Part shown: one piece after another, positions 1 through 64,000 of the stretch
Layout: each line of letters opens with the position of its first letter
Position numbering within the stretch: the stretch's first letter is position 1
Assembly: GCF_014132155.1 (NCBI RefSeq)
Contig: NZ_BLJQ01000002.1
Span: 500,845 to 564,844, forward strand
DNA: 64,000 bases
Origin: Gluconobacter sp. Gdi
GTDB lineage: Bacteria > Pseudomonadota > Alphaproteobacteria > Acetobacterales > Acetobacteraceae
Reading direction: 5' to 3'
The notes under the pieces: generated by a model
The model's input: only the letters and a program-made list of their open reading frames with translations
Database searches by the model: none
Told to the model about the DNA's origin: nothing
Made by a program: the position numbers and the translations under genes

Positions 1-31
1 TTACATTTTTGCCGTACCCGAGTTGAGCAAC

Positions 32-1804
32 ATGACATTCAAGCGCCGCATTACTTCTCTCCTCTCTTCCAAAGGAAAGCTGGAGCAGGCGATCCATTTG
101 ATGGAGACGGGAGAAACCGTTCGTGGTTTCGCTCTATTGAGCCGTATGGCGGCTCAAGGTGATATGGAGGCTTCCTTTCGCGTCGGGCGTGCCTATCTGG
201 ACGGAGCTGGCGTTCCACCCAGTCTGGAAGAAGGTGCTCGTTGGATTCTGGGCGCGGCAGAAGCCGGTCATGTCGAAGCGACCTTTGTGCTGGCTACACT
301 TTATACGGTTGGCCTTCCTGAAGGGTTCGAAATCCGGGCACAAAAAGCAGGACTGGATCTTTCTGCCCGTCCCGTCTCTGGAAAAAGGCATCCGGATTTT
401 CATCAGGGCCGTCACTGGGCACAGGTCGCCGCAGATGCGGGTTCGGCAGATGCTCAGGCCCTGTTGGGCTATATTCTAACAAACGGTCCAGAAGACCTAC
501 GTGATCTTCCTCGGGCTCGTGCCTTGTATGAACAATCTGCCGCCGCCGGGTGCTCTCAGGGGCATCTGGGTCTGGCATTGGCAATTTTGCATTCAGCAGA
601 GACGGAGGATGCCCGGAAAATTGCTGCATCCCATTTAAAGGAGGCAACCAAGGGTGGCCTCGGGACGGCATTCGATATTCTTGGTCGTATGAGTGAGGCC
701 GGTGCTGGTGTTCCTCATGATATGGGAGCAGCAGCCCGCTATTATCGTCAGGCGGCCGAGCGGAACATCGTCGGAGCGCAAGCACGGTATGGCCTGTTCC
801 TGTTAGAGGGTGTCGGTGTTGAGCAGCATTATGGTCGTGCTGAAACCTGGCTACGGCGTGCAGCCCTGAATGGGGATGCAGAGTCTGCTGCGCTCTTGGG
901 CGATCTATATGCCAAAGGTGGCGAGTTACCGCCGAATCTCATGGAAGCGGCGACCTGGTATCGGTTGGCCGCCGAGCAGAAACATGGCGGCGCCGCACGT
1001 GCGCTTGGATTGCTCTACCTAACCGGAAACGGCGTTCACCGGGACCCGGATGTGGCGACGTACTGGTTTCGCGTGGCTTCGGAATCCGGTGACCATCATG
1101 CCGATGCTGATTTCGGCAATCTGATTCTGACAGGCGCTGCCGCGACGGATGACCAGAAGCAGGCTCTGAAAGAGCGTTTTGAGCGCGCTGCGGAGAAAGG
1201 CGACTTGGTTGGCGCTTTCAATCTGGGTGTCTGCTTTGCTGAAGGTGTTGGCGATACGCAGGACGCTGCAGAAGCTGCCCGTTGGATGCAGAAAGCCACC
1301 GATGGAGTCGTCAATGCGCAGTTCTGGTACGGCCGGATGCTGTTGGAAGGGCGCGGCGTTCAACCTGACCCGACCCAAGCGATGCACTGGATGGAAAAAG
1401 CCGCCGACGCGGGCATGGCTGAAGCTCAGGTGGCGGTTGCGCAGCTTCTGGTGACGGGGCAGATCAACGGTCGGCGCGATCACGTACGGGCTCTGAACCT
1501 CTATGAGGCAGCGGCAGACAGCGGAAATACGGACGCGATGTTCTCACTGGCCGCGATGTATGGCGGTGGGCATGATGTTGAAGAAAATCGGGCAGATGCA
1601 CAGAAATGGTTTCGGAAGGCTGCTCAGCGGGGTAACGGCCTGGCTCAGCTCATGCTGGGCCGATATCTTGTGCGTGGGCTTGCTGGCGTAACAGATCTGG
1701 TTGAGGGGCGAAGCTGGCTGGAACGTGCCAAAGCCCAGGGCATTCAGGATGCCGAAGCCGAACTCATCAATCTTGATGATGCCCGCGCTGATGAGGACGA
1801 CTGA
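32..1804 (+). CDS. Sel1-like repeat protein
   Basis: A soluble protein of about 590 residues built almost entirely of Sel1-like (TPR-related) repeats, each near 36 residues with the pattern G-x-x-A-x-x-x-LG-x-x-Y-x-x-G-x-GV followed by A-x-x-W-x-x-x-AA. At least a dozen are visible from about residue 25 to the C-terminus. Such solenoids act as protein-interaction scaffolds, and no catalytic domain is visible. The frame is open to the left edge of the window. I take ATG 32, but TTG 23 or a start outside the window is possible and no clear ribosome binding site is present. The gene runs 6 bases ahead of a large glycosyltransferase on the same strand, so the two are probably co-transcribed, which suggests a role in surface-glycan assembly. 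That role is inference; the repeat architecture is seen directly. Confidence 0.85.
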   Translation: MTFKRRITSLLSSKGKLEQAIHLMETGETVRGFALLSRMAAQGDMEASFRVGRAYLDGAGVPPSLEEGARWILGAAEAGHVEATFVLATLYTVGLPEGFEIRAQKAGLDLSARPVSGKRHPDFHQGRHWAQVAADAGSADAQALLGYILTNGPEDLRDLPRARALYEQSAAAGCSQGHLGLALAILHSAETEDARKIAASHLKEATKGGLGTAFDILGRMSEAGAGVPHDMGAAARYYRQAAERNIVGAQARYGLFLLEGVGVEQHYGRAETWLRRAALNGDAESAALLGDLYAKGGELPPNLMEAATWYRLAAEQKHGGAARALGLLYLTGNGVHRDPDVATYWFRVASESGDHHADADFGNLILTGAAATDDQKQALKERFERAAEKGDLVGAFNLGVCFAEGVGDTQDAAEAARWMQKATDGVVNAQFWYGRMLLEGRGVQPDPTQAMHWMEKAADAGMAEAQVAVAQLLVTGQINGRRDHVRALNLYEAAADSGNTDAMFSLAAMYGGGHDVEENRADAQKWFRKAAQRGNGLAQLMLGRYLVRGLAGVTDLVEGRSWLERAKAQGIQDAEAELINLDDARADEDD

Positions 1805-1810
1805 TTTCAC

Positions 1811-4765
1811 GTGTCTTCTGACAAAGAGCGCCCAGACCTGACCGGTACGACCTCCCGTGCGGCATTCGGGGGGTATGGTCACGAGGTTACGGACGAAGAA
1901 CGGGCCGAATGGCGGGAAGTCATGAATGCCCGGGCGCAGAATGCCTTCCGGCGTGGTCAGGAAGCGATGCAAACTGGTCGTTTGCAGGACGGTCTTTTCT
2001 GGCTGGAGCGGGCCGAGCGTATGGCGCGCCAGAGCCCGAACGTGACATGGGCTGTGGCGCTCGCTTACCTGAAGGTTGGCCGAATTGCCGAATGTCTGGT
2101 CCGTATGGAGCAGCTTTATAATGTGTTCAGGCTACGAGAGGCTGCTTTTCTATCTGTTGTCTGTTTGGCCGGGCAAAATCGGACAGAAGAAGCTGCCGCT
2201 CGTTTGGGAAAGACCCTCTCGTGCTTTCATATCCTGCCTGAGCTTCAGGAACTCGCGACAAATCTTGCAAAGCAGACGGGATTGGCAGGCTGGTGTACGG
2301 CTTCCAATGGCGGGTGGGTGGATGTTCAGACGTCCGGCATTTTTCGTATTCTGCTAGACGGGATGGAGATTGGGCGGGGCGTCAGTGGGCGTTACTTCCT
2401 GCCCGTTGGGTGGCCAAAAGCTTGTCGTCTGGAGGTGCGGTCCGGGCGGAAACATGTTCTTGGCAGCCCGATCAACATTCAGACTTTGACGCGTTGTGAA
2501 TCGCTTGTGCAGGCAACGGCGAATGGGCTTGAAGGGTGGCTCTGGTATCCTGCGGAGCCAGATCATGTGCCGTCAATCAGGCTTGGAGATGGAGACGTCC
2601 TTCAGGTTCCGGCCTTGGCAACGAACGTGGATAGTGACGTTCCCCTTTCAAGGCCTCGCGTCTTTGCCATCCCGAAAAATGAGCTACCAACCGAGGGGAA
2701 CGGTCTTCTGATGGTCACAGATGACCATGGGAGGCCTTTGTCTGGGGCGCCGGTTGATCCGCTGATCGGGAAACTACTGGCAGGCGATGGCACTCTTCCG
2801 TCTCGTTTGCGCCCCGTTCCAGTTATGCCGTGGAAACACCGTCCTGCCGATGATCGTGTGAGTCCCGGATGTGCGATTGTTATTCCAGTTTATCGCGATA
2901 AATCTGGGACGCTGGCCTGTCTGCAGAGCGTATTGAAAACCGTACCTGCAGATGTCGCTGTCATTGTAGTGGATGACGCTACACCTGAGCCGGCCTTGGC
3001 TGCAGCGTTGGATAACCTTGCAGCAAAAGGTCAGATAACGCTTTTCCGTCACGAACGTAATCTTGGATTTCCTACGTCCGCGAATGACGGAATGCGGCAG
3101 GCGGGTGGTCGGGATGTCATCCTTCTGAACAGCGACACTCTTGTATTCCCGGAGTGGGTTGAGCGCTTGCGTGCTCGTATGAATACAACGGATGTTGGGA
3201 CACTGACGCCATTTTCAAACGACGCCAGTATTCTGTCCTATCCGGCGGTGGATCAGGTTAACGACGTACCCAGCCGGGCTGAAGCCAGAGAGTTGGATCG
3301 TCTGTGTCTGCGTCAGTTTTCAGGGATGGCTGCAAAGAGTGATCTCCCGACGGGGAATGGCTTTTGCATGGCCATCACGGCGCACTGTCTGGCTGAGACA
3401 GGCTTTTTTCGGGAAGACCTGTTTGGGCAGGGCTATGGAGAAGAAAATGATTTCTGCCTACGGGCTTCTGCTCTAGGCTTTCGGCATTTTCCTGCACCCG
3501 ATGTCTATGTTGCCCATGTAGGGTCCGTGTCGTTCGGAAGCAGCCGGAAGGCGCTGATGGCGCGGAACCTGGATATCCTGAACGCTCTGCATCCAGGATA
3601 CGATGTTGCAGTTGCTGCTTTTTTGAAATCCGACCCACTTTTAGAACTCAGGCGGGCGCTTGATGTGGATCGTCTGCAACGCCAACGCGGCAGTAGGCCC
3701 TCGATTTTGCTTGTCCAACATGATGCTGGCGGCGGTGTAGGACGTGCCGTTCATCACAGAGCTGCCGAATTTGAGCGGCAGGGCCTGTTACCCCTCGGGT
3801 TACGCCCGACGGCTCAAGGATGCTTGTTGGAGTACCTGCCGGGTGGAAAGACGCTCTTTCCCAATCTCACGTTCAAGCTTCCGGAAGAGTTACCATTCCT
3901 TGTGGATGTCTTGTCTCAGCTTAGTGTGCAGAAAGTGGAGTGGCACCACCTTGTGGGGCATGCGCCCTGCATTCGGACGCTGCATCACATGCTCAACGTC
4001 CCATATGACATCTTCATTCATGATCATATCTGGTTTTGTCCCCGTATTTCGCTTCTGAATGGGGATGGCCGATATTGTGGGGAGCCTGAGGTTGCCGGAT
4101 GTGAGGCTTGTATTGACCGTTGGGGGGGATATCTGGGGGAAAGCATTACAGTTCCCGAACTGATCGAGCGCTCTGAGCAGGAATTTCGTGAGGCGGAGCA
4201 GTTGCTGGTCCCGTCACGGGATACCGCGCAGCGCATGTCACGCCATTTTCCTGATATGTTTTTTTGCGTTACGCCTCTGGAAGACGATGCTCACCTGCTG
4301 ACCAACCTGCCTGACAAAACAATGATTGTGCCGGGACGGCCATTGCGAATCTGTATTGTCGGTGGGCTGAGCCAATGGAAAGGCTATGACGTTCTGCTGG
4401 CAATGGCTCATCATGTTTCAACCATGCCGGTTCAGATTGAGCTTATACTTGTCGGGCACACGCCAGATGATGATGCTTTGATTGCTGCCGGCGTTAAAGT
4501 TACAGGAGAATATCGGGAAGATGAGGCTGTGGGCCTCGTTCGGGAACAATATGCCGACATAGGGTTTATTCCTTCCGTAGCGCCTGAAACCTGGTGTTAT
4601 GCGCTGGGGCTATTATGGAAAAGCGGCTTGCCCGTTGTGTGTTTCGATATCGGTGCCCAGTCGGAGCGTGTGCGACGGAGTAGACGGGGAGGTGTCGTAC
4701 CTCTCGGTATGCCCGTTGGATTAATCTTGGCTTTTATTTTGCGTTGCTGGCGTGAGGGAAGTTGA
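1811..4765 (+). CDS. Large bifunctional glycosyltransferase (TPR-like + GT2 + GT4)
   Basis: A 984-residue protein with a GTG start 6 bases after the Sel1 gene. Residues about 30-150 are helical and TPR-like. Residues about 170-330 are a beta-rich region containing a GLEGWLWYPAEP segment similar in style to the GW modules of the glycosyltransferase ending at 13584. Residues about 350-590 are a GT2 domain (CAIVIPVYRD, LLNSDTLVFPEW, then GEENDF acid residues). The rest resembles a GT4 domain (LVQHDAGGGVGRAV, an internal IHDHIWFCPRISLLNGDG segment with nearby cysteines, and a nucleotide-sugar half beginning ICIVGGLSQWKG). It probably adds two or more sugars to a surface polysaccharide or glycoprotein on the cytoplasmic face. 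Donor and acceptor cannot be deduced. Confidence 0.85.
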   Translation: MSSDKERPDLTGTTSRAAFGGYGHEVTDEERAEWREVMNARAQNAFRRGQEAMQTGRLQDGLFWLERAERMARQSPNVTWAVALAYLKVGRIAECLVRMEQLYNVFRLREAAFLSVVCLAGQNRTEEAAARLGKTLSCFHILPELQELATNLAKQTGLAGWCTASNGGWVDVQTSGIFRILLDGMEIGRGVSGRYFLPVGWPKACRLEVRSGRKHVLGSPINIQTLTRCESLVQATANGLEGWLWYPAEPDHVPSIRLGDGDVLQVPALATNVDSDVPLSRPRVFAIPKNELPTEGNGLLMVTDDHGRPLSGAPVDPLIGKLLAGDGTLPSRLRPVPVMPWKHRPADDRVSPGCAIVIPVYRDKSGTLACLQSVLKTVPADVAVIVVDDATPEPALAAALDNLAAKGQITLFRHERNLGFPTSANDGMRQAGGRDVILLNSDTLVFPEWVERLRARMNTTDVGTLTPFSNDASILSYPAVDQVNDVPSRAEARELDRLCLRQFSGMAAKSDLPTGNGFCMAITAHCLAETGFFREDLFGQGYGEENDFCLRASALGFRHFPAPDVYVAHVGSVSFGSSRKALMARNLDILNALHPGYDVAVAAFLKSDPLLELRRALDVDRLQRQRGSRPSILLVQHDAGGGVGRAVHHRAAEFERQGLLPLGLRPTAQGCLLEYLPGGKTLFPNLTFKLPEELPFLVDVLSQLSVQKVEWHHLVGHAPCIRTLHHMLNVPYDIFIHDHIWFCPRISLLNGDGRYCGEPEVAGCEACIDRWGGYLGESITVPELIERSEQEFREAEQLLVPSRDTAQRMSRHFPDMFFCVTPLEDDAHLLTNLPDKTMIVPGRPLRICIVGGLSQWKGYDVLLAMAHHVSTMPVQIELILVGHTPDDDALIAAGVKVTGEYREDEAVGLVREQYADIGFIPSVAPETWCYALGLLWKSGLPVVCFDIGAQSERVRRSRRGGVVPLGMPVGLILAFILRCWREGS

Positions 4766-4934
4766 GATGAACGGGTTTACGCTTCGACTGGAAAGAGTAA
4801 AATATAGAGCAGGAAAAAAGCAGAGCATTCTTTCTGCAGACAGTTCATAGACTGGGCTCCAGTCACGGAGTGTCTGGTGTAGCGCGAACCTGAAGATTTT
4901 TTCTCCCGGCAGACGGGAACAAGTGGAGTAGGGA

Positions 4935-5858
4935 ATGTCAAAGACGGCTGAAGCACCAACGCAAAATCGGGTCATTGACCTCAAGGCTGGTGCTCACATG
5001 ATGGTGCTGGATGCAGGTATTTTCTGTATCTTTCATGCCGCCGGGCAACCTGCACCAGGTCCCGCTGGTTTGCCAGGCGTCCGTATTTCCCGCGCGCCTG
5101 GAACGCCGCCGGGCATCGTGACAGTCAGCACCTTTGAGGAAGATGGCTGGATCGGCGCATCCAGCGGTGCCGCTCTGGTCCGGGTGACGCGCGGCCCAGC
5201 AGCTGTTCTGGTCACGACATATCAGGAACCGAACAGCCAGGCTGAAGCTCCAAAAATTCAGGTGGCGCAACTTGCTGGTCCGACGTCAGCAGTTCCTGCT
5301 GCTGTTGCCCCCGCGCAGTCTGCCGCTCCTGCACCCGAGGCCACTGGTGGGGTAGCCGAGATTTCGGCTCATGTTCAGCGCCGTGGTGATGTTGCCGCTC
5401 CGATCGGAGAATGGATGGGCACGCCGGGAAGTCAGGCGTGGATCGAAGGTTTTGCCATCGCTCCGAAAAACAGCATCCCGACTTCGGATATCGAATATCA
5501 GGCCGTGCTCGGAAAGGGCTGGCTCTCCCCTTGGTCTGAAGGTGGCCAGTATTGCGGCTCCCGTGGCATGGCTCTGCCTATTCTTGGGCTTCGGGTGCGT
5601 CTGAAGGGTGAATCCGCGCAGACACATCACGTGCGTCTCTCTTCCACTTTTACAGATGGAACACGTTTGGGGCCGGTAGATGGCACGGATGCGCTTGAAG
5701 CAGACAGTCTCGCGCCGCTCGAGGCATTTCTGCTTGAAATCATTCCCAATGATGCCGCGGAGGTTGCTCCGACAAAGGCGCGTACCAAGGCCGCTCCGAG
5801 CAAGGCTGCTAAAACAACAAAAACGCCTGCGAAGCGTAAGGCGAGCTCTGCAGTTTGA
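4935..5858 (+). CDS. Hypothetical protein with ChW-like domain and Lys/Ala-rich tail
   Basis: A 307-residue protein with ATG preceded by GGAG at 6 bases. It has three parts: an N-terminal beta-rich domain (residues about 10-100), an Ala/Pro/Gln linker (about 105-140), and a domain at about 150-270. In the third domain the spacing IEGFAI...DIEYQAVLGKGW...WSEGGQYCGSRG...ILGLRVRL resembles the ChW (clostridial hydrophobic, conserved Trp) repeat. The last 30 residues are a basic Lys/Ala/Thr tail of histone H1 style. No signal peptide is seen. It lies between two glycosyltransferase genes and may be a glycan- or surface-associated protein. ChW repeats are known mainly from Gram-positive surface proteins, so the similarity is tentative and the function unknown. 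Confidence 0.6.
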   Translation: MSKTAEAPTQNRVIDLKAGAHMMVLDAGIFCIFHAAGQPAPGPAGLPGVRISRAPGTPPGIVTVSTFEEDGWIGASSGAALVRVTRGPAAVLVTTYQEPNSQAEAPKIQVAQLAGPTSAVPAAVAPAQSAAPAPEATGGVAEISAHVQRRGDVAAPIGEWMGTPGSQAWIEGFAIAPKNSIPTSDIEYQAVLGKGWLSPWSEGGQYCGSRGMALPILGLRVRLKGESAQTHHVRLSSTFTDGTRLGPVDGTDALEADSLAPLEAFLLEIIPNDAAEVAPTKARTKAAPSKAAKTTKTPAKRKASSAV

Positions 5859-5868
5859 ATTTCATGAG

Positions 5869-5899
5869 GGCGGACTACTCTTCGATGTAGGCCGCCTTT
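5869..5899 (+). terminator. Probable rho-independent terminator
   Basis: A 10-bp stem with one mismatch (GGCGGACTAC pairing with GTAGGCCGCC) and an 8-base loop is followed by TTTA, starting 11 bases after the stop of the ChW-like gene. The T-tract is short, so termination may be weak. Confidence 0.5.
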
Positions 5900-6000
5900 A
5901 GTGATCCTTGGAAATGACAAGGGTCGATTAATTAAGATGCCTGAGATCTTGCGTATCTGGATTTTCGGGCTCAGAGACTCTTCAACAGCCAGGACTTGGT

Positions 6001-7236
6001 GTGCGCTACCTTTTTGTTCATCAGAACTTTCCTGGCCAGTTTCTGCATTTCGTCCGTCATCTGCATGAGCAGGGAGGGAATGAGATTGTTTTCATTTCCG
6101 AGGCCAATGCAGGTGAGGTTCCTGGGGTAAGGCGTGTCATTTATCGGGTGCCTCGCCTGCCATCCTCGTCTACTCATCCCCATCTCCGAGAGTTCGAATA
6201 CGGAATTCTGCGCGCAGAAGCTGTCGCCACAGCCGCTAGGACTCTCAAGCAGCTAGGATATGAGCCTGACATCATTATCGGGCATCATGGCTGGGGCGAA
6301 CTGCTCAATCTTGGGGATGTCTTTCCGAAATGTCCGGTGCTGGGATATTTCGAATTTTTCTATCATACAGATCGTAATGATGTCGGGTTCGACCCCGAAT
6401 TTCCATCCAGTTCGGACCTCGCCGCTGCGGTTCGGATCAAGAATGCGATCAATCTGCAGGCTCTTTCCCTGACGAATGGCTATGGTCAGACGCCTACGGA
6501 ATTCCAGAGATCAACTTATCCCGTCTGGGCTCAGGAAAAAATTTCGCTTCTTCGTGAAGGTGTAAATCTCGATCTTTGCAAGCCGGAGCCGCAGGCTCGC
6601 AAGCGCAATCTTCTCATTAATGGCGTCAAGATCAGCCCGAAGGACGCTCTTATTACGTATGTTGCGCGTAATCTGGAACCGTATCGTGGCTTTCATTCCG
6701 CAATGCGTGCCCTCCCACGCATTCTTGCGGAACGAAAGGACGCCCATATCATCATGGTGGGCGGAGATCAGGTCAGCTACGGCGCCCCTCCACCAGGGCG
6801 GGGTAGCTGGCGTGATATTATGCTCAAGGAGCTTGAAGGCCAGCTTGACCTAAGCCGCGTCCATTTTGTGGGTAAGGTTGCGTATGATGACTTCCGTGCG
6901 TTGCTGAAGCGTTCAGATGCTCATCTCTATCTGACGTATCCTTTTGTTGCCTCGTGGTCCCTGCGAGAAGCCATGGCAACGGGATGCCCTATTATTGGCA
7001 GTGATACGGCACCTGTAAGTGAATTCATTACAGATGGCCTGACCGGTCGGCTGGTGCCGTTTCTTGAGCCCGATCGTATTGCGGATGTTGTTCTGGAATT
7101 GTTGGAAGACCGCAAACAGGCGCGACGTCTGGGCCAGGATGCCCGTCGCTATGCTGAAGCTGAGTTGTGTCTACAGGGTTATCTGAAGCGCTATGACGCT
7201 CTGGTGCAGGAGATCGTCAGCGGGCATCACCGCTGA
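6001..7236 (+). CDS. Glycosyltransferase family 4 protein
   Basis: A 411-residue GT-B enzyme with a GTG start and AGGA about 7 bases upstream. The N-terminal half starts with VRYLFVHQNFPGQF and contains a GHHGWGE segment. The C-terminal half has the nucleotide-sugar-binding features of GT4: ITYVARNLEPYRGF, VHFVGKVAYDDF, and the SWSLREAMATGCPIIGSDT stretch with its conserved E. This family transfers a sugar from an NDP-sugar with retention of configuration to lipid-linked or polymeric acceptors. It sits alone between the ChW-like gene and a convergent glycosyltransferase, within a dense glycan locus. Substrate unknown. Confidence 0.88.
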   Translation: MRYLFVHQNFPGQFLHFVRHLHEQGGNEIVFISEANAGEVPGVRRVIYRVPRLPSSSTHPHLREFEYGILRAEAVATAARTLKQLGYEPDIIIGHHGWGELLNLGDVFPKCPVLGYFEFFYHTDRNDVGFDPEFPSSSDLAAAVRIKNAINLQALSLTNGYGQTPTEFQRSTYPVWAQEKISLLREGVNLDLCKPEPQARKRNLLINGVKISPKDALITYVARNLEPYRGFHSAMRALPRILAERKDAHIIMVGGDQVSYGAPPPGRGSWRDIMLKELEGQLDLSRVHFVGKVAYDDFRALLKRSDAHLYLTYPFVASWSLREAMATGCPIIGSDTAPVSEFITDGLTGRLVPFLEPDRIADVVLELLEDRKQARRLGQDARRYAEAELCLQGYLKRYDALVQEIVSGHHR

Positions 7237-7240
7237 CGAT
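7213..7240. terminator. Perfect hairpin at convergent gene ends
   Basis: An 11-bp perfect inverted repeat (ATCGTCAGCGG pairing with CCGCTGACGAT) with a 6-base loop spans the stop codon of the GT4 gene, just before the end of the convergent gene at 7253. There is no T-run on either strand, so it may be a weak bidirectional terminator or a 3' end-stabilising hairpin. Confidence 0.4.
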
Positions 7241-7252
7241 AAAGCCAGTTTC

Positions 7253-8389
7253 TTACTGACTGTGCCAGGATGAGTTACCCTTGTAATGCACTTCATACTC
7301 TTCAACGAAGTCATTGAAACGAGCTTGGTCATCTATCCGAAGCACGGGAAGCTGTGCCTTGAGTTCCAGGCTCTGGAAGAGCGCCCGGCTCACGGCACGG
7401 TTCAGAACGCCTGGGCCGGTCTTGAAGGCAATGTAGAGGCCGGGATGACGAAACATGTTGGCCCAAGCCGTCATCAGGGCATTGGCAATGACTGGATGCG
7501 AGGCAGTCGCTCCAAAAAAATCATTGTGAAGGACGTAGTTGTCAGTGGTGAATAGCTGGCAGGTCGTTGGAATGGTGGCGAGGGCATTCCATTCTTCATC
7601 AGACTTGATGCGCAGGTCGGCATCAATCCACCAGCCGCCTTTTGCCAAAATGACGTGCAAGCGCAAAAGATCAGCGCCTTCTGCCGGATGACGGACCTGC
7701 TGGAAAAGGTCGGATGCTTCTTTTCCATAGTGGTCGTACAACCACTTGGTCGCTGTTTCCCGTGTGAAGATCGTAAAGCGATCTCCCAGCATGTTCTGAT
7801 GGTATTCAATATTCTCGCTGATCTCTACGGGCGGGTTCGCGTCCCAGTACATGTAGAGGTGGTGGGGTATTTCAGGCTGCGATTTTGGAAAGCCATCTTC
7901 ACCGAAAGAGCGGATCCAGCGGAGAGCGATTTCAAGATAGAGTCGGTCAATCTCTTCGCCTGAGTGAAACTCCTCAAAGCAGTTTCCAATCAGTTTCAGG
8001 CTCTCATCGAAATTACTTTCACGCCATGCAGCCCGAATTCCGCGGATATAGTTTGCTTGCGGAAACGAATATTTCTCTAATTCAAGTATTTCTTCTTCTG
8101 GTAGCGACTCACTAGCCTTGAGGAGGCATAGAAGACGAACTTGTAATAGTGATTGTGGTAAGGGATATTCTGTTTGGCTCTTGCCATGCAAATCCAAGGC
8201 ACGTCTATAGAAAAATGAGGCTTCTTTAACGTTGCTATGGATATGGAGAATATTTGCGATGGCAAATGAATGCTCTACCGTATCAGCGCCATGTTTCTCG
8301 AAATATGCGAGAGCTTGTCCGTCACCTGCGAGGGTCGCCGCTGTGATGGACGGAGCATTGTCGGATTCATGGTCAATATTCTCAGTCAT
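7253..8389 (-). CDS. TPR-containing GT32-like (DXD) glycosyltransferase, paralogue 1
   Basis: About 378 residues. The N-terminal half is helical and TPR-like (GADTVEHSFAIANILHIHSN, then A-FFYRRALDLH). The C-terminal half resembles the DXD sugar-transferase family GT32 (Gly_transf_sug): PHHLYMYWDANPPVEI, HPAEGADLLRLHVILAKGGW followed by the metal-binding DAD, and ATASHPVIANALM. It is clearly paralogous to the gene ending at 9064, with long shared stretches in both halves. ATG 8389 is preferred to GTG 8398, though neither has a strong ribosome binding site. It probably transfers hexose to a surface glycan. Acceptor unknown. Confidence 0.8.
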   Translation of the reverse strand: MTENIDHESDNAPSITAATLAGDGQALAYFEKHGADTVEHSFAIANILHIHSNVKEASFFYRRALDLHGKSQTEYPLPQSLLQVRLLCLLKASESLPEEEILELEKYSFPQANYIRGIRAAWRESNFDESLKLIGNCFEEFHSGEEIDRLYLEIALRWIRSFGEDGFPKSQPEIPHHLYMYWDANPPVEISENIEYHQNMLGDRFTIFTRETATKWLYDHYGKEASDLFQQVRHPAEGADLLRLHVILAKGGWWIDADLRIKSDEEWNALATIPTTCQLFTTDNYVLHNDFFGATASHPVIANALMTAWANMFRHPGLYIAFKTGPGVLNRAVSRALFQSLELKAQLPVLRIDDQARFNDFVEEYEVHYKGNSSWHSQ

Positions 8390-8565
8390 CAATACCACTT
8401 GCGCAAATGTGTGAGCTAATCCGTAGCTTTGTCTCTTTGCAGATAGGACTACTCTGAAGCCAGGTGCAATAGGATCTTCAAGCTGATTATCTCTAAGAGG
8501 TGCAACTCACATTTCCTGTGATCTTCAGGCATGCTATTTTCCAAACCCAATAAAATGGCGGCAAT

Positions 8566-8589
8566 CCTCCGAAATGATAGATTCGGAGG
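8566..8589 (+). promoter_or_regulatory. Inverted repeat in 5' leader of the 8608 gene
   Basis: A perfect 8-bp inverted repeat, CCTCCGAA and TTCGGAGG with an 8-base spacer, ends 18 bases before the ATG of the small gene at 8608. It could be an RNA hairpin in the leader or an operator. Which one is not decidable from sequence. Confidence 0.45.
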
Positions 8590-8607
8590 CAGCAGGGAGA
8601 AAATTTT

Positions 8608-9018
8608 ATGTCTGGCGAAATGCTTCCTGGCCTTGCGGTCTTGGTTGAGGGCTGGGTCATCAAGAAAGATGCAACGCTGGCTCCTCAGCGCATGACCAGC
8701 GACGATATTCAAGATCTGGCCAAGGCGACCGTCGAAACCTTGAAAGAGCGCGCTCTGGGCGATGTGGAAAATGGCTGGGGCAGCTTGCAGGCATTAACGA
8801 GCGGCTGGGTTGTGCAGCGCGAGCGAGGCAAAGTACCAACCCCGCTGGGAAAAGAAGATTTTCGGAAATTTGTGATGCTGGCGCTTGAAGGAATGGCTCA
8901 GCAGTCTTCAGGCTCGTCTGTTTTGGGCGATGATGTCGATGAAGTGTCTATTGAAGATGAAGCACCATCTCTGGACACTTTTCGTTTTGCCAGAGAGCAT
9001 CTCCAGCGCTGCCTGTGA
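8608..9018 (+). CDS. Hypothetical small acidic protein with internal duplication
   Basis: A 136-residue soluble protein that I do not recognise. Two tandem units are visible: residues about 10-48 (LVEGWVIKKDATLAPQRM, then a helix DDIQDLAKATVETLKERA) and about 63-100 (LTSGWVVQRERGKVPTPL, then a helix EDFRKFVMLALEGMA). Each is a GWV beta strand, a basic loop and an alpha helix, so the protein looks like a duplicated alpha/beta module with an acidic tail. A purine-rich stretch precedes the ATG. It is the only plus-strand gene between two paralogous glycosyltransferases, suggesting a link to the same pathway, but no function is assigned. Confidence 0.65.
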   Translation: MSGEMLPGLAVLVEGWVIKKDATLAPQRMTSDDIQDLAKATVETLKERALGDVENGWGSLQALTSGWVVQRERGKVPTPLGKEDFRKFVMLALEGMAQQSSGSSVLGDDVDEVSIEDEAPSLDTFRFAREHLQRCL

Positions 9019-9025
9019 AGGAAAC

Positions 9026-9056
9026 CTGGCCCCGAAAGAAGAGCTTTCGGGGCCAG
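9026..9056. terminator. Bidirectional terminator hairpin
   Basis: A perfect 13-bp stem (CTGGCCCCGAAAG with CTTTCGGGGCCAG) and a 5-base loop lie between the convergent ends of the genes at 9018 and 9064. On the minus strand it is followed by TTTCCTTC. The plus-strand exit has no T-run. It probably serves both genes. Confidence 0.7.
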
Positions 9057-9063
9057 TAAGCTC

Positions 9064-10290
9064 TCAGGCTGTGTACCAAGAAGGCAACTGGGTTTTGTAA
9101 GGTGTATCGAATTCTTCAATTATGTCGTTGAAGACATGGTGGTCAAAGATCTCGATGGATTTTGCAGGTGTCCGGCCCTGGAGGGAGCGATGGGCAATAC
9201 GGTTCAATGCACGGTTGAAGATGCCTGGACCCGTTTTGTAGGCAATGAAGAGCCCTTGGTGCAGATAGCAGTTTCGATACAGGGACAGCAGGCAGTCCGT
9301 CAGTACGTCGCTGTTAGCAACCGATCCGAAGAAGTCATTATGAACGACTTGGTTATGTGTGAGGAAGAAGGCTGAACCTTCCTTGCGCTCTGCCATGAAC
9401 TGGAGCGCTGCATCGCTCTTGACGCGGATGTCGGCATCCAGCCACCAGCCCCCAAGGAGTTGGATGACGTGGACCCGCAGAAAATCAGCAGCTTCAGCGG
9501 GGTGTCGGGCACTCAGGAACAGTGTGCGGGCTTCAATCCCGTAATTATCGTAAAGCCACTCAGCAGCTTCTTCCTTATCGAAGGTTTTGACTTCAAAGCT
9601 GGAGATCGCTTTGTGATAGTCAAAGTTCTTCTGGATTTCTGCTGGGGGATTTGCATCCCAATAGAGAAACATCTTCCGCGGAATGCGATTATAGATATCG
9701 TCGCCCTGCGGAGTTGCTGAAAATAGAGATGGAGAGGCTCTAAGAGCGATTTCCAGTGCGACAGAATCAACTTCTTCGCCCGTATGGAATTCGTCGTAAG
9801 CATTACCCATAATGTTCAGGGCATCACGTGGTGGCGTTCCACGCCAGGCGTGGGATGTCCCATCGATATAGTTTGCAAACGGGATGTTCAGGCTGCGCAG
9901 CTCAGCGAGTTCATGTTGCGGAATGGGCTGGCCTGCCTTGAGCAGACAAAGAAGCCTAACCTGCAAAAGTGACTGTGCCAGAGGATATTGCGTGGGAGAC
10001 TTGGAATGCAGTTCAAACGCACGGCCGTAGTATGTTGCGGCTTCAGCTACGCTGCGATTGGTGTGCAAGATATTGGCAAGCGCAAAAGCATGTTCAACAG
10101 TGTCTGCGCCATGCTGTGCGAGATATGTGGCAGCCTGAGGGTCCGGTAGTTCTGGTGAAGCGGGCACTGGTGGCGCTGCGGGTTCTTCGGCGGCATTAGA
10201 AGATGGCGTATCTTCTTCTCTCAAGGCTTCCCATTCGGACAGATCCCAAGCCGCGCTATCTTGGTGTGTCGTTTGATCTTCGGAAGTCAT
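9064..10290 (-). CDS. TPR-containing GT32-like (DXD) glycosyltransferase, paralogue 2
   Basis: A 408-residue paralogue of the gene ending at 7253. It has an extra Pro/Ala/Glu-rich N-terminus of about 50 residues, then the shared TPR-like part (QHGADTVEHAFALANILHTN, SLLQVRLLCLLKAG). The catalytic half contains KMFLYWDANPPAEI, ARHPAEAADFLRVHVIQLLGGW followed by the DAD metal motif, and a conserved C-terminal LPSW. The pair probably arose by tandem duplication, with the 8608 gene now lying between them in the opposite direction. Predicted to be a cytosolic or membrane-associated sugar transferase. Donor and acceptor unknown. Confidence 0.8.
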   Translation of the reverse strand: MTSEDQTTHQDSAAWDLSEWEALREEDTPSSNAAEEPAAPPVPASPELPDPQAATYLAQHGADTVEHAFALANILHTNRSVAEAATYYGRAFELHSKSPTQYPLAQSLLQVRLLCLLKAGQPIPQHELAELRSLNIPFANYIDGTSHAWRGTPPRDALNIMGNAYDEFHTGEEVDSVALEIALRASPSLFSATPQGDDIYNRIPRKMFLYWDANPPAEIQKNFDYHKAISSFEVKTFDKEEAAEWLYDNYGIEARTLFLSARHPAEAADFLRVHVIQLLGGWWLDADIRVKSDAALQFMAERKEGSAFFLTHNQVVHNDFFGSVANSDVLTDCLLSLYRNCYLHQGLFIAYKTGPGIFNRALNRIAHRSLQGRTPAKSIEIFDHHVFNDIIEEFDTPYKTQLPSWYTA

Positions 10291-10396
10291 GCCTGTTGTC
10301 CCGCTTCAGGAAAGTCGTGATCAAGGCTCACCTCAGGCGGCGCCTTTTGTGCCTTTATTGGTAATCGCGATATTGTTGAGGGGCAAGTGCCACAAT

Positions 10397-10431
10397 AAAA
10401 AACGGAGCGGCCCAAGACCGCTCCGTTTTCA
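10397..10431 (-). terminator. Rho-independent terminator of dps
   Basis: A 10-bp perfect stem (AACGGAGCGG with CCGCTCCGTT) is flanked on the minus strand by a TTTTTT run. It lies just downstream of the dps stop codon and before the promoter of the 10290 gene. Confidence 0.85.
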
Positions 10432-10453
10432 GGCTTAGTAATGCAGGCGCGTA

Positions 10454-10993
10454 TTAGGCGCGCTTGCCTTCATGGTCACCGTCACGCATCTGGCCGGTCG
10501 GTTCCTGTACATGGGCTTCCAGGAACCACAGGTGCTTGTCCAGACCGCGGGAAACCTCGGTGAAAAGGTCAGACGTGTCATCGTCGCCTGCTTCATCCGT
10601 GATCTTGATGGCTTCACGCACGTTGTTTGCAACAGTGGCATAGCGATCAATCAGAGCAGCGATATGGTCTGCGACGCGATAGATGTCGGTCGGGTATGGC
10701 TTGCAAGATGAATTCTTGGAGACATCCTGCACCGTACCGTATGCTGTGCCACCGAGCTGCGTTGCACGCTCTGCTGTTGTGTCCACAAAGTCATCAATGC
10801 TCGTACGGAAGCCATCCAGCATTTCGTGGACGCCGATGAACTGCGGACCCTTGAGGTTCCAGTGCGCCTGTTTCGTGATCAGGGCGAGGTCAATCAGATC
10901 GGCCAGACGAGCATTGAGCGTTTCAATCGAGACGCTCTTCGTGTTGTCTGCGGTGTCGTTCTGTGTGACATGGCGGTTGGATTTCGTGGCCAT
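10454..10993 (-). CDS. dps: Dps-family DNA-binding ferritin
   Basis: A 179-residue ferritin-like four-helix protein of the Dps family. It oxidises and stores iron with peroxide as oxidant in a dodecameric shell and protects DNA in stationary phase. The ferroxidase-site signature is visible: TKQAHWNLKGPQFIGVHEMLD, where His and Asp of one subunit pair with acidic residues of its neighbour, and the final helix contains DKHLWFLEAHVQ. The Lys/Arg-containing N-terminal tail fits the DNA-binding tails of the family. GGAG lies 8 bases before the ATG, and a strong terminator follows. It is monocistronic. Confidence 0.95.
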   Translation of the reverse strand: MATKSNRHVTQNDTADNTKSVSIETLNARLADLIDLALITKQAHWNLKGPQFIGVHEMLDGFRTSIDDFVDTTAERATQLGGTAYGTVQDVSKNSSCKPYPTDIYRVADHIAALIDRYATVANNVREAIKITDEAGDDDTSDLFTEVSRGLDKHLWFLEAHVQEPTGQMRDGDHEGKRA

Positions 10994-11052
10994 GATGGTT
11001 CTCCTGCAACAGGGTTCGTTATCCGGTCAAACGCAGAAATCCCAAATAGGTT

Positions 11053-13584
11053 TCATAGTGTTTCCGGATCCACAAGATCGAAGAATGGCTGCTGGTCTAC
11101 CGTGAAATAGCGCGGGTAAGCGGGATCTCGTTCGAAAAGTGGATTGTCACTCCAACGGGCCAACATGGTCTGGGTTTCATGAAAGAAGCGAGCTTCATGT
11201 TCCGGACGATCATCACTGCCGCGCGATAGACTTTCATGATGATAGGCGATGACTTCCGCGCAGAAGATGATCCGATAACCCGCGTCGCGGATTTTCAGGC
11301 AAAGATCGACATCGTTGTAGGCGACGGTCAGTTCTTTCTCGTCGAATCCGCCGACTTCACGAAAAACGTCTGCTCGAACCAGCATGGCCGCTGCCGTGAC
11401 AGCCGTGACCTCATGCGAAAGCATGGTGCGTCCGATGTAGCCATACTCCGTCAGTGGATCACCCCGATGAACGTGAGCACCTATCCCAGCCGGCCCCACC
11501 GCGACGCCCGCATGCTGAATTGTGTCATTGGGATAGAGAAGTTTTGCGCCAACTGCTCCGATATCTGGTGCAGCCAGAGCCTCTCCAATCGCAATGTGAA
11601 GCCAGTTTGAATGTTCAACGAAGACATCGTTGTTCATGAACATCAGATAGTCAGCATTCGTCTGATCGACAGCGAGATTGTTGAGACGTGAATAGTTGAA
11701 GGGCTCCTCAACCGTCAGGACGGACACCTTCGGGTGCTTCTGTATTTCAGCGATGAAGTCAGCCGTCTCATGCTCGACTGACCAGTTGTTGACCAGAATG
11801 ATGTCAAAATTCTTGTAGGAAGTTTTATCAAGGAGGGCATCAACACATTGGCGCGTGGTTTCAACCTGATCCTTGAACGGAATGATAATTGTGACTTTTG
11901 GAACCTTTTTCGTCAGCCACTCCACGCCATACAGCGTCAGCCCGCGGATGGACGAGACTTTGGCCCGGACCTTCTTGCGTTTGAGATGGTCATGCACACA
12001 CCTGACCCCGGCTTCAATGGCGTAGGTCTTGTTGGCGACATTGACGGCAGTGGAATTGGGGGTTTTGCGCCAGTGATAGAGAATTTCGGGAACATGATGA
12101 ATTTCCGCCGGAGACAGGATTTCCGTCGCCCGTAGAACAAAGTCATGATCCTGTGCGCCATCATAGTCTGACTTCAGGTGGCCAATTCTACGCATGGTCT
12201 TTGCCTCAACCATCGTCAGATGACAGATGTAGTTGCAGCCCAGCAGATAGCGGTAATTGAAATCGGGCTTGAGATTGGGTTCCAGGAAATATCCAGCCTG
12301 ATCTATTTTATCTTCGTCTGAATAAAGGAGCTTCGCTCCTGTCTCCAGAGCCGCACGGACCATCACTTCAACTGCGACATCCACCATGAGGTCATCATGG
12401 TCAAAGAAAACGACATACTGACCTCGAGCAGCATCCATGGCAGCATTTGTGGCGCCAGAGATGCCTGCGTTTTTCTCAAGTGGTACAGCGCGGATCCGTT
12501 GATCGGTTTTGCAAAACTGCTCAATTACGGCAGTTGTCTGGGCGCACAGACCTGCATCATCAACGATGATGAGTTCCCAGTTTGAGTAGGTCTGGGACAG
12601 CACTGAATTGAGGGCAGCCTCGAAGTCGCTTTTGAGCGGGCGATAGGTCGGGCACAGAATGGAAACCAGGGGCTCCTCTTGCCCTGTTCCGCCTGGCAAC
12701 TGACGCTGTTTGGCAACTCGCTCTCGCAGGAGCGGATAATATCGATGAGCCCAGCGGTTGTAATCGCCGAGATTGTAGCCGCGCCGAGGAACCAGGTCTC
12801 TGACTTCCTGACGCAATTCAGAAAGTTTCCGATGCAGTCCGTCGATGACGCTCAGGAGATCAACGAGGCGTGATTCCAGTGCATCGTCTGCGACAGAGGT
12901 GACAAGTGGGCTTCCACTGAGTTCTACGGCATCAGGAAGGGTAATGATTCGGAATTTCCGAGGGCCACTGCCACGAAGGTGCTGAGGAATGGGAATTTCG
13001 AAGCCACAGTTCGGATCGCAGCCCAGCGCTGCGGCGACATCTCCGCGATACCGATCTGCCCGAGCCTGAGCCATTGGAACACCGTCTGCAAAGACGGAGA
13101 TCATGCATCGCCCGTGTTTTGTTGCACCAGGCTTGTCCGAGCAAAGAACCCAGCCACGGAGAGCGCCCTGTTTCACGCCGTCAATATAGCTCTGATATTC
13201 CGGTAACAGCTTTCCAGTGAACTGAAGGATCGGTAGAGGCGGAACGTCAGGAGTAGAGGGATTCGTGAGCGGGAGGATCGAGCGGTCCGGAAAGCGAATG
13301 GAGAATTCGTGAGGGACGCCATCCATGAATTTTTCAGGAACCGTAAATTCGAACCCGACTTTCGAAGTCGGAAGCTTGAGGGCAGCCTGAATGTCTGACC
13401 GCTCATGGTCGCAGAGAACCTGCATGACTTCCTGCTGATCAATCAGGATATGAAGTCTGACCGGTCCTTGGCCGCGAATGTCCACGGCCCAACCCCGTGC
13501 TCTGCCCCCTTCGAAAAGATCGAAATACCCCATGAAAAAGCCTGAAGTCGTCTGGGGCGGCAGCGGAGGTTGTTTCATCGTCAC
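11053..13584 (-). CDS. Glycosyltransferase with two GT2 domains and two N-terminal GW modules
   Basis: An 843-residue multidomain enzyme. Residues about 15-110 and 135-210 are two related beta-rich modules with the pattern Y-D-x-x-x-G-x-x-x-GW, then V-x-V-x-x-D and R-x-D/GF. Residues about 300-530 are a first GT2 domain (VSILCPTYRP, FFDHDDL, LLYSDEDKID). Residues about 560-800 are a second GT2 domain (VTIIIPFKDQ, FMNNDVFVEHSNW, VAYNDVDLCLKI). Tandem GT2 enzymes of this form build O-antigen or capsule chains. GTG 13584 has AGGA 5 bases upstream; ATG 13578 is an alternative. The gene is divergent from the pst operon and independent of it. Confidence 0.88.
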   Translation of the reverse strand: MTMKQPPLPPQTTSGFFMGYFDLFEGGRARGWAVDIRGQGPVRLHILIDQQEVMQVLCDHERSDIQAALKLPTSKVGFEFTVPEKFMDGVPHEFSIRFPDRSILPLTNPSTPDVPPLPILQFTGKLLPEYQSYIDGVKQGALRGWVLCSDKPGATKHGRCMISVFADGVPMAQARADRYRGDVAAALGCDPNCGFEIPIPQHLRGSGPRKFRIITLPDAVELSGSPLVTSVADDALESRLVDLLSVIDGLHRKLSELRQEVRDLVPRRGYNLGDYNRWAHRYYPLLRERVAKQRQLPGGTGQEEPLVSILCPTYRPLKSDFEAALNSVLSQTYSNWELIIVDDAGLCAQTTAVIEQFCKTDQRIRAVPLEKNAGISGATNAAMDAARGQYVVFFDHDDLMVDVAVEVMVRAALETGAKLLYSDEDKIDQAGYFLEPNLKPDFNYRYLLGCNYICHLTMVEAKTMRRIGHLKSDYDGAQDHDFVLRATEILSPAEIHHVPEILYHWRKTPNSTAVNVANKTYAIEAGVRCVHDHLKRKKVRAKVSSIRGLTLYGVEWLTKKVPKVTIIIPFKDQVETTRQCVDALLDKTSYKNFDIILVNNWSVEHETADFIAEIQKHPKVSVLTVEEPFNYSRLNNLAVDQTNADYLMFMNNDVFVEHSNWLHIAIGEALAAPDIGAVGAKLLYPNDTIQHAGVAVGPAGIGAHVHRGDPLTEYGYIGRTMLSHEVTAVTAAAMLVRADVFREVGGFDEKELTVAYNDVDLCLKIRDAGYRIIFCAEVIAYHHESLSRGSDDRPEHEARFFHETQTMLARWSDNPLFERDPAYPRYFTVDQQPFFDLVDPETL

Positions 13585-13722
13585 GGGTTTCCTGCTCCTC
13601 TTTCCTGCCCTTGGGGTATTCTCTGAAAGGCAAAAAGGACTGTTTTCGGGAAGGTTAAATCAATTGCTGAAATGTGTCTTGGGGAGCCAGTCTCAGGTGT
13701 GCCAAAAAAAAATGGATCGAGC

Positions 13723-13740
13723 GTGACATAAATCTTTCAT
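13723..13740 (+). promoter_or_regulatory. Pho box (PhoB binding site) upstream of pstC
   Basis: Two 7-bp direct repeats, GTGACAT and CTTTCAT, are separated by AAAT. This matches the Pho box layout CTGTCAT-N4-CTGTCAT in spacing and in 11 of 14 repeat bases. It lies 112 bases before pstC, and phoB is encoded in the operon it would control. Confidence 0.75.
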
Positions 13741-13851
13741 GCCTTGCTTTGCCTGCGCCGGTTGTCCTTCCGGGTTGGGACGGCTAATGCACGGAAGTGG
13801 CGGCACCTGTCGTCAGTCTGCACCAGTTATCACAGCCAGAGCCTTTGACGC

Positions 13852-14820
13852 ATGACACTTGCCCCAGCCAGGCAACCCGAAAAGGTTTCCGTTTCCGAAC
13901 ATCCGGAAAAACGGAGTAACGCAGATACCGCATTTCAGGCGGTTGTCGGTGGATGCTCCCTGCTGGTCCTGATTGTCCTCGGTGGCCTTGTCGTGCTGAT
14001 GGGTGTTGGTGGGCAGGAGGCTTTCAGGACATTTGGTCTTGGATTTGCGTTCCGGGATGTCTGGAATCCTGTTTCGAATGAATACGGTGCCTGGGCTCCC
14101 CTGTTCGGCACAATCGTCAGCACTCTGATTGGTGTACTGATTGCAATGCCGCTGGCTTTTGGTACGGCATTCTGGCTGACCGCCATCGCGCCTCCCAAAA
14201 TTGCAGCTATTGTTGGCACTGCCGTTCAGCTTCTGGCGGCAGTTCCATCCATCATTTTTGGTATGTGGGGCTTCTTCACGATCGTGCCTTTCATGGCACG
14301 ACATGTCCAACCCTTCATGACGCATCATTTCCGGCATGTCCCGGGGATCAATATGCTGATTCATGGTGCGCCTTTTGGCACGGGATTGATGACGGCAGGT
14401 CTGGTGCTGGCCATGATGATCGCCCCTTTCATGACAGCAGTCATGCGGGACGTCTTCAGTGCCATGCCGGGTATGCTGCGTGAAAGTGCGTATGGGCTGG
14501 GAGCGACGCGCTGGGACGTGATGTGGAAGGTCGTCGTGCCCTGGTCCCGGTCGGGCATGATCGGAGCTGTTGTTCTGGGCATGGGACGCGCTTTGGGCGA
14601 GACAATGGCCGTCACATTTGTGATCGGAAATGTGACAGCCGTAGGATGGTCCCTGTTTGCTCCGAGAAGCACGGTCGCGTCTCTGATTGCTCTCCAGTTC
14701 CCGGAAAGTCCGGCTGGGTCGCTTCGTCTGTCGTCTCTGCTGGCTCTTGGTTTCATTCTCATGCTGCTGTCGTTTGCCAGCCTGTCTCTGGCAAGGATGC
14801 TGCGGGGGGATAGAAAATGA
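13852..14820 (+). CDS. pstC: Phosphate ABC transporter permease PstC
   Basis: A 322-residue inner-membrane permease of the high-affinity phosphate importer. A hydrophobic N-terminal segment (residues about 25-50) is followed by the ABC-permease core: GTIVSTLIGVLIAMPLAFGTA, AVPSIIFGMWGFF and the EAA loop ESAYGLGATRWDVMWKVVVPWSRSG, which contacts PstB. It is the first gene of the operon and overlaps pstA by 4 bases (ATGA), indicating translational coupling. No pstS precedes it, which is unusual, because pstS is normally the first gene of such operons. Expression is probably controlled by PhoB at the upstream Pho box. Confidence 0.95.
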   Translation: MTLAPARQPEKVSVSEHPEKRSNADTAFQAVVGGCSLLVLIVLGGLVVLMGVGGQEAFRTFGLGFAFRDVWNPVSNEYGAWAPLFGTIVSTLIGVLIAMPLAFGTAFWLTAIAPPKIAAIVGTAVQLLAAVPSIIFGMWGFFTIVPFMARHVQPFMTHHFRHVPGINMLIHGAPFGTGLMTAGLVLAMMIAPFMTAVMRDVFSAMPGMLRESAYGLGATRWDVMWKVVVPWSRSGMIGAVVLGMGRALGETMAVTFVIGNVTAVGWSLFAPRSTVASLIALQFPESPAGSLRLSSLLALGFILMLLSFASLSLARMLRGDRK

Positions 14821-15689
14821 GCAACATGACAACGCATTCTCCCGGCTGGGCTCCTAATCCGTGCGGCGCGCGCCGTCGTCGGAAAGATCGTGTCGCCACC
14901 ATTCTGGGTATGATTGCGGCTGCGATCCTCGTGCTGGTTCTGACGTCCATTCTCTGGACACTGCTCTCGCGTGGTATTGTTGGCTTGTCGGCAAGTGCGC
15001 TTTTCAAGCCTATGGGGCCTCCAGGTTCTGGGGGAGGGCTGGCAAACGCTATTCTTGGCAGCGTAATCCAGACGACACTGGCGCTTGCGATGGCAACCCC
15101 ACTGGGTTTGGGCTGTGGCATTTATCTGTCCGAGTATGGCTCCAGACAGAACCGCTTCGCCTCCTGTGTGCGGTTTGTTTCTGATGTTCTGATGTCTGTC
15201 CCGTCCATTCTGGTTGGGCTGTTCGTCTATCAGGTTCTGGTGGCCCCGTTCGGCCATTTCTCTGCATTGGCGGGTTCAGTTGCTCTTGCCATTCTCGCCG
15301 TGCCGATCATCGTGCGCACAACGGAAGACATGTTGCGGCTTGTGCCGGTCGCGATGCGGGAGGCTGGAGCAGCGCTGGGTGCAACACGTTGGCGTGTAAC
15401 CCTCTTTCTTTGTCTGCGCTCGGCGAAGACCGGCGTTCTGACAGGTATTCTTCTGGCTCTGGCTCGTGTGAGCGGTGAAACAGCCCCCCTGCTTTTCACA
15501 TCTCTCGGTAATCAGAACTGGTCCTTCAGCCTGAACCACCCGATGGCCAGTCTGCCGGTAACGATCTACCAGTATGCGGGCGCGTCCTATGACGACTGGG
15601 TACAGCTCGCTTGGGCTGGTGCTCTTCTGGTGACCCTAGGTGTTCTGGCCATCAATATTGCCGTTCGTTTTTCGGCCCGGCGCGGATGA
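14817..15689 (+). CDS. pstA: Phosphate ABC transporter permease PstA
   Basis: A 290-residue second permease subunit that pairs with PstC to form the phosphate channel. It has a basic cytoplasmic start, a membrane segment at about 25-50, and the permease core: [35 protein letters not shown], and the EAA loop [26 protein letters not shown] purine-rich GGGGGAT lies about 7 bases before the ATG, which overlaps the pstC stop. The downstream pstB start is adjacent to or overlaps the pstA stop. Length is normal for the family. Confidence 0.95.
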
Positions 15690-15706
15690 CTTTACAGGAT
15701 TTCAAA

Positions 15707-16477
15707 ATGAACGAGACCAAGCCGCAAGTGGCCCTCGCCGTTCGCAATCTGAACTTTTACTACGGGCAGAACCATGCCCTGCACGATATCAGCATCGACT
15801 TTCCTGCCCGGAAAGTGACGGCGATGATCGGTCCCAGCGGGTGTGGCAAGTCCACCCTGCTACGGATCTTCAACCGTATGTACGATCTCTATCCGGGACA
15901 GCGTGCGACGGGAGAAGTGATTTTCGATGGTCGCAACATCCTTGAAACCGGGCTGGACCTGAACATCCTGCGCGCGCGGATCGGCATGGTGTTCCAGAAA
16001 CCGACGCCGTTTCCCATGTCGATCTATGACAACATCGCATTCGGTGTGCGCCTCCATGAGCGACTGAGCAAAGCAGACATGGATGTGCGCGTGCAGGACG
16101 TTCTGACACGCGTCGCCCTGTGGAATGAAGTGCGGGATCGCCTGAATGCTCCTGCAGCCGGCCTCTCGGGCGGCCAGCAACAGAGACTGTGCATTGCGCG
16201 GTCCATCGCAACACGTCCCGAAGTACTGCTGTTGGACGAACCGACTTCCGCACTGGACCCGATTTCTACAGCGCGCATTGAAGAGCTTCTGGATGAACTT
16301 AAGGAAGAGTTCACCATTGCGATCGTGACACACAATATGCAGCAGGCTGCGCGTTGTGCGGATCAGGTTGCATTTTTCTACATGGGGCGGCTGATTGAAG
16401 TGGATGCGGCAGATCGTATCTTCACCAATCCACGCCAGCAGCAGACCCAGGACTACATCACCGGAAGATTTGGATAA
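15707..16477 (+). CDS. pstB: Phosphate ABC transporter ATP-binding protein PstB
   Basis: A 256-residue ABC ATPase that energises phosphate import. It opens with [15 protein letters not shown], typical of PstB. Walker A is GPSGCGKST, the Q-loop region is [16 protein letters not shown], the signature is LSGGQQQRL, Walker B is [14 protein letters not shown], and the switch His lies in [12 protein letters not shown] 15707 has AGGA at about 7 bases. An in-frame ATG at 15686 overlaps the pstA stop as ATGA and is an alternative. It is followed 6 bases later by phoU. Confidence 0.96.
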
Positions 16478-16483
16478 TCCGCC

Positions 16484-17206
16484 ATGGCTGACAGATCTCA
16501 TATCGTTAAAAGCTACGAGCAGGAGCTGGGTCAGCTCCGGTCCATGATGTCCCAGATGGGGGGCATCGTAGAGAATCAGGTCGCCCTGGCGCTTTCTGCC
16601 ATCGCGGATCGAAATGAGGAGGCTGCGGATGCTGCAGCCCGTCAGGATCCGGACGTAGACGAGTTGGAGCGGGACGTCGAAAGCCTAGCCATTCGTCTGC
16701 TGGCTCTGCGGAGCCCGATGGCTAGTGATCTGCGTGAGATCGTTGCCGCGCTGAAAATTACCGGCGATCTGGAACGTATCGGCGATTATGCCTCGTCGAT
16801 CGCGCGTCGATCGCTCCGTATTCGCGGGGCCGATGGGCAGATTTCGCTGTCCGGTCTGCGGAGCATGGGGCGTCTGGTGCAGGACAATCTGCGCCGGTCC
16901 ATCGACGCCATCACGCAGCAGGATTCCAACCGGGCCATGGAAGTCTGGCACGCAGACCGCGCGGTGGATGAGTATTACACGGCGTTGTTCCGTGAGCTCG
17001 TGACCTACATGATGGAAGATCCACGGAACATCCGTGCCTGCACGGAGCTTCTGTTCATTGCCAAAAACCTTGAGCGGATTGGTGATCACGCCACCAATAT
17101 TGCTGAACGCGTCTTCTATGCCGTGACGGGAGACAACCTGCCGGCCGTGCGTCCGCGGGGCGCGCCTGCAACTGCTGATAACGCTGCTGAACAGCCCGAC
17201 CGGTGA
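16484..17206 (+). CDS. phoU: Phosphate transport regulator PhoU
   Basis: A 240-residue all-helical protein with two PhoU repeats, each containing the E/D-rich metal-binding helix: first repeat DVDELERDVESLAIRLLAL then LKITGDLERIGDYASSIARR, second repeat near IAKNLERIGDHATNIAERVFY. PhoU links the Pst transporter to PhoR and keeps the kinase in its inhibitory state when phosphate is plentiful. The stop overlaps the phoB GTG start by 4 bases, so the regulators are translated in a chain. Confidence 0.96.
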   Translation: MADRSHIVKSYEQELGQLRSMMSQMGGIVENQVALALSAIADRNEEAADAAARQDPDVDELERDVESLAIRLLALRSPMASDLREIVAALKITGDLERIGDYASSIARRSLRIRGADGQISLSGLRSMGRLVQDNLRRSIDAITQQDSNRAMEVWHADRAVDEYYTALFRELVTYMMEDPRNIRACTELLFIAKNLERIGDHATNIAERVFYAVTGDNLPAVRPRGAPATADNAAEQPDR

Positions 17207-17925
17207 GCGGAAGCACCCAGATCAGGGCAAAGGGGCTCATTCTCGTTGTTGAGGATGATCCCGCTTTGCTTCTGATGATGCGCTATAACCTCGAACAGCG
17301 GGGTTATCGTGTCGAAACTGCCGCGGATGCTGAAACGGCTCTCCTGTTTCTTGAGACGGCCCGTCCAGATGCTGCCGTACTGGACTGGATGCTCCCGGGG
17401 ATGTCGGGGCTTGATCTGTGTCGCCGTATTCGCAGCAATCCGGCCCTGCGGGATCTTCCGGTTCTGCTGCTAACGGCTCGTTCGGGCGAGCAGGATGCCA
17501 TTCGTGGGCTCGATACAGGCGCGGATGACTATCTGATCAAGCCTTGCAGCGTCGATACGCTGGATGCACGTCTGCGGGCCCTTCTGCGCCGACATCAGTC
17601 TTCATACGATGTGCTGTCTTTTGCAGATATTACGCTGGACCCGGAAACGCATCGGATTGAACGGGCAGGTCGTCTGCTGTCACTCGGCCCAACGGAATAC
17701 CGTCTTCTGGATCTGCTAATCCGTAATCCACGGAAGGTTTTTTCCCGGGAAGATCTTTTGCGGCGGATCTGGGGGCAAAATATCCATGTCGAGATCCGCA
17801 CGATCGACGTGCATATCCGGCGACTTCGCAAGGCAATCAATGGTCCTAACGAGCCGGACCTGGTGCGCACTGTCCGGGCCGCTGGTTATGCACTGGATGA
17901 CGGTCCTGTCACGGACGGGCTTTGA
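17203..17925 (+). CDS. phoB: Response regulator PhoB
   Basis: A 240-residue OmpR/PhoB-type regulator. The receiver domain (residues about 13-128) has the acidic pair VVEDDP, phosphoacceptor Asp61 in AAVLDWMLPGMSG, and the conserved Lys in YLIKPC. The C-terminal winged helix (about 140-235) carries EYRLLDLLIRNPRKVFSREDLLRRIWG and IDVHIRRLRKAI. It would activate phosphate-starvation genes, including its own operon through the Pho box at 13723. GTG start overlaps phoU. Confidence 0.93.
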   Translation: MSGSTQIRAKGLILVVEDDPALLLMMRYNLEQRGYRVETAADAETALLFLETARPDAAVLDWMLPGMSGLDLCRRIRSNPALRDLPVLLLTARSGEQDAIRGLDTGADDYLIKPCSVDTLDARLRALLRRHQSSYDVLSFADITLDPETHRIERAGRLLSLGPTEYRLLDLLIRNPRKVFSREDLLRRIWGQNIHVEIRTIDVHIRRLRKAINGPNEPDLVRTVRAAGYALDDGPVTDGL

Positions 17926-19181
17926 AGGCTGAAAGCCTGGTAGCCGTCTCCCATGAAGGTCTGCCTCTCTGGGCAGGGCTTGTTCTTATGGGCGTGGCAG
18001 TTGCCGGATGGGGATGTGCATTTCTGGCTTTGCGGCGTCCTTCTGTGCCGTTACTTGCACATACCGAACATTCAGCCCTGGCCGCCGCAGGGCCAGCTTC
18101 GGAGACTATTCTTCCTATCGAGATCTTCCCCGGGAGTGTTCTTCTGCTGGACCGGCTGGGGGCAGTTCTTCAGGCCAACGAGGAGGCACTTACCCAGTTT
18201 GGGGATAGTGTAGGGGCTATCCTCCGTCATCCTGCCGCACGCTCGGCTCTCTCTGCCGCATTACGCGTTGCACCCAATGATGTGGATGGCTTGCCCTCGA
18301 TCTGTTCCACCACGTTCACGCTGGACGTTCCAGTCCCTCGTACGCTTCATCTCTCACTGAGAAGAATTTCTGCCCCGCACGACCGGCATACACGCGTGCT
18401 TGTCATGCTCTCGGATCGTAGCGAAGCGCAGGTTCTGGATAGGATGCGGGTCGATTTCGTAGCTCATGCCAGTCATGAGCTTCGTACGCCTCTGGCGTCT
18501 CTGAGTGGCTTCATTGATGCCCTCCGAACTGGGGGGAGCAGCATGAATGAAGGGACGAGACAGCAGTTTCTGGAGATCATGACTCAGCAATCTGCCCGGC
18601 TGAAACGCCTGATTGATCGGTTGCTTTACCTCTCGCGCGTGCAGGCTCACGAACATCAGCGTCCCCGTGATCTGGTTGAGGTCGCAGATCTGATGGCCAT
18701 TGTGCTTGGCGAAGTGGCGCCCCGGTTTGATGAGCCGGGATGCTCCCTGAATCTTGCCATTGAGGATGACCTGACGATCCGGGCTGATGAGGATGAGATG
18801 GTTCAGGTGCTTCTGAACCTGATCGAAAATGCTCTGCGGTATGGCCGGGAAGAAGGTCGCCCCTTCACTGTGACTCTGTTCGCCCGACGGGCCCCGGATC
18901 GGGATGACCGCTGGCCTGAAGAGGGAGGCGTACTGCTTGGGGTAGAAGACAATGGGCGCGGTATGGAAGCGCATCATCTCCCCAGGCTGACAGAGCGGTT
19001 TTATAGGGTGGTGGATAAGGTAGAGCCGGCCAAACAGGGCACTGGTCTTGGCTTGTCTATCGTTCGGCATATTCTCGACCGACACGGTGGAAGACTCAGG
19101 GTTGCCAGTGCGCTGGGGCGCGGGACGACGTGCCTTGTGTGGCTTCCGCCTGTTGGCACCCTGCCTGTCGAGAACTCCTGA
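17922..19181 (+). CDS. phoR: Phosphate-sensing histidine kinase PhoR
   Basis: A 419-residue membrane histidine kinase. One hydrophobic segment (residues about 17-37) is followed by a PAS-like region (about 65-165), the dimerisation helix with phosphoacceptor His185 in HASHELRTPLASLSGF, and a catalytic domain with NLIENALRYG, DNGRGM and GTGLGLSIV. A single N-terminal anchor without a large periplasmic sensor is typical of PhoR, which senses through Pst/PhoU. The start is taken as TTG 17922 overlapping the phoB stop; a shorter product from ATG 17988 would lose part of the anchor. It is the last gene of the operon and is followed by a terminator. Confidence 0.9.
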   Translation: MKAESLVAVSHEGLPLWAGLVLMGVAVAGWGCAFLALRRPSVPLLAHTEHSALAAAGPASETILPIEIFPGSVLLLDRLGAVLQANEEALTQFGDSVGAILRHPAARSALSAALRVAPNDVDGLPSICSTTFTLDVPVPRTLHLSLRRISAPHDRHTRVLVMLSDRSEAQVLDRMRVDFVAHASHELRTPLASLSGFIDALRTGGSSMNEGTRQQFLEIMTQQSARLKRLIDRLLYLSRVQAHEHQRPRDLVEVADLMAIVLGEVAPRFDEPGCSLNLAIEDDLTIRADEDEMVQVLLNLIENALRYGREEGRPFTVTLFARRAPDRDDRWPEEGGVLLGVEDNGRGMEAHHLPRLTERFYRVVDKVEPAKQGTGLGLSIVRHILDRHGGRLRVASALGRGTTCLVWLPPVGTLPVENS

Positions 19182-19198
19182 TTTCGACCGGAGCTCAT

Positions 19199-19230
19199 AA
19201 AAAAAGCGCCCCGATGAGGAGCGCTTTTTT
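19199..19230. terminator. Bidirectional rho-independent terminator
   Basis: AAAAAAGCGC pairs with GCGCTTTTTT around an 11-base loop. An A-run and a T-run flank the stem, so it works on both strands and serves phoR (plus) and the permease gene ending at 19240 (minus). Confidence 0.88.
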
Positions 19231-19239
19231 ATTAGTATC

Positions 19240-20655
19240 TCAGTGGGCTTTTCGGGTGCGCGCCAGAAGGAGCCATCCGCCTACGAGGATAAGGCCGATG
19301 AGCGGAATGGCGCCGATGGTGATTGTGCCATCCGGATAATCGAAAGCCATCATCAGAAGAACGAATGCCAGAAACCCCAGTGTTGCCCAGTTGGTATAGG
19401 GGGCACCAGGCATGGCAAATGTTGTTGGAGCGATTTCGCCGCGATTAATGGCTGATCGCAGGCGAAGCTGGCACAGCAGGATGAAACCCCACGTGCTGAT
19501 GATTCCGATGGCCGAGAAGTTCAGAACCACTTCAAACACGCGGGAAGGGATCAGGTAGTTCAGGCCAACGCCAACCAGATAAACAGAAAGCGTCGTCAGG
19601 ATACCCATATAAGGTACGGAGCTTTTGTTCATCTTCGAAAGCACCTGAGGGCCTGATCCACCAAGGGACAAGGCACGCAGTACGCGACCTGTGGAGTACA
19701 GGCCTGAATTGAGGCTGGACAGTGCCGCAGTCAGGACAACGATGTTCATGATCGTGCCAACGCCCGGAATTCCAAGTGCCTGAAAGAACGTCACGAACGG
19801 GCTGACGCCAGCATGATAGGCTGTCCATGGCAGCAGGCAGACGAGCAGGACAACCGAGCCAACATAGAAGAGACCGATACGCCAGATGACGCTGTTCACA
19901 GCGCGCGGCAGAATTTCACGCGCATCGTGGCATTCGCCAGCGGCAGTGCCAATCAGTTCAATGGCGGAATAGGCAAACACCACACCCTGCAGCAGCAGAA
20001 AGACTGGCATGATTCCATGCGGGAACAGGCCACCGTTCTCTGTGATCAGATGAAGGCCCGTGGTGTGCCCGGCTACGGGCATCCGGCTGCCGAGAATAAG
20101 CGTTCCGGCGATGAGGAATGCGGCAAGAGCCACAACTTTGATGAGCGAAAACCAGAACTCCATCTCACCGAAGTAGCGGACGCCGATCATGTTCATCGTG
20201 CCAACGATGCTGAGAGCGCCAAGAGCAAAAACCCACTGGGGGACGTCCACGAAAACGGCCCAATAGTGCATGTAAAGGGCGACGGCGGTGATATCGACAA
20301 TGCCGGTCATGGCCCAGTTTAGGAATGAGAGCCAGCCCGCAGCATAAGCGGCTTTTTCGCCAAGAAATTCGCGGGCATAGGTCACGAAGCTGCCGCTGGT
20401 CGGGCGGTACATGACCAGTTCTCCGAGGGCACGGAGAATCAAGAAAGAGAAAACGCCACAAACGGCATAGATCAGCGCAAGGGAAGGACCGGCAACCTGA
20501 AGGCGGGAGCCAGCACCAAGGAACAGTCCGGTTCCGATGGCGCCACCGATGGCGATCATCTGAACGTGTCGACGACCAAGATCCTTGTGATACCCTTCCT
20601 CGCTGATGACATCTTCCGATGGTGGAGTGTGATCGTGAGCAGGGCTGGTCGTCAT
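19240..20655 (-). CDS. ansP: L-asparagine permease (AnsP-type APC amino acid transporter)
   Basis: About 471 residues with twelve predicted membrane segments, family APC/AAT. From what I know of E. coli AnsP the resemblance is very close along the whole length: EEGYHKDLGRRHVQMIAIGG, IGTGLFLGAGSRLQVAGPSL, NWAMTGIVDITAVALYMHYW, and LSSLNSGLYSTGRVLRALS. It imports asparagine (possibly related amino acids) with protons across the inner membrane. ATG 20655 is chosen because AGGA lies 7 bases upstream; an in-frame GTG at 20712 lacks a site. It is monocistronic, with a terminator downstream. Confidence 0.9.
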   Translation of the reverse strand: MTTSPAHDHTPPSEDVISEEGYHKDLGRRHVQMIAIGGAIGTGLFLGAGSRLQVAGPSLALIYAVCGVFSFLILRALGELVMYRPTSGSFVTYAREFLGEKAAYAAGWLSFLNWAMTGIVDITAVALYMHYWAVFVDVPQWVFALGALSIVGTMNMIGVRYFGEMEFWFSLIKVVALAAFLIAGTLILGSRMPVAGHTTGLHLITENGGLFPHGIMPVFLLLQGVVFAYSAIELIGTAAGECHDAREILPRAVNSVIWRIGLFYVGSVVLLVCLLPWTAYHAGVSPFVTFFQALGIPGVGTIMNIVVLTAALSSLNSGLYSTGRVLRALSLGGSGPQVLSKMNKSSVPYMGILTTLSVYLVGVGLNYLIPSRVFEVVLNFSAIGIISTWGFILLCQLRLRSAINRGEIAPTTFAMPGAPYTNWATLGFLAFVLLMMAFDYPDGTITIGAIPLIGLILVGGWLLLARTRKAH

Positions 20656-20824
20656 CTGCGCATCCTGAGGGCCGGGATCGGCGGGGTGAATCAATGTCTG
20701 GACGGGGGTCACCTACACTTCATGCGTGGCAGGTATGTCCAATCTGCATGGGAACATACGGCAAAGTCCTCTCATTGCCAACGAGCATTGAGTTTCCTTA
20801 CGAAAATTCAGACTTTTGAGACAT

Positions 20825-22066
20825 TTAATGTCCAGGTGGAACGGCCATGCAGGCCATGCCCTGCGCTGTCAGACTGCTACAGGCACTGGCAGCCCCGGCC
20901 CGGCTGATACCAGCAAGACGGGCTCTATAGAAGCGCGTTCCATGAGACATTGTGGGCTGAATCTGGGTCTGCGATGCCTGAAGGGGAGAGAATGCCGTCT
21001 GTCGCGCCATGTTCGCGGCAAAGCGTGCCTGTCCGGGATTCGCAAAAGCTCCGACCTGAATGCCCCAGTCTCCGTAAGTTCCTGGCGCGCGATAGCTGAC
21101 GGCTGTGGGTGTCAGACTCTGAGAGGCGCGAGGTGTTCGAGGTGGTGTGGGAATGACAGGAGCCGGAGGCAGGAGCGTGCTGGCTACCGTCGATTGTTCG
21201 ACAGTTGCAGACGGTGCTGCAAGTTGACGGTTGGGGACAGAGACGGGAGTGCAGGCCATACTTGGATCATAGGCGGCATCCGGGTCACAGGGGCCAAGAG
21301 GCGGCAGTTCAGGTGGCATTGTATCTGACGGGACAGACGTAATGCGCCGTCTGGACCATGCCTGCTGAACGCTCTGCTGTGTTGAACCATACTGTCTGGA
21401 AGGCTGAGCCATGGCCAGTTGTGTGCTGCTATCAGGTGCTTCTGCGACCTCCATAGGAGATGCGTTCAGTTGCTGTGACGACGCGTAGGCTGCCAATGGG
21501 CCTGTCATAGCGATCTGTGTGCCCAGATGCGGCGTGATACTTGCAATGTAATTGACAGTTTCGTTGGGGAGTGCCCGCCCTTGGTAGAGGTAATCCTCAA
21601 GGCGTTGTGGTCCAGCATTGTAAGCCACCAGAAATGCGGGAGCTCCGTATTTGCGAGACAGTATTTTGATGTAGCCGGTTCCCGCCATGATGTTGTCATG
21701 CGGTTCATACGGATCAGAACCCAACCCAAACCGGCCCTGCATTTCAGCATAGGTCTGCGGCATGAGCTGCATCAGGCCCATGGCCCCGGCGCTGGACGTG
21801 ATGGGCTGGCCGTTCAGATACTGGTGCCCCCCGGATTCCTGGTGAATGACCGCTCTGATCCACGCTTCGGGAATCGAGAAGCGATTGGCCGCCTGTTGAA
21901 TGTATGGACCCCAGGGATCACTGGCTGTGCCCGGTGCTTTGTAAGCGCCGTTTGCCGCGTAATACCGATTGTAGGGAGAGGGTTGAGAGGCGCATCCAGC
22001 GAGCAGGAGTCCTGTCAGGAAAAGGCTTCCAGCGTACAGGAAAACGGACCGTTGCCTGCTCGGCAT
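20825..22066 (-). CDS. Lipoprotein lytic transglycosylase (SLT) with C-terminal SPOR domain
   Basis: About 413 residues. It begins with a lipoprotein signal ending at lipobox LLAG-Cys, about residue 26. A soluble lytic transglycosylase domain follows (about 45-180): the catalytic Glu in AVIHQESGGHQYLN, then GAMGLMQLMPQTYAEM and LVAYNAGPQRLEDYL. Then comes a long low-complexity Pro/Ser/Gln linker. The SPOR-type peptidoglycan-binding domain is at about 330-413 (WGIQVGAFANPGQARFAA). It cleaves peptidoglycan with 1,6-anhydro product formation and would be anchored in the outer membrane. The open frame extends 549 bases further upstream but there runs antisense to fliL, so the signal peptide fixes the start. 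Confidence 0.9.
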   Translation of the reverse strand: MPSRQRSVFLYAGSLFLTGLLLAGCASQPSPYNRYYAANGAYKAPGTASDPWGPYIQQAANRFSIPEAWIRAVIHQESGGHQYLNGQPITSSAGAMGLMQLMPQTYAEMQGRFGLGSDPYEPHDNIMAGTGYIKILSRKYGAPAFLVAYNAGPQRLEDYLYQGRALPNETVNYIASITPHLGTQIAMTGPLAAYASSQQLNASPMEVAEAPDSSTQLAMAQPSRQYGSTQQSVQQAWSRRRITSVPSDTMPPELPPLGPCDPDAAYDPSMACTPVSVPNRQLAAPSATVEQSTVASTLLPPAPVIPTPPRTPRASQSLTPTAVSYRAPGTYGDWGIQVGAFANPGQARFAANMARQTAFSPLQASQTQIQPTMSHGTRFYRARLAGISRAGAASACSSLTAQGMACMAVPPGH

Positions 22067-22129
22067 AAACCCGATGTTAATCTTTTTCTCGAATGATGCC
22101 GTCTGTCCGAAAGAGAAGGCAGACAGACA

Positions 22130-22603
22130 GTGACGACGGAGACTCCGGAACTTGAGATCCCGGCGAAAGCTGGCGGAAAACGCAGGATTATCCTGATCGC
22201 AGCAGTGCTCTGTGCTCTGCTGGCTGGAGGCGGCGTATTCGCTTGGCGGCATTTCCAACATCCTGCGTCCCGTCCCGTAAAAGCGGCGTCCCAGCCGATA
22301 TCCCTGACACTCATTACCATCCCGACGCTGGTGTCCAACCTCGATACCGGAGATGGCAGGGCGCGTTATGTCCGGATCAGTGCGCGCCTTCAGGTTGAAG
22401 ACAGCAAAGATACGGCGAAAATCGGGTCGCTCATGCCCCAGATACAGGATGCCTTCCAGACCTGCTTGCATGGGATGCGCCCGGACGAACTGACCGGAGC
22501 GGGAATCTATCGTCTGCGGGAAACCATGCTGGCGCAGATTTCTAACATTCTTGCGCCGCTCGTCGTGCGGGATCTCTTCTTTGTGGAAGTTCTGGTGCAG
22601 TGA
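22130..22603 (+). CDS. fliL: Flagellar basal body-associated protein FliL
   Basis: A 157-residue single-pass inner-membrane protein. It has a short cytoplasmic N-terminus, a membrane helix at about 20-42 (IILIAAVLCALLAGGGVFAW), and a periplasmic stomatin/SPFH-like FliL domain with VSNLDTGDGRARYVRISARLQVED and a C-terminal VRDLFFVEVLVQ. FliL surrounds the stator and strengthens motor torque. GTG start with AAGG about 10 bases upstream. It overlaps fliM as TGATG and begins the flagellar operon, divergent from the transglycosylase gene 63 bases away. Confidence 0.9.
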   Translation: MTTETPELEIPAKAGGKRRIILIAAVLCALLAGGGVFAWRHFQHPASRPVKAASQPISLTLITIPTLVSNLDTGDGRARYVRISARLQVEDSKDTAKIGSLMPQIQDAFQTCLHGMRPDELTGAGIYRLRETMLAQISNILAPLVVRDLFFVEVLVQ

Positions 22604-23721
22604 TGCCAGACGCACAGAAGGCAGAAGCCGCCCCGATGTCGGACGGCGGTGTAAACGATGCGCCGATGCCGCGGTTTGCCCTTTCTATGGATGATCTCAG
22701 TTTTTCAGAGGATGAGGGTGCAGACCGGATTCTGAACCAGGACGAGATTGATAGCCTCTTCGGGAGCGACGCCAACGTGAGCGGTGGCGGCGAAGGAAGT
22801 GGTCTGGAAAAACTGCTGAGCACGTCGTTCGTCTCTTACGAGCGGCTCCCTATGCTTGAGGTGGTTTTTGACCGTCTCGTCCGGATTCTCACGACCAGCC
22901 TAAGGAACTTCACCAGCGATAACGTTGAAGTCTCAATGGATCGCCTGGCTTCCCAGAGGTTTGGAGATTATCTGGAGAATGTTTCCGGGCAGTCCATGTT
23001 CGCCGTCTTCAAGGCGGAGGAATGGGACAATTACGGGATTCTCGTTCTTAGTTCGTCCCTTGTTTACAGTGTCATTGATGCATTGCTGGGAGGGCGTGAT
23101 CGTGTTCGTCCTCATGGCGATGGGGAGAGGCGGGCAGAAGGCCGACATCATACGGCGATCGAGCGCGCGCTGGTCGAGCCTCTGATCCGTGTGATCCTCT
23201 CGGATCTCTCCATGAGTTTCAGCCCTTTGTGTGCTGTGAATTTTCGTTTTGAACGGCTGGAACTGAATTCCCGCTTTGCGACTATTTCCCGGGCGGCAAA
23301 TGGCGTCGTGTTGGCGCGATTTGGCATCGACATGGATGGCCGCGGTGGGGATGTGGATCTCATTCTGCCGCATGCAACGCTGGAGCCTGTTCGGGAAATC
23401 CTGCTGCAGCAGTTCATGGGCGAAAAATTTGGCCATGACGGCATCTGGGAAAGTCACCTTGCCCAAGAGCTCTGGAATACGGACGTCTCGCTCGACGCCG
23501 TTCTGGAAGAGCAGAGCATGAATTTGCAGGACATCATGGCTCTTTCGCCGGGCGAGATGCTGGTGTTGCGCCGTGATCCTACGGCTCTCGTTCAACTGCG
23601 CTGCGGCGGAAAGACGGTCTTTCGGGGGCGGGTTGGCAAGAAGCAGGGTCATGTCGCGGTTCGTATTGAAGAAAATCTTATTGGCGGAGGGGCCGGTGAT
23701 CGCCCTTCTGCGTACAGCTGA
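22603..23721 (+). CDS. fliM: Flagellar motor switch protein FliM
   Basis: About 372 residues. FliM forms the C-ring of the motor, binds CheY-P through its N-terminal segment and joins FliG and FliN. Visible are the N-terminal motif DRILNQDEIDSLFG, the middle CheC-like domain (about 75-270) with LLSTSFVSYERLPMLEVVFDRLVR and FSPLCAVNFRFERLELNSRF, and the C-terminal SpoA/FliN-like domain (about 290-360) with LSPGEMLVLRRDP. ATG 22603 shares the fliL stop; a GTG one codon earlier is possible. Confidence 0.94.
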   Translation: MPDAQKAEAAPMSDGGVNDAPMPRFALSMDDLSFSEDEGADRILNQDEIDSLFGSDANVSGGGEGSGLEKLLSTSFVSYERLPMLEVVFDRLVRILTTSLRNFTSDNVEVSMDRLASQRFGDYLENVSGQSMFAVFKAEEWDNYGILVLSSSLVYSVIDALLGGRDRVRPHGDGERRAEGRHHTAIERALVEPLIRVILSDLSMSFSPLCAVNFRFERLELNSRFATISRAANGVVLARFGIDMDGRGGDVDLILPHATLEPVREILLQQFMGEKFGHDGIWESHLAQELWNTDVSLDAVLEEQSMNLQDIMALSPGEMLVLRRDPTALVQLRCGGKTVFRGRVGKKQGHVAVRIEENLIGGGAGDRPSAYS

Positions 23722-23739
23722 AAAGGCGGAGCACTCTCC

Positions 23740-24243
23740 ATGGACAGGTTCCAGATCGTACTTGAAGTTGCTCTGTCAGCTCTGCTGCTGATTACGATTT
23801 TCTACAGCCTCTATCTTGGCCGAGCGCTATCGGTCATCCGTCGAAACCGGGGAGAGCTGGATGCCCTGATTGCGAGTTTGCATAGTAGTAGTCAGCAGGC
23901 TCAAGCCGGTATCGACCATCTGCGTCAGACGACTGAAATGGTTGGTCGTTCGCTTGGCAAAACGGTGGAGAGCGGAAAGAGCCTCAAACATGAGCTGACG
24001 ATACTCTGTGAACGATCAGAAGCCGTTGCTCAGATTTTGGAAAAAACAGCGGCAATTGGCCGCCCTGCCAATACCGCGACTGTCAGAGAGGCAGAGGCGC
24101 CGGATATGGATAGCCCTCGTTTCTCTGCGCGCGTCAGGGCAGATGAAGGACGATGGCCGGCGGCGAGTACTTTGAAAACGCCATCCGGTAAGACTGCAGC
24201 AGAACGGGAACTGTTGCGTGCTCTTCGTCAGAAGCAGGTGTAA
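23740..24243 (+). CDS. Coiled-coil membrane protein of flagellar operon (DUF6468-like)
   Basis: A 167-residue protein with one N-terminal membrane helix (residues about 7-28) followed by a helical, probably coiled-coil stretch (about 35-105), a disordered linker, and a basic conserved end (TAAERELLRALRQKQV). GGAG lies 8 bases before the ATG. Its position directly after fliM and before the MotE-like gene matches the family usually labelled DUF6468 in Rhodospirillales flagellar clusters. No biochemical role is known to me. Assigned by context and architecture. Confidence 0.75.
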   Translation: MDRFQIVLEVALSALLLITIFYSLYLGRALSVIRRNRGELDALIASLHSSSQQAQAGIDHLRQTTEMVGRSLGKTVESGKSLKHELTILCERSEAVAQILEKTAAIGRPANTATVREAEAPDMDSPRFSARVRADEGRWPAASTLKTPSGKTAAERELLRALRQKQV

Positions 24244-24248
24244 CGCTC

Positions 24249-24968
24249 ATGCTCTTCCGCTTGCTGCATATTGCCTGTGGTTTGATGATCATCTTGCTGG
24301 GCGCGAAAGTTTACGATCTGGTTGGGTATGTTGATGCGTCAACCAATTCGTCATTGATGTCGTCTGCCGTGGCGCAGCCGACCACCTCACAAGCCTCACC
24401 GAACGCTGATGCTGAAGGAACTGCAAGCAAGTCGTCTGAGGCGCAGGATGGGAAACCTGCTCAGCAGAAGCTTGCCTCTCCAGATCTTTGCAAGGCAGGG
24501 GGATGTCAGGGAGCGCTTCAGTCGGCAAATGAAATGGCGCCGATAACGCCTGATCCTGGGCTGAAAGCAGAGCTGGCTGCACGGCAGCAGGAGCTGGATC
24601 GCAAGGCCGCCGCGTTGGAAGATCGGCAACGTCTGGTGGATGCGGCAGAAGAAGAGCTGCAACGTCGGATGACTGCACTCCAGACATCCCGTTCGCAGTT
24701 TGAAGAGACAGCCCGACATTCGGACGAACTTCTGAACCAGGATGCGGAAAGACTGGTCAGGATTTATGAGGCGATGAAGCCCGTCGATGCGGCCGCTATT
24801 TTCAATATTCTTGATTTGCGGGTTGGCGTGGGCCTTCTGAACCGTATGAGCCCGCGGAAAGCTTCAGCGATCATGGAAGCCATGTCTCCACAAAGGGCTA
24901 TTCTGGCAACACAGATGCTCGCAAATGCTCATGCGCATCCTGGGATGCGTGTTGGGGATAACGGGTAA
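24249..24968 (+). CDS. MotE-like flagellar motility protein
   Basis: A 239-residue protein with an N-terminal signal or anchor (about 5-25), a variable Ser/Ala/Gln linker, a long coiled coil (about 105-165), and a C-terminal MgtE_N-like helical domain (MKPVDAAAIFNILDLRVGVGLLNRMSPRKASAIMEAMSPQ). MotE of rhizobia is a periplasmic chaperone of the motor protein MotC with this plan. It begins 5 bases after the previous gene and overlaps the next start by 1 base. Likely exported and involved in motor assembly; a direct MotC partner is not visible here. Confidence 0.75.
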   Translation: MLFRLLHIACGLMIILLGAKVYDLVGYVDASTNSSLMSSAVAQPTTSQASPNADAEGTASKSSEAQDGKPAQQKLASPDLCKAGGCQGALQSANEMAPITPDPGLKAELAARQQELDRKAAALEDRQRLVDAAEEELQRRMTALQTSRSQFEETARHSDELLNQDAERLVRIYEAMKPVDAAAIFNILDLRVGVGLLNRMSPRKASAIMEAMSPQRAILATQMLANAHAHPGMRVGDNG

Positions 24969-27403
24969 TGCTGGGGCGTAGATGCCTGTGTGTGTTGATA
25001 GTGTTTATGCTGTCAGAAAGCGCATCAGCTTTGCCGTCTACGGGGAGTGCGCTTCTTCCATCAGGCTGGTCATTTCTAAATGATCCTTCCCCCCTTTTGT
25101 CAAAGAAGGAGAAGGCGAGGGCGGCGGTAGAACGCGCGAACGTCGGTGTGCAGCCTGTTATACAGGCTAAAGAGGATGTTGCCCCAACCGCAACTGGCTT
25201 ATGGCTACCTTTGGGTGAGATGACGCCGGTTGCTGCCTTTCAGAATGGTCGGCGTCTCCTGATCGTCGCTGCCGGGCGCCATGTTATAGACACTGCAGGG
25301 CTCACAAATGATACGCCATTCGAGGCTGTATCTGCTCGTGTTATGGCGGATGTGACGGCTGTTAGCATCCTGTGCCCTGAAGGAGCCATTCCATCAGTCA
25401 GGCCTGCCGGGCATGGATGGACGGTCTCTCTCGCACAACAGCCGGCCTCACCAACAGACGCTATGTTATTGGGCCAAGATGGCGGTGCCTTAACTTTCAT
25501 GCCACCTCGGACGGATGGGGCTTTGGCCGTTGTCACGTTCCGGGATCCAGATTCCGGTCGGCGACTTTTGCTCGGTCTTTCACGGTCAGGATCTATATCC
25601 GGTGACTTGATCCGGCGTGGAGCGGGTTTTGAGGTTCGCCCTAGCCTGACGGGGCTGGTTATCGCGGCTGATGATGATGCAATCGAGTTAAGGCAAAGCG
25701 GAAAGCAGTTTTTTCTGGATCGAGTTGGCCCAGGTGATACTCCGCTTCTCGCTGGCGGAAAGCTGGCCGCTTATGGGGCCTCGGATGCCGGGGTATCGTT
25801 GGCCGATAGTGCGCCTGATAATCTGCGAGACAGTGTTCATCGCGCCTGGATCGCGGCGGCAACAGCGTCAGCAGGACAGCGCTTTGATGCGCGGGTCCGT
25901 CTGGCACAGGCAGCGGCGAGATTGGCGAATGGTGCATTGGTTTCTCAGGTTTTGCAGGCAGCACTGGAAGATCAACCTGAAGGGGGTGCGCGTAAGGATG
26001 TACGAAGACTGAAACAGATTGCGGCGGTGCTCAACGGTCGCGCTGATCAGTCTCTCTTAACGGAAGAAGAAGGGGCGGCGCCGGAAGATCAGTTCTGGCG
26101 AGGCATGGTGCGTGCGCAGTTTCCCCTTGTGGGAGACGGGCGTGATGTCAATGCGCAGAGAACCCGTATAGCAAGCTTGATTGCGGCAGGTTTGCCATCG
26201 GTCTCGGCTTATTCTCAGCCTTTGCGGCACCGCCTGTTACCAGCGGGGGCAGAGTGGGTCGCGCGATACGGCACGGCAAAAGATCGGGGCGTTCTATCGT
26301 CTCTGCCTTTGGGGCCTGAAACTGCCCTTGCACGCGCCTTGGTGGCAACGGACATTCGTGCGTTGGATGCAAGAGGGCAGCTTGAAAAGCTCGCTCATGA
26401 TCCTGCTCCCCTGATATGGCCTGTTGCACGCGAGGCCGTTTTGAAGCTGGATCTTGAAACAGGCGGATTGCCCGCAAAAGCAGTAGGTGAGCGTGTGGAT
26501 GCTCTTATGCCTGCTTTTCGAATGGCAGGAAGGGAGCGTGAGGCACGCCTGCTGAGTATTGATGCTTTCATTAAAGGGAAAGAATGGCGCGCCGCTCAAC
26601 AGGGCGTGCAAGACGGGCAGGCTGTCTATGGGAAAGAGGATTTTCCTGGGCATGACAGGATGATCGTCATTGCCCGAGGGCTTGCGGAACAGAAAAATAT
26701 CGAAATGCCTGGTGCTCTCGCCGAAGTTGAGCTGTTGAAATCAGCACTGACGATCACGCCGAATGATCCGACATTGCAAACCTATTTTCTGAAAGCTCTG
26801 GACCGTCGTTATGCTGTGCTAGGTCTGCCGGCAGCTCAACGAATGGTCTTGCGTCGTCTTCTGCAGAACCAGCAGGGGGCGGAACATCAGGACACTATGC
26901 TGAAGCTTGTTCGTCTGGATTTTGATGCAGGTGATCTGAGCGCGGCACTCCATGATTTACCAGCGGAAAAGCCAGAAGATGTTTCTGCGCTTCCGGGAGG
27001 GCAGCTGGAAGCATTGGATGTGACTTTGCTTCGCGCCGAAATTGCGCAGGCCCAACACGATCTGCCTAAAGCGGAACGTTACCTCACAGGCCGGACAGAG
27101 GTTCAGGCTTTGAAAATGCGTGCGAAACTGATGGAGCAGGCGAAGGACTGGGCTGGTGCAGTGTCTGCTCTGAAGCCTGCCCTCGATGCAGCATGGGCAG
27201 CGCGAAAAGATGCTTCAACTCTGTCAGCAGAGCTGGAAGCCTTGGTTCTCGAACTGGCTGGTGATGCCTCAAGAGCTCATGATGGTGCCACACTTACTAT
27301 GTTGAAAAAGCAGTATGGTTCTTCAATGGAGCACTCATCGTCCGCAGGGGTCTTCAATCTTCTTGTTGGAGAAAATCCGGCAGGTCTGCCCGCAGGTGGG
27401 TAA
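24968..27403 (+). CDS. Large exported protein of flagellar operon, function unknown
   Basis: An 811-residue protein with a Sec-type signal peptide (positive start, hydrophobic LCVLIVFMLSESASA, cleavage near residue 22). The N-terminal third is beta-rich. The rest is Ala/Leu-rich and helical, of TPR-like solenoid character (for example LLKSALTITPNDPTLQTYFLKALDR, then QHDLPKAERYL). No catalytic motif is recognised. The start codon overlaps the MotE-like stop (TAATG), so it is translated with the flagellar genes and probably acts in the periplasm on motor or rod assembly. This role is inferred from context only. Confidence 0.65.
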   Translation: MLGRRCLCVLIVFMLSESASALPSTGSALLPSGWSFLNDPSPLLSKKEKARAAVERANVGVQPVIQAKEDVAPTATGLWLPLGEMTPVAAFQNGRRLLIVAAGRHVIDTAGLTNDTPFEAVSARVMADVTAVSILCPEGAIPSVRPAGHGWTVSLAQQPASPTDAMLLGQDGGALTFMPPRTDGALAVVTFRDPDSGRRLLLGLSRSGSISGDLIRRGAGFEVRPSLTGLVIAADDDAIELRQSGKQFFLDRVGPGDTPLLAGGKLAAYGASDAGVSLADSAPDNLRDSVHRAWIAAATASAGQRFDARVRLAQAAARLANGALVSQVLQAALEDQPEGGARKDVRRLKQIAAVLNGRADQSLLTEEEGAAPEDQFWRGMVRAQFPLVGDGRDVNAQRTRIASLIAAGLPSVSAYSQPLRHRLLPAGAEWVARYGTAKDRGVLSSLPLGPETALARALVATDIRALDARGQLEKLAHDPAPLIWPVAREAVLKLDLETGGLPAKAVGERVDALMPAFRMAGREREARLLSIDAFIKGKEWRAAQQGVQDGQAVYGKEDFPGHDRMIVIARGLAEQKNIEMPGALAEVELLKSALTITPNDPTLQTYFLKALDRRYAVLGLPAAQRMVLRRLLQNQQGAEHQDTMLKLVRLDFDAGDLSAALHDLPAEKPEDVSALPGGQLEALDVTLLRAEIAQAQHDLPKAERYLTGRTEVQALKMRAKLMEQAKDWAGAVSALKPALDAAWAARKDASTLSAELEALVLELAGDASRAHDGATLTMLKKQYGSSMEHSSSAGVFNLLVGENPAGLPAGG

Positions 27404-27408
27404 GGCAG

Positions 27409-28065
27409 TCAGGTGCTATGGGCCTTGAGAAAAGTCTGGATGCCATACGCCATAAAATGGGCCAGATTTTCGCCTTCCTTGGGGGGCTTGCAGTGGGTCA
27501 GATGCGCGAGCAGCGGGCCGCCAAGGGTCATACTGAAAAGTAGGTCAGCGGCCTCTTCGATGTTCTCGATATCAAGGTGGCCTGCCTGGACCTGCTTGGT
27601 CAGCCACTGTTGAACCGGCAGGGCGCGACCAGAGAGATGAAACAGATCTGTGACGATTTGACGTACGGCAGGATTGCGCGTGGTTTCCGTGATAATGGAT
27701 TTCAGCAGACCAAGCCGCTCTTCGTCGAAAAGCTGCTCTGCGATAAGCATCATCATCATCTGGAGCTGTTGGGGCAGCGGATCTGTTTCAACCGGAGTGT
27801 AAGGGATCGGGGCGAAAAGCCGTTCGATAATAAGGGTCTCGAAAAGAGATTTTTTAGACTCGAAAAACTGGTAGAGCGTCTTTTTGGACATCCCGGAGCA
27901 CGTAGCAATGCTGTCCATGGACGCTGCATGATAGCCATGAGTCGTGAGCATTGAACTTGCAGCATTCAGGATCCGCGTCTTGCGCTCTACGTCATCCACT
28001 GAACCGTTATGATCGCAGCACCGCAGCTTGCGGGTATCGGGTAGGGCGGAAGTGGGACTGTTCAA
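27409..28065 (-). CDS. TetR/AcrR-family transcriptional repressor
   Basis: About 218 residues. The N-terminal helix-turn-helix is clear: RKTRILNAASSMLTTHGYHAASMDSIATCSGMSKKTLYQFFESKKSLF. The C-terminal ligand domain is all helical (AQLFDEE-like, LFSMTLGGPLLAHL). TTG 28065 is chosen because GGAG lies 6 bases upstream; TTG 28071 and GTG 27999 are alternatives. It is divergent from the RND efflux operon, as with acrR-acrAB, and so probably represses it. Two GAAAC-N6-GTTTC repeats in the shared promoter region are the likely binding sites. Confidence 0.88.
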   Translation of the reverse strand: MNSPTSALPDTRKLRCCDHNGSVDDVERKTRILNAASSMLTTHGYHAASMDSIATCSGMSKKTLYQFFESKKSLFETLIIERLFAPIPYTPVETDPLPQQLQMMMMLIAEQLFDEERLGLLKSIITETTRNPAVRQIVTDLFHLSGRALPVQQWLTKQVQAGHLDIENIEEAADLLFSMTLGGPLLAHLTHCKPPKEGENLAHFMAYGIQTFLKAHST

Positions 28066-28112
28066 GATCAACTCCGGGATTATTCGTACCGGCCGAATTG
28101 ACGTTCATCAAA

Positions 28113-28155
28113 GAAACCGGCTTGTTTCCGGAACAACTGGAAACTGCGTGGTTTC
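28113..28155. promoter_or_regulatory. Tandem operator candidate for the TetR repressor
   Basis: GAAACCGGCTTGTTTC (28113-28128) and GAAACTGCGTGGTTTC (28140-28155) are two copies of the inverted repeat GAAAC-N6-GTTTC, with centres 27 bases apart in the tetR-RND intergenic region. Size and symmetry fit TetR-family operators. Binding is inferred. Confidence 0.7.
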
Positions 28156-28243
28156 TGTATCACAGGATAGCGGCTGTATCATGCCTTCTTTTCAGAAAAC
28201 ATTTTGGATGTCGTCCGCGACTGTCGTCTTGGAGAAAGGTCAG

Positions 28244-29389
28244 ATGCGCCGTCAGGCCAAAACAATGATCCCTTTGCTGGCAGCCATGCCTTTCTTGGTT
28301 GCTGGCTGTCAGAAGAAAGCTGCCGCTCCGCAATTGCCGCCACAGCCTGTTGGCGTCATGACGCTGCAAACCCAGCCGGTTACGCTGGAGACGTCTCTTC
28401 CCGGCCGAACGGATGCCTATGAACAGGCGCAGATCCGGCCGCAGGTGAATGGTGTGATTGTCTCGCGTGACTTTGAGCAGGGTGCGGACGTCAAAAAAGG
28501 GCAGCAGCTGTTCCAGGTTTATATTGCGCCGTATCAGGCTGCTTATGACCAGGCTAAGGCTCAGCTTATGAATGCTCAGGCCGTTGCCACGCGCGCGGCT
28601 GGTCAGCTTCGCCGTTATGCGCCGCTGGTCAAGGCGCATGCTGTCAGCTCACAGGACTATGACAACACGCTTGCAACGGCCCGCGAAGCTGAAGCGCAGG
28701 TTGCTCAGGCGAAGGCCAATCTTGAGGCTGCTGAAGTCAATCTCAATTACACCCATGTCCGCGCCCCGATTGATGGCCGTATCGGCCGTACGCTTTACAC
28801 GCCGGGGGCGCTGCTCACGGCAGGGCAGACACAGCCGATCGCAGTCGTGACACGGCTTGATCCGATCTATGTGGACGTCAATTTGGCAGCTTCGGACATG
28901 CTGCGTCTCAAGCATGAACTGGCAACGGGGCAGGTCGAGCGTAAAGGCGATGATGCCGCTGCTGTTGGCCTCAAGCTTGAAGATGATTCAGACTACCCGC
29001 AGCGCGGCAAGCTCCAGCTTTCGGAAGTCACGGTCGATCCTGCAACGGGAACGCTTGTCATGCGAGCTGTTTTCCCGAACCCGGATCATCTGCTTTTGCC
29101 GGGAATGTTTGTGCATGCCCATATCCGTGAAGGTATCGATCCGAACGGCATTCTGGTGCCGCAGGTGGCTGTCCAGCGTGATTCTAAGGGCAACCCCTTT
29201 GTGATGATTGTTGATGCAGAAAACAAGGTGCAGCAGCGCTCTATCCAGACGTCCCGGACGGTTGGAAAGGACTGGCTGGTGACGGGCGGCGTCAAGGCTG
29301 GCGACAAGATCATCGTGAACGGTCTGCAGAAGGTTCAGCCGGGGGCAAAGGTCGCACCTCAAGACGTTCCCGCGGGAAAGGCTGAGTAA
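28244..29389 (+). CDS. RND efflux periplasmic adaptor (AcrA/MexA-type lipoprotein)
   Basis: About 381 residues. It is a membrane fusion protein that joins the inner-membrane RND pump to the outer-membrane channel. The signal ends at lipobox FLVAG-Cys near residue 20. The barrel-sandwich/lipoyl halves (VTLETSLPGRTDAYEQAQIRPQVNGVI and VNLNYTHVRAPIDGRIGRT) flank a coiled-coil hairpin (about 105-165), and DLAASDMLRLKHEL-like and VTVDPATGTLVMRAVFPNP segments form the beta barrel. ATG 28244 follows AAAGG with the lipoprotein signal intact; the frame extends further upstream without such a signal. First gene of the efflux operon, 6 bases before the pump. Confidence 0.92.
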   Translation: MRRQAKTMIPLLAAMPFLVAGCQKKAAAPQLPPQPVGVMTLQTQPVTLETSLPGRTDAYEQAQIRPQVNGVIVSRDFEQGADVKKGQQLFQVYIAPYQAAYDQAKAQLMNAQAVATRAAGQLRRYAPLVKAHAVSSQDYDNTLATAREAEAQVAQAKANLEAAEVNLNYTHVRAPIDGRIGRTLYTPGALLTAGQTQPIAVVTRLDPIYVDVNLAASDMLRLKHELATGQVERKGDDAAAVGLKLEDDSDYPQRGKLQLSEVTVDPATGTLVMRAVFPNPDHLLLPGMFVHAHIREGIDPNGILVPQVAVQRDSKGNPFVMIVDAENKVQQRSIQTSRTVGKDWLVTGGVKAGDKIIVNGLQKVQPGAKVAPQDVPAGKAE

Positions 29390-29395
29390 CAGCAC

Positions 29396-32300
29396 ATGAC
29401 GCTCTCACGCTTTTTCATTGATCGGCCGATCTTTGCCTGGGTGATCGGACTGATCATCATGCTGGTTGGTGGCGTTGCCATTACCCGCATGCCGATTGCC
29501 CAGTATCCCAGCATCGCACCGCCGCAGATCGCCATTTCCGTCATGTATCCGGGTGCTTCGGCGGAAACCGTGAACAATACGGTCGTCCGTCCGATCCTGC
29601 AGCAGATGTATGGTCTGGATCATCTCGAGTATCTGTCTGCTTCGTCCTATGCGAGCGGCCAGATGGAGATTGATCTGACGTTCGAGCAGGGGACCAATCC
29701 TGACATTGCTCAGGTTCAGGTTCAGAACAAGCTCCAGCTGGCGCAGCCGCGTCTGCCTTCCGAAGTGACGGCTCAGGGTTTGAGCGTTACGAAGGCCACC
29801 AAGAACTTCATGATGGTTCTGGCCTTCATTTCCGAAGATGGTAGCATGTCTGGCCAAGACATCGCAGATTACGTGGCTTCCAACATTTCTGATCCACTGT
29901 CGCGTGTGTCAGGCGTGGGTGACCACACGCTGTTTGGCTCTGAGTATGCCATGCGAATCTGGCTGGATCCGTCCCGGCTGTATAATTACGGGTTGACGGT
30001 TGGGGATGTGCAGTCTGCCATTCAGGCACAGAATATTCAGGTTTCGTCTGGTGAACTGGGTGGTCTTCCCGCAAAGAAGGGTATCGGATTTGATGCGACG
30101 GTGATCGGCCCGACGCGTCTGAGTTCGCCTGAAGAATTCAACAAGATTCTGCTCAAGGTCCAGCAAGACGGCAGTCAGGTTCGCCTGAGCGACGTGGCCC
30201 GTGTTGAACTGGGCGCACAGAGTTATGCTCTGGGTTCCGTCTATAACGGTCATCCTGCATCTGCGATGGCGCTGAAGCTGGCGCCGGGTGCTAACCAGCT
30301 TCAGACAGAGGCCGCAGTTCGCGCCAAGATGACGGACCTGCAGCGTTATTTCCCTCATAGTCTGAAGCTGGTTTATCCGCTGGATACCGAGCCGTTTATC
30401 ACGCTTTCTATTAAGGAAGTCATCGAGACGCTGGTTATTGCCATCATTCTCGTCTTCTTCGTGATGCTGATCTTCCTTCAGAACTTCCGCGCCACGCTAA
30501 TCCCGACGATTGCTGTTCCGGTTGTTCTTCTGGGCACGTTCGGGCTCCTGTCCGTGATGGGATACAGCATCAACACGCTGACCATGCTGGCTATGGTTCT
30601 GGCTGTTGGTCTGCTCGTGGACGATGCGATCGTCGTTGTTGAAAACGTTGAGCGTGTGATGACGGATGAGGGCCTGTCTCCCAAGGAAGCAGCCCGTCAG
30701 TCCATGGACGAAATTTCCGGCGCCCTAATTGGTATCGTGCTGGTTCTGACGGCCGTGTTCCTGCCGATGGCTGCCTTTGGTGGCTCTACCGGTGTGATTT
30801 ATCGCCAGTTCTCCATCACCATTGTTGCTGCCATGTGGTTGTCTGTTCTGGTGGCTATGGTCATGACGCCGGCACTCTGCGGGTCCATGCTCAAACCGAC
30901 CCATAAGGGACATGAGCGTGGTCCGGCAGCCTGGTTTAATCGCAATTTTGATCGCCTGACCAATGGTTATCTGGGTGGAGTGAAGTGGCTGATCCGCGCT
31001 CCTGTTGTCAGCATGATCGTGTTTTTGTTGCTGACCGCGGGTGTGGTGTTCCTGTTTACTCGTGTGCCCGGTGGTTTCCTTCCTGACGAAGATCAGGGGA
31101 TCATCTTTGGCCAGGTCACGATGAGGAATAACGCAACGCAGGAGCAGACGGCGGCCGTCAATCAGAAGATTACGGATTACGTCCTGAAAAATTACGGGGA
31201 CTACGTTCAGTCTGTCTTCACGATGAACGGCTTCAGCTTCGCCGGACAGGGCCAGTCCGCGGGTGCGTTCTTCATTAGAATGAAGCCTTGGGATCAGCGT
31301 CCCGGTGCGGCCCATACGACGATGACTGTGTCTCGTGAAATCATGATGCACTTCTGGATGGATCCGGACGCGCAGATCTTCGCAGTTAATCCTCCTGCCG
31401 TGATGGAGCTGGGTAATGCTACCGGTTTCGATCTGGAACTTGAGGACACAGGACATCTGGGTCACGCAGCACTGCTGGCTGCGCGTAATCAGGTGCTGAT
31501 GGAAGCAGCTAAAAATCCGCTGCTTCAGGCGGTTCGTCCGCTTGGTATGGAAGATGCGCCGCAGTTCAAGCTGGACATCAACCGTGAACGTGCGAATGCA
31601 CTTGGTCTGACCAACGCTGACATCAACACGACGCTGGAAGGTGCTCTTGGCTCCATCTACGTCAATCAGTTCATGCGCGATGACCGTGTGAAGCAGGTCT
31701 ATATCCAGGGTGAACCCTGGGCACGTATGACGCCGGAAGATCTGAACCGATGGTACGTCCGCAATACGACGGGCACGATGGTTCCGTTCAATGCCTTTGC
31801 GTCCGGGACGTGGGAAAGCGGCCCCCAGAAGGTCGAAGACTACAACGGCATGAACTCCTACGAGATTCAGGGGCAGCCTGCGGTTGGGTCCAGTTCCGGT
31901 CAGGCTATGAGCGAGATGGAAAAGATCCTCGCCAAGCTGCCACGTGGCATTGGGTATGAGTGGACGGGTCTGTCTTACGAGCAGCTTGCGTCCAGTGGTT
32001 CAACGGGGCCGCTTTATGCTCTGGCCGCTATCGTGATCATGTTCTGTCTTGCCGCGCTTTATGAAAGCTGGGCCATTCCGTTTGCCGTGCTTCTGGTGCT
32101 GCCACTGGGTGTGCTCGGAGCGATTGCTGCAACGCTGGGACGTGGCCTTTCCAACGACGTTTACTTCCAGGTTGGTCTGCTGACGACAGTGGGCCTGTCT
32201 GTGAAGAACGCGATCCTGATTGTGGAATTTGCCAAGGCTTTCTTCGAAGAAGGGCAATCTCTGGAAGAGTCCGTGATTGAAGCCGGGCGCGAACGTCTGA

Positions 32301-32572
32301 GGCCAATTCTCATGACGTCCATTGCCTTCGTCTGTGGTGTGTTCCCGCTTGCGATCGCAACGGGGGCAGGCTCTGCTGCACGTGTGGCCATCGGCACCTG
32401 CGTGGTGGGCGGCATGCTCTCTGCAACCTTGCTTGCGATTTACTTCGTGCCGGTATTCTTCGTGGTGGTGCTGCGTCTGTTCCGTGTGGTCCGGATCCGG
32501 GACCGGAAGGATGCCTATGCCCATCTGGATAATAAGGCGACACCTGCCATTGAAGGGGAGCACGGCGCATGA
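29396..32572 (+). CDS. RND multidrug efflux transporter (AcrB/MexB, HAE-1 family)
   Basis: A 1058-residue inner-membrane proton-driven pump with twelve membrane helices and two large periplasmic loops. The start SRFFIDRPIFAWVIGLIIMLVG is typical. The proton-relay Asp pair is in LVDDAIVVVENVERVM, helix 10 carries the Lys in LSVKNAILIVEFAK, and GFLPDEDQGIIFGQV is conserved. It exports lipophilic drugs, solvents or acids from periplasm and membrane as a trimer. It overlaps the outer-membrane channel gene by 4 bases (ATGA). Normal length for the family. Confidence 0.96.
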   Translation: MTLSRFFIDRPIFAWVIGLIIMLVGGVAITRMPIAQYPSIAPPQIAISVMYPGASAETVNNTVVRPILQQMYGLDHLEYLSASSYASGQMEIDLTFEQGTNPDIAQVQVQNKLQLAQPRLPSEVTAQGLSVTKATKNFMMVLAFISEDGSMSGQDIADYVASNISDPLSRVSGVGDHTLFGSEYAMRIWLDPSRLYNYGLTVGDVQSAIQAQNIQVSSGELGGLPAKKGIGFDATVIGPTRLSSPEEFNKILLKVQQDGSQVRLSDVARVELGAQSYALGSVYNGHPASAMALKLAPGANQLQTEAAVRAKMTDLQRYFPHSLKLVYPLDTEPFITLSIKEVIETLVIAIILVFFVMLIFLQNFRATLIPTIAVPVVLLGTFGLLSVMGYSINTLTMLAMVLAVGLLVDDAIVVVENVERVMTDEGLSPKEAARQSMDEISGALIGIVLVLTAVFLPMAAFGGSTGVIYRQFSITIVAAMWLSVLVAMVMTPALCGSMLKPTHKGHERGPAAWFNRNFDRLTNGYLGGVKWLIRAPVVSMIVFLLLTAGVVFLFTRVPGGFLPDEDQGIIFGQVTMRNNATQEQTAAVNQKITDYVLKNYGDYVQSVFTMNGFSFAGQGQSAGAFFIRMKPWDQRPGAAHTTMTVSREIMMHFWMDPDAQIFAVNPPAVMELGNATGFDLELEDTGHLGHAALLAARNQVLMEAAKNPLLQAVRPLGMEDAPQFKLDINRERANALGLTNADINTTLEGALGSIYVNQFMRDDRVKQVYIQGEPWARMTPEDLNRWYVRNTTGTMVPFNAFASGTWESGPQKVEDYNGMNSYEIQGQPAVGSSSGQAMSEMEKILAKLPRGIGYEWTGLSYEQLASSGSTGPLYALAAIVIMFCLAALYESWAIPFAVLLVLPLGVLGAIAATLGRGLSNDVYFQVGLLTTVGLSVKNAILIVEFAKAFFEEGQSLEESVIEAGRERLRPILMTSIAFVCGVFPLAIATGAGSAARVAIGTCVVGGMLSATLLAIYFVPVFFVVVLRLFRVVRIRDRKDAYAHLDNKATPAIEGEHGA

Positions 32573-34023
32573 AGGCCCGTCTTGGATTTGCCGCGCTGTT
32601 GATGCTTTCCAGCTGCAACATGGCTCCCAGATATCACCAGCCAACGCAGGCTGTGCAGAATGGTTATCCTGCCGACACAGGTGCAAAAAATGCACCTGCA
32701 GTCAGCAGCGTTGCCAATCTCGGGTGGGAGGATTTTTATACCGACCCGCGGTTGAAGGCGCTCGTTCAGCTGGCTCTGAAGAACAATCGTGATCTGGCAG
32801 CGCAGGCAGCGGCTGTCACGGTTGCGCGTGGGCAGTATGAAATTCAGAACGCATCCCTGTTCCCCATTATTTCTGCTGGGGGGCAGGGGATGTTCATGGC
32901 GCCGTCTGATACGGCGGGCTTCTCGTTTGCACCAGGCTTGGGCACCTCTGTTTCCACCTTGCGCCTGTATCAGACGTCCATCGGATTTTCGTCTTATGAG
33001 GTGGATCTCTGGGGGCGTATTCGCAATCTGACGAGGCAGCAGGCTGAAACCGTTCTCAACAGTGTGGAGAATGCCCGGAATGTTCTGCTCACCACCGTGT
33101 CACAGGTGGGGACAACCTACATTCAATGGCTGGCTGACAGGGAACAGCTTCGTGTCACACGCGGGACGCTGAAGTCGCAGGGAGAGACCCTGCGTTTGAC
33201 GCAGTTGTCGTATGACAATGGCGAAACGGATGCGCTCACGCTTGCGCAGGTCAAAACCCAGGTTGAGCAGGCTTCCGCCAATGAAGCGCAGTATGCCCGC
33301 GCCGTAGCGGATGACGAGCATGCGCTTCAGTTGCTGGTCGGAACGCCTCTGCCCGCCGATCTGCCGCCACCGGCGCCGTTCGGTGCGCAGACCATGATCG
33401 CGAACCTCCCGGAAGGTCTGCCTTCGGATCTGCTCGCACAGCGGCCTGACATCGTGGCTGCCGAACATACTCTGATCGGTGCCAACGCGAATATTGGTGC
33501 CGCACGCGCCGCATTCTTCCCGAAAGTGACACTGACGGCTTCCGAAGGCACAAGCTCGCTCCAGTTTCGCAAGCTGTTCACGCCTGGTGCGGAGACATGG
33601 ACTGTTTCACCGTCTATCAGTTTACCGATTTTCACCTGGGGCCAGAGTGAAGGCAATCTGTTGATGGCGAAGGCGCAGAAGCTTCAATATGCGGCACAGT
33701 ATGAAAAGACTGTGCAGACGGCTTTCCGGGAAGTGTCGGATGCGTTGACGGCCCGTGAGACGTATCTGTCTCAGGACCGCCACATGCAGTCGCTCGTTGA
33801 TCAGTCACAGAAGGCCTATGACCTGGCGAAGATGCGGTATGATGCCGGGATCGATAGTTATCTGACGACGCTTGAGCAGCAGAGAACGCTTTATCAGGCT
33901 CAGCAGAATGCCATTCTGGTTCAGGCGGCCCGGTTCCAGAATCTCGTCACGCTTTACCGGGCGCTTGGCGGTGGCTGGAGCCAGAAGACGGTTTCGCCTA
34001 CAGTGCCTGCCGCAACGCACTGA
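32569..34023 (+). CDS. Efflux outer-membrane lipoprotein (NodT/OprM family)
   Basis: A 484-residue outer-membrane factor of the TolC superfamily that completes the tripartite pump. The lipobox MLSS-Cys is near residue 17. Two OEP repeats follow: DPRLKALVQLALKNNRDLAAQAAAV with YEVDLWGRIRNL, then GLPSDLLAQRPDIVAAEHTLIGANANIGAARAAFFPK and the second helical hairpin. GGGGAG precedes the ATG, which overlaps the pump stop. C-terminal repeat ends with YLTTLEQQRTLYQAQQN. Confidence 0.94.
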   Translation: MKARLGFAALLMLSSCNMAPRYHQPTQAVQNGYPADTGAKNAPAVSSVANLGWEDFYTDPRLKALVQLALKNNRDLAAQAAAVTVARGQYEIQNASLFPIISAGGQGMFMAPSDTAGFSFAPGLGTSVSTLRLYQTSIGFSSYEVDLWGRIRNLTRQQAETVLNSVENARNVLLTTVSQVGTTYIQWLADREQLRVTRGTLKSQGETLRLTQLSYDNGETDALTLAQVKTQVEQASANEAQYARAVADDEHALQLLVGTPLPADLPPPAPFGAQTMIANLPEGLPSDLLAQRPDIVAAEHTLIGANANIGAARAAFFPKVTLTASEGTSSLQFRKLFTPGAETWTVSPSISLPIFTWGQSEGNLLMAKAQKLQYAAQYEKTVQTAFREVSDALTARETYLSQDRHMQSLVDQSQKAYDLAKMRYDAGIDSYLTTLEQQRTLYQAQQNAILVQAARFQNLVTLYRALGGGWSQKTVSPTVPAATH

Positions 34024-34035
34024 CCGGAGAGCATC

Positions 34036-34377
34036 ATGCGCAGGATCCTGACTACCACTTTGGCCGTTCTAGCCCTGACGGGCACGGCTGTCGCGCAGGA
34101 TGCCGAGGGTGACGGGCCCAAGAAGCCGAGCATGCACGAACTGTATCATAGCTCCTCTCTTCCCCGGAGCCATGCTGACTTCAGTCGCTTCAAGTATCGC
34201 CCGCCAGGGGACAAGGTGGTTGAACAGCCGGATGCGTTTCGGCTGCTTTTCCGCACCCGTGACGGCCAGCCCGATGGTTATGCCGAACGTCGTGGTGATG
34301 CCGTGATCTACTATGATCGGTATGGCAAAGTGACGCATGTTCAGCCGCTCGCGCCGGACGATGAAACGCCGAACTGA
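34036..34377 (+). CDS. Small periplasmic protein of the RND operon
   Basis: A 113-residue protein with a cleavable Sec signal (RRILTTTLAVLALTGTAVAQ, cleavage after AVAQ at about residue 21). The mature part is hydrophilic and ends with a short beta-like DAVIYYDRYGKVTHVQPL. It starts 12 bases after the outer-membrane factor with GGAGAG about 5 bases before the ATG, and a strong terminator follows. It therefore belongs to the efflux operon. I recognise no family; an accessory role in the periplasm is inference. Confidence 0.7.
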   Translation: MRRILTTTLAVLALTGTAVAQDAEGDGPKKPSMHELYHSSSLPRSHADFSRFKYRPPGDKVVEQPDAFRLLFRTRDGQPDGYAERRGDAVIYYDRYGKVTHVQPLAPDDETPN

Positions 34378-34402
34378 TCTGTTTCTTCGACGACTGTTTT
34401 AG

Positions 34403-34438
34403 AAAGCCCCGCCCTGTTTTCAGGTGCGGGGCTTTTTT
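34403..34438 (+). terminator. Rho-independent terminator of the RND operon
   Basis: AAAGCCCCGC pairs with GCGGGGCTTT, extended by an inner CCTG/CAGG pairing, and is followed by eight T's. It ends the operon 26 bases after the last stop. Confidence 0.92.
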
Positions 34439-34520
34439 TTCGCTCATGGGAACGGGGCCTGCCTGTGTCCTCGCATGACCGAGTTTGTCGGAAAACAGAC
34501 ACACTTTATCAAAACCCTAT

Positions 34521-34535
34521 TGAGAATGTTTCTCA
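34521..34535 (+). promoter_or_regulatory. Fur box upstream of TonB receptor
   Basis: TGAGAATGTTTCTCA is a perfect 6-3-6 inverted repeat, close to the Fur core TGAGAAT-x-ATTCTCA. It lies 57 bases before the receptor start, so iron repression through Fur is expected. Confidence 0.75.
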
Positions 34536-34591
34536 TTACCAATATAGGGATTCCCGAATGTAAAATAACTTGTCTGAATGAAGAGGTTCCG

Positions 34592-36946
34592 GTGACAGGC
34601 TCGCTGCGCACACACATTACGTCTCTTTCAGTTGCCGGTACGCTCCTGATGTCTTCCCAAGGGTATGCTGCCGACCCTGTGAAGCATGAAAAAAAGCCAG
34701 AGCGTAAACCCGAGTCACCAACGCGGCATTTTGAAGATCCAACTGATATCGAAGGATCTGATGTCGAACATCTGACGGTTCAGGGGCATGGGTTTAACAC
34801 CATGCATCAGTCCCTCGGGCTCTCCCGGATGCCGCAGGATGTCATGCATACACCGCAGAACATCAATGTTGTGCCGCAGGCCCTGATGCAGCAGCAGAAT
34901 GTCAAATCTCTCGATGAAGCTCTGAGGAATGTGCCGGGGGTGACAACGTCCATCGGTGAGGGCGCTGGTGGTATGAACGGGGATCAGTTCCTGATCCGCG
35001 GATTTCAGGCCCAGAATGATATTTATGAAGATGGCCTGCGGGACTTCGGTGTGTATTCCCGCGATTCATTCAATTTCGAAAATGTGTCTGTCATCAAAGG
35101 GCCGTCTTCCGAAGTTTTCGGGAATGGTACGACGGGGGGCGCCATCAACATGGTGACTAAAACCCCGGGTTTGAAGAACCATTATGCGGCTGATTTTTCG
35201 GGCGGATCAGGCAGTTATTATCGCGGCACGCTGGATGTGAACCAGAAAATCAATGACTCTACAGCCTTCCGGATTACGGGCATGGGCGATGAGCATAATG
35301 TTGTAGGACGAGATTATATCTTCTCCCATCGCTGGGGTGTTGCTCCATCGCTTGCATTTGGGATCGGAAAGAGAACAACACTTATTCTGCAGTACATGCA
35401 CCAGCAGGAGAACTCCGTTCCTGATTTCGGTGTCCCGGTCGTTACCAAGCCGGGCGCAAAGTACGGGCAGCCTATTACGGAATACGGTATCCGTCGGACG
35501 AACTGGTACGGAACGGATAACGACCAGAATGCCACCAACTCCAACATGGAAACAGCACGTTTCAGCTTCAAGCTGAACAAGCATGTCACGTTCTATGACG
35601 ATTTGCGTGGTGGTGAATATTACCGGTCTTTTGCAGCCTCAAAAGCGACCTGCGATACCACCTGTGTGAATAATTACTTCAACGGCGATGCCTCAAAAGC
35701 ACTTGTTGCGCGTTCCGGGCCTGTTGGTGCAGGCGCGGGCACGGGCGCCGGAACGTACATGGCACCGTTACCTTATGAGCAAACAAGCTGGTCTGTGCAG
35801 AATGTCGGCTCAATGGTGGCTGATTTCCATACGAGCTTTCTCAAGCATCAACTGGTTGCCGGGTTTGATGTGGAGCGCGTTAATGATGTTCGCTCCCAGT
35901 CGACGTATCTGAAGCCAAAACCTTATGCGAACCTTGTTAATCCAAACCCGCACGTGGGAAATCTGGATCTCGTACCAGGGGACATGAATCCGGGTGGTCT
36001 GGTGTCTCTGGGTTCCCTGGGCGCGAAGTCTCACAGCAATGGTTACGGGTTCGACACCGGTCTGTTCCTGTTCGATCAGATCTGGTTCACCAAGTGGCTC
36101 TCTGTGAAAGGTGGTTTCCGCTGGGATCGCTGGCAGACAAGCTATAATCTGACGGGAGGCAATGTTGCGAAGAACCCCGATCAGCATTTTCATGATGTTA
36201 CAGGCGTCTTCAATCCGAACGCCAGCCTTGTCGTAACGCCGGACGAACATCAGACTTATTATTTCACCTGGGCCAATTCTACGACCCCGATGGGAATGTA
36301 CGTCACCAATGGGTCTGTCCCCATTCGTCCGGGAACCAATTCTTTTGCCAGCCCGGAGAAGGCTCAGCTTTATGAGCTTGGGGCCAAGTACAGCATTCTC
36401 CATGACCGCCTGGGGCTGACCGCCTCACTGTTCCGTCTGGACAAGGGCAATGCACTGAATGCTGATCCGGTGACCGGTGAAATTCAGGGGTCTTCTGATC
36501 GGCAGCGCAATCAGGGACTGGAACTGTCTGTCGGGGGTGTCATTCTGCCGGGCTGGAACGTGTCAGCGACCTATGCCCTTTATGATAGCAGCACGACGTC
36601 TTCTGCGACCAAGGCGAACCGCGGCAAGAATGTTCAGTATGTGCCACACAATCAGGCAACACTCTGGTCCGCATATAGTGCCTTCCCGGATAAACCCTAT
36701 AACCTGACGATGGGTGGTGGACTGACCTGGCGTGAGCATGTCTGGTTGAATGCGGCCAATACGCTGCGTGCACCCGCCAACCTGGACTTCAGTGCCATGA
36801 TTTCCCATCGCTTTAATCAGCATTGGAAAATCTCTATGAATGGTTACAATCTGGCCAACAGATTGAACTATCAGAGTCTTTTCTCAAACCGTTCAACGCC
36901 ATCCGCAGGGCGTATGTTCCTGGGAGAAGTCAGCGTAGCGTATTGA
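34592..36946 (+). CDS. TonB-dependent siderophore receptor (Fiu-like)
   Basis: About 784 residues. Signal peptide at about 1-28 (SLSVAGTLLMSSQGYAA). The plug domain is typical (PQNINVVPQALMQQQNVKSLDEALRNVPGV, then FLIRGFQAQNDIYEDGLRD and VIKGPSSEVFGNGTTGGAINM), followed by a 22-strand barrel that ends in an aromatic-terminated strand (GEVSVAY). It imports ferric siderophores, probably catecholate type. GTG 34592 is preceded by AGAGG at 6 bases; the frame extends upstream into the terminator and Fur box, so those starts are rejected. The Fur box supports an iron role. Exact ligand unknown. Confidence 0.9.
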   Translation: MTGSLRTHITSLSVAGTLLMSSQGYAADPVKHEKKPERKPESPTRHFEDPTDIEGSDVEHLTVQGHGFNTMHQSLGLSRMPQDVMHTPQNINVVPQALMQQQNVKSLDEALRNVPGVTTSIGEGAGGMNGDQFLIRGFQAQNDIYEDGLRDFGVYSRDSFNFENVSVIKGPSSEVFGNGTTGGAINMVTKTPGLKNHYAADFSGGSGSYYRGTLDVNQKINDSTAFRITGMGDEHNVVGRDYIFSHRWGVAPSLAFGIGKRTTLILQYMHQQENSVPDFGVPVVTKPGAKYGQPITEYGIRRTNWYGTDNDQNATNSNMETARFSFKLNKHVTFYDDLRGGEYYRSFAASKATCDTTCVNNYFNGDASKALVARSGPVGAGAGTGAGTYMAPLPYEQTSWSVQNVGSMVADFHTSFLKHQLVAGFDVERVNDVRSQSTYLKPKPYANLVNPNPHVGNLDLVPGDMNPGGLVSLGSLGAKSHSNGYGFDTGLFLFDQIWFTKWLSVKGGFRWDRWQTSYNLTGGNVAKNPDQHFHDVTGVFNPNASLVVTPDEHQTYYFTWANSTTPMGMYVTNGSVPIRPGTNSFASPEKAQLYELGAKYSILHDRLGLTASLFRLDKGNALNADPVTGEIQGSSDRQRNQGLELSVGGVILPGWNVSATYALYDSSTTSSATKANRGKNVQYVPHNQATLWSAYSAFPDKPYNLTMGGGLTWREHVWLNAANTLRAPANLDFSAMISHRFNQHWKISMNGYNLANRLNYQSLFSNRSTPSAGRMFLGEVSVAY

Positions 36947-36985
36947 GGGAAATGCGTTTCGGTTGAGAGACTGTTCCTCATATGG

Positions 36986-37010
36986 CGGGAAAGCACACTC
37001 TGCTTTCCCG
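36986..37010. terminator. Hairpin terminator between receptor and pnuC
   Basis: A perfect 9-bp stem, CGGGAAAGC with GCTTTCCCG, and a 7-base loop are followed on the plus strand by TTATTCTT. It lies between convergent gene ends and probably acts on the receptor transcript. Confidence 0.7.
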
Positions 37011-37571
37011 TTATTCTTGAGACGCTCTTTGCCATTTGAACAGTCCATGCACCGCCAGACCCACAAATATCGCGTAAAGTGCAGCCGTTGGATAAAGGGT
37101 GCGATTGATGAACATGGCAACATAAGCTGTATCGATCACGATCCAGCAGGCCCAACTGATCGTATGGCGTCGCGCGGCCCAGATCTGCGCGACCAGACTG
37201 TAACTACTCAGGAAAGCATCAGCCATAGGGGTGGGGTCATCTGTAAAACGCGCCAGACAGAAAGCCCACAATCCGCCGCCTAGTGCGCCGCTCAGTAGAC
37301 CGAAGAGAAGCCCGCGCCCTGAAAGCGGCCGAATATGCAGGGTGTCATCACCCTGAGCGCCGTCTCTTATCCAGCACCACCAGCCATAAATCAGACAGCC
37401 ACAGAATACAGCCTGAAGACAGGCATCAGCGTAAAGATGAGCTTTGAAAAATACCCATCCATATAAGAGCGCGGCAAGAAGAGAGAATGGCCAACAGGCC
37501 ATGTTGCGGCGTGCTGTCAACCACACGCCCATGGCGCTGAGCAGGGCCGCGATGAGTTCTGTCAGGGACAT
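37011..37571 (-). CDS. pnuC: PnuC-family vitamin transporter, probably thiamine (PnuT)
   Basis: A 186-residue inner-membrane protein with about seven hydrophobic segments. Its family signature includes GVWLTARRNMACWPFSLLAALLYG and YGWWCWIRDG, typical of PnuC. PnuC proteins are facilitators that depend on phosphorylation of the cargo inside the cell. Most carry nicotinamide riboside, but the thiamine branch (PnuT) is found behind TPP riboswitches. Here the operon starts with a TPP riboswitch and contains a kinase gene overlapping by 10 bases, so thiamine is the likely cargo. The family is certain and the substrate is inference from regulation. Confidence 0.9.
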   Translation of the reverse strand: MSLTELIAALLSAMGVWLTARRNMACWPFSLLAALLYGWVFFKAHLYADACLQAVFCGCLIYGWWCWIRDGAQGDDTLHIRPLSGRGLLFGLLSGALGGGLWAFCLARFTDDPTPMADAFLSSYSLVAQIWAARRHTISWACWIVIDTAYVAMFINRTLYPTAALYAIFVGLAVHGLFKWQRASQE

Positions 37572-38704
37572 ACCGCAGTGCCGTTCAGAGTTTTACGGAG
37601 CCAGTTCAGAAGGTGTTGTCCTTCATGGCCTGCAAACCAGTGTGCATGGCCCAGAAGATAGTCCGCATAGGCAACGTGTGCGGATGCCTCATCGCGAAGC
37701 AGCGCGCTGTAATATGCGACCTCAGACAATGCGAATTCGACATGAACAAGCGGTAGAAACGTAACGACCAGTTTGCATTCCTGGGGTGTGAGAGGGCGGA
37801 TATTCTGATAGCCCCTCAGAAGTGCGGTTAGCTGGTCCGATGAGACGCGATAATCGGTTGAGAGCCATGAGATGGCAGTGCGTTCAATGGCAACTGCAAG
37901 ATCGTAAGCGGCGCAGGTGCGATCAGACATACCAAAATCAAAGATCCCGCAAATTTCGGCATCTGGAGTATCCGAAGTCCAGAACTGGTTGGATGGATGC
38001 CAATCGCCGTGTCCCCAGCAGGGGACAATATCCATCAGGAGGGGTCGAAGCTTTGCATGGAAAGGTTCGAGAACACTCAGGATCTGCTGCCAGGATTGGG
38101 GATTTAACGTTGCATTGAGGTCCGGTTGAGACGCGCTCCAGACGCGAAGGCCAGTCTCAAGATCCGGGTAGGTAATGGCATTGAAGCTGGACAGCAAAAG
38201 CCGATCAGGCCGGGCGGGAGCTGTATAATCTGTTGCCGCAAGATGCAGACGAGCGAGTGCACTTCCTGCCGTGTGTGCTTGTTTGGAACTGAGAAACGGC
38301 TCCCAGGACTGAACGTCTCGATAAAGGTCCAGACCGGGTAAGGGAGGAAAGACCTCGTAAACCCAGCCATGATCCGTCAGCGCCGAATGTCCATTCTGCG
38401 TTTTGAGCGGTGAGGTCACGGGTAGGTGATGACGCACAAGGTGTGCCATGAAGTCATGTTCTTCCGTCAGGGCGTTCTGATCGCGCAAGCGTGGATCATG
38501 ACGCTTTAGAAAAAGCACCGTGCCGTCGGTAAGGCGGGTCAGGGCTGTCGCGGAGAACGGGCGTTGTCCATGCCACAGAACAGTTTCTGGAGCGGCCGAG
38601 TTGGGAAAAAACGCCAGAACACGTTTCGCCTCGGCGAGCGTCAGCGGCGGCCAGTGCCGTTCAGCCTGCACACCATTGACGCCGAACTGTCCGGGAGCGG
38701 CCAC
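37562..38704 (-). CDS. APH-fold phosphotransferase, probable thiamine kinase
   Basis: About 380 residues with the aminoglycoside-phosphotransferase/choline-kinase fold. The ATP-binding Lys is in TVLFLKRHDPR, the catalytic loop is PCWGHGDWHPSNQFW (Asp and Asn), and the metal-binding Asp is in GIFDFGMSDRT. E. coli ThiK (YcfN) belongs to this fold. Between a riboswitch-controlled receptor and a PnuC-type permease it would phosphorylate imported thiamine and trap it. GTG 38704 lies 5 bases after the receptor stop; a GTG at 38779 would overlap that gene. Substrate is inferred; other small alcohols cannot be excluded. Confidence 0.78.
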   Translation of the reverse strand: MAAPGQFGVNGVQAERHWPPLTLAEAKRVLAFFPNSAAPETVLWHGQRPFSATALTRLTDGTVLFLKRHDPRLRDQNALTEEHDFMAHLVRHHLPVTSPLKTQNGHSALTDHGWVYEVFPPLPGLDLYRDVQSWEPFLSSKQAHTAGSALARLHLAATDYTAPARPDRLLLSSFNAITYPDLETGLRVWSASQPDLNATLNPQSWQQILSVLEPFHAKLRPLLMDIVPCWGHGDWHPSNQFWTSDTPDAEICGIFDFGMSDRTCAAYDLAVAIERTAISWLSTDYRVSSDQLTALLRGYQNIRPLTPQECKLVVTFLPLVHVEFALSEVAYYSALLRDEASAHVAYADYLLGHAHWFAGHEGQHLLNWLRKTLNGTAVCP

Positions 38705-38708
38705 GGGT

Positions 38709-41084
38709 TCAGAAGCCTGTGGACGCTGTGAACAGGGCTGCGAAACCGCCGCCGATGTAATAACTTGGGGCGCTCCCACTGATCGTGCTGCCGTAAATGC
38801 CGGTCGTATCCTTTGCGTTCAGGGTCGGGCTGGCAACGCCGGACAGGGAGCGCTCATTGGTGATGTTGATGAAGTTCAGGCGCAGGGTTGGCTTGTGCAG
38901 GCGGGACAGATCACCGAAGCGATAGCCGACGGAAATATCGCCTGTTGTGCGGTCTGACATCCGCTCATCATTCATGAACGTTGCGTATTGGTGCCCCGTG
39001 TAATGCAGGGTGGCGACGCCGAAGATGTGCCCGTCATCGTAGCTGAGGCCAGCCGCAGCCTGAAGTGTCGGGCTGCGAACAGCGAGTTTGCCTTTGGTCG
39101 GTAGAAGATCGCCACCTGAGGCAATGTTATTATCAATGGTGGCGTGCAGATACTCGCCGGAAACATAGGGGCTGAAGTGGTGCCAGGGGCGGAGGCCGAT
39201 TTCCACATCCACACCGCGCGAGGTCTGGCCGCCGGCATTCATGGTCGTCTGAATGATGGAGCCGTTCTGGGAGGCCAGCGTTGAGATCTGGCGGTTGGTG
39301 AAATTGTAGTTGAACAGCGTCAGGCTGCCGATGATCCATTGTCCCGTACGGCGATATCCCAGTTCTTCGGAAATGGAATATTCGTTGCGGACATCCGCAC
39401 TGCCGGTTGTCGCGAGTGCGCCGGAGGTTGGGTCGTAGGTGTTGTAAAGCGCCGTCTGGTCTGGCGCGCGGAAATTGGTCGTGGCGTTGAAGAAAATCTG
39501 GTTCTGCTCATCAATGCGCCAGCGGACGCCAAGGCGCGGCAGAGGCTCCATGCTGTTTGACGCCACACGATACTGAGGGCCGGGAACATTGTTCGTGCCA
39601 GCGCGGCTCATCATGACGGCCTTGAAACCCGCCTCGATGGTCAGGCGATCATGCAGGAGCGAGATGTGATCGCCCACATACAGCGCGTTGGTCTGGGAAA
39701 TGGTGTGGAAGCTGCCGCCCAGCAGTTTCTGTCCGTTCGCAAGATGGATCAGGCTACTGTTGTTTTCCGCCCAGATATCGCCTGAGGCGCCGGTGGCAGA
39801 AACGGTTGTGAAGGGCTGCTGCTCGTTGTCGTCTCCGTAATCATACCAGTAACCGAGGACGAAATCGTTCCAGCCGGTTTTGTAATGCAGGGTGGAATTG
39901 AATCCGGAGCGATAACTGCGTTGCGTGTAGTTGGCACGGACGACAGCGGTCCCGTCCTGCGCATTGGGTAGCGTAAGCGTGTCACTCAGGGGCTGAGTGC
40001 CGTTATAGAGGCCTGTTTCCGTCAGTGTGGAGCCACCCGGAACGTTGCCATAGGCGAACTGTGCGTAGGGTGTGATGTCCAGAGAAAGCTGATGCGTCAG
40101 ATGCAGATGGACGGGTGCGCCTGCATAGAAGGTGCGTTCCGGCGCGCGCCACAGACGCCAGTAATTGACGGCATTGTCTGCGTTGGAGGCGTCATAATGG
40201 CCTGCAAGGTTGTTCGCGCCATGAATGCCATCGGCTTTCCAGCTTTCCATCGTGACCTGCGGATAATAGCTGGTGACGGTGGTGTTGAAGGAGCCGATGA
40301 GGCTGGCGCGGTTGCCTTGGCCCCATTCCTTCAGGAACTTGAAATCGACATGCTGGCGCTTGTCCCGCCCCGGCCCACGCCAGTTGTCGCTGGCGCTGTG
40401 GGAGTAGGATACAAAGCCACGAATGCCGGAATTGCCGATGTTTCCCGTTTCAAGGCGGATGAATTCGCGGTTGGTGTCGAAGGAGCCATAGGAGACGCTG
40501 GCGAAACCCCCGGCCTTCTGTGACGGGTCGAGAAAGGACAGGCTCATCAGCCCACCGGCGGCGTTTAGAACGGGGCTGTCCAGATCTGCGGAACCTTGGG
40601 CAAGTGCGACTTGGCTGTAGTTTTCGCTATCGGCGAACTGACTCGGATAGCCGGAATAATAGGCGACATCGTTCAGCGGCGTGCCTTCCAGCACATAGCC
40701 GATGGCATCATTGTTCAGGCCGCGCACGGTCAGGTTGGTGTTGGGCGAAAAGCCGAACGGATCGGATGTGGCGACATTCGCACCGGGCAGCATGGAGGCG
40801 AGCTGATAGGCCGTCGCCATCGGGGGCTGCTTGTCCATGTAGTCGCGGCTGACTGTGCTGATAGAGCGAACGCTGTTTTCCGGTCGGATCAGTCCGCCGC
40901 CGGGCTGGTGCCCGAGTGCGCTGTCAGAGACGCGGTGAACAGTGATGTGCTCGGCTTTCGGGGCGATGGACGCATGCGGGGTAAGGGCTGTCGTGTCAGC
41001 CGCGCGCACCGTACCAGCACAGACGGTCAGGCCGAGCAGGACGGCAGGAACCTGACGGGATTTGCGCGGAAATCTGGTGGTCAT
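38709..41084 (-). CDS. TonB-dependent receptor, probable thiamine uptake
   Basis: About 791 residues. Signal peptide at about 1-27 (VPAVLLGLTVCAGTVRAAD). The TonB-box-like start IAPKAEHITVHRVSD is followed by the plug (MDKQPPMATAYQLASMLPGANVAT, LTVRGLNNDAIGYVLEGTPLND) and a barrel ending in an aromatic residue (FTASTGF). ATG 41084 is chosen because the longer frame starts at 41183 inside the TPP aptamer. The riboswitch directly upstream indicates thiamine or a precursor as substrate. It is the first gene of the operon. Only the receptor class is certain from the protein itself. Confidence 0.88.
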   Translation of the reverse strand: MTTRFPRKSRQVPAVLLGLTVCAGTVRAADTTALTPHASIAPKAEHITVHRVSDSALGHQPGGGLIRPENSVRSISTVSRDYMDKQPPMATAYQLASMLPGANVATSDPFGFSPNTNLTVRGLNNDAIGYVLEGTPLNDVAYYSGYPSQFADSENYSQVALAQGSADLDSPVLNAAGGLMSLSFLDPSQKAGGFASVSYGSFDTNREFIRLETGNIGNSGIRGFVSYSHSASDNWRGPGRDKRQHVDFKFLKEWGQGNRASLIGSFNTTVTSYYPQVTMESWKADGIHGANNLAGHYDASNADNAVNYWRLWRAPERTFYAGAPVHLHLTHQLSLDITPYAQFAYGNVPGGSTLTETGLYNGTQPLSDTLTLPNAQDGTAVVRANYTQRSYRSGFNSTLHYKTGWNDFVLGYWYDYGDDNEQQPFTTVSATGASGDIWAENNSSLIHLANGQKLLGGSFHTISQTNALYVGDHISLLHDRLTIEAGFKAVMMSRAGTNNVPGPQYRVASNSMEPLPRLGVRWRIDEQNQIFFNATTNFRAPDQTALYNTYDPTSGALATTGSADVRNEYSISEELGYRRTGQWIIGSLTLFNYNFTNRQISTLASQNGSIIQTTMNAGGQTSRGVDVEIGLRPWHHFSPYVSGEYLHATIDNNIASGGDLLPTKGKLAVRSPTLQAAAGLSYDDGHIFGVATLHYTGHQYATFMNDERMSDRTTGDISVGYRFGDLSRLHKPTLRLNFINITNERSLSGVASPTLNAKDTTGIYGSTISGSAPSYYIGGGFAALFTASTGF

Positions 41085-41094
41085 GATGGTGCTG

Positions 41095-41133
41095 TCCCGC
41101 CTGCAATGCTGCGATCCCCCTGCAAGGCGGGGA
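41095..41133 (-). promoter_or_regulatory. Possible expression-platform hairpin before the receptor start
   Basis: On the minus strand CCCGCCTTGCA can pair with TGCAGGCGGG (one bulge) directly before the start region at 41084. The pairing would sequester sequence near the ribosome binding site. It lies between the TPP aptamer and the ATG. Confidence 0.5.
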
Positions 41134-41177
41134 CGACGAGAGATACCGAAAATCCAGTCTGTGGATCTGTCAGTAGC

Positions 41178-41296
41178 CACCATCCCTCCGCCAGCATGAA
41201 CTGGATCAGGTTCGATGGGTCACTGCGCTGGTATGGCTCGAAAGCACATACCATCAGCAGTCTCTCAGCCCTTTGTCAGGGCGCCCCAAGGTGAAG
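41178..41296 (-). promoter_or_regulatory. TPP (THI-box) riboswitch
   Basis: On the minus strand, the aptamer's two conserved blocks are present in order: GGGCTGAGA (41271-41263) with GGGGCGCCC just before it, and CGAACCTGATC followed by a CAGTTCATGCTGG-type arm and GGCGGAGGGATGG. These match the thiamine pyrophosphate aptamer (P2 loop CUGAGA, and ACCUGAUC in P4/P5 junction). CACC and GGTG at the ends can close P1. TPP binding would switch off the receptor-kinase-permease operon. Confidence 0.95.
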
Positions 41297-41406
41297 ACGC
41301 ACTCCTTCATGGGCTGCGAGCGAATGTCAATAAATTCCGTATTGCGTGGGGGTATCAAAATTTCGTCGGCAGGGATGGAGCGGCGAGGCAGAGCAGGATA
41401 GAGTAT

Positions 41407-41421
41407 TGTTATAAGATAACA
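41407..41421 (+). promoter_or_regulatory. Palindrome in promoter of the S46 peptidase (Zur-box-like)
   Basis: TGTTATAAGATAACA is a perfect 6-3-6 inverted repeat 16 bases before the peptidase ATG, followed by TTTC. It resembles the Zur core GTTATA-N-TATAAC. It also contains TG-T-TATAAG, which could be an extended -10. Either reading is possible. Confidence 0.5.
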
Positions 41422-41436
41422 TTTCTAGGATCTGTC

Positions 41437-43518
41437 ATGCGTGTTGTTAAGCGCTTGTTACCTGCTCTGCTCATTGCAGGCACAGCCCTCGGTTCAGCTC
41501 AGGCTGAGGAAGGAATGTGGACGTTCGATCATCTGCCAGCCCGTCAGTTAAAGCAGCAATATGGGTTTGAGCCTTCCGCTGAATGGATCAATCATGTCAT
41601 TCAATCTTCAGCACGTCTGGCAGAAGGATGCTCGGCGTCCTTTGTCTCTGGTGACGGGTTGGTGATGACGAATCATCATTGTGCCAATACCTGCCTGACG
41701 GATCTGTCAGACAAGACACACGACTATTTTCATGATGGTTTTTCGGCAGCAGATGTTTCCAAAGAGCCGCAGTGCCCGGGCATGGAGCTGGATCGTCTGG
41801 ATCAGGTGAAAGACGTGACAGGCCGTGTCGCTGATATGACCGCAGGCAAGCACGGTGCAGAGTATGCAAAGGCGCTTCAGGCTGCCAGTAGCGTTCTGAC
41901 GAAGGAATGTGCGGGCGGAGATGCAACACACTGGCGGTGTGATGTTGTGACGCTTTACCATGGTGGTCAGACCGCCCTGTATCGCTATCGTCGATATCAG
42001 GATGTGCGCCTCGTGATGGCGCCAGATCAGGATATCGCATTCTTTGGCGGCGATCCGGACAATTTTACCTTCCCACGTTATGATATCGACCTGTCGATGT
42101 TGCGGGTGTTTGAGGACGGTAAGCCGGTCCACACACCTTTCTTCAAGTTTGATCCGAAAGGGCCAAAAGCAGGAGAGCTGGTGTTCACGTCTGGTAATCC
42201 CGGGCGAACGCAGCGGTCTCTTCCGGCCAGTGCATTGACGTTTCAGCGGGACGTTATCCTGCCAACCATCATTGGGGTGTATTCTACCAGCGAAGGGGCG
42301 CTCTGGCAGTATTCGCGTGAAAGCAAGGAACATCTGATTGAAGCGCAAAATACGCTGTTCGGCGTTCAGAACGGCCTAAAATCTCTGTCGGGCACCGTGA
42401 AGGCTCTGCGGGAACCCGGCGTGATGGAAAAGCGTGAAGCGGAAGATCGCGCTCTTCAGGCCTGGATTGATGCGGATGCCGAGCGCCGCAAGACCTATGG
42501 CGAGCCGTTCAAAAAAGTGGAGGCTGCACTGGCCATACAGCGCCAGTCTTATGGCCATGATTTTGCCATTGCCCGTACCGTTCATGGCCTGCTCGGTGAT
42601 GCTGTCATGCTGGTATCAGCCGCGCAGGAGCGACAGAAGCCGGATGCCGAGCGCCGTGCGGGCTACCACGATGCCGAACTGGCTGAACTTGAAGCTGAAA
42701 TTTCTGCCAAAGTGCCGGTGCATGTCGATCTGGAAACCATGACGCTGGCTCTGGGCATGACCACGATGCGTCAGATGCTGGGTGAGGATGATGCTGCCGT
42801 TCATCTGGTTCTCGGCACAAAAAGCCCGGATGAACGCGCTACGGAGCTGATGCAGGGAACGAAGCTTGCTGATCCTGCGCAGCGCCTTGCGTTGTATAAG
42901 GGTGGTGCAAAGGCCATTCAGGCCTCTACGGACCCGATGATTGTTCTAGCCCGTCAGTTGCAGCCGGTTCTGGATGTGATCCGCAATCGAAGCCGTGATC
43001 AGATCGAAGCACCAATGCATGAAGCTCAGGGTGCGATTGCCCGTGCCCAGTTTGCGCGCGCTCAGGCAGAAGGACAGGCAGATACGCTTTACCCGGATGC
43101 TACATTCTCACCAAGACTGTCTTACGGCACCGTCAAAGGTTGGCAGGATGGTGCCAAGACCATTGCGCCTTTCACAAACTTTGCCGGAATGTACAAACAT
43201 GCGACCGGGAGCGATCCGTTCCGCCTTCCGCAGGTCTGGCTGGATGCAAAACCTCATCTGACACTTTCCACGAATCTCGATTTTGTTTCGACGAATGATA
43301 TCGTGGGTGGAAATTCAGGCTCCCCGGTCATTAACCGGCAGGGCAATGTGGTGGGCCTGATTTTCGATGGCAATCTCGATAGTCTGGCGGGCGATCTTTA
43401 TTACGATGGCGAGCGCAACAGAGCGGTTTCGACGGATACAAGTGCCATCATGGCTGCACTCAAGACCGTCTATCATGCCGATGCCCTTGCTCAGGAACTG
43501 GAACAGGGGCACCTGTAA
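41437..43518 (+). CDS. S46-family dipeptidyl peptidase (DPP7/DPP11 type)
   Basis: About 693 residues with a Sec signal (LPALLIAGTALGSAQA, cleavage near residue 23). It is a chymotrypsin-fold exopeptidase that removes dipeptides in the periplasm. The catalytic His lies in MTNHHCANTCL (residues about 78-84), the Asp region is DNFTFPRYDIDLSM, and the nucleophile Ser is in GGNSGSPV. The S1 residue position FDGN carries Gly, as in hydrophobic-specific DPP7, rather than the Arg of acidic-specific DPP11. AGGA is 6 bases before ATG 41437. A weak hairpin follows the gene. Confidence 0.92.
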   Translation: MRVVKRLLPALLIAGTALGSAQAEEGMWTFDHLPARQLKQQYGFEPSAEWINHVIQSSARLAEGCSASFVSGDGLVMTNHHCANTCLTDLSDKTHDYFHDGFSAADVSKEPQCPGMELDRLDQVKDVTGRVADMTAGKHGAEYAKALQAASSVLTKECAGGDATHWRCDVVTLYHGGQTALYRYRRYQDVRLVMAPDQDIAFFGGDPDNFTFPRYDIDLSMLRVFEDGKPVHTPFFKFDPKGPKAGELVFTSGNPGRTQRSLPASALTFQRDVILPTIIGVYSTSEGALWQYSRESKEHLIEAQNTLFGVQNGLKSLSGTVKALREPGVMEKREAEDRALQAWIDADAERRKTYGEPFKKVEAALAIQRQSYGHDFAIARTVHGLLGDAVMLVSAAQERQKPDAERRAGYHDAELAELEAEISAKVPVHVDLETMTLALGMTTMRQMLGEDDAAVHLVLGTKSPDERATELMQGTKLADPAQRLALYKGGAKAIQASTDPMIVLARQLQPVLDVIRNRSRDQIEAPMHEAQGAIARAQFARAQAEGQADTLYPDATFSPRLSYGTVKGWQDGAKTIAPFTNFAGMYKHATGSDPFRLPQVWLDAKPHLTLSTNLDFVSTNDIVGGNSGSPVINRQGNVVGLIFDGNLDSLAGDLYYDGERNRAVSTDTSAIMAALKTVYHADALAQELEQGHL

Positions 43519-43527
43519 TCATGATGT

Positions 43528-43554
43528 GAGGGTCGTTCCTGCGGAATAACCCTC
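43528..43554 (+). terminator. Weak hairpin after the S46 gene
   Basis: GAGGGTCGTTCC can pair with GGAATAACCCTC around a 3-base loop with two mismatches. No T-run follows, so termination is uncertain. Confidence 0.3.
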
Positions 43555-43636
43555 GACATCTAATGTAAGATTCCTGACAGTGGGTAGATGCCAGTCTGTC
43601 CGTCTTCCTGTTGTTTTCAGCCTGGAGTGTCCCCTA

Positions 43637-44866
43637 ATGCTGGGTGACACTTTCCGCTCTCTGGGGCGGCGCAATTATCGTGTCTGGGTTTGGGGAGCAC
43701 TGTTCTCCAACATCGGAACATGGATGCAGTTTACCACGCAGGACTGGCTTGTTCTTACTGAACTGACTCATCACGATGCCATGGCCATTGGCATCGTGAT
43801 GGCCCTCCAGCTTGCCCCACCCCTCTTGCTAATGCTCTGGACCGGACTGATTGCAGATCGGGTTGAGAAGCATCGATTCCTGCTCTTTACCCAAGGTGCT
43901 CTGGGTGTTCTGGCCGTTGCACTCGGCCTGCTTGTTGTTACGGGTTCGATTCGTCTCTGGCAGGTGGATCTGTTTGCTTTTCTGAGTGGCTGTGTTGCTG
44001 CGTTTGACAGCCCTGTCCGTCAGACGTTTGTCGGTGAACTGGTGGGAGAGACCGATCTTCCAAATGCAGTGGCCATCAATTCCATGTCCTATAACGCTGG
44101 GCGGATGATTGGGCCTGCGGTTGCAGGGTTCTGTATTGCAGAAATTGGTTCAGGCTGGTCGTTTGTCCTGAATGGGGTTTCGTTTTTCGGTGTCATGGGT
44201 TCGTTGCTGTTTATTCGGCGTGAGGACCTGTTTCGGCATGCCAGAGCCAGAGAAAGCGAGCGTAATGCCCTGACCAGTGGTCTGCGCTATGTCTGGGCGC
44301 GCGAGGATCTTCGGACCATTCTGATTATGCTGTTTATTATCGGAGCGTTTGGTCTCAACTTTCCCATCTTTATTGCGACCATGGCCGTTGGTGTGTTTCA
44401 CGTCGGCGCGCATGGCTATGGAATTCTGAATTCCGCCATGGCCGTGGGCACCATTCTGGGTGGCTTTCTGGCAGCAGGCCGTAAAAAGGCAGATTTTGAC
44501 GTTCTGCTGAATGGTTCATTGATTTTTGGTGTGGGTTGCCTGTTGGGAGCATTGGCTCCGACATACTGGCTTTTTGCCTGCACGTTGCTCATTACCGGCG
44601 TATCGTCTCTGACATTTACAGCCACCAGTAACAGCTTCATGCAGCTCTCGAGCGACCCATCCATGCGAGGGCGCGTGCTGGCCATCCGGTTTGCTGTTTT
44701 TGCAGGATCATCCCCATTTGGTGCCCCTGTTGTGGGGTGGGTTGCCAATTATTTTGGGCCGCGGTGGTCCTTGGGTGTCGGAGCACTGTCAGGGTTTTTG
44801 GCGGCAGTGGTGGCGTTGTTATACATCCTGCGTATGCGGGAGCAGCAGGGTGAGAAGCACTCGTGA
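43637..44866 (+). CDS. MFS transporter (EntS-like, MFS_3)
   Basis: About 409 residues with eleven or twelve membrane helices. The EntS/MFS_3 pattern is visible: FRSLGRRNYRVWVWGALFSNIGTWMQFTTQDWLV, then GLIADRVEKHRFL, and FDSPVRQTFVGELVGETDLPNAVAINS. Such proteins export small metabolites or siderophores with proton exchange. ATG 43637 has GGAG about 10 bases upstream; the longer frame starts in a region without a site. The GTG of the next gene overlaps its stop, so they are co-translated. Substrate unknown. Confidence 0.87.
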   Translation: MLGDTFRSLGRRNYRVWVWGALFSNIGTWMQFTTQDWLVLTELTHHDAMAIGIVMALQLAPPLLLMLWTGLIADRVEKHRFLLFTQGALGVLAVALGLLVVTGSIRLWQVDLFAFLSGCVAAFDSPVRQTFVGELVGETDLPNAVAINSMSYNAGRMIGPAVAGFCIAEIGSGWSFVLNGVSFFGVMGSLLFIRREDLFRHARARESERNALTSGLRYVWAREDLRTILIMLFIIGAFGLNFPIFIATMAVGVFHVGAHGYGILNSAMAVGTILGGFLAAGRKKADFDVLLNGSLIFGVGCLLGALAPTYWLFACTLLITGVSSLTFTATSNSFMQLSSDPSMRGRVLAIRFAVFAGSSPFGAPVVGWVANYFGPRWSLGVGALSGFLAAVVALLYILRMREQQGEKHS

Positions 44867-45444
44867 CTCTTCGCTGGGGAAAGCGGATTGCGGCAGCGGC
44901 GTTGGCTGGCGGTATTGTATGTACGATTTGGTGTGCATGCGTTGCCGTGACGGGTATGCGTGCGTCTGCCAGCCCCGCAGAAATGGGCGTCATTTTCGGC
45001 ACAGCCGTCACGGATGCGGGCGTGCCGAAGCCAGCGTTGCAGGACCGTCTGGAAACCGGATTGTTACTCTGGAAAGAAAAACGCGTTCGGGAACTGATGG
45101 TGAGTGGAGCTGTGGAAACTTCCAATCATCAGGATGAAGCTGAAATCATGGCGCACTGGCTGGAAAATCACGGTGTTCCGGCCGAAGCGATCATTGTTGA
45201 TTCACAGGGAAACAATACCTGGCTGACGGCTGTGCACGTTGCGCAGGAAGCGCCGGAAGGGGCAGTCGTCGTTTCGCAGTGGTTTCATATCATGCGGGCA
45301 GAATGGGCATTGCGGCATGCTGGCGTGAAAGACGTGTCAGGCGCGTATCCAAAAGTCTTTCGGCTGCCTGAACTCTATTATCTGTTCCGGGAGGCCGTGG
45401 CGCTCCCGGTGTACTGGGTGACGAAACCGTCGCCTGCTCAGTAG
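44863..45444 (+). CDS. DUF218/YdcF-SanA family membrane protein
   Basis: A 193-residue protein with an N-terminal membrane anchor (AAAALAGGIVCTIWCACVAV) followed by the DUF218 (YdcF/SanA) domain. MGVIFGTAV with a nearby RLETGLLLWKEKRV, LMVSGAVETSNHQDEAEIMAHWLENHGV, and NNTWLTAVHVAQ are family features. Members such as SanA affect envelope permeability to vancomycin at high temperature. GTG 44863 overlaps the MFS stop. It converges with the epimerase gene, overlapping it by 7 bases. Confidence 0.82.
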   Translation: MTLRWGKRIAAAALAGGIVCTIWCACVAVTGMRASASPAEMGVIFGTAVTDAGVPKPALQDRLETGLLLWKEKRVRELMVSGAVETSNHQDEAEIMAHWLENHGVPAEAIIVDSQGNNTWLTAVHVAQEAPEGAVVVSQWFHIMRAEWALRHAGVKDVSGAYPKVFRLPELYYLFREAVALPVYWVTKPSPAQ

Positions 45445-46697
45445 GGCACACCAATCTGTTCGATCGCTGTTGCGAGTGACGGAGCCAGTGGCATCATCGG
45501 TGCCAGAGTGGATTGGTAGGCGTGGTAAAGGTCGCCTTTACCTTTGTAGATATGCTCTGTTGGCTCGCCTTCCGGGCTCACTTCGTTGAACCAGCTTCCA
45601 AAATCCCGATCAATCAGGGTTGTGTCGATATAATCCCAGATCGTGCGATACCAGTGCTCGTAATGTGGATTTCCTGTGCGCTTATACAGGTTGATTGCCG
45701 CCGTCAGCGCTTCTGCATGAGCCCAGTGGACGCGGGAAGGCACATGGGGTTTGTGATCCCAGTCAATTGTGTAAACCATTCCGGGAAGACCATCGACATT
45801 CCAGCCTGATTTCATGCCGGTCTCGAAGAGCGCCTGTGCGTCATGAAGCATCCAGCCCGGAGCTGTTTCGCCTCTGCGGAGTAGAGCTGCTTCTAGTTTC
45901 ACGGTCAGGTGCGACCATTCAACGAAATGGCCCGGTGTCATGCCGTAGGGGCGTAGATCGTCCGTAGGCTTGTCTTCATGATAATTCCGCAGCAGATCCC
46001 AATTTCGGTTGAAGTGCTCGGGCATTGCGAAGCCCTGCTGTGGGGCCAGTTCATGCACAAACCGTGTGACAATCCGCAGCGCGCGGCGCAACCACTTCAC
46101 ATCACCTGTAACGTCCGCAAGGGCCATGAAGGCTTCTGTGGAATGCATGTTGCTATTGGCGCCACGGTAGTTCTCTTCGTCTGACCAGTCGTCTGCGAAG
46201 CTCTCGCGCATGACGCCTTCGTCTTCAGACCAGAAATGCGTCTCGATCTGATGGATGGCATCCTTGAGAAGTGCGTTGGCACCTTCCACCCCGATCAGAA
46301 CAGCAGAGGACGCGGCAAGTGCGACGAACGCGTGCAGATAGGCCTGCTTGCGCTCATGAGGCTGATCCGCGAAGTGGTTCCAGCCTCCGTGTTGCTGGTC
46401 CCGAAAGGATGTCATGAGCGCATTCACGCCATGTGCGACGAGCGGTGCGCTTCCTGGAATGCCCTGGAGTTCCGCAGTCGCATAAGCGTGAACGCATCGC
46501 GCAGTCAGGGTCGCTTCTGCCTTGGCGCCTTCAGGAAGGTGACCTTCCATATCCAACCCTGCAAACCCCCCGTCGATACAACCTTCCTTGCTAAAATCCA
46601 GCAACCGACGGCCTTGCATTTCGAGCCATGCCCGGTGAGATGGTCGGCGGATCCAGGCGTCTCTACTAAGCAGAATGGGGGAGAGGCGATCGGTCAT
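45438..46697 (-). CDS. AGE-family epimerase/isomerase
   Basis: A 419-residue (alpha/alpha)6-barrel enzyme of the N-acylglucosamine 2-epimerase family. Conserved His-containing blocks include NSNMHSTEAFMAL, PYGMTPGHFVEWSHLTVKLEA and RVHWAHAEALTAAINLY. The family includes mannose isomerases, sulfoquinovose isomerase (YihS), cellobiose 2-epimerase and AGE itself. The GH-x-x-EW-x-x-L block fits the isomerase (YihS/mannose) side, but the specific sugar is not determinable. GGAG lies about 5 bases before the ATG. It is divergent from rpe, with two palindromes in between. Confidence 0.85.
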   Translation of the reverse strand: MTDRLSPILLSRDAWIRRPSHRAWLEMQGRRLLDFSKEGCIDGGFAGLDMEGHLPEGAKAEATLTARCVHAYATAELQGIPGSAPLVAHGVNALMTSFRDQQHGGWNHFADQPHERKQAYLHAFVALAASSAVLIGVEGANALLKDAIHQIETHFWSEDEGVMRESFADDWSDEENYRGANSNMHSTEAFMALADVTGDVKWLRRALRIVTRFVHELAPQQGFAMPEHFNRNWDLLRNYHEDKPTDDLRPYGMTPGHFVEWSHLTVKLEAALLRRGETAPGWMLHDAQALFETGMKSGWNVDGLPGMVYTIDWDHKPHVPSRVHWAHAEALTAAINLYKRTGNPHYEHWYRTIWDYIDTTLIDRDFGSWFNEVSPEGEPTEHIYKGKGDLYHAYQSTLAPMMPLAPSLATAIEQIGVPY

Positions 46698-46707
46698 AAA
46701 AACTCCA

Positions 46708-46737
46708 TACTACGGTGGTAGTAGTCAGACAGTCTGA
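46708..46737. promoter_or_regulatory. Two adjacent palindromes between epimerase and rpe
   Basis: TACTACGGTGGTAGTA (46708-46723) and TCAGACAGTCTGA (46725-46737) lie side by side, 11 bases from the epimerase ATG. Adjacent imperfect-spaced palindromes in a divergent promoter region suggest binding sites for regulators. No regulator gene is adjacent. Confidence 0.45.
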
Positions 46738-46840
46738 TGAGGACGCATCAGCAGCGGTTGGGTTCCTGAGGGTCTCGTCGGCGGTACTCGCTCACGAACG
46801 CGCGGGGATGTGCGGAACTGTCTTGCGTCTGGAGGTTGCT

Positions 46841-47533
46841 TTGCCGATACATAACAACATGACAGAACGATCCCCGATCATTGTCGCCCCCAGCCTGCTG
46901 GCTGCCGACTTCGCCCGTCTTGGAGATGAGATTGCATCCATCTCCCGCGCGCCCTGGTTACATCTGGATGTAATGGACGGTCATTTCGTGCCGAATATCT
47001 CGTTCGGTCCTGGGGTGATCTCGGCCTTGCGAAAGCACACGGATGCGAAGTTCGACGTACACCTGATGATCGATCCGGTTGATCCGTATCTGGAAGCAAC
47101 AGCCAAGGCTGGCGCAGATCACATTACGGTGCACGTGGAAAACGCCCCCCATATTCACCGGACGCTTCAGACCATCCGTGCGCTTGGTTGCCGCCCGGGA
47201 ATTGCGATCTGTCCGGGGACGCCGCCAGAAGCACTGTCAGAGGTGCTTGATTTGGTAGACATCATTCTGGTCATGACAGTGAATCCCGGGTTTGGCGGCC
47301 AGAGCTTCCTGGAAAGCCAGCTGCCAAAAATCCGAACCCTGTCGCGCATGATTGAAGACAGTAGACGCGATATCGTGCTGGCGGTTGATGGCGGCATTGA
47401 CCCGGTCACGGCGCCCAAAGTGGTGGCTGCCGGCGCGCGGATGCTGGTGGCAGGGTCAGCCGTCTTTGGTAAGCCGGACCGTGACTCAGCCATTCATGCA
47501 CTTGAAGGCCCGTTCAAGGAAGACAGCGCCTGA
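46841..47533 (+). CDS. rpe: Ribulose-phosphate 3-epimerase
   Basis: About 230 residues, a TIM-barrel pentose-phosphate enzyme interconverting ribulose 5-phosphate and xylulose 5-phosphate. Landmarks: PSLLAADFARLGDEI, metal site HLDVMDGHFVPNISFGP, FDVHLMI, and the phosphate-binding MTVNPGFGGQSF and VDGGI. Start TTG 46841 is favoured because GGAGG lies 5 bases upstream; ATG 46859 gives 224 residues with no site at proper spacing. It overlaps the following gene as TGATG, so the three plus-strand genes form an operon. Confidence 0.94.
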   Translation: MPIHNNMTERSPIIVAPSLLAADFARLGDEIASISRAPWLHLDVMDGHFVPNISFGPGVISALRKHTDAKFDVHLMIDPVDPYLEATAKAGADHITVHVENAPHIHRTLQTIRALGCRPGIAICPGTPPEALSEVLDLVDIILVMTVNPGFGGQSFLESQLPKIRTLSRMIEDSRRDIVLAVDGGIDPVTAPKVVAAGARMLVAGSAVFGKPDRDSAIHALEGPFKEDSA

Positions 47534-49200
47534 TGCCCATTCGTCGCTGGATTCAGGACGCACGACTTTCACTCGCACGACTGCCCGTTGGTGGCGGAAC
47601 TTCAGAGGGACCGGTTTATATTTATCGTGACCCGTGGAAGGGGGACGCCGAGCAGGGCGCCCGCCTTGTCGCGGGTCGCTTTCGGTTTGAGCGGCAGGAC
47701 TACGATCTGCCACGCGGAAAGTGGGAACGTGGCCCTTGGCCGGAACCAGCAAAACAGTGGCTGCAAAGTTTTGCATGGCTGCGGGATCTCCGCGCATTAG
47801 GCAGTGACGATGCCCGCATGACGGCCCGCGCGCTTGTCGCGGACTGGGTATCGCATCCCCCAACGGATCCGCTGGTCAAGGATGCCTGCGTAACAGGTGC
47901 GCGCCTTTCATCCTGGCTGGCAAACCACGAGTTCTGCCTGGCTTCGGCGGATCGTAAACTTCAGCAAAAAATCATGGACCGGATGTTGGTAGAGGGGCGG
48001 ACCATTGCCGCTCTTTTGCCACTTGAACCGCAAGGCTGGCGTGGGCTGACAGCCTTGCGTGGCCTGCTTGCAGCTGCTCTGGCTATGCCGGATCACAACG
48101 GGTTTATGACGCGCTTCCTGCGTTACCTTCCAGCGGAAATTGAACGTCTGATTCTTTCCGATGGGACGGTTGCTGAGCGGTCTCCGGAAGCACAATATCA
48201 GACAGCGCGTGAGCTGGCAGAAATGTCCGTCATGTTCCGCACAGCGCATTCGAGCGTGCCGCCCTTTATTGATGTGGCCCTGGACAGAGTCTGCCCGGTG
48301 TTGCGTGCCATGCGTCATGGTGATGGTGGTCTGGCTGTTTTTAATGGTTCCAACGAGCGTTACAGCGCGATGGTGGAAGATGTTCTGGCGCAGGGATCAA
48401 GGCAGAAGCTGATTGCGCCCGCCATGCATCAGGGGAAATTTACCCGGCTGGCTCTCGGAAAGTCTCTGCTGATTGTGGATAGCGGTGCGCCTCCACCGAC
48501 CAGTTATGATCAGGCAGCGCATGCTGGCACGTTGTCTTTCGAGTTTTCAAACCAGCGGCATCGTCTTTTCGTTAATTGCGGCAGTGCGCAGGTGGGGGCA
48601 TGGGCGCAGGCGCTGAGAGCCAGTGCAGCGCATACGGTTCTGGTCGCGGATGGTCTGTCGTCCTCAGACTTCGGGCCTGACGGACATGTCACGCGGCGTC
48701 CGGCGCATGTCACATGCGAGCATCAAAGCAGTGGGGAAGCCCATTGGCTGGATCTGTCTCATGACGGGTATCATCCGCCGCTTGGAATGAAGTGGACGCG
48801 ACGTCTTTACCTTGGGGCGGACGGAGAAGACCTGCGCGGGCAGGAAGTTCTTGAAGGTGAGCGCGAGACGCCGTTCGCGCTGCGGTTCCATATTCACCCG
48901 GACGTGCATGTCACACGAGACGACGAAGATATCATTCTTCAGGTGGGTGGCATGATCTGGCGCTTCCGTCAGAAGGGCGGCATGTTGCTGCTCGAAGATG
49001 ACGTCTATCTGGCGCGCGGTCGGCGTGAAAAGACCAAGCAGATCGTTATTGCTTCTCTCAGGCGCGTTGTTCCTGCGGCGGAAGAGATAGCCGAGAATGG
49101 TGGAGAAGCGCAGGAAAGTGCCAAACCTGCGGCACCCTCAAAACCACTTCAGGTTGTCTCCCAGACTGTCACCTGGCTTCTGGAACGTATCCCGGAATAA
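47533..49200 (+). CDS. Heparinase II/III-like protein
   Basis: A 555-residue protein. The N-terminal part is an alpha-toroid (residues about 80-260, with YQTARELAEMSV-type helices) and the C-terminal part is a beta-sandwich Hepar_II_III domain (about 310-500) with HRLFVNCGSAQVGAWA, HTVLVADG and HDGYHPPLGMKWTRRLYL. Family members are polysaccharide lyases or lyase-like proteins. An arrangement of rpe followed by this family is frequent in alphaproteobacteria. No signal peptide is seen, so it may be cytosolic. Substrate not known. Confidence 0.85.
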   Translation: MPIRRWIQDARLSLARLPVGGGTSEGPVYIYRDPWKGDAEQGARLVAGRFRFERQDYDLPRGKWERGPWPEPAKQWLQSFAWLRDLRALGSDDARMTARALVADWVSHPPTDPLVKDACVTGARLSSWLANHEFCLASADRKLQQKIMDRMLVEGRTIAALLPLEPQGWRGLTALRGLLAAALAMPDHNGFMTRFLRYLPAEIERLILSDGTVAERSPEAQYQTARELAEMSVMFRTAHSSVPPFIDVALDRVCPVLRAMRHGDGGLAVFNGSNERYSAMVEDVLAQGSRQKLIAPAMHQGKFTRLALGKSLLIVDSGAPPPTSYDQAAHAGTLSFEFSNQRHRLFVNCGSAQVGAWAQALRASAAHTVLVADGLSSSDFGPDGHVTRRPAHVTCEHQSSGEAHWLDLSHDGYHPPLGMKWTRRLYLGADGEDLRGQEVLEGERETPFALRFHIHPDVHVTRDDEDIILQVGGMIWRFRQKGGMLLLEDDVYLARGRREKTKQIVIASLRRVVPAAEEIAENGGEAQESAKPAAPSKPLQVVSQTVTWLLERIPE

Positions 49201-49210
49201 AGGTGCTGTT

Positions 49211-50329
49211 GTGAAAATCCTTGAAATCACAAACGTTGATTTCTCTCTGCGCCAGTTCCTGTTTCCCTTAATGAAGGCGCTTCGTGCCGCCGGGCATGAG
49301 GTTCAGGGAGCCTGTGCGGAAGGCCCCCATCTGGCGCCAGTACGTGCAGGTGGGTTTGTCGTTCATGCAGTGCCGATGGCGCGCTCATTGTCACCGGTTG
49401 CGCAGCTTCGCGCGTTTGTCGCGCTCATCCGGCTTATTCGTCGGGAGAAGCCTGACGTCGTGCATGGACATATGCCCATCAGTGGCATTCTGGCGCGGTT
49501 TGCTGCGCGTCTTTGTGGTGTCAGGATCATTGCCTACACCTGTCATGGTTTCCTGTTCAATCAACCTGGACCTTTGGCCCGCCGGGTGCTCTCCGTTGTT
49601 CTGGAATGGGCCGCAGGTCGGATTACGGATCTGTACATGACCGTCTCGGTTGAAGAGGCACGGGATGCGCGACGCCTGCACCTGAATGCGCATCCCGTTG
49701 CTATTGGTAATGGACGTGACCCCAAGCGCTATCATGCTAATCCCTTGGTACGGGCCCGTATCCGTAGGGAGTTGGGTGTTCCGGAAGATCGCCCCGTGGT
49801 CATCGTGGTGTCGCGACTTGTGCGCCACAAAGGCCATCCGGAGCTTCTCCGAGCCATGGAAGATGTGCCAGGAGCTGAACTCTGGGTTGTGGGGGAGCGG
49901 CTGCCATCTGATCATGGCGATGCCCTCGGGCCCGCGTTTGACAGAGCCAGACAGCTTTTAGGCCCGCGGTTGCGGATGCTGGGTTATCGGGAAGATGTGC
50001 CGGATCTTCTTGCCGCCGCAGACGTGTTTGCGCTTCCAAGCCACTTTGAAGGGCTTCCCATGTCCGTCATTGAAGCGATGCTGACGGAATTGCCTGTAGT
50101 GGCGACTGATGTTCGCGGTCCACGAGAACAGGTCGTCGATGGACAGACCGGCTTTCTGGTGCCTCCCGGCCTCTCTGCGCCATTGGCCCGCGCGCTGAGA
50201 ACAGTGACACAGGATCTACCTCTGGCGCGTGCTATGGGAGAGCGGGGACGTCAGCGCGCAGTTGCGTCCTATAGCGAAAAAAGGCTCATGGACCTCGTGG
50301 TGCGTCTGATCGAGGCTGAAGCGCGATAG
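49211..50329 (+). CDS. Glycosyltransferase family 4 protein
   Basis: About 372 residues, GT-B fold. The N-terminal half is VKILEITNVDFSLRQFLFP with GHMPISGILARFAARL and ACPVRIIAYTCHG-like strand; the C-terminal half has VVIVVSRLVRHKGHPELLRAM, LGYREDVPDLLAAADVFALPSHFEGLPMSVIEAMLTELPVVATDVRGPREQ. It transfers sugar from an NDP-donor to a lipid or glycan acceptor. GTG 49211 with AAAGG at about 7 bases; the frame upstream overlaps the heparinase-like gene and is rejected. Last gene of the rpe operon. Acceptor unknown. Confidence 0.88.
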   Translation: MKILEITNVDFSLRQFLFPLMKALRAAGHEVQGACAEGPHLAPVRAGGFVVHAVPMARSLSPVAQLRAFVALIRLIRREKPDVVHGHMPISGILARFAARLCGVRIIAYTCHGFLFNQPGPLARRVLSVVLEWAAGRITDLYMTVSVEEARDARRLHLNAHPVAIGNGRDPKRYHANPLVRARIRRELGVPEDRPVVIVVSRLVRHKGHPELLRAMEDVPGAELWVVGERLPSDHGDALGPAFDRARQLLGPRLRMLGYREDVPDLLAAADVFALPSHFEGLPMSVIEAMLTELPVVATDVRGPREQVVDGQTGFLVPPGLSAPLARALRTVTQDLPLARAMGERGRQRAVASYSEKRLMDLVVRLIEAEAR

Positions 50330-50434
50330 ACGCTTTTCTCGAAATTCTCTGGTATTTCCTGGTTATTCCGAAATTTTGATTTTCGCCTTTCAGGAAAACA
50401 ACGAGAATAGGCACGTTCTATTTGGAGAGGGACG

Positions 50435-51661
50435 ATGTCTGACGAAACGAGTGTTCAGACTGACGGGAATAGCCGGTCAGGTGTTCTTCTGGCGCGCCGC
50501 ACGGTTCTTTCGGGGGCGGCGGGGCTGGTCTGTCTTGGTGCTGCCAAAGCCAAAGCGGCTCAGCCTCAGGGGGCTGTAGAGCCGCCGAGTGTTATCAGCC
50601 AGCCACCTAGAGCGTGGGGCGAGAAAGCAGGTCCCAGTTATCTGCCTGACCCTGACGTGATTGCGATTGATCCCTCGTTTCGTGATTTGACGTATTTCGC
50701 GGCTCCCATTCGTCGCGTGTGGGATCAGGGCGGCTGGCTGGAAGGTCCTGCATGGAGCAGTGAAGGGCGCTTTCTGGTTCTCAGTGATGTTATTCGCTCC
50801 CGTGCGTTACGCTATATTTGGGAAACTGGAGAAATCACGGATTTCCGCCCCGATGGCTATGCAGCCAATGGGAACTGCTTTGATTTCGATGGCCGGCTTG
50901 TTGTCTGTGAAGATTTTTTCCGGCGCGTCGTGCGGTGGGAGCATGACGGAAGCGTTAAGGTTCTCGCTGATAGGTTTGAAAGCAAGGGCCTGAATTCCCC
51001 CAACGATGTTGTGCCTCACCCCGACGGGAGCTTGTGGTTCACGGACCCCGGTTACGGCACGAACATTACGGAAGGTCATGCGGATGAACCCGGTGGGCCC
51101 ACCAATCCGGACGGAAAAATTCGCTGGAATATTGGCCGTGAACTGACGGGTGAAATTGGGGGGACCAAACGACAGAGTGACCATGTCTTTCGCATTGCCC
51201 CGGATGGAACGCTTCAGGCCGTTTTGCAGGAAAAGGATCTACTTGATCCGAATGGCTTGTGTTTTTCTCCCGACTACAAAAAGCTTTACGTCGTTTCGAC
51301 GCCTAAAGGGCCGGGGCAGAAAGCGGGTGGCGATCAGGCCATCCATGTCTATGACGTGAATGGCAGTAGCCTTACCAACGGGCGCATTTTTGCGGACATG
51401 AAGCTGAATGGCGCGCAGATGAACCCGGATGGCATTCGTGTGGATGTATTCGGGAACTTGTGGTGTGGCGCGTCGGGTCCGCTCGGCTTATGCGGGGTGT
51501 TTGTTTTTAATCCGGTGGGCAAGCTCATTGGTCGGCTTCGCTTGCCGCAGGGGTGCTCAAACCTGACGTTCGGTGGCCCGAAACGCGACCATCTGTTCAT
51601 GTGCGCAGCCGGGTCACTGTTTGTGCTTCAGGTTGGCGTGCAGGGATTTGCGCCGTCCTGA
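50435..51661 (+). CDS. Gluconolactonase (SMP-30 family), Tat-exported
   Basis: A 408-residue protein. The N-terminus carries a Tat signal (ARRTVLSGAAGLVCLGAAKAKA), so it is exported folded to the periplasm. The SMP-30/gluconolactonase beta-propeller has metal ligands in WLEGPAWSSEGRF, SPNDVVPHPDGSLWFTDPGYG and MNPDGIRVDVFGNLWCG. It hydrolyses glucono-1,5-lactone to gluconate, following periplasmic glucose dehydrogenase. This supports the acetic acid bacterium call. GGAGAGGG lies just before the ATG. It converges with the regulator gene ending at 51681. Confidence 0.9.
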   Translation: MSDETSVQTDGNSRSGVLLARRTVLSGAAGLVCLGAAKAKAAQPQGAVEPPSVISQPPRAWGEKAGPSYLPDPDVIAIDPSFRDLTYFAAPIRRVWDQGGWLEGPAWSSEGRFLVLSDVIRSRALRYIWETGEITDFRPDGYAANGNCFDFDGRLVVCEDFFRRVVRWEHDGSVKVLADRFESKGLNSPNDVVPHPDGSLWFTDPGYGTNITEGHADEPGGPTNPDGKIRWNIGRELTGEIGGTKRQSDHVFRIAPDGTLQAVLQEKDLLDPNGLCFSPDYKKLYVVSTPKGPGQKAGGDQAIHVYDVNGSSLTNGRIFADMKLNGAQMNPDGIRVDVFGNLWCGASGPLGLCGVFVFNPVGKLIGRLRLPQGCSNLTFGGPKRDHLFMCAAGSLFVLQVGVQGFAPS

Positions 51662-51680
51662 ACCGTCGTTGCGGCTGGGG

Positions 51681-52286
51681 TTAGAGCCAGCCGTTCTGCC
51701 GGGCGACGCGCCCGGCTTCAATCCGGTTACGGGCATCGAGTTTCTGAACAATTTCCGAGAAGTAGTTACGGACTGTCCCGGCGGACAGGGAGAGCTCTTC
51801 AGCAATCTCCTTGTTCGTTCGCCCGGCTTCAGCCAGACGGAGCATGGATCGTTCACGGTCTGACAACGGGTCGGGCAGAGCATCCCAGACAGACTCTGCC
51901 AGATCTGACGCAATGGCGCGGCCACCAGCAGCGACTTTCCGAATAGCATCGGCGAGTTGCGTAATCGGGGCATCCTTGAGCATGTATCCACGCACGCCTG
52001 CCTGAAGAGCACGGCGCAGATATCCAGCGCGGCCAAAGGTCGTCACGATCATGACACGGCTTGGAAGGCCCTGTTCCCGGATTTTTTCTGCCAGTTCAAT
52101 GCCTGTCATGTTCGGCATTTCGATGTCCGTGATGATGACATCCGGGCGCAGGTCGGCCGCGAGCTGGAGCGCCCGTTGTCCATCTGGTGCGCGCCCCACG
52201 ATCTGAATGTCTTCTTCAAGGCCAAGAAGCGCTTCAAAAGCATCCAGAAGCATGGCTTGGTCTTCGGCCAGAATAAGGCGGATCAT
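51681..52286 (-). CDS. LuxR/NarL-family response regulator (DesR-like)
   Basis: A 201-residue regulator. The receiver has acidic residues LILAEDQAM, phosphoacceptor Asp in VIITDIEMPNMTG, and Lys in GYMLKDAP. The C-terminal LuxR helix-turn-helix is LSDRERSMLRLAEAGRTNKEIAEELSLSAGTVRNYFSEIVQKL. The ATG overlaps the kinase stop (ATGA), so the pair is co-translated. Target genes are unknown; neighbouring membrane genes are candidates. Confidence 0.9.
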   Translation of the reverse strand: MIRLILAEDQAMLLDAFEALLGLEEDIQIVGRAPDGQRALQLAADLRPDVIITDIEMPNMTGIELAEKIREQGLPSRVMIVTTFGRAGYLRRALQAGVRGYMLKDAPITQLADAIRKVAAGGRAIASDLAESVWDALPDPLSDRERSMLRLAEAGRTNKEIAEELSLSAGTVRNYFSEIVQKLDARNRIEAGRVARQNGWL

Positions 52287-53407
52287 GGGGTAATACTCGC
52301 TGTGAGTCGGAGGCCGCTTGAGGTATGGCTTAGCATTAAAGAGCCTCCCGCAGCGGCAAGACGTGTTCTCATGCCACGAAGGCCGTTTCCTTCCTGCGGA
52401 GGGGCCGGAGACCGGCCTGACTGCTGGGCGCCATCATCTTCAATGCGAATGGCACAGGGTTGCCCCCCAGCATCACAGTCAAAACTGATGGTGCAATGTC
52501 GCGCACCGGAATGACGGATCACATTCGTGACGGCCTCTCGCAATGCCATCGCGAGAACGCTGCTTTGTGGGTGATCTTCGAGACGCTCAGCGTGATGGAT
52601 GGTCAGACTGATGGATGCTGCTTCAAGCGCCTTGCGGGCACGCTCCAGCTCATGCTGAAGGGACGCACCATTCATGCCGGTGACGGCCTCACGAACTTCT
52701 TTCAAAGACGTTCGGGCAATCTGTGTGATGTCCTGAAGTTCTCGCTGTGCGCGTGCGGGGTGCGTCTCGAACAGGCGGTTGGCCAACTCGGCTTTGACTG
52801 AAATGACCGTCAGGGAATGGCCCAGAAGATCATGTACATCCCGCGCGATACGTTCGCGCTCTGCTGTGGCGGCCAGAGTCCGGATTTCGTGTTGTGCCTT
52901 GCGGAGTTGCAGGTTTTGCAGGCCCAGCTTCCACTGCATCCACGTCCCGATATAGGTGATGATGCTAAAGAAGGCCCCGATGCTCGCGTGCAGCATGGAT
53001 TTGTCCTGAAGCCAGACAAACGCGAACAGGGCGATCTGCAAACATACAATTGTCAGGACAGCTTGCCGCATCTGCCTGAAACAGGCGCACATGGCGGTGG
53101 CATAAATATTGAAGACCAGCCAGTCGCCCTGCGTCCATGCGGTCGCAAATCCGATAAGGGCCGTGAAGATAATCTCTGGCAGCCCATAATACCGGTCATT
53201 GCGGTAAGGCGCGAAATATAGCAGCAGGAAAATGCCTGTTGCCCCAGCAGAAAACAGGGCTGCCGGAAAGGTAGGTGCTCCATGGATCAACCAGGGAATA
53301 GGGTAGATCAGAAGATAAACGAGATAAGAGACCCGATACCGGTTGAAGCTCGGCCAGTTGTCCTCCTTGTTTCCAGGAAGCGGGATGAAGGTCTCTATTT
53401 CTGTCAT
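52283..53407 (-). CDS. DesK-type sensor histidine kinase
   Basis: A 374-residue kinase with five or six N-terminal membrane helices (residues about 25-165), no large periplasmic domain, a HisKA_3 dimerisation domain with phosphoacceptor His in RERIARDVHDLLGHSLTVISVKAEL, and an HATPase domain (ALREAVTNVIRHSGA, IRIEDDG, GNGLRGMRTRL). DesK-like kinases sense membrane state. Its ATG overlaps the stop of the membrane-protein gene. Confidence 0.9.
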   Translation of the reverse strand: MTEIETFIPLPGNKEDNWPSFNRYRVSYLVYLLIYPIPWLIHGAPTFPAALFSAGATGIFLLLYFAPYRNDRYYGLPEIIFTALIGFATAWTQGDWLVFNIYATAMCACFRQMRQAVLTIVCLQIALFAFVWLQDKSMLHASIGAFFSIITYIGTWMQWKLGLQNLQLRKAQHEIRTLAATAERERIARDVHDLLGHSLTVISVKAELANRLFETHPARAQRELQDITQIARTSLKEVREAVTGMNGASLQHELERARKALEAASISLTIHHAERLEDHPQSSVLAMALREAVTNVIRHSGARHCTISFDCDAGGQPCAIRIEDDGAQQSGRSPAPPQEGNGLRGMRTRLAAAGGSLMLSHTSSGLRLTASITP

Positions 53408-53949
53408 GAGGGCAAAGCGTTCTTCGGCAGAAAGGACAGGGTTCCGGAATTGCGCAGACGGATAACGGCACCGACCCAGATGGCCAGAGCGGTGCCAAAG
53501 CCCGCGACTTCAAGATGTAGCGGTTCTGGAAGCAGGAAAGAAAGAGCTGACACGCTGACAATCACAAAACCCATGATGACATGAACGGGTTCGTGCATCG
53601 CGCGGCCCATAGGGATGTACGAAAGGCCAATAATGCATCCGAGCAGCGGGTAAAGCAGTTCCGGATGATGCGTGCTGCGGACGGAGGTTATCATCACAGT
53701 GATGGCAATGATGCGCATGATCTTTACACGGCGCAGCAGGGCCGCGTCCCAAATGCGCTCGGGGCGACACTGGATCAGGTCGCGTCTGGCAAACCCGGCA
53801 AGCAGGACTAGCGTGATGACAGCAATCGGGATGGCCATGGCCATTGTGGAAACATGCGCTGCCATGGCACCGCGTGCTGCCCAGACGACGGCGAACAGCA
53901 GTCCGGCGGCATCGGTGGAAAGAGCTTTCCAGTTTTTCTGATTTGGCAC
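53404..53949 (-). CDS. Membrane protein coupled to the DesK/DesR-like system
   Basis: About 181 residues with five or six hydrophobic segments and no recognised domain. It looks like the membrane half of a DesK-type kinase without the catalytic half. It is translated just ahead of the kinase with a 4-base overlap, so it may be an accessory membrane sensor. GTG 53949 has GGAG 9 bases upstream; the longer frame from ATG 54018 has no site and its start lies inside a repeat. The downstream genes and this one follow tyrS by a short gap. Confidence 0.65.
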   Translation of the reverse strand: MPNQKNWKALSTDAAGLLFAVVWAARGAMAAHVSTMAMAIPIAVITLVLLAGFARRDLIQCRPERIWDAALLRRVKIMRIIAITVMITSVRSTHHPELLYPLLGCIIGLSYIPMGRAMHEPVHVIMGFVIVSVSALSFLLPEPLHLEVAGFGTALAIWVGAVIRLRNSGTLSFLPKNALPS

Positions 53950-54013
53950 GACCGCAGACTCCACTGTTTCGGAAAGATTATGACACAAGCCATGATCCGA
54001 AACAGTGAAGGAC

Positions 54014-54032
54014 GTCATGACAAGGTCATGAC
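54014..54032. promoter_or_regulatory. Tandem GTCATGAC palindromes
   Basis: Two copies of the 8-bp palindrome GTCATGAC are spaced 11 bases centre to centre (54014-54021 and 54025-54032), between the tyrS stop and the membrane-protein gene. They could be an operator for the response regulator, or, as RNA, a stem of 8 bp with a 3-base loop. Confidence 0.45.
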
Positions 54033-54043
54033 ATCTGTCAGGT

Positions 54044-55294
54044 TCAGACCGGACGGATAAGAATGTGCTTCTTTTTGCCGGACGAGACCTTCAGCGTGCC
54101 CTCGCGTAAATCCTCAAGTGTGAAGGTCTGGTTTTCATCGGAAATGACGACGTCATTGACGCGGCCACCACCGCCACGGATCAGCCGACGAGCCTCCCCA
54201 CCACTGGCGGCAAGACCGGCCTCCTGAAAGACGCGGAACGCCGGAAGACCTTCGGCCAGCATATTGGCGGGAAGATCGATTTCCGGAAGAGCGGCCGTTG
54301 TGGAGCCCTGTTCGAAGACCTTGCGGGCCGTCTCGGCAGCCTCTTCTGCAGCCGTGCGTCCGTGACAGATCGCAGTGGCTTCCGTGGCGAGGATCTTCTT
54401 GGCTTCGTTGATCTCGGCTCCTTCAAGTGCGCCCAGACGTTCGCATTCTTCAACGGGAAGATCCGTGAAGAGCTTAAGGAAGCGGCCGACATCGGCGTCT
54501 TCCGTGTTGCGCCAGAACTGCCAGTAGTCAAAGACCGAACGCTTCTCGGCGCGGAGCCATGTGGCGCCCTGTGCGGACTTGCCCATCTTTACGCCGGACG
54601 ACGTGGTGACGAGAGGCGTGGTGAGACCAAACACCTGCTTGCCATCAGTGCGGCGCGTCAGGTCGATACCGGCAACAATGTTGCCCCACTGGTCCGAGCC
54701 GCCCATCTGAAGCACGGCTCCATGGCGGCGGTTCAGTTCACGGAAGTCGTAGGACTGAAGGATGGAGTAGTTGAACTCCAGAAACGTCAGGCCCTGCTCA
54801 CGGTCCAGACGCTGCTTCACGCTCTCGAAAGACAGCATACGGCTGATGGAGAAATGAACGCCGACGTCCTGTAGCAGGTTGATGTAGGACAGCTTGTCCA
54901 GCCATTCCGCATTGTTGGCGAGGATCGCGCCGCTGGACGGGTCTTCATCGCTGAAGGTGATGAACTGGCGCAGGGACTGTTCAATGCCAGCGATGTTGTG
55001 CGCGATTGTATCGTTCGTCATGAGCGAGCGGGCTTCGTCACGGAAGGACGGATCACCAATCTTTGCCGTGCCGCCACCCATCAGGGCAATTGGGCGATGA
55101 CCATGCTTCTGCAACAGGCGCAGCGCCATGATGGACATAGCATTGCCCACATGCAGGGAGTCCGCCGTCGGGTCGAAGCCTACATAGGCAGTAATCGGTC
55201 CAGCCAGCATGGCTTCATCGAGGGCGTCGAGGTCGGTGCACTGGAAAATCAGGCCACGTGCCTGGGCTTCGAGAAGGAACGGACTCTTTGGCAT
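54044..55294 (-). CDS. tyrS: Tyrosyl-tRNA synthetase
   Basis: About 416 residues, class I synthetase. The HIGH-like motif is SLHVGN (residues about 46-51), tyrosine-site AYVGFDPTADS precedes it, QMGGSDQWGNI is conserved, the KMSKS-like loop is KMGKSAQGATW, and an S4 RNA-binding domain (RRLIRGGGGRVND) ends the protein. ATG 55294 is chosen because residues before it are not family-like and a TGTTATGAT extended -10 lies over the longer start. It charges tRNA-Tyr. It precedes the DesK/DesR group on the same strand. Confidence 0.95.
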   Translation of the reverse strand: MPKSPFLLEAQARGLIFQCTDLDALDEAMLAGPITAYVGFDPTADSLHVGNAMSIMALRLLQKHGHRPIALMGGGTAKIGDPSFRDEARSLMTNDTIAHNIAGIEQSLRQFITFSDEDPSSGAILANNAEWLDKLSYINLLQDVGVHFSISRMLSFESVKQRLDREQGLTFLEFNYSILQSYDFRELNRRHGAVLQMGGSDQWGNIVAGIDLTRRTDGKQVFGLTTPLVTTSSGVKMGKSAQGATWLRAEKRSVFDYWQFWRNTEDADVGRFLKLFTDLPVEECERLGALEGAEINEAKKILATEATAICHGRTAAEEAAETARKVFEQGSTTAALPEIDLPANMLAEGLPAFRVFQEAGLAASGGEARRLIRGGGGRVNDVVISDENQTFTLEDLREGTLKVSSGKKKHILIRPV

Positions 55295-55339
55295 GGATCG
55301 GTCTTGCTGCTGCGCTGTCGGAAAAGGGGAAGGTCTCTC

Positions 55340-55350
55340 TATCATAACAT
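55340..55350 (-). promoter_or_regulatory. Extended -10 of tyrS / half-site of the shared element
   Basis: On the minus strand ATGTTATGATA contains TG-T-TATGAT, a good extended -10 about 46 bases before the tyrS start. Read on plus it is TATCATAACAT, 10 of 11 bases like part of the palindrome at 55444. Confidence 0.5.
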
Positions 55351-55443
55351 CGCGCAAAGCACGACCGTCTGCCGGGTGACACTGGACGCAACGGGATGGT
55401 CATTGTTTGTCGCTTGAATGACGGCACAGTCGGTCACTAGAGA

Positions 55444-55466
55444 TATGTTATATCGTAACATAATGT
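55444..55466 (+). promoter_or_regulatory. Palindrome in promoter of the second TonB receptor
   Basis: TATGTTA-TATCG-TAACATA is a perfect 7-5-7 inverted repeat. It is followed by ATGT, giving ATCGTAACATAATGT, which recurs with one change at 60622 upstream of the ABC transporter. It lies 18 bases before the receptor ATG at 55484. Confidence 0.6.
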
Positions 55467-55483
55467 CTGAGTGTGTATTCTCC

Positions 55484-58273
55484 ATGTCTGTCCGCCCTTT
55501 TCGGAAAGCTGTTCGTCCTTTTTATCCGGCTCTGATTGGCGGCATGATGTGGAGCCCTGTCGTCTTTGCAGATGACCGGACAGAGACCCTCAAGTCCTCG
55601 AAGTCCGAGGATATTGTTGTAACGGGATCTTATCTTGGAGGGGCGGGGAACAAGACCGCCAATCCGGTTCAGATCATTTCGGCGAAGGATATTCAGAAAA
55701 CTTCGGCCATCTCCCTTGGAGATTATCTGACCCGTCTGCCCTCTGTCGGCTCATCAGGAACACCCAATACCCGCACGAACGGCGGTGGGGGCGTGTCCTG
55801 CACAGACCTGCGCAATCTGGGGCAGGGGCGTGTTCTGATTCTCATTGATGGCAAGCGCACGGCGATGAATGCCGGATCTGAATGTGTGGATCTCAACGCC
55901 ATTCCCGTGCAGCAGATCGACCGGATCGAGATCCTGAAGGATGGGGGTTCCGAACTCTACGGAGCAGACGCTGTTTCAGGCGTGATCAACATTCGGTTGA
56001 AGCATGATCTGACGGGCGGAAACCTGACGATCAAGGGCGGCATCACACAATATGGAGACAGTCGATCGGGGCTGATTTCTGGTTACAAGGGCTTCAATTT
56101 CGATCATGGCCGGGGCAACGTCACCCTGTTTGGTCAGTACGACACGACTGGACCAATTTCTTCACGGGATCGACGATGGGCTGCGCTGCCGCAGAACGAC
56201 AATCCGGCTTCTGGAGCGCCAGGTTTTGGCTCCTCCATTATCCCATCAGGCGTGGCGTTTAACCCGGTTACGGGGAAGCGCATGGTCCCTGACGGCAATG
56301 GCAGTTTTCGGGCCTTTCAGTCTTCAGATCTGTATAATTTCGCTGAAGGCTCAATGCTCCAGAACTATCATCAGAATGCGGCCTTGTCTGGTGATGCCCA
56401 TTATGATCTGAACGCACACATCACGCTGTATTCCAACGTTCGTTACAGTCACACTACGGCCTCCCGGCAGCTATCCCCTTCTCCTGTGCAAGGGAGCATC
56501 CCGCCTTCCAGTCTTCCGTCTTCCTGGATCATTCCAGCGGATAGCCCTGATAATCCATGGGGTAAGGATTACGCTGTGACGAAGCGGATGGAAGATGTCG
56601 GATACCGGCAAAATGATTTTGCTGTGGATACCTGGACGGTCATTGGTGGTGCCAAAGGACGCATTGTCGGAGACTGGCAGTATGATGCCTCCATGACTTA
56701 CGGCGTCAGTCAGTTGACGGCGCAGACGCAGAATATGGTCAACTATCGCCATCTGCTGGAAACGACAGGCACGGAACAGCTTGATCCGTCCAGTTCTTCG
56801 AGTGCGGTGCGATACAACCCGGATATCTGCGTGGCTGCTTCAGGATGCGTTCTGCAAAACCCGTTTGCGCCGTATTCAGAGCAGGCGGCGGACTATGTTC
56901 GGTTCACTCAGCATGATCATGCAGATTACCAGATGCGGGACGTCAATCTGCGCTTCCACAATAATCGCGTTGTCAGCTTGCCGTATCGACATGGCGGTCA
57001 GATCGGTCTGGCTTTCGGGATGGAACACCGAAGCGAACAGCTTAGCTACAAGCCGGACTCCATAGTCGAGCGTGGCGACTCAACGGGTGCAACCACGGCT
57101 TATACCGGTGGTGGCTTTCATGTGACGGAAGGATATGTCGAAGGGAAAATCCCGCTTCTCGAACATGCTTTTCTGGCCCGGGACCTGACGGTGGATCTTC
57201 AGGGGCGTATTTCTGCCTACAACACGTTTGGAACGACAAAGAATTGGAAGGTCGGGCTGCACTGGGCACCGGTTCAGGACATCGCGTTTCGCGCCACTCT
57301 GGGAACGTCCTACCGGCAGCCGAGTATCTATAGCCTCTACGGTGGTCGCACGCTGAGTTATCCGTCTGCGTCCGATCCATGCAGTCAGGCCGGAGCCTAT
57401 GGTGCGCGGGCCGGTACGGTCCTGGCACGGTGCGTGTCTGAAGGGATCAATCCCGAGACGTTCAATTCGGCGTTCGTGGGGCAGTTGCCCACGCTGTCGG
57501 GCGGAAATGCGGCTTTGAAGCCAGAAACGGGCCGTACCTATACAATCGGAACAGTCGTCACACCGCACTGGGTGCCGCATCTCTCGCTGTCCGTCGAATA
57601 CTGGCACTACACGTTGCAGAACATGATTTCCGCACCGAGTACGCAGTATATTCTGGACGGATGCTATACGGGAACGGAACCACAGCTTTGCTCCCTGGTT
57701 TCGCCTCGTTCCACAAACGGACAGCTCACGGCCATTTCTGCCGTTCAGCAGAACCTTGGTGGCCTGCGAACGAATGGCCTGGATATTGATCTGACATACC
57801 GAATGCGTTTGGGGCGGCGTGACAGTCTGTCCTTGTCTGAAAACTATCAGCAGTTGATTGGGTATTTCCAGCAGTACACGCCGGGTGGCGCATGGCGGAA
57901 TTACACAGGTCGACTGCTCTATCTGGCTGGAAGCGGCATGCCGCGTGAGCGGAGCTACACTACGGTCAGCTGGCAGCATGGCGCGTTCAGCCTGACCTAC
58001 ATGGTGCAGTATATTGGCGGGATGCACTGGAATGACGGCACGAACGATCTGGCACCGCAGACGGCAGGGCGTACGCGCTCACCGGGCGTTTTCCTTCAGG
58101 ATGTGACGGTGGGATATCGATCGGGTCGATGGACGTTTAATACGGGCATCAACAACCTGTTCAACAGGCAACCGCCTTTCGTGGTAGACGGGGCTTCCAA
58201 TACGGCTGTGGCGCAGTATTCGGGCTTTATTCCCGGACGCTATGTGTTTGCGCAGGTTGGGGCTGATTTCTGA
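55484..58273 (+). CDS. TonB-dependent receptor with cysteine-pair plug
   Basis: About 929 residues. A signal peptide is at about 1-30 (PALIGGMMWSPVVFAD). The plug includes DIVVTGSYLGG, LGDYLTRLPSVGSSG, SCTDLRNLGQGRVLILIDGKR, ECVDLNAIPVQQIDRIEILKDG and LYGADAVSGVINI; the pair of cysteines in the plug is typical of the large Caulobacter/Sphingomonas-type receptors. A long barrel ends in VGADF. Substrate is not known: carbohydrate, peptide and metal-complex receptors share this form. ATG 55484 is preferred because the palindrome occupies the region of earlier starts. Confidence 0.86.
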   Translation: MSVRPFRKAVRPFYPALIGGMMWSPVVFADDRTETLKSSKSEDIVVTGSYLGGAGNKTANPVQIISAKDIQKTSAISLGDYLTRLPSVGSSGTPNTRTNGGGGVSCTDLRNLGQGRVLILIDGKRTAMNAGSECVDLNAIPVQQIDRIEILKDGGSELYGADAVSGVINIRLKHDLTGGNLTIKGGITQYGDSRSGLISGYKGFNFDHGRGNVTLFGQYDTTGPISSRDRRWAALPQNDNPASGAPGFGSSIIPSGVAFNPVTGKRMVPDGNGSFRAFQSSDLYNFAEGSMLQNYHQNAALSGDAHYDLNAHITLYSNVRYSHTTASRQLSPSPVQGSIPPSSLPSSWIIPADSPDNPWGKDYAVTKRMEDVGYRQNDFAVDTWTVIGGAKGRIVGDWQYDASMTYGVSQLTAQTQNMVNYRHLLETTGTEQLDPSSSSSAVRYNPDICVAASGCVLQNPFAPYSEQAADYVRFTQHDHADYQMRDVNLRFHNNRVVSLPYRHGGQIGLAFGMEHRSEQLSYKPDSIVERGDSTGATTAYTGGGFHVTEGYVEGKIPLLEHAFLARDLTVDLQGRISAYNTFGTTKNWKVGLHWAPVQDIAFRATLGTSYRQPSIYSLYGGRTLSYPSASDPCSQAGAYGARAGTVLARCVSEGINPETFNSAFVGQLPTLSGGNAALKPETGRTYTIGTVVTPHWVPHLSLSVEYWHYTLQNMISAPSTQYILDGCYTGTEPQLCSLVSPRSTNGQLTAISAVQQNLGGLRTNGLDIDLTYRMRLGRRDSLSLSENYQQLIGYFQQYTPGGAWRNYTGRLLYLAGSGMPRERSYTTVSWQHGAFSLTYMVQYIGGMHWNDGTNDLAPQTAGRTRSPGVFLQDVTVGYRSGRWTFNTGINNLFNRQPPFVVDGASNTAVAQYSGFIPGRYVFAQVGADF

Positions 58274-58332
58274 AGACTGCCCGAAGGTATTCGCTGAAAA
58301 TGTCTTGGCGCCAGAATTTCTGTTCCGATCAG

Positions 58333-59748
58333 TTATTCGTTTTCGTAAGGCCAGTCTGACCGGCTCAGTCGATAGGGTGCAAAACAGTAGCTGAGGAGCC
58401 CGAGAACAAGCGCTGTCATAGCCAGATATGCGGCATATCTGACGCTCAGCAGAAAAGGCGAACACATCTGGATCAGAAGGAGCGGGGCGAGATTAAAGGC
58501 AAAAACGACTGATTTTGGGGGCGCGCGCATGATCACGAACGGCAGGGCGGAGCAAAGGGTCATGCCGCCGACAAGTACGATCAGGTCCAGCGCCTCAAAG
58601 ATGGCAGTTGCAGGAAGCAGAGGCTTCAGGACTGCATAAGGTACGACAAGGGTAAGCACCCGGATGGGGGTGATGATCAGCATTCGGGAGAGTTTGGCTC
58701 TGAAAACGGCCCGTACAAACTCCAGTCTGCTGCCAAAACGCCCTGTAACAAGAAGGAGCGGCCAGTGCTGTCGGTCCAATAGCCACTTGTCCCCGATGAC
58801 CAGCATGACGCAGCCCGTTCCCACGGACTTGACCCAGGCCGAACTGAAACTGCGATGGGCGAGAAACGCCTCTATCATTGCAAAGACAGACAGTGTCACT
58901 GGAATGAGAAACAGGCTGACCAGGATGTCGGTTCTGAAAGTGACGGGGGTGACGGGCGCAAGAAGCATCTGACGGAGTTGATAAGGCGTCAAAGAACGCT
59001 GTGTGGGAGGTCTTGCGCGACTGGAATGTGTTGTCTCTGCCGGAAGAGACTGTCCTGTCTCATGAGCGGCCGGTGCAAGGGGTTTGCTGCCATAAAGTCG
59101 GTTCGGGAGGGACAGGATACTGCCGATCAGTGCCATGAACAGAATGATGCTGGCGGGAATAGTCAGAACAGCAGGGCGTGTCAGCATCCAGTAGGTAGCA
59201 TCTGAGACGAGTACCAGTGCGAACTGCCCAACCATCAAGGCCACCCCGAAGAGAAGAATGGCGACCCGTTTTTTGCCAGATTGCTCACGCGGGGGAGCGT
59301 ACCACTGCACAGTTGAGGGGATGGCGTTGAAAAGGATAAAGAAAAGGGCGTCGTGGAAAGGAACCGGCAGCAGTCTCATCAAGCCGGCGAGCCCCAGAAT
59401 GATCACGCTTGCGACAATGCTGGCGGCCCGTGCTTCGGCAAGGGCCAGTCCAGGGATGGACGGAGCCTGTGAGCCGCTGATCTGATTGTTCGTATGAAGC
59501 TGGAGCACACTCTGAACGACCATCACGACGAGGATCACATAGAAAACGTTGGTGTGCGACAAAGCCTCCGTCAACGTTTCATGTCTGAGCAGACCATGCA
59601 GGTCCCGGAGAGTGGAAAGAGCGGCAATCATCCAGCAGGCGAGCATCAAGATCATGTAGTTGCCGCGCAGGAACGTCGCCGTGGCGTAGATGCCAAGCGC
59701 CCGGCGCAGGTCTGACCATTCCAGTGGGGAGAGACGAAGCCACGTCAT
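58333..59748 (-). CDS. ABC transporter membrane protein (ABC-2 type-like)
   Basis: A 471-residue polytopic membrane protein with about ten to twelve hydrophobic segments and a cytoplasmic Ser/Arg/Gln-rich loop (about 225-255). No family motif is recognised. It starts 3 bases after the stop of an ABC ATPase gene, so it is the likely permease of the pair. Size and lack of EAA motif fit an ABC-2 exporter-type permease rather than an importer. Its substrate is unknown. Confidence 0.72.
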   Translation of the reverse strand: MTWLRLSPLEWSDLRRALGIYATATFLRGNYMILMLACWMIAALSTLRDLHGLLRHETLTEALSHTNVFYVILVVMVVQSVLQLHTNNQISGSQAPSIPGLALAEARAASIVASVIILGLAGLMRLLPVPFHDALFFILFNAIPSTVQWYAPPREQSGKKRVAILLFGVALMVGQFALVLVSDATYWMLTRPAVLTIPASIILFMALIGSILSLPNRLYGSKPLAPAAHETGQSLPAETTHSSRARPPTQRSLTPYQLRQMLLAPVTPVTFRTDILVSLFLIPVTLSVFAMIEAFLAHRSFSSAWVKSVGTGCVMLVIGDKWLLDRQHWPLLLVTGRFGSRLEFVRAVFRAKLSRMLIITPIRVLTLVVPYAVLKPLLPATAIFEALDLIVLVGGMTLCSALPFVIMRAPPKSVVFAFNLAPLLLIQMCSPFLLSVRYAAYLAMTALVLGLLSYCFAPYRLSRSDWPYENE

Positions 59749-59751
59749 GGA

Positions 59752-60615
59752 TCAGGAAGCTCGCGTCGCGGTGATTTCAAGGAAGGCATCCTCGAAATCA
59801 GGAACAGACACCGTAGTTCCTTCAGGCAGTAGGATGTCTTCTGACCATCCATGCACCAGAAGCCCCGTTTCGCGCTGGCCGATAATCTGGAGGGGGACGT
59901 TATCGAGGATGTGCGGTGTTGCGTGATCCAGCCAGCGTGTTGTGGCGCGGAACACAGGGGTTGGAACATCCAGCACAACCTGACCTTGACGCAGGAACAG
60001 AAGGCGGGAGCACAGGCGTTCCAGATCTGACAGGATATGCGAGGAAATCAGGACGCTGGCCCCTGTGCGCTGGGCGTAATCTCCCAAAAGATTCATGAAA
60101 TCCCGGCGGGCGTGCGGATCCAGACTGGCCACGGGTTCATCCAGCACCAGAAAGTCCGGCTCGTGACGCATGGCCAGCAGGATTGCGAGGCGCTGGCGCT
60201 GACCACCGGAGAGGTTTTTGACAATTTTCTTGGGATCAAGGTCGGCCCAGCGAAGAACGGCGGGATCAATCGGTGGCAGTGTACCGTAGAACGCACCAAT
60301 GTAATCAATGAGCTTACCAACAGTGAACGCCGAGAATCCCGTCATGGTCTGCGGAACGAAGCCTGTCCGGGCTCGCAGCTCTCTCGGGAGTTCCAGAACG
60401 TTTTGACCGAACAGGTCCACAGAGCCCGTATCCGGCACAAGGAAGCCCATCAAACATCCGATGAGGGTGGATTTTCCGGCCCCGTTTTTTCCGAGCAGCG
60501 CGACGGTTTCGCCAGGTGCTATAGTGAATGATACGCCATCAAGAGCTGTGAAGCTGCCGAAGCGCTTGGAGAGGTCCGTCACGCGGACGGGGAGGACATC
60601 TTGCCGGGTGCTCAT
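59752..60615 (-). CDS. ABC transporter ATP-binding protein
   Basis: A 287-residue ATPase of the CcmA/DrrA type found with ABC-2 permeases. Walker A is LLGKNGAGKSTL, Q-loop VPQTM, signature NLSGGQRQRLAIL, Walker B DFLVLDEPVASLDP and switch His in LISSHILSDLERL. The extra C-terminal 60 residues are family-like. The ATG overlaps a palindrome and has no ribosome binding site, so a leaderless transcript or a later start is possible. It is followed by the permease gene. Confidence 0.92.
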   Translation of the reverse strand: MSTRQDVLPVRVTDLSKRFGSFTALDGVSFTIAPGETVALLGKNGAGKSTLIGCLMGFLVPDTGSVDLFGQNVLELPRELRARTGFVPQTMTGFSAFTVGKLIDYIGAFYGTLPPIDPAVLRWADLDPKKIVKNLSGGQRQRLAILLAMRHEPDFLVLDEPVASLDPHARRDFMNLLGDYAQRTGASVLISSHILSDLERLCSRLLFLRQGQVVLDVPTPVFRATTRWLDHATPHILDNVPLQIIGQRETGLLVHGWSEDILLPEGTTVSVPDFEDAFLEITATRAS

Positions 60616-60637
60616 GTAACAATCGTTACATAATGTA
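60614..60637 (-). promoter_or_regulatory. Palindrome at start of ABC transporter operon
   Basis: ATGTAAC-AATC-GTTACAT is a perfect 7-4-7 inverted repeat, overlapped by TACATAATGTA, a perfect 11-base palindrome. ATCGTTACATAATGT matches the element at 55452 in 14 of 15 bases. The ATPase start lies at its edge. Confidence 0.6.
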
Positions 60638-60659
60638 TATGAACCGGCAAGAGCCCTAA

Positions 60660-60700
60660 AAGAAAAGGCCCGCGTCCCGGAGGGCGCAGGCCTTTTTCTT
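60660..60700. terminator. Terminator downstream of alpha/beta hydrolase
   Basis: AAAAGGCC and GGCCTTTTT flank a GC-rich imperfect stem; T-runs are present on both strands. It lies just downstream of the hydrolase stop (minus strand) and upstream of the ABC genes. Confidence 0.75.
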
Positions 60701-60720
60701 CATGGAACTGTCAGATTTGT

Positions 60721-61386
60721 TCAGTCGGCGGCCAGTGCGAGAGCCTTGCGGCCACGCATGGTCATGACGTGATCTTCCAGTGCTTCTCCAACGCGCTCAG
60801 CCTGCTTGGCGAAAATGTGGTCGGCATCGTCGAAGATACGATAATCGACCGTCACATTCTTCTGCGTGTTGAGCTTGTCGACCAGCTTGCGGATGCCTGG
60901 CTCGGGAGCCATTTCGTCCTTGCCGCCAGCGATCATCAGACCACTACACGGACAAGGTGCAAGGAAGCCGAAGTCATAATCATTGGCTGGAGGTGCAACG
61001 CTGATCCAACCACTGATTTCCGGGCGGCGCATCAGAAGCTGCATGCCGACGAACGCCCCGAACGAGTATCCGGCGATCCACAGTTCGCTGGAGTTCGGGT
61101 TGACCATCTGCATCCAGTCAAGTGCTGCAGCTGCATCGGAGATCTCGCCAATGCCACCATCGTAGCGGCCCTGCGAACGGCCTACGCCGCGCGAATTGTA
61201 GCGCATGACCGAGAAGCCCATCTTCTCGAAGTGGCGATACATCGTGTACGTAATACGATTATTCATGGTGCCGCCGTGAAGCGGGTGTGGGTGCAGCACC
61301 AGGGCAAGGGGAGCGTTTGGTTCGCTGGAGTGGTGGTAACGACCCTCAAGCCGGCCATCTGGGCCGGCGAACATCACTTCAGGCAT
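60721..61386 (-). CDS. Alpha/beta hydrolase
   Basis: About 221 residues, alpha/beta-hydrolase fold of the dienelactone-hydrolase-like (YsgA/YfhR-type) class. The oxyanion region is LVLHPHPLHGGTM, the nucleophile elbow is IAGYSFGAFVG (Ser), the acid is near GGKDEMAP, and the His is in FDDADHIFAKQ. GAGAG lies about 7 bases before ATG 61386. The longer frame overlaps the cysteine desulfurase gene in the opposite strand and is rejected. It is divergent from the cysteine desulfurase gene; a hydrolase beside Fe-S genes is common in alphaproteobacteria. Substrate unknown. Confidence 0.88.
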   Translation of the reverse strand: MPEVMFAGPDGRLEGRYHHSSEPNAPLALVLHPHPLHGGTMNNRITYTMYRHFEKMGFSVMRYNSRGVGRSQGRYDGGIGEISDAAAALDWMQMVNPNSSELWIAGYSFGAFVGMQLLMRRPEISGWISVAPPANDYDFGFLAPCPCSGLMIAGGKDEMAPEPGIRKLVDKLNTQKNVTVDYRIFDDADHIFAKQAERVGEALEDHVMTMRGRKALALAAD

Positions 61387-61523
61387 GAATACTCTCGCTC
61401 TATGTCCGGCAGGATTACGGCCCTGCCTTCCGGTGGGCGTCTGTATATCGAGTTGAAAGCCAGAATTTCCACCAAAATCGACTCGGGATTGCGATTCCTG
61501 CAACTCTGCACGATCTAGAGAAC

Positions 61524-62615
61524 ATGACGAACGCATCTGCTCCGACCTATCTTGACGCCAATGCAACCGAGCCTCTGCGCCCCGCAGCGAGGGAGGCTGT
61601 GCTGTCGGGTCTGCTGCTGTCCGGCAATCCGTCTTCGGTCCACGCGGAAGGGCGCGAAGCCCGGCGATGTCTTGAAGACGCCCGTAGTCGTATCAGTGCG
61701 GGTTTCGGGCGGATTTCCGGGACCTGTGTGTTCACGTCAGGTGGCACGGAGGCTGACGCAATGGCCATTCATGCGTTCGGTCAAGGGTGTCGGATCCTGA
61801 TCGGCGCAACGGAGCATGATGCCGTTCGTAAAGCCGCCCCGGACGCGGACATTATTCCGGTGAATGACCAGGGCATTCTGGACCTTGAAACCCTCCGTCA
61901 GCGTCTCGCGGATGGGGCGCCAACACTTGTCTGTGTCATGGCCGCCAATAACGAGACCGGGGTTTTGTCGCCACTCGAGGATGTGGCTGCACTCTGCCGC
62001 GACTCGGGGGCACATCTACATGTGGATGCGGTTCAGAGCGCTGGGCGACTGCCTTTCAGCCTGACTGAGTGCAGCGTTGCTCTCTCGGGGCACAAGATGG
62101 GCGGGCCAAAAGGCGCAGGCGCGTTGCTGCTGCCTCTGGATGAACCGATTGATGCCCTGATGGTGGGCGGCGGTCAGGAGCGCGGTCGGCGAGGAGGAAC
62201 GCAGCCTTTGCCAGCTATCCTGGGTATGGCTGCTGCTTTCGATGAGGCGCAGGCCCAGGACTGGTCCGCTATTGAGGCATTGCGCGAGCGCGTCGAACAG
62301 GTGGCGATGGCGGCGGGAGCCCGTGTTGCCGGGCGTGAGGTCGCTCGCCTGCCGAACACAAGCTGCCTGATCCTCGACGGGGTAGCCGCACAGGTGCAGC
62401 TCATGGCGCTTGATCTGGAAGGATTTTGTGTTTCTGCCGGTTCGGCATGCTCTTCTGGAAAGGTGGCGGCATCTCATGTTCTGACGGCTATGGGCGAGAC
62501 GACAGGGGCCTCTCAGGCCATACGAGTGTCGTTGCCGTGGAATGTGAGGGCAGAGCAAGTTGACGCGTTTTGTGATGCCTATGAGCGTATGGCGCGTCGT
62601 TTAAGTAAACGTTAA
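61524..62615 (+). CDS. Cysteine desulfurase (NifS/IscS class V), copy 1
   Basis: A 363-residue PLP enzyme that removes sulfur from cysteine to supply Fe-S cluster assembly or tRNA thiolation. TYLDANATEPLRPAAREAVL is the N-terminus, PLP-Lys lies in VALSGHKMGGPKGAGALL, and the catalytic Cys is in VSAGSACSSGKVAASHVL. The first nucleotides lie 137 bases from the divergent hydrolase start. A second copy begins 254 bases downstream. The two are distinct in sequence, so not a recent duplication. Confidence 0.93.
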   Translation: MTNASAPTYLDANATEPLRPAAREAVLSGLLLSGNPSSVHAEGREARRCLEDARSRISAGFGRISGTCVFTSGGTEADAMAIHAFGQGCRILIGATEHDAVRKAAPDADIIPVNDQGILDLETLRQRLADGAPTLVCVMAANNETGVLSPLEDVAALCRDSGAHLHVDAVQSAGRLPFSLTECSVALSGHKMGGPKGAGALLLPLDEPIDALMVGGGQERGRRGGTQPLPAILGMAAAFDEAQAQDWSAIEALRERVEQVAMAAGARVAGREVARLPNTSCLILDGVAAQVQLMALDLEGFCVSAGSACSSGKVAASHVLTAMGETTGASQAIRVSLPWNVRAEQVDAFCDAYERMARRLSKR

Positions 62616-62776
62616 GGCGCGCTCATGTGGTCATTTTCCAGCCTGAGTTTCCGGGCCTGCTCTTCCAGAAGGGCGCTGCGGGCGTTGATCCATCGGCCTG
62701 AAGGGGAAATGAGGCTGAGGAGTAGAATCCCGAAGGCGAGGGCAAACAGAGTGCTGCCAAGGGGGATCAGGTCCAT
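62612..62776 (-). CDS. Possible 54-residue membrane protein
   Basis: A 54-residue frame with one membrane helix (LGSTLFALAFGILLLSLI) and a charged, helical C-terminus (ALLEEQARKLRLENDHMSAP). It lies in the gap between two cysteine desulfurase genes, on the other strand, with no strong ribosome binding site. The composition is protein-like and nothing else fills this gap. It may be real, but evidence is limited. Confidence 0.4.
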   Translation of the reverse strand: MDLIPLGSTLFALAFGILLLSLISPSGRWINARSALLEEQARKLRLENDHMSAP

Positions 62777-62869
62777 GAGGTATTCTCTGCCTGAAACAAG
62801 GTTCGAGACTGAAAAGCCCATCTATATCTGGAACCGTAACGATCTGTGTTGGTCAGTGGAAGGTATAGC

Positions 62870-64000
62870 GTGATTTATCTGGACTATTTTTCCACAACGC
62901 CCTGCGCCCCTGAGGTTGTGGAAGCAATGCTGCCCTGGTTCGCAGAGGATTTTGGTAATCCACACAGTGTTCATGGCCCGGGCCAGAAAGCGGCGCAGGC
63001 TGTCGATGCAGCCCGCCAGACCATCGCTAACCTGATCGGGGCTGAAGCCCGGGAACTTGTTTTTACGTCCGGAGCCACGGAAGCAAACAATCTTGCCATC
63101 AAGGGAGCCGCTCGCCACCTGAAGCGCATGGGCAATGAGCGTCGTCGCGTCATTACCGTCTCTACTGAGCATAAATGCGTTCTGGAATCCGTTCGGGATC
63201 TGGAGACTGAAGGCTTTGACCCTCTTATCCTGGGAGTGGACGGGCAAGGGCGTGTTGATCCCGAGGCTCTGCGGGAGGCACTGGCGGTGCCGACACTGCT
63301 TGTTAGCATCATGACGGCAAATAATGAAACGGGCATCCTGCAGGACATTCCACTCCTGTCACGAATCGCCCATGAGGCTGGGGCGTTGTTTCACACTGAC
63401 ATGGCGCAGATGGCCGGGAAGCTGCCTGTTTCGCTGGATGGTATCGACCTGGCGTCTTTTTCCGCGCATAAGATGTATGGCCCCAAGGGGATCGGTGCCC
63501 TGTATGTGCGGCGTCGTCCCCGTGTGCGACTACAGCCTCTCTTTTCCGGGGGAGGGCAGGAACGGGCCTTTCGTTCAGGCACGTTGCCTACCCCTCTTGT
63601 CGTGGGGTTCGGGAAAGCTGCGGAGCTGGCGAAACGAAGATTGGATACGGATATTTTGCAGATTTCCGCCCTGCGGGATGATCTGTGGCGCCAGATTGAA
63701 ACGGCACTTCCAGGATGTGAACTGAATGGACGTGAAGTTTCGCGCCTACCGGGTGCGCTGAATTTCTGTCTGCCGGAAGGCGTGCGGGCGACGGACATCC
63801 TTGAACGGGTCCCGGAAGTTGCCATGTCTACGGGGTCAGCTTGCTCGGCCGCAGAAATTACCCCCTCTTATGTGCTGACGGCGATGGGACTTTCTGCACA
63901 GAAAGCATCGCGGTGCTTGCGCCTGTCGGTCGGACGCTCTACCTCCAAGCCCGGTATTGACCGTGCGGCGGCTCTTCTGATCGAGGCTGTCCGTACCTGC
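62870..64000 (+). CDS. Cysteine desulfurase (IscS/NifS class V), copy 2, truncated by window end
   Basis: 377 codons are present and the frame is open at the window end. GTG 62870 has GGAAGG about 6 bases upstream. VIYLDYFSTTPCAPEVVEAM, FTSGATEANNLAIKG, the PLP-Lys in SFSAHKMYGPKGIGALYV, and the catalytic Cys in STGSACSAAEITPSYVLTAMG give the IscS-type signature. It probably supplies sulfur for Fe-S assembly. In related organisms suf genes follow, but that cannot be seen here. Confidence 0.92.
   Translation, partial: MIYLDYFSTTPCAPEVVEAMLPWFAEDFGNPHSVHGPGQKAAQAVDAARQTIANLIGAEARELVFTSGATEANNLAIKGAARHLKRMGNERRRVITVSTEHKCVLESVRDLETEGFDPLILGVDGQGRVDPEALREALAVPTLLVSIMTANNETGILQDIPLLSRIAHEAGALFHTDMAQMAGKLPVSLDGIDLASFSAHKMYGPKGIGALYVRRRPRVRLQPLFSGGGQERAFRSGTLPTPLVVGFGKAAELAKRRLDTDILQISALRDDLWRQIETALPGCELNGREVSRLPGALNFCLPEGVRATDILERVPEVAMSTGSACSAAEITPSYVLTAMGLSAQKASRCLRLSVGRSTSKPGIDRAAALLIEAVRTC

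Follow-up and report, generated by a model that had tools for sequence, protein, structure and literature searches.

A TPP riboswitch-associated operon in Gluconobacter proposed to direct thiamine capture, facilitated entry and trapping by an APH-fold kinase

The 64 kb stretch of Gluconobacter DNA analysed here (the window) was found to carry a TPP riboswitch aptamer followed by genes for a TonB-dependent receptor, an APH-fold kinase and a PnuC-family permease, and this operon very probably directs the capture of thiamine, its facilitated entry and its trapping by the kinase. At the level of sequence, this reading draws on the aptamer, the gene order, the protein families, the intact kinase motifs and a host gene set in which ThiC, ThiE and ThiL, and no TPK, were identified.

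Genetic organisation of the operon

The operon is located on the minus strand of a 670 kb contig in a genome of 3.55 Mb, and has the following features.

41166..41298, minus strand: TPP riboswitch aptamer (RF00059, 70.7 bits, full model)
41095..41133, minus strand: putative expression platform, a hairpin in which CCCGCC pairs with the SD-like GGCGGG upstream of the receptor start (inferred from RNA folding)
38709..41084, minus strand: TonB-dependent outer-membrane receptor, 791 aa, proposed thiamine receptor (PF00593 and PF07715, both over cut-off)
37562..38704, minus strand: APH-fold kinase (380 aa from the GTG taken as start), a proposed thiamine kinase outside the ThiK family (PF01636; NCBIfam; model pLDDT 90.9)
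37011..37571, minus strand: PnuC-family permease, 186 aa, proposed PnuT-type thiamine facilitator (PF04973, 164.9 bits; tree)

Behind the aptamer, the genes are tightly packed in the order receptor, kinase, permease. The likely start of the kinase gene is the GTG at 38704, 4 bases past the receptor stop, and the permease gene, from its ATG at 37571, overlaps the end of the kinase gene, whose stop is at 37562. The same parts on the same strand had been listed in a first-pass annotation of this DNA, and the list was borne out by the Rfam and Pfam matches. The aptamer and gene order are shared by a near neighbour, Gluconobacter cerinus NBRC 3267 (L004), where the receptor, kinase and PnuC share 98%, 82% and 89% identity, respectively, with those of the window.

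A second TonB-dependent receptor gene (34424-36946, plus strand) points towards the operon, and the best model for its product is that of the catecholate siderophore receptor Fiu (334.9 bits against a cut-off of 686). The operon also has a divergent neighbour, a peptidase S46 gene (41215-43518, plus strand; 670.1 bits). As called automatically, this ORF begins in the stretch that holds the aptamer on the opposite strand; its likely start, judged by eye from the signal peptide, is at ~41439.

The TPP riboswitch

The first-pass annotation had placed a TPP aptamer at 41178-41296, and the Rfam covariance model RF00059 confirmed it with a strong match at 41298-41166 (minus strand; 70.7 bits against a gathering score of 54.3; E 6.9e-12) that is complete over model positions 1-105. 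This was the sole Rfam match at the gathering threshold within the 64 kb. At E 0.001, two TPP aptamers were found in the host genome, that of the operon and one of 42.7 bits located ~450 bases upstream of the ThiC match. In G. oxydans 621H, one TPP riboswitch, at thiC, is given in the Rfam table of PMC5756330, and premature termination at thiC was suggested there by RNA-seq.

In the leader of the operon, the SD-like GGCGGG pairs with CCCGCC ahead of the receptor start to form a sequestor hairpin, and the 3' part of the aptamer is able to pair with the same SD-like stretch, which suggests translational OFF control. The ligand-free folding energies are ambiguous on the switching mechanism and are no proof of OFF control: the best fold (-92.1) has the sequestor and lacks the native aptamer, and other folds reach -83.0 with the antisequestor and -79.8 with aptamer and sequestor together.

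Distribution of the operon in Acetobacteraceae

A search of 150 Acetobacteraceae genomes identified PF04973 at E 0.001 in 25, over the cut-off in 24, and all 25 loci were compared with the proteins of the window by tblastn. The receptor, kinase and permease genes were found to be contiguous in 19 of the 25 (the window, L036-L038, L040-L045, L047-L052, L054, L055 and L058). Two further loci (L039 and L046) have the kinase and permease without a receptor match, and the remaining four are L053, L056, L057 and a weak fragment, L059.

A TPP aptamer is present ahead of the receptor in 7 of the 19 operons (G000, G032, G066, G070, G101, G118 and G136). At 11 others, none was found in a genome-wide search at E 0.1, and in L043 (G030) the contig begins inside the receptor gene such that the leader is outside the sequence. 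As the same search recovered an aptamer ahead of ThiC in 20 of 20 ThiC-bearing genomes, it does find aptamers in these genomes. A second TPP aptamer in G046 and G126 (L067) is located ahead of genes that, by eye, resemble thiO and thiG, leaving the receptor operon of these two genomes without one. The tblastn pieces were also seen to change frame in the receptor of G136 (L045, 7785-10038; three frames) and in the receptor and kinase of G126 (L051, 2930-6213), which could reflect either decay or assembly errors.

Thiamine genes and the likely cargo

The best evidence for thiamine as the cargo is the gene content of three genomes, G032, G070 and G136. The window's host has ThiC, ThiE and ThiL and a single PF04973 match. 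TPK (PF04263) was matched neither in the host genome nor in any of the 25 genomes with PF04973, and the TPK search gave matches in 7 of 14 control genomes; another thiamine-phosphorylating enzyme would therefore be needed for salvage. ThiC was found in 20 of the 25 genomes, and all 25 have ThiL over the cut-off and a match to PF02581. In G032, G070 and G136 the PF02581 match is only 26-35 bits, and these weak proteins were rejected as ThiE because they appear to resemble a paralogue that is present beside the true ThiE in the host and in G118. In these three genomes, ThiC and ThiE seem to have been lost and ThiL retained. Each carries the aptamer-receptor-kinase-permease operon, though in G136 the tblastn match to the receptor breaks into three frames.

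ThiL needs thiamine monophosphate. The simplest reading is that these three bacteria would live on imported thiamine, with the operon kinase making thiamine monophosphate, and this kinase is the evident candidate for thiamine phosphate synthesis in them; an unrelated ThiK, or direct import of thiamine phosphate, is possible instead. Genomes with ThiL and the operon, and without ThiC, a true ThiE or TPK, together with the aptamer match, support the capture-and-trap route for thiamine that the first-pass annotation had read from this operon.

The operon might instead import a thiamine precursor, HMP or thiazole, with the kinase being an HMP or thiazole kinase, and TPP would then be sensed because the precursor feeds TPP synthesis. 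Precursor import is plausible in G029 (L056 6119-7401, L062 and L084) and G116 (L057 and L060), two genomes without ThiC and with a strong ThiE. In both, TPP aptamers precede genes for related receptors at sites separate from PnuC, and PnuC has no window-type kinase near by; a tandem PnuC pair in G029 has its own TPP aptamer. These receptors and PnuC proteins perhaps import the HMP precursor. However, the whole operon occurs in G032, G070 and G136, where precursors could not be joined into thiamine phosphate without a true ThiE, and the kinase is missing exactly in G029 and G116, where precursor import makes sense. Precursor import by the operon is thus unlikely.

The receptor

The receptor of the proposed thiamine operon has the Plug (PF07715, 35.9 bits) and beta-barrel (PF00593, 93.7 bits) domains of TonB-dependent receptors, both over the cut-off. 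Its relatives are annotated as 'TonB-dependent siderophore receptor', the mislabelling of which the first-pass annotation had warned. This label, and a similarity to haem receptors that falls below the cut-off (51.1 bits against 316.85), would fit a receptor for siderophores or haem that simply happens to stand behind the same leader; a further variant is a receptor importing thiamine phosphate. Together these readings are very unlikely. Two observations oppose siderophore or haem uptake: the receptor gene is the first to follow the aptamer in the window, as in the other six riboswitch operons of the family, and a related receptor in G029 and G116 is preceded by a TPP aptamer of its own at a site separate from PnuC.

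In a receptor tree of 24 rows, the window's receptor joined those of L037 (G131) and L040 (G054), from two other Gluconobacter genomes (support 99). The kinase and PnuC of these two loci are only 37-42% identical to those of the window despite the shared receptor lineage; their PnuC proteins group with that of L036 (99), and their kinases join beta-, gamma- and plasmid rows (86). At E 0.1, the genome-wide search found no TPP aptamer at the L037 and L040 operons. Within Gluconobacter, it seems that the receptor was conserved while the kinase-permease pair behind it was swapped. As the window's receptor has no tblastn match at 1e-3 in the beta- and gammaproteobacterial loci described below, it is probable that a receptor was recruited more than once.

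A different arrangement was observed in L053 (G048; 2004-6688 and 1-739), where a receptor 42% identical to that of the window is followed by a 495-aa thiaminase I-like protein (TIGR04541, 44.1 bits against a cut-off of 175). The L053 PnuC groups with E. coli PnuC, and a hydroxyethylthiazole kinase (PF02110, 183.2 bits) is encoded near by. This locus may represent a cut-and-salvage version, with thiamine cleaved before it reaches the cytoplasm and one of the fragments imported.

The permease

The permease matched PF04973 with 164.9 bits against a cut-off of 27.3. In a quick tree of 84 PnuC rows with SH-aLRT supports, it was placed within a group of 32 rows (90), 30 of which are accompanied by a window-type kinase. 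The 11 PnuC rows linked to ThiK form another clade (100), and E. coli PnuC is separated from the window's group by a long branch (100). The next larger group, of 42 rows (94), adds rows without a window-type kinase, and in two of these (L136 and L139) the PnuC gene is adjoined by one for an AAA_28 protein, which we take to be a NadR-type kinase. It is probable that this part of the PnuC family has seen a change of cargo. With NadR-type neighbours so close to the window's group, the PnuC tree alone is weak evidence on cargo and was given up as a cargo test. The first-pass annotation had looked to such a tree, and its outcome is divided, as the window's permease is far from E. coli PnuC but near the L136 and L139 rows. 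Single residues separating thiamine from nicotinamide riboside permeases were also sought, and no clean rule was found among the columns printed, position 147 being D or N in both kinds.

Relatives of the permease are annotated as 'nicotinamide riboside transporter PnuC', and if database annotation were followed the operon would import nicotinamide riboside, with the kinase a nicotinamide riboside kinase. The match to TIGR01528 (84.5 bits, over the cut-off of 42.45) and the NadR-type neighbours of nearby PnuC rows lean the same way. However, TIGR01528 is also over the cut-off for the PnuC proteins of the TPP-riboswitch loci L134 and L149, and is therefore uninformative on cargo. With the TPP aptamer and the distance from E. 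coli PnuC also standing against it, nicotinamide riboside import is very unlikely. That the riboswitch class predicts the cargo of Pnu transporters is argued in the part of PMC7749635 used here.

The kinase

The proposed thiamine kinase belongs to the APH superfamily by its PF01636 match (83.2 bits), its His-x-Asp and second Asp motif and its predicted structure (pLDDT 90.9), and residues H232, D234, N239 and D256 are invariant in 32 of 32 window-type kinases. Relatives are annotated as 'aminoglycoside phosphotransferase family protein'. None of the 32 matched the ThiK model TIGR02721 at E 0.001, and an identity as ThiK was rejected; of the first-pass reading of this protein, the APH fold stands and the ThiK assignment falls. 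All 32 matched a homoserine-kinase model far under its cut-off (66.5 bits against a curated cut-off of 271 for PRK05231, and 41.2 against 255.9 for TIGR00938), and identity as homoserine kinase was likewise rejected on these scores. By NCBIfam models and, among the matches listed, fold searches with the predicted structure, the kinase is placed nearer to homoserine and N-acetylhexosamine kinases than to ThiK. E. coli ThiK (b1106) shares with it the APH superfamily and the conserved His-x-Asp and second Asp, but forms a clade separate from the window-type kinases in a tree with long branches.

Related loci beyond Acetobacteraceae and on plasmids

Among 398 Pseudomonadota genomes, PF04973 was found at E 0.001 in 98 and over the cut-off in 92, and 51 PnuC loci were picked by hand for spread, hence non-randomly. 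A TPP aptamer at the gathering score was identified at 14 of the 51. Ten of these (L134, L140, L141, L148, L149, L152, L153, L163, L166 and L168) combine an aptamer with a receptor-sized ORF, judged by eye, a PnuC gene and an APH kinase gene, identified by Pfam in 10 of 10. The kinases of eight of these ten, and that of L154, which has no aptamer match, all matched the ThiK model (9/9) and the GntI model (9/9), in every case below the cut-off. A window-type kinase was found at three more of the 14 aptamer loci (L151, L156 and L159), and is encoded ahead of the aptamer. In the last of the 14, L145, no kinase was found and the aptamer and PnuC gene are on opposite strands, and in Burkholderia arboris (L174) PnuC and kinase genes were found with no aptamer at the gathering score.

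In three gammaproteobacterial loci (L147, L150 and L179), PnuC and receptor genes are near regulator or phosphatase genes. A GntR/UTRA regulator is encoded in L147 and a GntR regulator, by annotation, in L179; genes for e(P4)-type acid phosphatases are present in L150 (PF03767) and, by annotation, in L179. No TPP aptamer was found at E 0.1 in L147 and L179, or at the gathering score in L150. The phosphatase of L150 and L179 perhaps frees thiamine from its phosphates.

Three Sphingomonadaceae plasmid loci were read. Two of them, L171 and L172, have the order aptamer, receptor, window-type kinase, PnuC, and in L170 the genes are present and an aptamer was not found. In two Acinetobacter plasmids the order is kinase, receptor, PnuC, and a TPP search at E 0.1 gave no match. 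When plasmids were searched with the kinase as query, 37 records matched; as 25 of the 37 are from Acinetobacter, they represent few independent lineages. The 35 records with at least 80% query coverage all have a PnuC match, at most 4 kb away in 34; in the plasmid NZ_CP103869, kinase and PnuC are at opposite ends of the record. Two weak plasmid kinase matches (Arthrobacter and Paraburkholderia) are absent among the 60 of 71 PnuC records listed. Window-type kinases thus occur in alpha-, beta- and gammaproteobacteria and on plasmids.

Comparison with known systems

Tnr3, the phosphorylating partner in the thiamine system of Bacteroidetes, is a TPK-type enzyme. According to the sections of PMC5613172 used here, OMthi, pnuT and tnr3 of Bacteroidetes are under a TPP riboswitch (in B. 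thetaiotaomicron, BT2390 and BT2396-BT2397), and receptor and permease deletions were growth-tested. That system and the window's operon are alike in the TPP riboswitch, the TonB-dependent receptor, the PnuT-type permease and the enzyme held to phosphorylate thiamine, encoded in one operon in most of the Bacteroidetes genomes examined (PMC5613172). As far as those sections go, they differ in that Tnr3 phosphorylates there, whereas here an APH-fold kinase would do so in a genome with no TPK found and with ThiL for the second step, and in that the order here is receptor-kinase-permease. The first-pass annotation had considered the three-gene unit less familiar, but its logic, with another kinase, is already known from that Bacteroidetes work (PMC5613172). 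The permease can be likened, by the descriptions in parts of PMC7749635 and PMC5613172, to the PnuT of Shewanella woodyi and B. thetaiotaomicron, which are also TPP-riboswitch-linked members of the PnuC family, and a Variovorax TPP-riboswitch operon with a TonB-dependent receptor and a thiamine permease is mentioned in the part of PMC10409787 used.

The ten gammaproteobacterial ThiK-like loci also have a riboswitch, PnuC and an APH-fold kinase in one gene run. However, their order is receptor-PnuC-kinase, their PnuC rows form their own clade (100), and the window's receptor has no tblastn match there at 1e-3.

The import logic is therefore known, and what looks new is a third kinase solution. 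In the open-access literature searched, neither the operon in Acetobacteraceae nor the kinase family is named in any title or abstract opening. It is reasonably likely that the window's kinase represents an undescribed family of thiamine kinases, the third trap after Tnr3/TPK and ThiK behind a PnuC-type facilitator, that the kinase and PnuC form a cassette spread over alpha-, beta- and gammaproteobacteria and plasmids, and that Gluconobacter genomes have swapped this pair while keeping the receptor in front of it.

Proposed pathway and implications

Thiamine is favoured by the aptamer directly ahead of the receptor, the operon order conserved in 19 of 25 loci, the kinase-PnuC pair near TPP aptamers in L171, L172, L151, L156 and L159, the kinase-PnuC linkage on plasmids (34 of 35 within 4 kb) and the L053 receptor (42% identity) beside a thiaminase I-like protein. 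Counting against it are the aptamer in only 7 of the 19 family operons, its absence likewise from the Acinetobacter, Burkholderia and certain further related loci, a host that can make thiamine itself, a kinase nearer to homoserine and N-acetylhexosamine kinases, PnuC kin beside a NadR-type kinase and the split receptor of G136.

In the proposed pathway, low cellular TPP would cause the leader to permit expression of the operon, and the receptor would import scarce thiamine over the outer membrane using TonB energy. The PnuC-type facilitator would pass thiamine through the inner membrane, and the APH-fold kinase would convert it to thiamine monophosphate, which is trapped inside and would be converted to TPP by ThiL. 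High TPP would turn the operon off, probably by masking the ribosome-binding site of the receptor gene. Inferred in this scheme are the identity of the cargo, the need for TonB, phosphorylation of the cargo by the kinase, repression by TPP and the way in which the leader switches.

If this is correct, many genes annotated as 'aminoglycoside phosphotransferase' and 'nicotinamide riboside transporter' would be thiamine salvage genes. A concrete, testable function could be given to a kinase family whose current name refers to antibiotic resistance and to a permease group that bears the name of another vitamin, and the acetic acid bacteria that rely on external thiamine could be predicted. A single import logic would be served by different kinases in different bacterial groups, such that the partner kinase and the riboswitch, not the permease tree, would reveal the cargo of PnuC-type transporters.
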